A stretch of DNA of 23,813 bases from positions 1-23,813 of IMG/VR virus record IMGVR_UViG_3300019487_000095. One strand, 5' to 3'. This stretch comes from a virus. The position numbers and the translations under genes are program-made. Position 1 is the first letter of the stretch, and the number at the start of each line of letters is the position of its first letter. Positions 1 to 23,813 of this stretch are shown here, one piece after another. The notes below the pieces were generated by a model. The model searched no databases. It was not told the origin of the DNA and worked only from the letters and a program-made list of their open reading frames with translations.

Positions 1-71
1 ACGTCGTGGGTCAGGGCGAACGCTGGCCCCGGTGCCCGCGTCTCGTCCTCATACTGGGTCACGGTGTACAT
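1..71 (-). CDS. 5' end of an unidentified leftward gene (cut by window edge)
   Basis: Only the first 23 codons are inside the window (MYTVTQYEDETRAPGPAFA and a few more). The start ATG at 71-69 overlaps the TGA of the gp12-like gene by one base (TGATG). A GGAGG lies 7 bases upstream, so the start is well supported. The reading frame stays open to the window edge. It follows the tail nozzle gene, a position where related phages carry internal virion, tail or lysis genes, but too little is visible to assign a function. Confidence 0.75.
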   Translation of the reverse strand, partial: MYTVTQYEDETRAPGPAFALTHD

Positions 72-2635
72 CACTGTTCCTCCACATGCAGGGCTATGAT
101 GATCGCGCTGACCGTCATCGGGAAGGGCTCGGTCTGCTCGATACTCACGCGCCCGTTCCGGTCGACCCCGTACTCACTGACCCGGGTGAGACCGGTGAAG
201 GGGAAGGACACCTCCGGGTCGAAGGTCTGGATCTCGCTGTTCACCAGGATGCCCTGGGGCGTCGCGTCCGACCCGCGGGTATTGTACCAGAGGATACCGA
301 CCTCCCCGATGCGCAGGAGACGCGCGAGAGACGGGGCACCGTCCAGGGACTGAACCACAGGCCGAAGGCTCGTGACCTTCGACCCGTAGTACAAGCCAGC
401 CTCGATGGTCGTCGCTGCTGTCAGGATGGTGACTGCGCCGTTCGTGACCGTCACCGTGTACCCGGTCGTGCCTGCGCCGATCGCGCGGACCTGCGCACCG
501 TTGATGTACCCGAACCCTCGAACCGTCGTCACCGCGCTGCCGGAGTAGTAGCGCGCAGCGTCCGTGTTCAGCGCGCCGTCGAAGACCTCGATGAAGCGGT
601 GAGTCACCGAGCTGATCACGCGCTTGACCGAGACCCAGACCTCCTCACCCGTCCCGCACGCATTCGGCATCGCGTCGATGGACTCGAACACCCCGTCCGT
701 GTAGTCCTGTGTCGGCCCTGTGACGAAGTCGGACCAGGCGCGGATCTCTTCGCGGGGCTCGAACGCGCAGGCCAGGAGGGCACCGTCGCTCCGGACCGCG
801 AGTAGGAAGGGGTCGGGAGAGCCAACGTAGGTCGTGTACCGCACCGTCCCCGTGCTGAACAGGTTGTCCGCGATCAGGCTCAGGTCGCCGGACGCATGCT
901 TGTTCGTGTTTAGGTCAAAGATCATCTCCCGGAGGCGGCGATCGCCTGCCTGGAGGTACACGACCCGGTCCCCGGTCTTCACGGCATCCACGGTGTCCGA
1001 CGAGCCGAAGGTAGCCTGCTCCTTCGCCCGGACGCTGGTCGGGGTGATCGGGCTATCATCACCCCCACCCTGTACGGCAAACTCGGCCCCGAGCGTCCCG
1101 AGCAGGAGGGTCTCGGACATCGCCCCCCAGCGGATCATGTTTACCTTCCCGGATGCCACCCGGTAGGCGACCGAGTCGTCCGCGTTCGGTCCGGGCGTGT
1201 GGTCCTCGTAGTCCCCGACGACCGAGAGCCAGAACTTGTCCGGGTCCGTCGCCGTCCCGGCCCAGCCGAGCCTCTGGTCGGTGAAGAACACGACGCCCGG
1301 GTAGCCTCGCGTGGACGACCAGGCATCAGCCTCCAGCGTCCAGGTCCCGGACGGGATCCGCCACGGGCCGCGGTCGGGGTAGCCGTCTTGCACGGCGTTC
1401 AGGTTGTTCTGGACTACATTCTTGAACCCGCGCAGGATCTTGGCGTGGACGAGCCGGGCGTTCTGAAACGAGATGATCTTCGCGACCCCACCGGCGCCGA
1501 CAATGAGCTTCCCAACGTCGCCCGAACGGAAAGCGTCTTCCGTCGGCCATCCGACGTCGGATGGGAACGACGTGATTCCGACCTCGTTTCCGGACGAAAT
1601 GTTCACCGGCACGACGGCGACGACAGCGCCTTCCTGGTCTTTCGACAAGCCGAAGACGAGCGCGCTCGTGGGTGAGAGACCAATAGTCAGCGTCCCGGTC
1701 GTCAGGGACGTGCCGGAGAACGCGGTCGTAATGTCCACGGTCGCACTGGTCGGCCCCGCCACGGCCGTGATGTTCGCGACGCCTGCGCTGTGCTTGATCG
1801 TCCGCCCGACGTCCCCGGCCAGGAGCACGCCCGAGGCGAACGTCAGCGTCCGGCTCGAGCCCACCGTCGCGGCCGAGAGCGTCACGTTGTTCGTCGACGT
1901 GTCGACCAGGATGCCCTGCTCCGACGAGGGCGCCGGGTCGAAGGCGATGTCCGAGAGCGTGAACGAGGTCGCCGTCACGCGTGAGAGCTTGGCCGGAGCA
2001 TGATCCCGGTGCGCGATGTACACGACGTCGTTGGACTGGGCGAAGCGCAGGTACGGTAGCTCGGCCTCAGTGTAGGTGGTCGTCACCTCCACCGGCGTCC
2101 CGGTCACCGTCCAGGCGCCCGAGCCGTGTGAGGTCCCGGAGAAGTCGACCAGCAGCTCGACCACCGCGACCGTGGTGCTGGTGACCGACAGCACGCGCGC
2201 GACGCCTGCGCCGACCGTGATCTCCCGGCCCCGGTCGGTGTTCGTGTTAGTCCAGTAGGGCGCCGAGGTCGTCGCGGTCGCCGCCACGGTCGGCCCCGAT
2301 GCGGTCGAGAGGGTCAGCGTCAGGGCGGGCGTGCTGGACGCGGCCCGGAGCAGTGCGCGGCTGGTCCAGAAACGGATGTACTCGTGCCCGAACTCCATCA
2401 TGTAGGTGATCGAGTTCGAGAACTCAAAGCGCTTGAGCCGGACCTTGCGCGTCGGGTCCTTCGACCATCCGCACCAGAGCAAGCCAGCGCGCCGAGTCGC
2501 CCCGCCCTGTGGCTGGACGACCATGTTCCGGAGGCACAACGCCCCGGTCGCGTACTTCTTCAGGTCCGCGCGTCCCTCCAGCTTCTGCGTGAAGGTGCCG
2601 CCGACGAAATTGTACTGGATGTTGTGGAGGGCCAT
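71..2635 (-). CDS. T7 gp12-like tail nozzle / tail tubular protein B
   Basis: An 854-aa protein whose N-terminus has the pattern I associate with the podovirus gp12-like tail nozzle family: a GGTFTQKLEGRADLKKY segment (about residues 13-29) followed by the PQGGATRRAGL motif (about 42-52). In T7 this protein forms the distal tail tube below the gp11 ring. The rest is beta-rich with Thr/Val/Gly-rich stretches. Roughly residues 95-320 look like inserted repeated beta domains containing STASGPTVAAT-type and TVDITTAFSGTS-type segments. The start codon overlaps the stop of the gp11-like gene by one base (TAATG), so the two are translationally coupled, as expected for partners in one tail complex. 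Assignment rests on N-terminal motif, size and synteny; no search was possible. Confidence 0.85.
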   Translation of the reverse strand: MALHNIQYNFVGGTFTQKLEGRADLKKYATGALCLRNMVVQPQGGATRRAGLLWCGWSKDPTRKVRLKRFEFSNSITYMMEFGHEYIRFWTSRALLRAASSTPALTLTLSTASGPTVAATATTSAPYWTNTNTDRGREITVGAGVARVLSVTSTTVAVVELLVDFSGTSHGSGAWTVTGTPVEVTTTYTEAELPYLRFAQSNDVVYIAHRDHAPAKLSRVTATSFTLSDIAFDPAPSSEQGILVDTSTNNVTLSAATVGSSRTLTFASGVLLAGDVGRTIKHSAGVANITAVAGPTSATVDITTAFSGTSLTTGTLTIGLSPTSALVFGLSKDQEGAVVAVVPVNISSGNEVGITSFPSDVGWPTEDAFRSGDVGKLIVGAGGVAKIISFQNARLVHAKILRGFKNVVQNNLNAVQDGYPDRGPWRIPSGTWTLEADAWSSTRGYPGVVFFTDQRLGWAGTATDPDKFWLSVVGDYEDHTPGPNADDSVAYRVASGKVNMIRWGAMSETLLLGTLGAEFAVQGGGDDSPITPTSVRAKEQATFGSSDTVDAVKTGDRVVYLQAGDRRLREMIFDLNTNKHASGDLSLIADNLFSTGTVRYTTYVGSPDPFLLAVRSDGALLACAFEPREEIRAWSDFVTGPTQDYTDGVFESIDAMPNACGTGEEVWVSVKRVISSVTHRFIEVFDGALNTDAARYYSGSAVTTVRGFGYINGAQVRAIGAGTTGYTVTVTNGAVTILTAATTIEAGLYYGSKVTSLRPVVQSLDGAPSLARLLRIGEVGILWYNTRGSDATPQGILVNSEIQTFDPEVSFPFTGLTRVSEYGVDRNGRVSIEQTEPFPMTVSAIIIALHVEEQ

Positions 2636-3528
2636 TACAGCGCCCCGAAGTCGCGCGTCAGGCTGGACGAGACACCAGTCCCCCCGTACCGGACGTCGAG
2701 CAGAATGTTGCTCTCGAACTCCTCGGGCGTGCCTTCCTGGTCGGTCGCGGCCCGAGCCTCATCAAGCACCGTCTTGTACATATCGGCCATGACCTTGACT
2801 TTGGCCGCACTCTTCAGCAGAGGCTCCCCGATCGTGGCGGCCAGATGGTAGGCCATCGCGCGTGCGAGCAAAGGCGTCCAGTTCGTCACCGCCAGGTCGT
2901 AGGTGTACTCGACCTGGAGCGCGTCGGAGTTCGAGTAGAACTTGTCCCCTACGCGCGCGTACCGCTCGCCGAGGCTCTCGGAGATCCGGCGGACGCGGAG
3001 CGAGTCGGACGGCAGGGCGATGATGAAGCCCCACTCACGCGTGAGGCCGTCAGGCTCCCCGGTGTAGAGGCGCCAGGCGCCCGAGGCGACTGTGTTCGGC
3101 GTCACGTCGTCGGACGAGAATGCCTCGTCGATCGTGCAGGACACCGTGTTGGTGTCCGTGAAACCCGTGATGGTCGCCTTCCCCGGGCCACTGTCTCGCC
3201 AGATTCGGTACTCGGGCGTCGTTGCCATGGCCGAGGTGAAGGGCGTAACAGTCGCGACGTCGAACACGACACCCGTGGCGCCGACCGTGACACCGGACGC
3301 ACCAATCGTCAGGGCACCAGCGGGCTCGGTGTAGGCGTACAGGGTTGTGATCTTCGTCGCCTCGCGCCACGGGTGCGCCTGGAGCGTAGCCGTCCGGAGC
3401 GTCTCGAACCACTCGTTCGCGATCTGCGCACGCCGCGTAGACTCACCCGCCGAGGCGATCGGGTCGTCGCCCAGGAGGCGGAGGGCCATGTTCGTGATCG
3501 AGAGCTGCGTGTAGGACGGGAGCGCCAT
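2635..3528 (-). CDS. T7 gp11-like tail tubular protein A
   Basis: A 297-aa protein. The N-terminal pattern ITNMALRLLGDDPIAS, then STRRAQIANEWFETLRTATL and HPWREA (residues 11-57) is typical of gp11-like tail tube/gatekeeper proteins, which form the ring between the portal and the tail nozzle. The family is often about 190-220 aa. The extra length here appears to be a beta-rich insert at about residues 70-155 (GALTIGASGVTVGATG and following). The ATG at 3528 is preceded by GAGGAGGT at 6 bases. It sits directly upstream of the gp12-like gene, which matches the T7 order. Confidence 0.85.
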   Translation of the reverse strand: MALPSYTQLSITNMALRLLGDDPIASAGESTRRAQIANEWFETLRTATLQAHPWREATKITTLYAYTEPAGALTIGASGVTVGATGVVFDVATVTPFTSAMATTPEYRIWRDSGPGKATITGFTDTNTVSCTIDEAFSSDDVTPNTVASGAWRLYTGEPDGLTREWGFIIALPSDSLRVRRISESLGERYARVGDKFYSNSDALQVEYTYDLAVTNWTPLLARAMAYHLAATIGEPLLKSAAKVKVMADMYKTVLDEARAATDQEGTPEEFESNILLDVRYGGTGVSSSLTRDFGAL

Positions 3529-3538
3529 CAGGACCTCC

Positions 3539-4330
3539 TCAGCACTGGCTGCCGGTCGCCGGGTTGTTCATCAGCGAGTGCCCGCATGTCGAAGTGGCCC
3601 CGGTGTAGGACTGGCTCACAATGGAGTATACCGTGGATGCGACCACCGGGACAGTGATCCCGCACGACTGGCTGGGACCCTGGGGCACGAGGCCGACGCA
3701 GGACGCGGGCACGTCCGCGTAGGGCAGCTCGACGTCCCCGCCCACGATGAAGTCGTCGAAGCCGAAGACGTCGAACCCGCCCAACGTGTTACCGAAGACG
3801 ACCTCGTCGAACTGGACTGTGGTCGTCACCCCGACGTAGGCCATCGACCCACCCTCGGGTGCGGCACCGCCACCACCCACGCTGTGAGGCACGGTCAGGA
3901 AGTCGACCTGCGCCCCGTTGCGCTTGAACTCAAGCGTCAGAGACCCGCCGAAGTCACCGAGGTCGATCGCATAGAAGCCGATCGCTGTCAGGGTACGGGA
4001 GAAGGTGATCGAGAACAGCGACGCTGTATCGAAGTACCGTCCGCCTGAGACTGCGTGCGCGTAGCGCCCCACCAAGTTCGTCGCGCCGCCTGCGAATCCA
4101 TCAACGAAGCCGATCCCATTGAGGGTCGCGGTCCCGAAGGCTCCAAAGTTCAGCGCGATCGGGGTGAGCGTACCGATCGTGATGCTCTCGAACGATTCGG
4201 TAGACGAAACCTGCGCACCGAGCACAGCGCGAAAGGCAGCTTCCCGAGCCTCGGAGTTGGCGAACGAAGCGGCACGCACAAGGGAGGCATCCCCGGTGCC
4301 TGCGTCGAAGGCGTAGTAGACAGTCGCCAT
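3539..4330 (-). CDS. Unidentified beta-sandwich protein, resembles exported PEP-CTERM-type domain
   Basis: A 263-aa protein of unknown function. Residues around 100-200 contain TAIGFYAIDLGDFGGSLTLEF and FDVFGFDDFIVGG. I recognise these as the style of a beta-sandwich domain found in many secreted PEP-CTERM-type bacterial proteins; no C-terminal sorting motif is present. The last 60 residues hold four cysteines that could form disulfides. Its place between capsid and tail genes suggests a virion surface or decoration role, which is inference. Unusually, the ATG at 4330 has no Shine-Dalgarno: the mRNA upstream reads CCTACCACTCCTTCCTTC. A pair of competing G/C hairpins lies just before it. The start is the first ATG of the frame and the protein begins MATVYYAFD. 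Confidence 0.7.
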   Translation of the reverse strand: MATVYYAFDAGTGDASLVRAASFANSEAREAAFRAVLGAQVSSTESFESITIGTLTPIALNFGAFGTATLNGIGFVDGFAGGATNLVGRYAHAVSGGRYFDTASLFSITFSRTLTAIGFYAIDLGDFGGSLTLEFKRNGAQVDFLTVPHSVGGGGAAPEGGSMAYVGVTTTVQFDEVVFGNTLGGFDVFGFDDFIVGGDVELPYADVPASCVGLVPQGPSQSCGITVPVVASTVYSIVSQSYTGATSTCGHSLMNNPATGSQC

Positions 4331-4342
4331 GAAGGAAGGAGT

Positions 4343-4378
4343 GGTAGGGGGCTTTCACCCCCCACCACTGTTGGGGGT
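4343..4378 (-). promoter_or_regulatory. Competing G/C hairpins in a short intergenic gap
   Basis: Between the 177-aa gene and the SD-less 263-aa gene, the leftward mRNA contains three runs in order: CCCCC (4377-4373), GGGGGG (4363-4358) and CCCCC (4351-4347). Run 2 can pair with run 1 (ACCCCC/GGGGGT, 10-nt loop) or with run 3 (7-nt loop, plus a flanking GGT/ACC with a bulge), but not both. There is no U-tract, so it is not a standard intrinsic terminator. Attenuation, mRNA protection or processing are all possible. Confidence 0.45.
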
Positions 4379-4911
4379 TAGTTCGGAGTGCCGCCGAGGA
4401 AGCCGATCCAGCCGAAGAAGACGTCGCCTGCGTTGGCATCCGCCACCGCAACCGTGATGGTGACGTTGATACCCGACTGAGAGTTGAGCAGAATCGGAGC
4501 CGTCACGTCCGTGATGGGCGTGCCCGGCTGCGAAATGATCGTGGTGCCGGTCAGAGACGCGAAGCCGTTGATTGCCGTCGGTCCGGCACCGACGACGACG
4601 TCCTTGATGAAGGCGTCGATGTCAGCATTGACCGTGGTGCCCGCCTCGTCGACGTGCGCCGCGTACCCCATGCTGAACGTGGCACTGGCGTCGGTGTCCG
4701 CGATGTACGCTCCACAGAACTGCGGCAGGATGACGAGAGAGCCTGCCGGGAGCGTGACGACCGCCCGAGCGGCGACCGTACCCGCGCCATCTGCCGTCGC
4801 TTTCCAGAATGCCACCCGTAGCGCGGAGAGGTGCTGTGGGGACATCTTCTCCTGGACCAGAGCGACTTGCTGGTCGTATCCGATGTTGACGGTGAAAGTC
4901 GTGGCTGCCAT
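4378..4911 (-). CDS. Unidentified virion-type protein downstream of capsid gene
   Basis: A 177-aa protein that I do not recognise. It is rich in Ala, Thr, Val and Gly with long beta-type stretches (AARAVVTLPAGSLVILPQF, GINVTITVAVADANAGDVFFGW). There is no signal peptide and no membrane segment. It begins at ATG 4911 with GGGAGGAGAGACAC upstream, one of the strongest ribosome sites of the window, and lies 14 bases after the capsid gene. Strong translation, small size and position immediately after the major capsid gene would fit a head decoration or cement protein, but that is inference from context. Confidence 0.8.
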   Translation of the reverse strand: MAATTFTVNIGYDQQVALVQEKMSPQHLSALRVAFWKATADGAGTVAARAVVTLPAGSLVILPQFCGAYIADTDASATFSMGYAAHVDEAGTTVNADIDAFIKDVVVGAGPTAINGFASLTGTTIISQPGTPITDVTAPILLNSQSGINVTITVAVADANAGDVFFGWIGFLGGTPN

Positions 4912-4925
4912 GTGTCTCTCCTCCC

Positions 4926-5789
4926 TTACGCCGAGACCGAAATCTCTACAATTTTTTCGTCCTCGATCCGGGTGGCGCCGAACGAAGCCGAGGCGTAGAC
5001 CTGAGTCGCGTAGCTCTTCCCAGGCAGCACATCGATCTGGGTCTTGATCTCCGAGCCCATCGCCAGGCCCGCAGCGTCACGCAGCCAGGCCATGACGGCC
5101 TTGGACGACCCGTCCGTCGCGGTGATGACTCGGTTGCTGACCGTGAACATGAAGCCGACGAAAGTGTCGACCTTGCCCTGGACCAGAGCCTTCACGGTGT
5201 TGTAGTCCGCGCTCTTTACCTCAGTGGTGTTGAGCAGAGTGGTGATGTCCTTCGGACGGCACACGATGTACCGGGGCTCGTCCGGGTCGACGTCGTTCCC
5301 GTCGAGGACTTCCTTCGCCGAGAGCAGCTTCGCGAGCGTCAGGCCAGTCGCGGCGACGGCGACCTTCTGGCCCGAGGGGAAGGACGACGTGGTCGTACCG
5401 TCCACGCCGGTGTAGGCCGTCCCGATCATCTCGGTGAGGACCTCGTCGTCGATCGCACGACCGATCGCCCAGACAGCGTTGGTCGCGTACTCCGAGGTCG
5501 GGTCGATGAGCATGCGGATCTTGTCTTCCTTGTCGATCAGATCCGCCCACTCGTAGTCTTCCATCGTGACCCGGCGCCTGCTGTGCTGGCTGTTCACCAG
5601 CGGCGTGTCGCCGTGCCGGACGGTCTTCTTCACGGCCGCGGTCTTCGCGAGCCGCTCGAAGAAGTACTGTTCCGCCTGGACGTTCTCGAAGCGGACCTTG
5701 TCGCGCAGCCGCGAGCCCTTCTGCTGCGCAAGCATGATGACGTTGGCCGTGTAGGCCCTGACTCTGGCTTGTGTGATGGTGTCGGACAT
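4926..5789 (-). CDS. Major capsid protein
   Basis: A 287-aa protein with the features of the podovirus capsid family often called Phage_capsid_2: an N-terminal segment with RLRDKVRFENV and QYFFERLA, a helical stretch with HGDTPLVNSQHSRRRVTMEDYEWADLIDKEDK, then a core with PRYIVCRPKDITTLL and a C-terminal DVLPGKSYATQVYASASFGATR. It forms the icosahedral shell on the scaffold encoded just upstream. An in-frame GTG at 5807 would add six residues. I chose ATG 5789 because AGGGAG sits 7 bases before it, inside those six codons, whereas the GTG has no clear site. The 165-bp gap upstream holds a strong hairpin. Confidence 0.9.
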   Translation of the reverse strand: MSDTITQARVRAYTANVIMLAQQKGSRLRDKVRFENVQAEQYFFERLAKTAAVKKTVRHGDTPLVNSQHSRRRVTMEDYEWADLIDKEDKIRMLIDPTSEYATNAVWAIGRAIDDEVLTEMIGTAYTGVDGTTTSSFPSGQKVAVAATGLTLAKLLSAKEVLDGNDVDPDEPRYIVCRPKDITTLLNTTEVKSADYNTVKALVQGKVDTFVGFMFTVSNRVITATDGSSKAVMAWLRDAAGLAMGSEIKTQIDVLPGKSYATQVYASASFGATRIEDEKIVEISVSA

Positions 5790-5890
5790 TGACGTACTCC
5801 CTGTCACTGCGTTGCAGCCGTGACGGCGGGTTGCCCGACACCGGACCCTACCTTGCCACTACGCGGGCTCTGCGGCTGGCTGGCACCAGC

Positions 5891-5928
5891 GGCCTGTGGA
5901 GCGGCGTTGCACCGCTTACCCACAGGCC
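5891..5928 (-). promoter_or_regulatory. Strong hairpin between scaffold and capsid genes
   Basis: A perfect 9-bp inverted repeat, GGCCTGTGG (5891-5899) and CCACAGGCC (5920-5928), encloses a second 5-bp helix (AGCGG/CCGCT), giving a long interrupted stem-loop. It lies in the only sizeable gap (165 bp) inside the head-gene run, directly ahead of the capsid gene. It has no U-tract. RNase processing, mRNA stabilisation or partial termination could each raise capsid output relative to scaffold. A capsid promoter in the same gap cannot be excluded. Confidence 0.55.
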
Positions 5929-5954
5929 GATGGTACCGTGGACTGGTGGGAGTG

Positions 5955-6860
5955 TCAACCCCTCTCGCGCAGGGGTACGGCAGCCTGCTCCAGGCGGAAG
6001 ACTTCCTGGACCGCAGCATCGTGCTGCGGGTGGCCCTTGATGTGGAACGGGTGCGTCTTGTCCTTCCTGATGGCGTCGATCTGGGCCTGGACCTGTGCCC
6101 CGCCCTGAACGCCCACGTCAGCCCGGACGAACCCGGCGTCCGACAGGTCGGCCCCGAGCGCGGCGAGGGCCTTGATGAAGCCGACGTGGTTCCCGGCAGG
6201 CGTCGAGCCCAGCCACTGGATGGTCTCGGCGTCGAAGTACTCGGTCAGGGCGACACGGAAGTGGCCCATGTTGCGCTCGTACCCGGCACCCCAGTCCTTC
6301 TTCAGCGTGTCCACGGTCGTCATCGCGCCCTTGGCGAGCGACTCGCCTTCCTTCTGCATCAGGCCGACGTGGAGGTCGATCATGTTCTGGGCCTGAGCGG
6401 GCGTCAGGCCAGCCTCCAGGAACTTCGCCCGGGCCTCGGCCTCTACGGTCTTCGACCAGCCGTCTTCCTCGGACGGGGTCTTCAGCTCGTACCCCTCGGC
6501 CTTCTCGGGCACGCCCAGCTTGGAGAGGAACGCGCGCCGCTCCTCGGGCTTGGCGTCGGCGGCCGGGATGTTCACCGAGTTGCCCAGCTTCTTCTCCAGG
6601 GCAAGGTATGCCTTGCCTGCGTCGTGGGCGGTCTTGAACTTCTCCAGGCCCCGGATCTCTTCGGCCCCGAGCCCGTGGTGCCAGGCCGGGAGGATGCCCG
6701 TCTCACCGCTCGCGGGCGCGGGGGGAGTTACGGGCGGGGTAGCCGGGGCAGCGCCTGGAGCCGGAGCAGCCCCCGGGGCGGGTACCGGAGCGGGGGTCGG
6801 ATCGGGCGTGGGAGCTGCCGGGGGAGCTGCGTTCTGTGCGACGACCGTCGTAGCTGGCAT
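5955..6860 (-). CDS. Capsid assembly scaffold protein
   Basis: A 301-aa protein with a Pro/Ala-rich disordered N-terminus (about residues 10-50, PAPVPAPGAAPAPGAAP) and a charged helical body. It ends in a basic region with DKTHPFHIKGHPQHDAAVQEVFRLEQ. This layout, and the HP...HPxHxxAV.E...L ending, are typical of podovirus scaffolds, which template procapsid assembly and then leave. Its start overlaps the stop of the Bbp19-like gene by one base (TAATG). Position between portal and capsid genes agrees with the role. Confidence 0.85.
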   Translation of the reverse strand: MPATTVVAQNAAPPAAPTPDPTPAPVPAPGAAPAPGAAPATPPVTPPAPASGETGILPAWHHGLGAEEIRGLEKFKTAHDAGKAYLALEKKLGNSVNIPAADAKPEERRAFLSKLGVPEKAEGYELKTPSEEDGWSKTVEAEARAKFLEAGLTPAQAQNMIDLHVGLMQKEGESLAKGAMTTVDTLKKDWGAGYERNMGHFRVALTEYFDAETIQWLGSTPAGNHVGFIKALAALGADLSDAGFVRADVGVQGGAQVQAQIDAIRKDKTHPFHIKGHPQHDAAVQEVFRLEQAAVPLRERG

Positions 6861-7063
6861 TACTCGGCCTCCAGGAACTTGTCGATCATTTCAACCATAC
6901 CGGCCTTGCCGCAGTTGAACGACATGACCATCGCGTTGATGTCAAACGGGTTGCGGCCTGCCCACTCCCGAAAGTCAGCGAGCACGCGCTGACCTTCCTT
7001 TGAGTTGAACACGAACTTGTAGTCCGCCACGAGCTGCGCGTCGGGGTCCTTACGCCTCGCCAC
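6860..7063 (-). CDS. Bbp19-like small phage protein
   Basis: A 67-aa protein. The pattern DYKFVFNSKEGQRVLADFREW ... REG-like/GKAGMVEMIDKFLE resembles the Bbp19 family first described in Bordetella phage BPP-1, normally found between portal and scaffold genes, exactly as here. Its role is unknown; a virion or head-assembly function is usually assumed. It starts at GTG 7063, inside the last codons of the portal gene (14-base overlap), with GGAGG nine bases upstream. Family call is from memory of the pattern. Confidence 0.75.
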   Translation of the reverse strand: MARRKDPDAQLVADYKFVFNSKEGQRVLADFREWAGRNPFDINAMVMSFNCGKAGMVEMIDKFLEAE

Positions 7064-8816
7064 TGGGTCCTGCCTCCTGCGGGGGTTGGATCATCCCCGC
7101 TGCCTGTAGTTCGCGCACCGCGCCCGCGGCCGGGGCAGCCTTGCCCGCAGCCTCGGCCGTCTCCATCTGGCGCACGCGCTCGGCTTCCTGCTGCTGGGCC
7201 TGAGCACGCGCTTCCCGCTTGTCGGCGACCTCGCCGTCCGAGCGGATCATCTTGCTGGGCGTGCCGGCGGCTTCCCAGATGCCCTTCACGACTTCGTCCA
7301 GGACGATCCGGTCCATGACCTCTGACTGAGGCGCCTTGCCCTCGGCCTCGATCAGCGGTGCGGTCATGGCCCAGGCCCGACCGATGCCCTCCAGGGCAGA
7401 CGCGCGCTGCGCCCGCTCCAACGGCCCCTCGTACATCACCATCGTCTCGGGCATCTGCTGGCTCTTGCGGCTCAGCTCGACCAGCTCTGCTGGGGCCTCG
7501 GTCAGCATGCGCCGCCGGGCCATGAGGCGGAAGGCGTTCTCGATCAGCGGCCGGTGGAGTTCGGTCTTCAGTCGCCCCAGGGTCGGGCCGAGCAAGCGCT
7601 GCATGAGCTGCCAGCGTCGCTCGACCTCAGTCGCGCTCATGTAGGTGTTCTGGGCCGAGTCGCCCGCACCGCCGCCGGGGAGCTGGATCTGGTCGTAGAA
7701 GAAGATCTCTCGGATCTTCCGCTCGTAGCGCTCGGCGCGGATCTGGGTCGGCTGGTACGACGCGATCCGGGCCTTGTCGAACAGCGGGGCGATGGAGTCC
7801 ATGTCGCGGACGACGTTCATGGCCGCCGGGCTGGTCCGGACGCGGGAGACGACACCTCGGTCCCGGACCTTCATCGGCGGGTCGAGGTCCTTTGCCCAGG
7901 ACTTCATGTCCAGCTCGATCGCGGCGTTGAGCGTCAGGGTGGGGGGTAGCGCCGTGATGCCGGGGCCACGGCCATAGACCTCGGACCCGTTCTTCGACCA
8001 GCGCGGGACGAGGAAGGGGAACCAGTCGAAGCCGCCCTCTTCCAACTGAACCTTGAGATCAGAGAGCCAGTAGACGGACGAGAAGGGCTTGAGCCGCCCG
8101 ACCCGCCGCCTCTCGGTCTTCGGGACGCCGGGCCGCGGGGCTACCGCGTGCGTCACGCCGGTCAGGCCGTAGGGGTCCTTGTCGGCCTTGACCTTGAACG
8201 ACTCCCAGGCCCGGCTCGGGGTGTCGGTGACCAGCCTGTCCCACCGCTCGACGATCGAGGAGTTCGACGTCCAGAACTCGCGGTGCAGGACGTTCACGTT
8301 CCCGTGTGCGTCCTCGTCGATCGCGTAGTCCCCGATCTGGAGGGTCTCGAACCGGAAGCCAGACCACTCGCGCGCGGTAGCGTCGGTCTCTTCCATGAAC
8401 ATCGCGCCGACACCGAACACACCGAGGTCGAAGTACAGCTCCTGGATCTCCTCGTTGAAGTTCGAGTCCTGGAGCGCGTCGTAGATCGACTTCGTCACTA
8501 CTTCCAGCCAGTCCTGGAGGGTGACTTGATTCCGGAGGAGCTGGTCCTTCATCACCAGGCTGAACCACTTCATGGAAGGGCTCGTGAGCGACCCCTGCAT
8601 GGTCGCCGCCAGCTTCTGGGCCGCGTCGACGGCAGTCTCGTCCCGCATGCGCTCGGTCTGGCGGCGAGGTCCCCAGAGGGTCTTGTACTGGACCTGGGCC
8701 TTGCGCGGGATCATGAAGTCGGCAAGGTCCTGCCAGATCGGGCGCCACGGATGCATGCGCTCCCGAAGCCGCTGGTCGCGGTTCACCAGCTTGGCAAACG
8801 CCTGTGCGTCGAGCAT
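7050..8816 (-). CDS. Head-to-tail connector (portal) protein
   Basis: A 588-aa protein of the T7 gp8 / BPP-1 type 'head to tail connecting' family. Diagnostic segments are HPWRPIWQDLADFMIPRK near the N-terminus, DETAVDAAQKLAATMQGSLTSP, MKWFSLVM, DLGVFGVGAMFMEE (about residues 130-143) and a region with LNAAIELDMKSWAKDLDPPM. The C-terminal quarter is charged and Ala/Gln-rich (AREARAQAQQQEAERVRQ), as in other members. Twelve copies form the DNA entry ring and docking site for the terminase and tail. It is slightly longer than T7 gp8. The start ATG 8816 overlaps the upstream TGA by one base, with only a weak ribosome site, so translation probably depends on coupling. Confidence 0.9.
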   Translation of the reverse strand: MLDAQAFAKLVNRDQRLRERMHPWRPIWQDLADFMIPRKAQVQYKTLWGPRRQTERMRDETAVDAAQKLAATMQGSLTSPSMKWFSLVMKDQLLRNQVTLQDWLEVVTKSIYDALQDSNFNEEIQELYFDLGVFGVGAMFMEETDATAREWSGFRFETLQIGDYAIDEDAHGNVNVLHREFWTSNSSIVERWDRLVTDTPSRAWESFKVKADKDPYGLTGVTHAVAPRPGVPKTERRRVGRLKPFSSVYWLSDLKVQLEEGGFDWFPFLVPRWSKNGSEVYGRGPGITALPPTLTLNAAIELDMKSWAKDLDPPMKVRDRGVVSRVRTSPAAMNVVRDMDSIAPLFDKARIASYQPTQIRAERYERKIREIFFYDQIQLPGGGAGDSAQNTYMSATEVERRWQLMQRLLGPTLGRLKTELHRPLIENAFRLMARRRMLTEAPAELVELSRKSQQMPETMVMYEGPLERAQRASALEGIGRAWAMTAPLIEAEGKAPQSEVMDRIVLDEVVKGIWEAAGTPSKMIRSDGEVADKREARAQAQQQEAERVRQMETAEAAGKAAPAAGAVRELQAAGMIQPPQEAGPSGEA

Positions 8817-8977
8817 CAGGCGACCCCGAGCTTGTCCGTCGGGTTCTCGAACTGGCCCGCGATCACGGTTGAGGAAGCACCCTGGCGACGGCGGGTCTCT
8901 AGGGTCGACTTCGCGGCTTCCTTCTCGACGGCCGGGGCTTGCGGAGTCGGGCGAGTGGGTTTCGGCGGGCCTCCCAT
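8816..8977 (-). CDS. Small conserved protein between terminase and portal
   Basis: A 53-aa protein starting MGGPPKPTRPTPQAP and containing RRRQGASSTVIAG near the end. Small proteins with an R-x-G-x-SST-I-x-G stretch recur between the terminase and portal genes of podoviruses; the function is unknown. I reject the upstream in-frame start at 9016, which would lie inside the terminase gene. ATG 8977 has GGAGG seven bases before it and follows the terminase stop by one base. Its own stop overlaps the portal ATG (TGATG). Confidence 0.8.
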   Translation of the reverse strand: MGGPPKPTRPTPQAPAVEKEAAKSTLETRRRQGASSTVIAGQFENPTDKLGVA

Positions 8978-8978
8978 G

Positions 8979-10403
8979 TCAGTTCCTCCAGGGGTCGAAG
9001 TCAACCTCGGCCTCACTGTTCAGGCCGCTGTTGCGTTCATGATACGTGAACGGGTCGAAGTCTGCGTCGGCAAATTCCTGCCGAGCGCCTGTGATGCGCG
9101 TGTACCCAGCGTCGACGAAGCCCAGGATGCCGTTGCGGACCGCGTCAGCCCCGTGGCTGTACTGGCTGTGCTCCGGTTCACGCTTATACATCTGAAGCTC
9201 TTCGTCCAGCTTCCGCTTGTAGTTCGCCAGGCAATCTACTAGGCGATTGACGCCTTGGCCCGGGGGGCAACCCTTGGTGTTGAACGTGAAGCGGTGGAAC
9301 TTCTCCCGGACCTGCTGGACGCCGTCGATCAGGTCGATCTTCGGGCTGACGTGGAAGTTCAGGCCGAGCTGGGCAGCGGTCTCGACGCGGCGCTTGTCGC
9401 TGTATTCCTTGACGCGCAGGTCGTGGGGGCCGACGTGGATGTCCGCGTAGGCGTACCCGCGGCGCTGCATCTCCGCGATATACCAGGGGAAACCCTCACC
9501 CCGGTGCTCCATGTAGTCGATGAAGCGGATCTCGTGGCCGATGTATTGGACGTAGACAATGGCCATCTTGTCGTCGATGCCGAGGTCCCACCAGGTCTGG
9601 ACTGGGAACTGGGGGTCGTACGGGAAGTGCCCGAGGCGACGCTCCGCGTCAGCCTTCGCGAGCTGGGCGGTGTAGAAGGCGCCCTGGACGGAGCCGGTGA
9701 AGGAGCAGTAGAACTCCTGCTGGACCAGCTCTTCCTCCATCCCAGCCTTCCGCTCGGCCTCGATGTCTTCCTCGGAGATGACAGGCGAGCCGTCCGGGCG
9801 CTTCGTGTCCCGGACCGTGAGCAGGGACGTGTACCAGGACTGGTCTGCCTTCGCTCCCTGCCAGAGGTCGTAGAAGTGATTCTTCCCCCGGGGCGTCGAG
9901 ACGAACATGGCCCAGCCGCCGTTCTCCATCAGGATCGGACGCGCGAAGTCCCAGGCGTCCTTCTTCTGGAGGGCGAACTCGCTGTAGAGACACCCGACTG
10001 GGTTCGTCCCCACCACGCGGGCCATCTTGTCGGTCCCGACGATCTGGAAGATCGACCCGTTGATGAGGGTGACCTGCATGTCGGTCTCGTCCTTGGCCTT
10101 CACGAGCCCCGTGCCGGGCCGGTCGAAGCCGGGGAAGTGGTGCATGAAGCGGAAGCCGTCCCCACCCATCCCGTCCCAGAGGATCTTCTTCCCCTGGTTG
10201 TACGTCGGGACGAAGTAGTAGTACGTCCCCACGCGCTGAGTCATCGCCATGATGGCGAGGTTGAGGAAGTTCTTATCCTTCCCCGCGCGGCGATGCCAGA
10301 CCGCGGCGAACCGCTTGCACCCGTCCTGATACGCACGCCACGAGGGCCGCTGGTAGTCGCGGGGCGTGTAGTTGAACGGTAGGGACAGCTCGAGCTGGCT
10401 CAC
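8979..10403 (-). CDS. Terminase large subunit
   Basis: A 474-aa DNA-packaging motor. The ATPase half has a Walker A-like HRRAGKDKN (about residues 37-45), a Walker B-type GCLYSEFA (138-144, with the acidic E142) and a coupling motif FVSTPRGKNHFY (167-178). The nuclease half shows WWDLGIDD (D273) and SHGADAVRN (D420), consistent with an RNase H-like metal site, plus an acidic DIHVGPHD segment between them. I chose GTG 10403, which overlaps the TGA of the upstream gene (GTGA) and has GGAGGG seven bases before it. The frame stays open much further upstream, but that part is antiparallel frame noise within the spike gene. Confidence 0.93.
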   Translation of the reverse strand: MSQLELSLPFNYTPRDYQRPSWRAYQDGCKRFAAVWHRRAGKDKNFLNLAIMAMTQRVGTYYYFVPTYNQGKKILWDGMGGDGFRFMHHFPGFDRPGTGLVKAKDETDMQVTLINGSIFQIVGTDKMARVVGTNPVGCLYSEFALQKKDAWDFARPILMENGGWAMFVSTPRGKNHFYDLWQGAKADQSWYTSLLTVRDTKRPDGSPVISEEDIEAERKAGMEEELVQQEFYCSFTGSVQGAFYTAQLAKADAERRLGHFPYDPQFPVQTWWDLGIDDKMAIVYVQYIGHEIRFIDYMEHRGEGFPWYIAEMQRRGYAYADIHVGPHDLRVKEYSDKRRVETAAQLGLNFHVSPKIDLIDGVQQVREKFHRFTFNTKGCPPGQGVNRLVDCLANYKRKLDEELQMYKREPEHSQYSHGADAVRNGILGFVDAGYTRITGARQEFADADFDPFTYHERNSGLNSEAEVDFDPWRN

Positions 10404-12850
10404 CGGCGGTCCCTCCGCTGCTGCGGGTCGATCATTCCGAGTACCTCGACGGCGATGTAGAGGTAGGTGCTCGCACCCGTCCACGAGACGCCCCACGTCG
10501 TGTCCGCCCCAGCTCGGGCGCTGGAGACGAAGGAACGGTCGGGCGAGGCATGGGTGCTCGGTGTAAGAAGCCGCGACCAGGCCCCGTCCTCGACGATCGT
10601 AACTGCGGCCCCGGCGATGCAGAGGAAGCCGAGAGTGTGTGAGCGAACCGAATCGAGGAACGTGGGGATCACATCGCTCGCGTGCACCGACGTCTGACTC
10701 GTCTGGGTCGCCGCGACGGCTGAGCCGAGTCCTCGCGTGTTCCGGATGTAGCCGATCTGCCACGCGGCCCCGGTGTGGGTCGTGGAGCCGAACCCAAACG
10801 CGACGGTCCCGGTCACCGCTGCTGCGCCTACGCGCGCCGTGTAGAGCGTCACCCGTGCCCCACCCGCAACCGTGATGATCGTGGAGTGCCGAGTCCACGT
10901 CAGACCGGCGGTCGTGACGGTAGTCGGGATCTCGGCCGCGGTACCGTGGCTGGCCTGGATGAAGGCGTACGCGAGGCTGCCAGCGGGGAAAGTAACAGAA
11001 GCCGACGTGTAGGACGTCGCGTTCGTGGTCGTCACTGAGTTCGTGAGCCCCTGGATGGCAGGCCGACCGGGCGCGAGGCCGAAGACGTCCTGGATGTAGT
11101 CCGTGTAGGCATTCAGCTTCGCTTCCCACGCAGCACGGACCGTGGTGTTCGAGAGATCCATCCTGTAGAACTCGACGAAGCGCGGCGAGTAGGTGAGCGC
11201 CGAGTTCACCGCGTCGAGAAGGATCGCATCGTCATCGTCGGGCGTAGTCCACGGCGTCCCGCTGTTCATCCTGTACTGGTTCGCGACGGCACCCTGGTCC
11301 GGGTTCGTCACGCGCCACAGGGTCTGGAACCCGATCCCGTACTTCTTGTAGTCGTCGATGAGCTGGAACTGGTCGTTCCCACCCGCTGCCCCGGAGTCCG
11401 GCGAGGTGGCCGACAGTGCGTTCCGCTGGATCATAAAGCGCCGCGGGAAGGCTTTGTACCCCCAGTCAGCGACCTCGCGGGCGATGTAGGTCGAGACCCC
11501 GTCCATCGTCCCCGAGCCAGCGATAGAGAGCATCAGCGCGACGTTGGCCGGGAAGTGTGCCCCGACGTGGGTGATCCATTCCTTCCCGAGGTCGATCACC
11601 CGCTGGGCCGTGTACCCGTAGGTGGCCGAGAGCCAGCGTGCATGCTCGGTGAGCGACGGGGACCCGTAGGCCGTCACGTTGTCGTACGGGATGTTCCAGT
11701 CGTCCGTGTTGGCCGAGACGAAGGAGACACTGATACCCCGGAGAGCCGCGTGCGAGCCGAAGGCCGTCGCGGCAGCAGCGAAGAGCTGCTTCTTGCGCTC
11801 CAGGTACGTCGTGTCCCAGAACACCAGGATGTTATCACCCGCCAGGCGCGGGAAGGTCGCGACGCCCGACTGCGCCCAGGAAGCGACCTTGGTCGTGGCC
11901 CGGCCGATGTTCGTCACGATCCGAACGGTCCCGAACTTCCCGGCCGACGCGAGGCGGTCCAGCTCCGCGATCAGAGCCGTGAAACTGGGCGCCGCGCTCG
12001 TCGGCTGCACGGTTGCCCAAGTCGTCCGGAGCGAGACGCCGTGGATCGAAGCGTCGCTCAGGTAGTTCGCGCCGATCGCGACGTCTTCCTTCCCCATTGC
12101 GATGATGCCGAACGGCGAGGAATCGTGCGAGACGGCAGCAGCGGCACCCTGGGCCACGTTCGGCGTCACCAGCGGGAGGATCACGGCGATAGCGAAGCGG
12201 TTCGAGGCATCCGCCGTCCATTGCCAGGTTGCGCTCGACGACTCGGACGTGCTGTCGTCGTCGTTCTCGATCACGGTCAGAATGTCCGCGTCGATCTGGG
12301 CATCGGTGTTCGCGGTGCCCGAATTGATTTCCGTGGCGCCGATGGCTGACTGAGCGAGGCCAGAGCTGGCCGGGTCTGTGGCGCTGTTCCGCTTCCCGAG
12401 CACCGCGATGGCACGGGAGTAGCCCGTGGAGACGGTGCCCGTGATCGTCTTGGCCGTCGCGCTGGTCGACGAGAGGGCGGTGGTCTCGGTGGGAGTCGTC
12501 TGGTCCACGTCCGTCATGCCCCAGCCTACGCACGCAGCACGGCCAGACGTGAAGGACGCGATGAAGTTCTTCTCCGCCCCGGTAGTCGGGTTGACGAGGA
12601 CGTAGATGTAGACGCGGAACTGGTCCTCCTGGCCGGTGACCACAACGTCAGCGACCTTCGTCAGAGCCGCTGAGTCGAACGTCACCCCGCTGACCACCTC
12701 GTTCGAGTTCGGCGTGCGGAGGACGATCGCGGCGAACACAGCGGGTCGGTCGCCACCCGGGTGCGTGAACGCCCAGGTACGAGACGTCTCCGCCGAGGTA
12801 GACGCTGAGACAGCGGGCGTGCCCGCGAGGACTGGGTCACCGACAGCCAT
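10400..12850 (-). CDS. Spike-like protein: TIM-barrel-type core between two related beta domains
   Basis: An 816-aa protein with three visible parts. Residues 1-228 form a beta-rich domain ending FAIAVILPL. Residues about 245-592 look like a glycoside-hydrolase-type TIM barrel, with HGVSLRTTWATVQP, FTALIAELDRLASAGKFGTVRIVTNIG, ILVFWDTTYLERKKQLFAAAATAFG, LRGISVSFVSANTDDW and SPRFVEFYRMDL as the expected alternating strands and helices. Residues about 600-808 repeat the layout of the first domain (GLTWTRHS, ARVTLYTARVG, YLYIAVEVLGM). A host-surface-glycan binding or degrading receptor protein is likely. No canonical Asn-Glu acid/base pair is visible, so catalysis is uncertain. The ATG at 12850 has a poor ribosome site and begins one base after the upstream stop. 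Confidence 0.75.
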   Translation of the reverse strand: MAVGDPVLAGTPAVSASTSAETSRTWAFTHPGGDRPAVFAAIVLRTPNSNEVVSGVTFDSAALTKVADVVVTGQEDQFRVYIYVLVNPTTGAEKNFIASFTSGRAACVGWGMTDVDQTTPTETTALSSTSATAKTITGTVSTGYSRAIAVLGKRNSATDPASSGLAQSAIGATEINSGTANTDAQIDADILTVIENDDDSTSESSSATWQWTADASNRFAIAVILPLVTPNVAQGAAAAVSHDSSPFGIIAMGKEDVAIGANYLSDASIHGVSLRTTWATVQPTSAAPSFTALIAELDRLASAGKFGTVRIVTNIGRATTKVASWAQSGVATFPRLAGDNILVFWDTTYLERKKQLFAAAATAFGSHAALRGISVSFVSANTDDWNIPYDNVTAYGSPSLTEHARWLSATYGYTAQRVIDLGKEWITHVGAHFPANVALMLSIAGSGTMDGVSTYIAREVADWGYKAFPRRFMIQRNALSATSPDSGAAGGNDQFQLIDDYKKYGIGFQTLWRVTNPDQGAVANQYRMNSGTPWTTPDDDDAILLDAVNSALTYSPRFVEFYRMDLSNTTVRAAWEAKLNAYTDYIQDVFGLAPGRPAIQGLTNSVTTTNATSYTSASVTFPAGSLAYAFIQASHGTAAEIPTTVTTAGLTWTRHSTIITVAGGARVTLYTARVGAAAVTGTVAFGFGSTTHTGAAWQIGYIRNTRGLGSAVAATQTSQTSVHASDVIPTFLDSVRSHTLGFLCIAGAAVTIVEDGAWSRLLTPSTHASPDRSFVSSARAGADTTWGVSWTGASTYLYIAVEVLGMIDPQQRRDRR

Positions 12851-12851
12851 G

Positions 12852-13214
12852 CTAGATCCGGCAGCGGACGATGATCGTGATGGCGTCCGAGGAGCCCGAG
12901 GCGACCACGGGCCGGACCTTGACTGGATTCTCCTTCACGACCTTCATCCCGGCCGCGGTGAAAGAGATCGGGTTCCCGTCGATGTCATTGAGCGCGATCC
13001 GAGACGTCGGCGTTCCTTCCTGGTTCGAGCCTTGGAGCGTCACGGTCGTCCCACCGTTGAACGTCCCGAAGACGTGGATCGTGTCGAGCACCCCGGGGCA
13101 CGGCATGTCCACACACGTATCGCCCGTGACGACCCCGGACCATGTGATCGTGAACGTCCGCGTCGCTTCGGGGGACGCATCGGGATTGTCGTAGGTGCCG
13201 GTCACAGTTGCCAT
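12852..13214 (-). CDS. Small beta-sandwich virion-type protein
   Basis: A 120-aa protein starting MATVTGTYDNPD, with TFTITWSGVVTGDTC, VFGTFNGGTTVTLQGSNQEG and SFTAAGMKVVKENPVKVRP. I recognise the TGTYDN...TVTLQGSN...ENP..VRP layout from conserved small structural proteins of podovirus-like phages; it looks like an Ig-like or jelly-roll fold. Role unknown. The in-frame start at 13253 is less likely: ATG 13214 has CAGGAGGT immediately upstream with ideal spacing. It overlaps the 3' end of the VTRGY-type gene by 13 bases. Confidence 0.8.
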   Translation of the reverse strand: MATVTGTYDNPDASPEATRTFTITWSGVVTGDTCVDMPCPGVLDTIHVFGTFNGGTTVTLQGSNQEGTPTSRIALNDIDGNPISFTAAGMKVVKENPVKVRPVVASGSSDAITIIVRCRI

Positions 13215-13399
13215 CGAACTACCTCCTGGATGATGTAGAGTACCACGGGCCAAGAGCTGTATCGACGCCTTCGACGTCCAGTCGCTCGGCTGAGCAGGTT
13301 CCCGGTAGGCGCACCCGCGCTGTACCCGTGGCGGGGGATGAAGTAGACCCCTGAGCCGGAGCCGATATACCCGCGCGTGACGACGTGCTTAATCGCCAA
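13202..13399 (-). CDS. Small VTRGY-type phage protein
   Basis: A 65-aa protein beginning MAIKHVVTRGYIGSGSG, with a second related segment YFIPRHGYSAG. Short phage proteins with one or two VTRGY-like segments recur in fibre-gene clusters of podovirus-like phages, and this gives the main support. The C-terminal half is Arg-rich and unrelated. The start is TTG at 13399, overlapping the end of the upstream gene by 11 bases, without a good ribosome site; coupling is likely. The 3' end overlaps the next gene. Function unknown. Confidence 0.55.
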   Translation of the reverse strand: MAIKHVVTRGYIGSGSGVYFIPRHGYSAGAPTGNLLSRATGRRRRRYSSWPVVLYIIQEVVRWQL

Positions 13400-13667
13400 G
13401 AGATAGCTCGATCGCGAGCGAGATCACCCGGCGCCGGACGTCGGGGAATTCCTTCACGAGCCGCGCGTAGACCTGGTGTCGACGAGACTCTCCACTAACG
13501 CTCCACTTGTACTCGGACAGCCCCGCGTAGCGCTCGGTCTGCTCCGCCACGAGCACACGCGCTCGGGCCTCCAGCGGGGCAGGGACGTCGAAGGGGAGGC
13601 CCTGTGGTGGGACCCAACCCGCCAGGCGTGCGAGCCACAACGCGAATCGGATCGTCTGCTTCCTCAT
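13389..13667 (-). CDS. Small hypothetical phage protein (helical)
   Basis: A 92-aa protein with an N-terminal amphipathic or weakly hydrophobic stretch (FALWLARLAGWVPP, residues 8-21) and a helical C-terminal half with SRRHQVYARLVKEFPDVRRRVISLAIELSL. The last part is reminiscent of small tail-region or holin-like phage proteins, but I cannot assign it. The hydrophobic segment is too short and charged for a confident membrane helix. ATG 13667 overlaps the preceding stop (ATGA) and has GAGG about 6 bases upstream, so translation is well supported. Confidence 0.7.
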   Translation of the reverse strand: MRKQTIRFALWLARLAGWVPPQGLPFDVPAPLEARARVLVAEQTERYAGLSEYKWSVSGESRRHQVYARLVKEFPDVRRRVISLAIELSLGD

Positions 13668-14728
13668 GTCGCCCTCGTGATGCTGGTCGGGTTCGTTGCG
13701 TCATCGAGCGTGAAGGTCGCGGCAGTCGTGCTGCCGTCCAGCTTCTTCGCGGTCAGCGTTGTGGTGCTGATGGAGAACTCACTCAACAGCGCCAGGATGA
13801 GGTACAGGAGCTGGGCGGGAGTCGCCGCCGCCCCATCGGCCGCATAGGACTCAGTCAGCGCCGTGCCCTGCCAGATGTCAGTGATGACGTCGGAGTTCAA
13901 CTCCGAAGCCCCGATCGCGTTCGCCGCGATGGCATCCGCGTCGATGGCTGCTGTTGCGATGGCCGCAGCGTCGATCGCCCCGGCTGCGAACTTCGCTGCC
14001 GTGATCGTGCCCGTGGCGAGGGTCGCCGCGTCGATGGCCCCATCCGCGACGGCCGCGGAGTCGATGGCGCCTGCCGCGAACGTGGCTGCATCAATCGCAC
14101 CGTCTGCGATGGCAGCCGCGTCAATCGCTCCAGCCGCGAACGTTGCAGCGTCGATAGCTCCGTTCGCAATGGCGGTAGCGGTGACCGTGTTGGCGGCCAT
14201 CGCACCCACCGAAGCGTCGATGCGACCGGACACGAGGGCCGCGGGGAGCCGGGACTGGATGTCCGCGGTGTCCGTCTCCACGTCGGTCGCCGTCTTCACG
14301 GTCGTCCCGGAGAGCCCGACTGTCGTGGTCGGGGAGCCGACATTCGCCCAATCCACACCCGCCTCACCGCCTGCGCTGACGTCGAGCGAGCGACCGGAGA
14401 CCGTCGGATAGGCTAGATCGTTGATCGATCGCGCGGCGGTGTAAAGAACGTTCACGGCCGTCTTCGCGCCAGTCGTCGAGGTCTTCGTCTGGACGACCAC
14501 GGTGTCGGCATTCATCTCGTCGGAGGTGAGATCGAGGTAGTAGATTCCCGTGCTCTGAATCTCGGTGGCCTCGCTCGAACAGTCCGCGAAGTTGCCCGCG
14601 TCCTTGCTGACCTCGGAGTCGAGCGAGGCTGCACCCGACACCAGATCACCGTCCGCGTCGAAGATCGGGAACGTGATCCGATAGGCAGCGTTCTTTACTG
14701 GGATCGCCTTCGCGTCAGTCGAGGCCAT
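13664..14728 (-). CDS. Decapeptide-repeat fibre-like protein
   Basis: A 354-aa protein. The N-terminal 100 residues (IPVKNAAYRITFPIFDADGDLVSGA, LDSEVSKDAGNFADC, GIYYLDLTSDEMNADTV) form a beta domain that I know from many uncultured phage structural proteins. A linker with GRSLDVSAGGEAGVDWANVG follows. Residues about 190-279 are nine decapeptide repeats of the type GAIDAATFAA, and the C-terminus ends with TFTLDDATNPTSI. Such proteins probably act as trimeric fibre or appendage components. The ATG at 14728 has GGAGGT close upstream and overlaps the stop of the LamG-like gene; its own stop overlaps the next ATG. Confidence 0.8.
   Translation of the reverse strand: MASTDAKAIPVKNAAYRITFPIFDADGDLVSGAASLDSEVSKDAGNFADCSSEATEIQSTGIYYLDLTSDEMNADTVVVQTKTSTTGAKTAVNVLYTAARSINDLAYPTVSGRSLDVSAGGEAGVDWANVGSPTTTVGLSGTTVKTATDVETDTADIQSRLPAALVSGRIDASVGAMAANTVTATAIANGAIDAATFAAGAIDAAAIADGAIDAATFAAGAIDSAAVADGAIDAATLATGTITAAKFAAGAIDAAAIATAAIDADAIAANAIGASELNSDVITDIWQGTALTESYAADGAAATPAQLLYLILALLSEFSISTTTLTAKKLDGSTTAATFTLDDATNPTSITRAT
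13892..14161 (-). repeat. Nine in-gene decapeptide (30-bp) repeats
   Basis: Nine consecutive 10-residue units with consensus G-A-I-D-A-A-x-[FIL]-A-x, alternating two subtypes (GAIDAATFAA and GAIDAAAIAD), so the underlying DNA has a 60-bp higher-order period. The last units degenerate (AAIDADAIAA, NAIGASELNS). The units are close enough at DNA level to recombine, so unit number may vary between phages. Confidence 0.8.
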
Positions 14729-15558
14729 CAGTACCTCCGGATACCGAGGTTAGACTGCGGGGCGCCACGGCCCATGAATGGGATGCCGCCGAGCCGCTTG
14801 CTGTAGGGCTGCCCCGACGCCGCCGCTGCTGCGCCATACTGCATCGCGTACCAAGTTGCAGGACGATAAACACGCGGGTGAGCTGCCGCTGCGGTGGCGT
14901 TGGTCTCGTTCCACAGCGTGCCGTTTCGCGTGTCGCGTAAGTAGTCCGGCGGGCCGATCATCGGCAGGTAGAAGATGAGACCGCGTGGAATACACAGGGG
15001 CACTACCTTGGCCGCACCGAGCATCGTCACCTCGGTCGTCGTGAGCGCGCGGTTCCACACGGCGAACTCGCCCATCAGTCCGTCCCAGCCACGGAGTGTG
15101 TCCGTGGTGCGCCCGCCGATCACATTCGTGCCGCCCATCGTCGTTTCGGTACCCGTGACGCTCGTATTAACGGCGTACGAGACCTCGACACCATCTTTGT
15201 AAATATGCATCGCCGTGGTGACGTCGGAAGTCGTGCCGTCGTCCGTGTAACAAACGTGCGCCCAAGTACCCGTAGAGAACGTTGCAGCAGCCGAGTCTCG
15301 ACCGAGGTATATCCCGGACAGTGTGTTGACACGTCGCATCGAATTACCGCCGTTGTTTACCTGGGAGAACGAGAAGATGTACGCGAACCCCGTAAGGTTA
15401 ACGGTGTCCTGGATGTTGAACAGGTACATCGGCGTCGCCGTCGACAGCGTCTCGGGGTTGATCCAAGCCGCCACCGAGATCGCACCGCCCGCCGATGGGT
15501 CGTACACGGACGCATGCGTCAGTTCGTCTGCGTCTCCGTTCTCGAAGTCGCGGGCCAA
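14728..15558 (-). CDS. LamG / concanavalin A-like lectin-domain protein
   Basis: A 276-aa protein. Residues about 25-190 follow the LamG-type layout: ISVAAWINPETL, TGTWAHVCYTDDG, MHIYKDGVEVSY, then NVIGGRTTD and LRGWDGLMGEFAVWNRALTTTEVTML, which ends the sandwich. Such domains bind sugars, so a surface adhesin or virion appendage role is likely. The C-terminal 70 residues (FYLPMIGPPDYLRDTRNGTLWNE and onward) are a separate tail that I do not recognise. The start is TTG 15558, directly after the upstream TAA, with GGGAG at 7 bases. Confidence 0.8.
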   Translation of the reverse strand: MARDFENGDADELTHASVYDPSAGGAISVAAWINPETLSTATPMYLFNIQDTVNLTGFAYIFSFSQVNNGGNSMRRVNTLSGIYLGRDSAAATFSTGTWAHVCYTDDGTTSDVTTAMHIYKDGVEVSYAVNTSVTGTETTMGGTNVIGGRTTDTLRGWDGLMGEFAVWNRALTTTEVTMLGAAKVVPLCIPRGLIFYLPMIGPPDYLRDTRNGTLWNETNATAAAAHPRVYRPATWYAMQYGAAAAASGQPYSKRLGGIPFMGRGAPQSNLGIRRY

Positions 15559-16089
15559 TTACGTCTCCCTGATCTCGATCATGTGCAAGTAGGCATCCGT
15601 CGCCTCGGTGTCCCCTGCGTCCCCCGAGTCGCGCATCACACGGAAGATAAAGTACTCGCCCGCCGCTAGGGAATCCATGTCGGCGCCGTCGGTGAACGTG
15701 ATCGGCACATAGTCCACATGCCCCTGCGTGGCGGGAACCGTCGTCGCCGCCGCCAGGTTGTAGGCGTAGGCGTGGTCGGTGGTATCGAGATCCTCGCCCT
15801 GGTCGTTCACGCGTCGGATCGCGGCCTGCCACACGACGTCGCCGTCGGTGCTCGAAGAGGACCAGTAGAACGTACACGTCAGCCCGCCACCCGCGTAGTT
15901 GCGCGGGAGCACGCAGTACCAGTCGCAGGTCTCGTCTGCACCCGCGCCGTCGAAGGCGAGCACAGGGATGACCTCGGCCGACGTCCCGTTGGCGCCCCCG
16001 ATCGTGTGGAACTGAGGGAAGTTCGCCGCCGTCGAGACGAGGCTCGCGGCGAAGGGATGCAGGATTAGGAGCGTGTTACCCGAAGCCAC
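15559..16089 (-). CDS. Conserved jelly-roll-like phage protein
   Basis: A 176-aa protein with FDGAGADETCDWYCVLPRNYAGGGLTCTFYW, DVVWQAAIRRV, MDSLAAGEYFIFRVMRDSGD and the ending HMIEIRET. The VLPRNYAGGGL...WQAA...AGEYF...IEIRET layout is widespread in phage fibre-region proteins and looks like a single jelly-roll. Function unknown; a head-fibre or appendage subunit is plausible. The start is GTG 16089, with AAGGAG about eight bases upstream, just after the stop of the 49-aa gene. Confidence 0.8.
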   Translation of the reverse strand: MASGNTLLILHPFAASLVSTAANFPQFHTIGGANGTSAEVIPVLAFDGAGADETCDWYCVLPRNYAGGGLTCTFYWSSSSTDGDVVWQAAIRRVNDQGEDLDTTDHAYAYNLAAATTVPATQGHVDYVPITFTDGADMDSLAAGEYFIFRVMRDSGDAGDTEATDAYLHMIEIRET

Positions 16090-16092
16090 CTC

Positions 16093-16242
16093 TCACCGCT
16101 CCTTGTCGTCTTCCACGGGACTCGGAGCGACCTTCTGGTCTAGCGGCTTCCGCGGCCCGAAGATCTCGTCCCAGCGATCACGGTCCTTCGTGGCGAGCGG
16201 CCCGAGCCACGGCTTGCCCTGCCCGTAGGTCACCGCGGTCAT
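16093..16242 (-). CDS. Short conserved-looking protein (49 aa)
   Basis: A 49-aa reading frame starting MTAVTYGQGKPWLGPLATKD, followed by RDRWDEIFGPRKPL and an acidic end. Its ATG at 16242 overlaps the preceding TGA in an ATGA junction, its stop lies 3 bases before the next gene, and without it the spacer would be an odd 149-bp gap in a tightly packed operon. I know no function. Position among appendage genes suggests a minor structural or chaperone-like role. Confidence 0.7.
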   Translation of the reverse strand: MTAVTYGQGKPWLGPLATKDRDRWDEIFGPRKPLDQKVAPSPVEDDKER

Positions 16243-16841
16243 CGGGTGACCTCTTCCCAGATAATCTCAGCGATCAGGCCGCTGGAGCCGGAGGCAGTCG
16301 ACGTCTGGATGCTGACAGCCGTTCCGGGGAGCAGGACCAGCTCGCCGGGGCGGAAGTACCGGCCGTAGATCGGGGTGTTCGGGACCGTGGTGATCGCGCC
16401 CGTGAGACCGACGCCAAGGAGCGGCCCGACCACCGGGGTGGCGGGAAGCGTCGCGGCCGTGTAGGCCCGCCCGCGTGCGGCGACCGAGATGCCGAGCCCG
16501 AGGGCACGGACGACCGCATCGGTGCCCGAGACGGCCGCTGCTACGACGTTCGTGCTGAGACCGAGGCCGACGATGGCCGCAGCGGCCCAAGCGACGAGCG
16601 TCGCGTAGCCTGCCCAGTGGATGACCAAGTTCACGTCACTGCCCGGCGGGTTTGCCAGCGCGAAGACCGTGGTGGCCGAGTAGCCTGCCTGCGTGGTGGC
16701 CCCAGCCTGCATGGAGACCCCGAAGAGCCGCCCGCCTACCGCGGCCTCGTATCCGCCGAGAGCAGGGGTGACGACGAGGTTGCCGTCTCGTGTGGCCGTG
16801 AGTCCCTTCTGAACACCTTGGTACAAACCCTCTGCGATCAT
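16239..16841 (-). CDS. Hypothetical appendage-region protein
   Basis: A 200-aa protein that I cannot assign. The middle (about residues 75-125: WAGYATLVAWAAAAIVGLGL, VVAAAVSGTDAVVRALGLGISVAA) is unusually rich in Ala/Val/Gly and could be strands or hydrophobic helices. The C-terminus, with NTPIYGRYFRPGELVLLPGTAVSI and GLIAEIIWEEV, has the look of jelly-roll phage surface proteins. The ATG at 16841 has GAGGAGC upstream. Its stop overlaps the start of the 49-aa gene. Confidence 0.75.
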   Translation of the reverse strand: MIAEGLYQGVQKGLTATRDGNLVVTPALGGYEAAVGGRLFGVSMQAGATTQAGYSATTVFALANPPGSDVNLVIHWAGYATLVAWAAAAIVGLGLSTNVVAAAVSGTDAVVRALGLGISVAARGRAYTAATLPATPVVGPLLGVGLTGAITTVPNTPIYGRYFRPGELVLLPGTAVSIQTSTASGSSGLIAEIIWEEVTR

Positions 16842-16851
16842 CCCTTGCTCC

Positions 16852-17091
16852 TCACCGAAGCCCGCTGACCAGCTCGATCAGCGTCCCGAGTTTTCGGTCG
16901 ATCGACTCCAGGAGCCGTCGGCCCTGGTCCTCTTGCGGCTCCATCGTAACACGGAGCGCCTCGTCCTGGGTCAGCTCCTCGGGCAGCCGAGAGGTCAGCA
17001 ACCCGAGGAGCCGAGCCTGGACCTGGAGAGCGCGTTGGATCTCTGCCAGGAGGGTGAGGTCCGGGAAGCGGACCTCCGGACGGTCGGCCAT
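16852..17091 (-). CDS. Small helical (coiled-coil-like) protein
   Basis: A 79-aa, almost entirely helical protein (LTLLAEIQRALQVQARLLGLL, EDQGRRLLESIDRKLGTLIELV) with heptad-like Leu/Ile spacing. It is possibly an oligomerising linker, chaperone or fibre-associated coiled coil. The ATG at 17091 follows the preceding stop by three bases and has only a weak AGTAGG ribosome site, so it is likely coupled. I recognise no family. Confidence 0.65.
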   Translation of the reverse strand: MADRPEVRFPDLTLLAEIQRALQVQARLLGLLTSRLPEELTQDEALRVTMEPQEDQGRRLLESIDRKLGTLIELVSGLR

Positions 17092-17094
17092 GGC

Positions 17095-17886
17095 CTACTG
17101 AGAGGTCCAGATGCCGCTGGTGATACCCACACCCAGCCAACGGGTGCCGTCGCTGACTAGAGTCAGGGAGTCGCCGATGGCGTTCGTGGCCGCCGTGTTC
17201 TTGAGCCCAGTATCACAAGAGGCGTCCGTCACGATGGCGGTGTCCGCGTCCGCACCCACGGCCGCGAAGGTCGTGATGACACAGGTACCCGAAGCAGCCA
17301 TGTTGATGAGGATCTCTCCGTCCGCGTGACCCGCAATGAACTTGATTTGGCACCCAGGCACGTCAGCAACCGCCGGTAGCGTGAAGGTCTGGGCTGCCGA
17401 AGTGGCGTTGTCGATGATAGTCCGACCACAGTGAGCGTTCGTCAGCGTCAGATTGCCCGAGGTGTGAACCAGAGCGAGGGGGCGGAACCCGGTCCAGCTT
17501 CCAAGCGAGGCATGAGCATCCGCGTTGGCATCACCGATGCTCGTGTTTCCTGTGGTCCCGAAGGTACCCGTGACGGTCGCGTTACCGACCTGGGCCAGGA
17601 CGCCGGTCACGGTGAGCGTTCCGCCTGCCGGGGTGACGCCGTTCACGGCCGCCGTGGCCGACCAGGCCGGAGCGGTGCCGGTACCGGCGCTGATGAGGAC
17701 CCGGCCCGCGGCGACGGCCGGGACCGAGAGCAGCTCGGTCTTGCCACCCGAGACGGACAGGGCGAGCAGGTCCCCCGTGGCCTGGTCCGGATGGTAGGGG
17801 ACCGGTAGGGTCCAGGTTGCGATGGCAGGGGCGGCCAGGACGGCCAGCAGACCCAGGGTTGCGACGATCTTCGTCCAGAGCTTCAT
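17095..17886 (-). CDS. Signal-peptide-bearing fibre-like protein, first gene of leftward operon
   Basis: A 263-aa protein with a classical Sec signal peptide: positive N-terminus (MKLWTK), hydrophobic core (IVATLGLLAVLAAP) and an AIA cleavage site near residue 23. The mature part is Thr/Ala/Gly-rich and beta-type. It has a fibre-like section (LLSVPAVAAGRVLISAGTGTAPAW, GVTPAGGTLTVTGV) and a C-terminal section (CGRTIIDNATSAAQTFTLPA, CQIKFIAGHADGEILINMA, DSLTLVSDGTRWLGVGI) of a kind common in phage tail fibre heads. A signal peptide is odd for a virion subunit. The ATG at 17886 has a strong GGAGG at 7 bases. It is the first leftward gene after the divergent control region. Confidence 0.82.
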   Translation of the reverse strand: MKLWTKIVATLGLLAVLAAPAIATWTLPVPYHPDQATGDLLALSVSGGKTELLSVPAVAAGRVLISAGTGTAPAWSATAAVNGVTPAGGTLTVTGVLAQVGNATVTGTFGTTGNTSIGDANADAHASLGSWTGFRPLALVHTSGNLTLTNAHCGRTIIDNATSAAQTFTLPAVADVPGCQIKFIAGHADGEILINMAASGTCVITTFAAVGADADTAIVTDASCDTGLKNTAATNAIGDSLTLVSDGTRWLGVGITSGIWTSQ

Positions 17887-17935
17887 CTGTGTTCCTCCGT
17901 TGGTTGTGGGTGGGGCCGAGGCCCCGGTTCACCCC

Positions 17936-17949
17936 ATTAGACACCTCAG
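17936..17949 (-). repeat. Left copy of 14-bp outward-facing repeat CTGAGGTGTCTAAT
   Basis: On the minus strand this reads CTGAGGTGTCTAAT toward the leftward operon. It is a perfect inverted match to the copy at 18073-18086. Confidence 0.9.
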
Positions 17950-17953
17950 ACCT

Positions 17954-17968
17954 GTGCCAAATTGGCAC
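17954..17968. repeat. Palindrome GTGCCAAATTGGCAC
   Basis: Perfect dyad with 7-bp arms (GTGCCAA/TTGGCAC) around a single central base. It is followed within a few bases by an imperfect TTGGGCCAA dyad. The size is typical of a repressor operator. It lies immediately upstream of the leftward copy of the 14-bp repeat, as expected for control of that promoter. Confidence 0.7.
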
Positions 17969-17988
17969 GCTTGGGCCAATGGAGAAGT

Positions 17989-18045
17989 ATACCTATAACG
18001 TATGACCGTCATACGTATACCCATACCTATACCACTATACCTATA
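17989..18045. repeat. Three ATACCTATA iterons plus GTATAC dyads
   Basis: ATACCTATA occurs at 17989-17997, 18023-18031 and 18037-18045, all in the same orientation. The hexamer palindrome GTATAC occurs at 17987-17992, 18015-18020 and 18048-18053. The short repeats have the look of protein-binding iterons in an A/T-rich, easily melted stretch. Confidence 0.7.
17998..18016. repeat. 19-bp perfect palindrome ACGTATGACCGTCATACGT
   Basis: Two 9-bp arms (ACGTATGAC/GTCATACGT) around one central C. It lies roughly midway between the two outward-facing 14-bp repeats, where a dimeric regulator could control both directions. Confidence 0.8.
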
Positions 18046-18054
18046 CTGTATACA

Positions 18055-18070
18055 GGGGAATTTTCTCCCC
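18055..18070 (+). other. Small hairpin GGGGA-loop-TCCCC
   Basis: GGGGA (18055-18059) and TCCCC (18066-18070) can pair across a 6-nt loop just before the right copy of the 14-bp repeat. The stem is short. It may be part of the promoter architecture rather than an RNA element. Confidence 0.35.
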
Positions 18071-18072
18071 GC

Positions 18073-18086
18073 CTGAGGTGTCTAAT
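18073..18086 (+). repeat. Right copy of 14-bp outward-facing repeat CTGAGGTGTCTAAT
   Basis: Identical to the minus-strand copy at 17936-17949. The inner nonamer AGGTGTCTA occurs once more at 19536-19544, also in non-coding DNA. Confidence 0.9.
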
Positions 18087-18150
18087 AGTCTGAAGGCGCC
18101 TAGGGAGCAGCCAGCCCGCTCCTACACCCGTCACGCTGGAGGCTTGTCCA

Positions 18151-18366
18151 ATGGACGCTGGATCGATGATCGATCGCTGCTTCCGTCATCAGAACTCCAA
18201 GCTGTACGGTCGAGTCCCTGTCCCTCCCGACTACCCGAAAGAGAGCCTCCTCGGGGCAGCCGAGACCTGTAGAGCCACCGCCGCGCCCGGGACGCCTGAC
18301 TTCATCCCGCCTGACCCTACCTACCTCGTCTGCGTCACGGCAGTCCCGACCGCGGAGGATCGGTGA
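18151..18366 (+). CDS. Hypothetical small rightward protein (71 aa)
   Basis: A 71-aa ORF beginning MDAGSMIDRCFRHQNSKLYG, with a Pro-rich second half. I recognise no family. Support comes from a GGAGG eight bases before ATG 18151, from its position 64 bp after the rightward 14-bp repeat, and from its stop, which overlaps the GTG start of the next ORF (GTGA). It has three cysteines but no evident motif. It could still be spurious. Confidence 0.45.
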   Translation: MDAGSMIDRCFRHQNSKLYGRVPVPPDYPKESLLGAAETCRATAAPGTPDFIPPDPTYLVCVTAVPTAEDR

Positions 18367-18530
18367 GTCGGTCGGGCGGGCTCGGGTGGGTCGTCCCCTC
18401 ACTGCTTCTCGTCCTCAGTGCCGCACTCTCTGCACCTACGCCTACGGCAGAGGTGCTACGCGAGCGCCTCCCTGTCTACGGGTACGTCACGGGCGAGTAC
18501 CTGGCTGGTTTCATCTACTCCTGGGAGTAA
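18363..18530 (+). CDS. Hypothetical small secreted or membrane protein (55 aa)
   Basis: A 55-aa ORF from GTG 18363 with GGAGG four to five bases upstream, overlapping the preceding stop. Residues 6-24 (GLGWVVPSLLLVLSAALSA) form a signal-peptide-like or membrane segment, followed by a short mature part (EVLRERLPVYGYVTGEYLA). There is no lipobox, so it is not an obvious Rz1-type spanin. It converges with and overlaps the leftward 63-aa ORF by 75 bases; both need not be real. Confidence 0.42.
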   Translation: MSRSGGLGWVVPSLLLVLSAALSAPTPTAEVLRERLPVYGYVTGEYLAGFIYSWE

Positions 18531-18647
18531 CCACGCACAGCGCACGGTCGGGACCGGCCACGGCCCAAGCTCGCACGATGATCCATCTGGTAGCTCGATA
18601 GGGAAGAGGCTCAGGAGCAGCGCCACCACGTAAGCCCGCGTATTCAT
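18456..18647 (-). CDS. Hypothetical small leftward protein with hydrophobic N-terminus (63 aa)
   Basis: A 63-aa ORF starting MNTRAYVVALLLSLFPIEL, a signal-peptide-like N-terminus followed by a Pro-rich, then acidic segment. It has a textbook ribosome site (CGGAGG, 7 bases before ATG 18647). It runs in the same direction as the HTH and small-terminase-like genes just upstream. No family is recognised. A secreted, lysis-related or exclusion role would be speculation. Confidence 0.5.
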   Translation of the reverse strand: MNTRAYVVALLLSLFPIELPDGSSCELGPWPVPTVRCAWLLPGVDETSQVLARDVPVDREALA

Positions 18648-18822
18648 TAGGGTCCTCCGTAACGAGATGTCAGTGGCTAGGTGAGTGGGTTCGGACCTAC
18701 GTTCTGCTGGCCCGATTTTTGCAGCCCCCCGCCCTCCCCCCGCCCTCACCGCCCAGCCTGACCCCCAACACGCCAGCGCTGAGGCTGCCGCGCCCCACCA
18801 TGCCCCACCGTGGCGCACGATG
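18648..18822. other. Non-coding stretch with G-rich tract
   Basis: No convincing gene is visible. The minus strand at 18766-18725 contains the G-runs 5, 3, 3, 6, 3 and 6 in order, separated by 1-7 bases. This is a strong G-quadruplex-type sequence just downstream of the small-terminase-like gene; two further GGGG runs occur at 18806-18793. The frame on the minus strand stays open through it but encodes only Gly/Arg/Ala-rich sequence, typical of a shadow. Confidence 0.6.
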
Positions 18823-19347
18823 CTACCCCCCGCCCTCCCGTCGACGCATCCAGTCCGGCAGCACTAGCTTGACGACGGTCGGCCCCGTCGGCGCAGCACG
18901 CCTGCTATCCTCCCTCGGTAGTGCAGCCAGCAACGCCTTGCACGCGCTCACTGCCACGTCCGGGTCCGGGTCCGCTACCAGGCGCTGTAGGCGATCCAGC
19001 GCAGCACGAATAACGTCAATGTTTAGGCCTGCTTCCGCGAGCATGCGATCGCGTGCGGAGGCCACGGAATTCGCTACCTGACGCTCCTCGCTGTCCCGTG
19101 CAACCGGACCCAACGCAGCACGTTGTGCTGCCCTCGCTGCCCTCGCTGCCCTTGTTCTCTCTACTACGCTCCGAGGTTCTGCCACGCCAGGGCGCGGGAT
19201 CGTGGCGAGCGCATGCCCCGGATGCGCGTCACTTCGCTCTGGGTCAGGAAACGTAGGCGACGCTTCCGGCGCCCGATCAGTAGCAGGCGACTCGGGAACT
19301 GGTACCGAATCAGGAATCGCTTCAGGGCGTCCGGTGTCATCCGGCAT
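18823..19347 (-). CDS. Possible terminase small subunit
   Basis: The C-terminal half (SARDRMLAEAGLNIDVIRAALDR, VADPDPDVAVSACKALLAAL, PTVVKLVLPDWMRRR) is clearly protein-like. It has the helical 'D-P-D-V-x-x-x-A-x-K-A-L-L' arrangement seen in some phage small terminases, which bind pac/cos DNA for the large subunit. The start is uncertain. ATG 19347 has GGAGG ten bases upstream and gives 174 aa, but its first 61 codons overlap the HTH gene in another frame and are Pro/Glu/Asp-rich. GTG 19185 would give 120 aa with only a 22-base overlap but no ribosome site. No other small-terminase candidate is visible beside the large subunit. Function is tentative. Confidence 0.6.
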   Translation of the reverse strand: MPDDTGRPEAIPDSVPVPESPATDRAPEASPTFPDPERSDAHPGHALATIPRPGVAEPRSVVERTRAARAARAAQRAALGPVARDSEERQVANSVASARDRMLAEAGLNIDVIRAALDRLQRLVADPDPDVAVSACKALLAALPREDSRRAAPTGPTVVKLVLPDWMRRREGGG

Positions 19348-19499
19348 AGGTCTGCAGCCTCCGCGAGAGTGTAGATCGGCTCCAGGCGTGCTGGCAGCGG
19401 CGCGTGCTGGCACGGGCAGACGGTGCTCGCGTCCGAGCCGCTCGCGGCAGCCAGCGCACCGGGCGCGTTCGGTTCGGTGCTCGAATCCAGTGCATTCAT
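19164..19499 (-). CDS. MerR/excisionase-type helix-turn-helix protein
   Basis: A 111-aa protein. Residues 43-66 (YTLAEAADLCRMTPDALKRFLIRY) form a winged-HTH start of the MerR/excisionase kind, followed by a basic wing (IGRRKRRLRFLTQSEVTRIRGM) that resembles a domain reading 'structure-sequence then ...RF...E...'. The first 40 residues are low-complexity and probably disordered, so the true start may be later than ATG 19499, which has no clear ribosome site. It may be a transcriptional regulator or a DNA-binding packaging partner. It lies next to a cluster of ATGGCA/TGCCAT sites and an AGGTGTCTA site, which are candidate targets. Confidence 0.75.
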   Translation of the reverse strand: MNALDSSTEPNAPGALAAASGSDASTVCPCQHAPLPARLEPIYTLAEAADLCRMTPDALKRFLIRYQFPSRLLLIGRRKRRLRFLTQSEVTRIRGMRSPRSRALAWQNLGA

Positions 19500-19820
19500 G
19501 GCACTGAGCGTACCAGACGCACATGGCAGGGCGCAAGGTGTCTACCAGGTAGCACGCGAAAATGGCAGAATGTGTCAGCCCGTTTCACACCCCTGTCAGG
19601 TATCTTGCCATATCTCAATGATCGTGCCATAAGGCGAATGCAACGTTGGCGGGCAGATAGCACCCTGGCATCCAGAATGCACTATCCTGGGCGCAGCAAG
19701 GCACCGGGAATCGCGCAGCGGTGACTGAAAGTTCGATGGCAAGCGCGAACGGGGAAGCGAACCACGGCGAACGCATGGCCAGATCGTAGCAGTCCCCGGC
19801 GGAAGCGAAGCGAGGGAATC
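19500..19820. promoter_or_regulatory. Non-coding region with ATGGCA repeats and candidate rightward promoter
   Basis: No supported gene. ATGGCA or its complement TGCCAT occurs at 19523, 19562, 19606, 19625 and 19736. TTGCCA (19605-19610), a 17-bp spacer and CATAAG (19628-19633) make a plausible sigma-70-like promoter for the rightward genes, and the two central TGCCAT sites overlap it. The nonamer AGGTGTCTA, shared with the divergent region, lies at 19536-19544. Confidence 0.4.
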
Positions 19821-19865
19821 GGCGCGGTGTTGCCGCGCCCTTGACGATGGCCCGGAGCAAGGGCC
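19821..19865 (+). promoter_or_regulatory. Two-hairpin leader, copy 1 (divergent)
   Basis: Hairpin 1 is GGCGCGG/CCGCGCC (19821-19839, 5-nt loop). After a 9-nt spacer comes hairpin 2, GGCCC/GGGCC (19849-19865) with loop GGAGCAA. A GGAGGG ribosome site and ATG 19889 follow. The layout matches the leaders at 20327, 21621 and 22379, but the second stem is shorter and differs in sequence, so this copy is the weakest member. Confidence 0.5.
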
Positions 19866-19888
19866 GAAATTCCCGTGGAGGGACAGAA

Positions 19889-20011
19889 ATGGAAAGCGTA
19901 GTCTTCGAAGTGAGCGGGCTGGTCTTGAGCATCAAGTTGATGATCGGATTCGTCGTCGCCGTGGCTGTCGCCGTACCGGCGCTGTTGGCGCTGACAGGGG
20001 GCTCGCGATGA
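19889..20011 (+). CDS. Small single-span membrane protein (40 aa)
   Basis: A 40-aa ORF starting MESVVFEVSGLVLSIKLM, with one hydrophobic helix (about residues 17-36, LMIGFVVAVAVAVPALLALT). GGAGG lies 7 bases before ATG 19889, and its stop overlaps the next ATG (ATGA). It is the first ORF after a two-hairpin leader. Function unknown; it is probably an inner-membrane peptide. Confidence 0.65.
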   Translation: MESVVFEVSGLVLSIKLMIGFVVAVAVAVPALLALTGGSR

Positions 20012-20307
20012 GCCCCCGTAGCACCGACCGCGCCGTCCGCCGGTTCAACTATTCCCTACAGGTTTGGACCATCAACGGCATCATCCAGCGCTGTGGTCAT
20101 CCGGACCGCATGCGCACCGTGAGCCGGTCATGCTGCAACGCCTACGAGCTCGCCGGGCGCCACCTCAGCCGGATCGAGATCCCCAGCGACCCGTGCGCGG
20201 ACGGTTGCCGTTCCGGCTGCGAACACGACCTTACGCCAGAGGCACGGCGTGACGCTGCAGAAGCGCGGATCGATGCAGAGGCGAGGAAACTGTTGGGTTT
20301 AGAGTAG
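20008..20307 (+). CDS. Cys/His-rich small protein, unidentified
   Basis: A 99-aa protein. Cysteines and histidines are clustered: C29, H31, C42, C43, then C63-x3-C67-x3-C71-x-H73. This suggests a small metal-binding domain, although it matches no zinc-finger spacing I know. The C-terminus (TPEARRDAAEARIDAEARKLL) is a charged helix. ATG 20008 is coupled to the 40-aa membrane peptide. Function unknown; a DNA- or RNA-binding early phage protein would be a guess. Confidence 0.65.
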   Translation: MSPRSTDRAVRRFNYSLQVWTINGIIQRCGHPDRMRTVSRSCCNAYELAGRHLSRIEIPSDPCADGCRSGCEHDLTPEARRDAAEARIDAEARKLLGLE

Positions 20308-20326
20308 GGTTGAACTAGACGATGGG

Positions 20327-20377
20327 CGAAGCCCCTCGGGGCTTCGTTAAGTCACAGGCCCGGTCCAAAGTCCGGGC
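20327..20377 (+). promoter_or_regulatory. Two-hairpin leader, copy 2
   Basis: Hairpin 1 is CGAAGCCCC/GGGGCTTCG (20327-20346; the written gap is 2 nt, so the innermost pair probably opens). An 11-nt spacer beginning TTAA follows. Hairpin 2 is GCCCGG/CCGGGC (20358-20377) around the 8-nt loop TCCAAAGT. Then come a purine-rich ribosome site (GGGGAGGAGGTG) and ATG 20399. No U-tract follows hairpin 1, so simple intrinsic termination is unlikely. Confidence 0.7.
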
Positions 20378-20398
20378 GAGGGGAGGAGGTGAGTCTTG

Positions 20399-20545
20399 AT
20401 GATGTTCCTGCGAGGCTGGCGGACACGGTTTGACCGGGAGGCCGCGGCAAGGCGGGATAGGATCCGGGAGCGTATCACTCGGATCGAAGTCGAGCGCGAG
20501 GTTGACGAACTGCTCTCCACGATGCTTCGACAGTCAAACACCTAA
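20399..20545 (+). CDS. Small basic helical protein (48 aa)
   Basis: A 48-aa ORF starting MMFLRGWRTRFDREAAARRD, almost wholly helical, very rich in Arg and Glu, ending in LLSTMLRQSNT. AGGAGGT lies 8 bases before ATG 20399. It is the first ORF after its leader and precedes the DUF932 gene by 20 bases. It may bind nucleic acid or act as a leader peptide. No family is recognised. Confidence 0.6.
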   Translation: MMFLRGWRTRFDREAAARRDRIRERITRIEVEREVDELLSTMLRQSNT

Positions 20546-20565
20546 CCCCAGGAAGGCAACGCACC

Positions 20566-21591
20566 ATGGCGCATAACATCAGTGAGCGAAACGGCAAGGC
20601 ACAAATGGCGTACACGGGCGAACAGCCGTGGCACGGTCTCGGCACGCGCGTCGACGGTCTGCAGACGGCCGAATCGATTCTCGTCGCAGCCGGGCTCGAT
20701 TGGACGGTCAGCACGCGGCCGATGTTCCACGGTACGGTCCCCAACAGGCTGCAGGACGTTCCCGATCACGTCGCGATCGTCCGAGACGGTGACGACACTG
20801 TGTTCGGCGTCGCGTCCAAGCGCTACCAAATCGTTCAAAACGCGCAAGTCGGTGATCTCGGGCAAGCTCTGATGAACGAGGGGGCATGCTTCGAAGTGGC
20901 TGGCGCGCTCGGCAACGGGAGCAAGCTTTGGCTTCTCGCCAAACTCCCCGGAGAGTTCGAAGTCATCAAAGGCGATATGGTCAAACCGTACTTCCTACTC
21001 GCCTGGGGCCATGACGGCAAGCACGGAATCGCCGGCAAGCTGACTCCGGTCCGTGTCGTGTGCCAGAACACGCTGGCAGCGGCAGGGTTCGGCAAGGGGA
21101 AATGGTCGCGGTCGGCGGATATCTACATCCGCCACTACGGCAACCCAACCGTGAATCTCAGTAGCGCCCGGGAAGCTCTCGGACTGGTCATGACGCAAGC
21201 CGAGCGGACGCGCGACGCTTACCAGGCGATGGCGCAGTACCGAATCACGTCTGGACACGTCGCGGAGTACATCCACAACGTGTTCCCCGAACCTGAAGTG
21301 CCCACCGGCACGTCGGACTTGACGGCCATCGAGGCCGCCCTCATGCGGTACGAGAAGTGGGAAACTCTCACCGACGAGGTAATCGGACTGGCGAACCACG
21401 GTCGCGGTGCTGACATGGCGCGCGGCACGCTCTGGGGCGCCTACAATGCCGTCACAGAGTACGTGGATCACGTCTATCCGGTGCTGAGCACCGGCAAGGT
21501 GTCTGCGGCACGGCAAGAGTCGGCGCTGTTCGGCACCTACGCGGAAGTCAAGACGCGTGCGCTAGACACGGCGCTCGCGATGGTCGGCTAG
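20566..21591 (+). CDS. DUF932 phage/plasmid-like protein
   Basis: A 341-aa protein of the DUF932 family (phage/plasmid-like, TIGR03299 type). It starts MAHNISERNGKAQMAYTGE, and the diagnostic PWHGLGTRV follows at residues 21-29. Further family segments are VFGVASKRYQIVQN, ACFEVAGALGNGSKLWLLAKLP, LTPVRVVCQNTLAAA and a C-terminal NHGRGADMARGTLWGAYNAVTEYVDH. The biochemical role is unknown; members are common on phages and plasmids. Full length is normal for the family. An AGGAAGG lies nine bases before ATG 20566. Confidence 0.9.
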   Translation: MAHNISERNGKAQMAYTGEQPWHGLGTRVDGLQTAESILVAAGLDWTVSTRPMFHGTVPNRLQDVPDHVAIVRDGDDTVFGVASKRYQIVQNAQVGDLGQALMNEGACFEVAGALGNGSKLWLLAKLPGEFEVIKGDMVKPYFLLAWGHDGKHGIAGKLTPVRVVCQNTLAAAGFGKGKWSRSADIYIRHYGNPTVNLSSAREALGLVMTQAERTRDAYQAMAQYRITSGHVAEYIHNVFPEPEVPTGTSDLTAIEAALMRYEKWETLTDEVIGLANHGRGADMARGTLWGAYNAVTEYVDHVYPVLSTGKVSAARQESALFGTYAEVKTRALDTALAMVG

Positions 21592-21620
21592 GCTGCAGGC
21601 TAGCGGCCAACGCAGAGAGG

Positions 21621-21696
21621 CACGGCGAGGATATTCCGGGCAGAGGATCCGGTCCCCTCGCCGTGTTAATGCGGAGGCCCGGTCTCAATCCCGGGC
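21621..21696 (+). promoter_or_regulatory. Two-hairpin leader, copy 3
   Basis: Hairpin 1 is CACGGCGAGG (21621-21630) paired with CCTCGCCGTG (21656-21665), enclosing 25 nt that hold a small CCGG/CCGG helix. An 11-nt spacer beginning TTAA follows. Hairpin 2 is GCCCGG/CCGGGC (21677-21696) around TCTCAATC. Then AAGAGGGGGTGA leads to the 43-aa ORF. Stem sequence, loop length and spacer length of the second half are identical to copy 2, although hairpin 1 is unrelated in sequence. Confidence 0.75.
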
Positions 21697-21719
21697 AAGA
21701 GGGGGTGACGGTGGGTGAC

Positions 21720-21851
21720 ATGCGCGGGAGAGATGCTGATCAGATCAATCGGTATCGGGGCAGCGTGGATCGCGCTCGTGCTGATGACGTTGATGATCCG
21801 AGCGCGTTCAGTGAAGTGAACCCGTGGCAGGATGAGGGAGGCGAGGCGTGA
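21720..21851 (+). CDS. Small acidic protein (43 aa)
   Basis: A 43-aa hydrophilic ORF starting MRGRDADQINRYRGSVDRAR and ending with an acidic segment (DDPSAFSEVNPWQDEGGEA). It may start instead at in-frame GTG 21705 or 21711, which lie closer to the AAGAGGGGG sequence; ATG 21720 has GGTGGGTGA. Its stop overlaps the next GTG (GTGA). It is the first ORF after leader copy 3. Unknown function. Confidence 0.6.
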   Translation: MRGRDADQINRYRGSVDRARADDVDDPSAFSEVNPWQDEGGEA

Positions 21852-22369
21852 TTTTCGCAAAAGATCAGAACGGTAACCCTGACATGGTAGCGGAGGCAAT
21901 CCAGGCGTTCGATTCGGACATCAAGATGATGACCGAACGCGCCAAGCGCGGACGCAGGGGTCGTGCGGTCATCGCGCGCGTGCTGCGCGCCATCAAGGCG
22001 CTTCCGAGCGCGAGTCACATCGACAGTGTCTACACGTTTGTCCCATGGACCGGTGACAACGGCGAGGTTCGGCTCGGGCTAAAGTCCGATCAGCGGAATA
22101 GTCGAATCCTCCGGGAAATCGTGGGCAAGCTTGGAGTCAGGATCACGAAAGACCAGGGGTACGGTGCCACGTTGAACGCGGAGTTCAACGTCGACAGTGT
22201 GTTGTTCATCATCACCGGCTACAAGCCGGACACATGCCGCGTGGTGACAGAGACCGTCGAGACCGAAATCAACACGGCCAATGGGATCATCGAGCGCGAT
22301 GGTCGTTACTACCGGTCGGAGACGCGCTCGAAGGTCGTCTGTGAAGGTGCCGCCGACGGCGACTCCTAG
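21848..22369 (+). CDS. Unidentified phage protein (173 aa)
   Basis: A 173-aa soluble alpha/beta-type protein, not recognised. Visible are a basic helical region (MMTERAKRGRRGRAVIARVLRA, about residues 27-48), a central part with FVPWTGDNGEVRLGL and RNSRILREIVGKLGVRITK, and a C-terminal strand region (DSVLFIITGYKPDTCRVV, TETVETEIN). GTG 21848 overlaps the stop of the 43-aa ORF; a GAGGCGAGG stretch lies upstream. No signal peptide or membrane segment is seen. Confidence 0.75.
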   Translation: MIFAKDQNGNPDMVAEAIQAFDSDIKMMTERAKRGRRGRAVIARVLRAIKALPSASHIDSVYTFVPWTGDNGEVRLGLKSDQRNSRILREIVGKLGVRITKDQGYGATLNAEFNVDSVLFIITGYKPDTCRVVTETVETEINTANGIIERDGRYYRSETRSKVVCEGAADGDS

Positions 22370-22378
22370 CATGAGCCA

Positions 22379-22440
22379 CGGCAAGGCGTAGGACAGCGCC
22401 TTGCCGGTAAATGCGCAAGTCCGGGTGGCAAGTCCCGGGC
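22379..22440 (+). promoter_or_regulatory. Two-hairpin leader, copy 4
   Basis: Hairpin 1 is CGGCAAGGCG/CGCCTTGCCG (22379-22406, 8-nt loop). A 12-nt spacer beginning GTAA follows. Hairpin 2 is GTCCGGG/CCCGGGC (22419-22440; 7 pairs including one G-U) around the 8-nt loop TGGCAAGT. AAGAGAGGGGG and ATG 22456 follow. Relative to copies 2 and 3, the stem bases differ on both sides while pairing is kept, which looks like compensatory change. The 3' flank CCGGGCAAGAG is shared with copy 3. Confidence 0.75.
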
Positions 22441-22455
22441 AAGAGAGGGGGTAAC

Positions 22456-22572
22456 ATGCGTGCCATTGTGTGGGCACTGCAAGTGTTCTACATCATCGCG
22501 TGCGGGGCGACCATCTTCTTTGGTACCGCTCTGGCGATCCTGGATCCGTTGTTTCCAGGGTTGTTCCCATGA
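22456..22572 (+). CDS. Small membrane protein (38 aa)
   Basis: A 38-aa ORF starting MRAIVWALQVFYIIACGATI, with one hydrophobic helix (about residues 4-28) and a short Pro/Phe-rich tail. GAGGGGG lies 4-5 bases upstream and its stop overlaps the next ATG (ATGA). It is the first ORF after leader copy 4, as the other membrane mini-ORF is after copy 1. Unknown function. Confidence 0.65.
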   Translation: MRAIVWALQVFYIIACGATIFFGTALAILDPLFPGLFP

Positions 22573-22745
22573 GCCGCGGCATCAGCCGTCCCTGTGAGAA
22601 CTGCAGCGAGGTTCGCCGGTGCGTCCTGACGCGGGTCGAAGTCCCCGGCATCGCGGCCGCTGACGAGGGACAGACCGGGCAGCGCGTCCATGTCGCAGAG
22701 TATCTCTGCGCGACGTGTCGGCGCGCGTTGGGGTACGCATCCTGA
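22569..22745 (+). CDS. Small zinc-ribbon-like protein
   Basis: A 58-aa protein with two CxxC knuckles: C9-E-N-C12 and C47-A-T-C50, plus C18. This spacing is typical of a zinc ribbon that binds nucleic acid or a protein partner. ATG 22569 is chosen over an upstream in-frame GTG because it overlaps the stop of the 38-aa gene in an ATGA junction. Target unknown. Confidence 0.7.
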   Translation: MSRGISRPCENCSEVRRCVLTRVEVPGIAAADEGQTGQRVHVAEYLCATCRRALGYAS

Positions 22746-22782
22746 TCGGCCCAGGGGAGCGTAGCGTGGCGCTAGCGAGCGC

Positions 22783-22956
22783 ATGCCGGGTACGTGGGTT
22801 GCGGCCTGCGATGCCGGAGGCGAGGAAGGTCGCTTCTACGCTCCCCCAGGCCCGCCGCGGGCGACGTCCCTCGACGCTCCCTGGGTCGGGGTCGTCAACC
22901 AGCCGCGCGCGCGCGTTGAACCGCAGAGCGTAAACCGCAGAGAAAGGACGGGATAG
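22783..22956 (+). CDS. Hypothetical small protein (57 aa)
   Basis: A 57-aa ORF starting MPGTWVAACDAGGEEGRFYA, then a Pro/Arg-rich second half (APPGPPRATSLDAPWVGVVNQ). Its TAG abuts the ATG of the GP88-like gene (TAGATG), and the codons look more protein-like than the other two frames of this 211-bp gap. The ribosome site is poor. It is plausible but unproven; if it is not a gene, the gap 22746-22956 is non-coding. Confidence 0.45.
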   Translation: MPGTWVAACDAGGEEGRFYAPPGPPRATSLDAPWVGVVNQPRARVEPQSVNRRERTG

Positions 22957-23607
22957 ATGAAAATCGCGGAGGCTAACGCTATCACCGGAGGTCTCAGCAA
23001 CCCCTCGAAGATGCCCGGGTACGCATTCGGGTTCAGTGCGACGAAGTGCATCACGGGCTCGAAGCTTCGTGCTGTTGCCGGGTCCGTGTGCTCGGACTGC
23101 TACGCTTGCAAGGAATGTTACGTCTTTACCAGCGTCAAGCATGCTCACCAGGTTCGCTTCGAGAACCTGACACGCGCGATCGTGGACGTCGAGTACCGGG
23201 AGACGTGGGTCGATGCTATGGTCCGGCTGATCGCCCGCCGTCCCTGGTTCCGGTGGCATGACAGCGGCGACCTACAGAGCGTTGACCATCTGGTGCTGAT
23301 CGCCGAGGTGTGCAAGCGTACGCCAGATGTCCGGCATTGGCTGCCCACACGCGAGTATCGGATGGTGGCTGAGTACCTGGCCACGTTCGTCAAGCCTGAG
23401 AACCTGGTAATCCGCGTCTCGGCGCACATGGTGGGCGATCACCGTCCTGCCGCAGCGTTTGCCCAGAAACACGGGGTCGTCGCGAGTGGTGTCAGTGAGA
23501 GCGAGGCGGGCAAGACGTGCCCCGCGCGCGATCAGGGGAATGAGTGCGGCGAGTGTCGGGCATGCTGGGATCCTAACGTGCCTCTGGTAATCTACCCACT
23601 ACACTGA
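22957..23607 (+). CDS. GP88-like cysteine-rich phage protein
   Basis: A 216-aa protein matching the mycobacteriophage 'gene product 88' family as I remember it: NPSKMPGYAF (15-24), a Cys cluster C45-x2-C48-x2-C51-x2-C54, FRWHDSGDLQS (98-108), HWLPTREYR (127-135), LVIRVSAHM (150-158), then C188-P-A and C197-x2-C200-x2-C203-W. With nine cysteines in two clusters, a bound metal or iron-sulfur cluster is likely. The biochemical activity is not established to my knowledge. ATG 22957 follows AAAGGACGGGATAG. It is a full-length member. Confidence 0.85.
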   Translation: MKIAEANAITGGLSNPSKMPGYAFGFSATKCITGSKLRAVAGSVCSDCYACKECYVFTSVKHAHQVRFENLTRAIVDVEYRETWVDAMVRLIARRPWFRWHDSGDLQSVDHLVLIAEVCKRTPDVRHWLPTREYRMVAEYLATFVKPENLVIRVSAHMVGDHRPAAAFAQKHGVVASGVSESEAGKTCPARDQGNECGECRACWDPNVPLVIYPLH

Positions 23608-23619
23608 GCAGAGGAGAAG

Positions 23620-23813
23620 ATGACCAACTTCACTACGCTCGCCACCATCGCGCTCGCCGTCGTCTTGACGACGGGCGCCGTGATGTACCACCGCAGAGAG
23701 GTATCCGCTGCCCGAACGGATGAGTGGCGGCAAATGTGCTCGGCGCTCAAGTGGGCGCCGTCGTTCTGCCGCGTGAAGTGCACTCCGGACCCAGACGTCC
23801 CGGCGGGGACGTG
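23620..23813 (+). CDS. Small membrane-anchored protein, cut by window edge
   Basis: Sixty-four codons are visible. The start is MTNFTTLATIALAVVLTTGAV, an N-terminal hydrophobic helix (about residues 6-22). A soluble part with HRREVSAARTDEWRQMC, FCRVKC and TPDPDVP follows and holds three cysteines. GAGGAG sits three bases before ATG 23620, and the gene starts 12 bases after the GP88-like stop. The frame is open to the edge. Function unknown. Confidence 0.7.
   Translation, partial: MTNFTTLATIALAVVLTTGAVMYHRREVSAARTDEWRQMCSALKWAPSFCRVKCTPDPDVPAGT

Follow-up and report, generated by a model that had tools for sequence, protein, structure and literature searches.

Arrays of type-P5 twister ribozymes at the gene borders of phage operons

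Three gaps between successive genes in the analysed window, the 23,813-nucleotide stretch of IMG/VR virus record IMGVR_UViG_3300019487_000095, contained type-P5 twister self-cleaving ribozymes of Rfam family RF02684. The original prediction had described a tandem two-hairpin leader in four intergenic gaps, and the three ribozymes corresponded to copies 2, 3 and 4 of this series. Their identity was practically certain. Under the Rfam covariance model they scored 52.6, 50.2 and 39.1 bits, respectively, and all reached the curated gathering threshold of 37.6 bits. The E-values were 1.7e-8 for copy 2 and 6.6e-8 for copy 3 in a scan of the whole window and 4.3e-7 for copy 4 in a scan of 221 nt. A second covariance model, R1, made from phage twisters, gave 30.4, 54.2 and 21.9 bits. 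Twister-P5 was the sole family above gathering in the Rfam scan of the window, with no riboswitch or other cis-regulatory family; a mir-552 match (28 bits against a gathering value of 100) was attributed to chance. The RF02684 search of 14 control genomes returned no match. The phage copies are new examples within a known ribozyme class, and the best overall explanation of their role is that self-cleavage where genes meet probably divides a polycistronic early transcript into shorter, end-protected mRNAs.

The family elements P1, P2, P4, the U^AA strand, the CAA of loop L4 and the T1 and T2 pseudoknots, were found in copies 2-4, each on the plus strand. Copy 2 (20318..20377) started with the P2' strand GAC (20318-20320) and the T1 strand UGG (20323-20325), followed by the P1 hairpin (20326-20346), the UAA cleavage strand (20348-20350, predicted cut 20348^20349), P2 (20351-20353) and P4 with its L4 loop (20358-20377). 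Its pseudoknots, read from the sequence, were formed by C20365-G20325, C20366-G20324 and A20367-U20323 for T1 and by A20354-U20371 and C20355-G20370 for T2. Copy 3 (21611..21696) had a P1 arm that was long for RF02684 (21620-21666), preceded by P2' (21611-21614) and the T1 strand GAG (21617-21619) and followed by UAA (21667-21669, predicted cut 21667^21668), P2 (21670-21673) and P4 (21677-21696); T1 paired C21684-G21619, U21685-A21618 and C21686-G21617, and T2 paired G21674-C21690 and A21675-U21689. In copy 4 (22369..22440), the corresponding elements were P2' (22369-22372), the T1 strand GCC (22375-22377), P1 (22379-22407), UAA (22408-22410, predicted cut 22408^22409), P2 (22411-22414) and P4 (22419-22440), with T1 pairs G22427-C22377, G22428-C22376 and C22429-G22375 and T2 pairs G22415-U22433, a wobble, and C22416-G22432. 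Thus, in every copy a closed P1 hairpin led into the UAA strand, T1 consisted of three pairs and T2 of two. P2 was fully paired throughout, as GUC/GAC in copy 2, UGCG/CGCA in copy 3 and AUGC/GCAU in copy 4, with copies 2 and 4 departing from the usual UGC/GCA. Twisters cut at U^A and leave 2',3'-cyclic phosphate and 5'-OH ends. Copies 2-4 very likely cleave themselves at the predicted U^A sites, although copies 2 and 4 could be slow cleavers because their altered P2 and lower R1 scores place them off the commonest core.

In copies 2-4, the P4 stems, the CAA loops, the TTAA, TTAA and GTAA spacers, the ribosome sites and the start codons were as originally described; what had been called the first hairpin was P1, the spacer was the cleavage strand and the second hairpin was P4. 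The compensatory change was stronger than had been claimed, since P2 and the pseudoknots T1 and T2, missed earlier, also changed on both sides among the copies while pairing was kept. On the other hand, copy 1 (about 19821..19875, plus strand) comprised two ordinary hairpins 5' of the first small ORF. We considered it as a diverged twister and rejected this, as it had neither a UAA strand nor a T1 partner. The covariance model gave no match there at E < 10 with filters off, and the 151-nt region folded no better than its shuffles (z = +0.19). Therefore, there were three copies rather than four.

The same structure was conserved across the family. Among 120 distinct examples, the covariation score was 0.554 against 0.145 for shuffled alignments, a value reached by none of 500 shuffles, and covariation collapsed in all slid versions of the alignment. 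T1 was paired in 98% of alignment cells, its middle pair being UA in 52 cases, GC in 47, CG in 9 and AU in 4, and T2 was present in 118 of the 120 members in one of two registers. The nucleotide after the cut was A in 150 of 150 cases and the one before it was U in 144 of 150. Two further helices were sought. The 5' and 3' flanks showed no excess of the pairing that would make a closing P5 helix (mean -3.93 versus -3.77 kcal/mol). Pairing of the new 5' end (UGCG...) with a CGCA before the Shine-Dalgarno (SD) sequence reached at least 5 pairs in 27 of 121 cases, compared with about 14 with permuted flanks; this helix in the cut downstream mRNA was suggestive in some clades only and absent from the window, and it was therefore left out of our model.

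Structured RNA located 5' of early genes could also be a regulatory leader bound by a ligand or a protein, or an RNase III-type site as in T7, and both ideas were raised by the original prediction. In the T7 early region, RNase III sites are cut between genes, which converts the polycistron into single-gene mRNAs, and the host protein acts there on long irregular duplexes. The family P1 was a short hairpin instead (median 19.5 nt from L1 to UAA), the twister tertiary contacts were complete, the nucleotides of the cleavage site were conserved, and no riboswitch family matched the window. We thus regard such leaders or sites as very improbable. The proposal of a phage cis-acting RNA or T7-like processing site came close to our best reading in its function, the same intergenic segmentation, but the RNA itself would be the nuclease.

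The ribozymes of the window were located between genes on the plus strand. Copy 2 followed an ORF of 99 aa that matched no family (20008..20307), its stop ending 10 nt before the ribozyme, and preceded an ORF of 48 aa (20399..20545) with the SD sequence GGGAGGAGG at 20381-20389. Next was a gene for a DUF932 protein of 341 aa (20566..21591; Pfam PF06067, E 4.8e-49; phrog_1221), which ended 19 nt before copy 3. The ORF downstream of copy 3 (21711..21851) starts at GTG 21711 or at the in-frame ATG 21720 and had the SD sequence AAGAGGGGG at about 21698-21705. Copy 4 overlapped the ORF of 173 aa upstream of it (21848..22369), as the final base of the UAG stop (22367-22369) was also the first base of P2' (a distance of -1 nt), and it was followed by a small ORF (22456..22572) with the SD sequence GAGAGGGGG at 22443-22451. 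This spacing from the stops was looser than in the big arrays described below. A scan of window positions 18-23.8 kb found no intrinsic terminator (a GC hairpin followed by a U-run) and no promoter-like site, and the absence of U-tracts after P1, reported earlier, was confirmed. Ordinary terminator-plus-promoter junctions, which had been named as the outcome that would overturn the original prediction, find a parallel in one array elsewhere (G060), where perfect TTGACA-16-TATAAT promoters followed a twister and a hammerhead; given the window itself, they appeared very improbable.

Similar arrangements were present in other phages. A search with R1 yielded 169 matches in 68 sources, and IMG/VR phages contained arrays, each on one strand, of 15 copies in 9.4 kb, 9 copies in 5 kb, and 7, 6 and 6 copies; because the array set was gathered with a twister pattern, these counts do not represent prevalence, and several matches share ancestry. 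Hence, the covariation in homologues and the recurrence in phages that had been suggested as checks were both found. Several same-strand self-cleaving ribozymes flanked successive genes in these phages as in the window, with 3 copies in the window and up to 15 elsewhere. The surrounding genes were mostly early or accessory (DUF932, ArdC antirestriction, AAA ATPase and unknowns), with near one ribozyme per border, and at the equivalent position of one array, 2 nt after a stop, there was a type II hammerhead. A strict twister DNA pattern gave no match in viral contigs, while a looser one did. Twisters were not widespread among relatives, since only 1 of 50 records picked by protein homology had one above the cut-off. 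DUF932 was encoded at 80 loci with about 30-35% identity; no twister was found in the 39 of these records covered by the search, and the DUF932 gene was thus not the link. A BLAST search of named phages with the twister consensus yielded nothing beyond chance-level matches, BLASTN with the 9-copy array gave none, and nine named records picked by array or portal proteins had no twister, which was weak evidence of absence as this search was silent everywhere.

Placement at gene borders was a property of the family. The order stop-ribozyme-SD-start was observed at 93 of 117 testable sites (79%), where random positions gave 13.6% and the opposite strand 8.6%, and at 25 of 34 matches in bacterial genomes; being inside an open frame was uninformative as a control, the DNA being GC-rich. 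Cultured bacteria with prophage-like twisters include Oscillospiraceae MH27-2 and Desulfosporosinus sp. I2. Moreover, in 78 of 121 ribozymes (64%) a stop codon lay within -3 to +5 nt of the first base, while the random value was 6.5%, and at some other sites the UGA within the L1/T1 strand (GAGUGA) was the stop itself. Distances to the downstream start varied far more, from 10 to 95 nt with a median of 27. Such anchoring would fit regulators that hold back cleavage until translation upstream has ended or is low, rather than constant punctuation: with the stop at or inside the 5' strand of the ribozyme, a terminating ribosome would, given the size of its footprint, cover P2' and L1 and block folding. 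However, in compact phage genomes anything adjoins a stop, and in the window copies 2 and 3 began 10 and 19 nt past theirs. We consider translation gating a less probable alternative, though one to be taken seriously.

It was also conceivable that a cassette of ribozyme and SD spreads selfishly by duplication or recombination, with cleavage that brings no benefit to each gene. Several copies of one array (G055) were near identical in the ribozyme's 5' portion and in the leader that follows it, and the ribozyme cores at L247:2285 and L247:5999 had identical scores. In contrast, the copies of the G070 array and of the window were very different with their pairs kept, which points to selection for cleavage, and the placement at gene borders was tight. 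This origin therefore appeared improbable, and transcript segmentation was the selected role that we favor, with moderate confidence.

In the proposed segmentation, the three ribozymes lie in a rightward early operon, one to each large gap, and RNA polymerase would transcribe this operon in its entirety. Each ribozyme would fold through P1, P2, P4, T1 and T2 and sever itself between the U and the first A of UAA. This would leave an upstream mRNA whose 3' end, just past the stop codon, is a stable P1 hairpin with a 2',3'-cyclic phosphate, protected although no terminator made it; in the downstream mRNA, a 5'-OH AA and a short structured leader (P4) would precede the SD and start codon. The polycistron would thereby become single- or few-gene mRNAs. 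The analysis itself established the identity, covariation, recurrence and placement at gene borders of the ribozymes; the cleavage chemistry and end groups are those known for the class, and we infer both cleavage in vivo and end protection. Since arrays had up to 15 copies per gene cluster and most of the copies started at a stop codon, one long message is probably chopped into single-gene messages. More tentatively, and in our judgment with less than even chances, some phages may use an RNA-only punctuation in which nearly every sizeable gap of an early operon carries a self-cleaving ribozyme, interchangeably a twister or a hammerhead, that is fused to the preceding stop. This would couple translation termination with transcript cutting and supply each gene with a separate end-protected mRNA, with no need of terminators or host RNases.

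There were several precedents. Processing was already proposed in 2011 for clusters of hammerheads in prophages, which are active in vitro and, for one triple set, in E. coli as well (PMC3088659). There too, individual genes or short blocks of genes in phage operons are bordered by several self-cleaving ribozymes, whereas the twisters differ in class and fold, form arrays of up to 15 and are anchored to stop codons. Bacterial twisters and hammerheads have been associated with Mu-like phage genes for a reason given as unknown (PMC10085705). The bacterial twisters likewise lie near phage genes and other self-cleaving ribozymes, but the genes here were mostly early or accessory, with the near one-per-border layout. 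Theta (HDV-like) ribozymes, a different class, sit at tRNA 3' ends in gut phages and are another case of small phage ribozymes taking over RNA-end formation (PMC10879173). In the part of the literature that was covered, the array size and the stop-codon anchoring appear to have no earlier description. With arrays of 3-15 twisters in a recurrent stop-ribozyme-SD-start layout, mRNA segmentation, possibly coupled to translation, becomes a directly testable answer to what self-cleaving ribozymes do in bacteria and phages.

A permissive scan of the entire window against Rfam returned two strong matches, both to the twister type-P5 ribozyme (RF02684, gathering score 37.6) and both located at the tandem two-hairpin leaders described in the original prediction. 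Copy 2 was matched at 20318-20375 (52.6 bits) and copy 3 at 21611-21694 (50.2 bits), while a scan of the third site placed copy 4 at 22369-22437 with 39.1 bits, which was also above gathering. A genome-level search recovered all three copies, and none of the 14 control genomes had a match. In twister terms, P1 was the first hairpin of the leaders and P4 the second, and the TTAA/GTAA spacer was the cleavage strand. The P4 loop carried the conserved CAA, which reads AAA in copy 2. Reading the sequences of copies 2, 3 and 4 in that order, we found P2 as GUC/GAC, UGCG/CGCA and AUGC/GCAU, the pseudoknot T1 as loop CCA with UGG, CUC with GAG and GGC with GCC, and the pseudoknot T2 as AC-GU, GA-UC and GC-GU, the last with one wobble. 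In all three elements both strands differed among the copies and pairing was retained. The compensatory change suspected at first was thus real and more specific than claimed, lying in P2, T1 and T2, which had been invisible to the initial reading. Copies 2 and 4 deviated from the common twister core and may be slow at cleavage.

Four copies had been proposed, of which copies 2-4 stood as twisters and copy 1 (19821-19875) did not. As a twister, copy 1 lacked both the UAA strand and a T1 partner. A covariance model (R1) made from 42 phage twisters, run unfiltered over the whole window at E < 10, found copies 2-4 and nothing at copy 1, and the copy 1 region folded no better than shuffles.

The R1 search produced 169 matches from the window and 67 other sources. 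Covariation was tested on 120 distinct alignment rows, with T1 and one T2 register included, against 500 shuffles. Paired cells amounted to 92.1% versus 67.6% in shuffles, and the covariation score was 0.554 versus 0.145, a value reached by none of the 500 shuffles and lost when the partner was slid by 1-3 columns. Neither T1 nor T2 was part of the model, the alignment having been fitted to the structure without pseudoknots, so their covariation was the cleaner evidence. The middle pair of T1 was UA in 52 cases, GC in 47, CG in 9 and AU in 4, and T2 formed in 118 of the 120 distinct rows in either of two registers. At the predicted cut (U^A), the A was kept in 150/150 rows and the U in 144/150. 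Covariation together with cut-site conservation is the pattern expected of a ribozyme selected for activity.

The window, linear and 23,813 bases long, was a complete virus record of IMG/VR and probably represented a fragment. In its left part the structural genes formed a block running leftward and were of podovirus type (terminase, head-tail connector PF12236, capsid PF19821 and tail protein), and the closest relatives of the connector were from Pelagibacter podoviruses (about 35%). The twisters lay among clustered small genes pointing rightward, whose products included DUF932 and GP88 proteins. Between 20.0 and 22.6 kb, each gap longer than 20 nt held a twister; the gap of about 212 nt ahead of the GP88 gene (22745-22956) had none. 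In this sole large operon gap without a twister, a long branched stem was possible at 22752-22850 (GGGGAGCGUAG...CUACGCUCCCC); the fold z was -1.74 for 22740-22960, and the Rfam scan gave no match to the stem region.

Scanning viral contigs for a twister-core pattern matched at least 119 stretches. An RF02684 match over the cut-off was present in 34 of the 50 pattern-matched records searched, many of them holding arrays, versus 1 of 50 protein-homology relatives of the window (DUF932, terminase, portal), namely a terminase relative with 42% identity. Therefore, twister arrays belonged to some phages rather than to one particular gene. The array set was chosen by the pattern and included related phages, so its counts were of sites, not independent events, and its figures were not an overall frequency. 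The largest array had 15 copies within 9.4 kb (21.4-30.8 kb of an 82.9-kb viral record); its P1 stems were very dissimilar and the intervening small genes mostly lacked known function. A second record had 9 copies within 20.2-25.1 kb, and further arrays had 7, 6, 6, 5, 4 and 4 copies, with one strand per array.

Some neighboring genes were also observed. In one array (L248) the last twister was followed by a 480-aa protein (4684-6123) that matched DUF932 weakly, at 20.5 bits against a cut-off of 23; the DUF932 gene of the window was located between twisters. Four bacterial genome contigs (L278, L302, L293 and L291) had 2 to 5 twister-P5 copies; L278, L302 and L291 also had phage-like or mobile genes (DNA methyltransferases, a ParA-like partition protein, a weak major-tail-protein match), and the L302 and L291 records were titled as isolates, not MAGs. 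In L250, an ArdC antirestriction gene (3446-4321, minus strand) was flanked by twisters. Since ardA adjoins hammerheads (PMC3088659), antirestriction genes recurred beside phage ribozymes.

Gene borders were called by a simple script rather than a trained gene finder. Of the array or single copies, 117 were testable: 105 followed an open frame that ended nearby, 104 preceded a Shine-Dalgarno (SD) sequence and start no more than 100 nt away (median 27 nt), and both held for 93, versus 13.6% of random same-strand positions and 8.6% of the same sites on the opposite strand. The ribozyme started within -3 to +5 nt of a stop codon at 78/121 sites versus 6.5% of random positions. Often the stop was either a UAG completed by the AG of AGCAGAG or the UGA of GAGUGA in the T1 strand. 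The stop-ribozyme-SD-start layout was found in 25/34 cases of the bacterial-genome set. In the 9-copy array, internal borders free of ribozymes were those of called genes that overlapped or were 12 nt apart.

Clustered hammerhead ribozymes in prophages, with cleavage in vitro and, for one triple set, also in E. coli, were reported by Perreault et al. (PMC3088659). In bacteria, both twisters and hammerheads show enrichment close to Mu-like phage genes and to other ribozymes, for reasons described as unknown (PMC10085705). The window elements thus added new members to an already known class, and their setting had a precedent. Array size, the layout of nearly one copy per border and stop-codon anchoring were not found in the accessible literature, which did not include the founding twister papers, and priority for the arrays, layout and anchoring is uncertain.

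Scans of the operon region of the window, covering only promoters of the sigma-70 type, found no terminator-like or promoter-like site, consistent with long transcripts that would run through the operon. Self-cleavage of each twister at U^A would then leave an upstream mRNA ending in P1, a few dozen bases past its stop; P1 stability had a median of -13.2 kcal/mol over 110 cases and was -15.6, -27.7 and -22.5 kcal/mol in the window copies. The downstream mRNA would begin with AA, the P2 strand, P4, SD and start. Twisters leave 2',3'-cyclic phosphate and 5'-OH ends, which we infer would impede exonucleases and 5'-phosphate-dependent decay.

In five stretches (L247, L253, L257, L249 and L172), the post-cut strand UGCGC/UGCAC/UGCGG complemented GCGCA/GUGCA/CCGCA just before the SD, and in L247 both showed matching changes. 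At least 5 pairs between the post-cut strand and the pre-SD leader were possible at 27/121 sites versus about 14 expected from permuted flanks. By complementarity, refolding at the 5' end of the cut mRNA could yield a cap helix beside the SD in some clades.

One twister array, in the 7.5-kb stretch L254 (G060:12000-19500), also contained a type II hammerhead (48.3 bits) 2 nt past a stop, which supported exchangeable use of the cut itself. This stretch had just two perfect TTGACA-16-TATAAT sigma-70 promoters, directly 3' of the hammerhead and of a twister (observed at 3863-3926 and 1958-2012 of L254), and its ribozymes may stand in for terminators.
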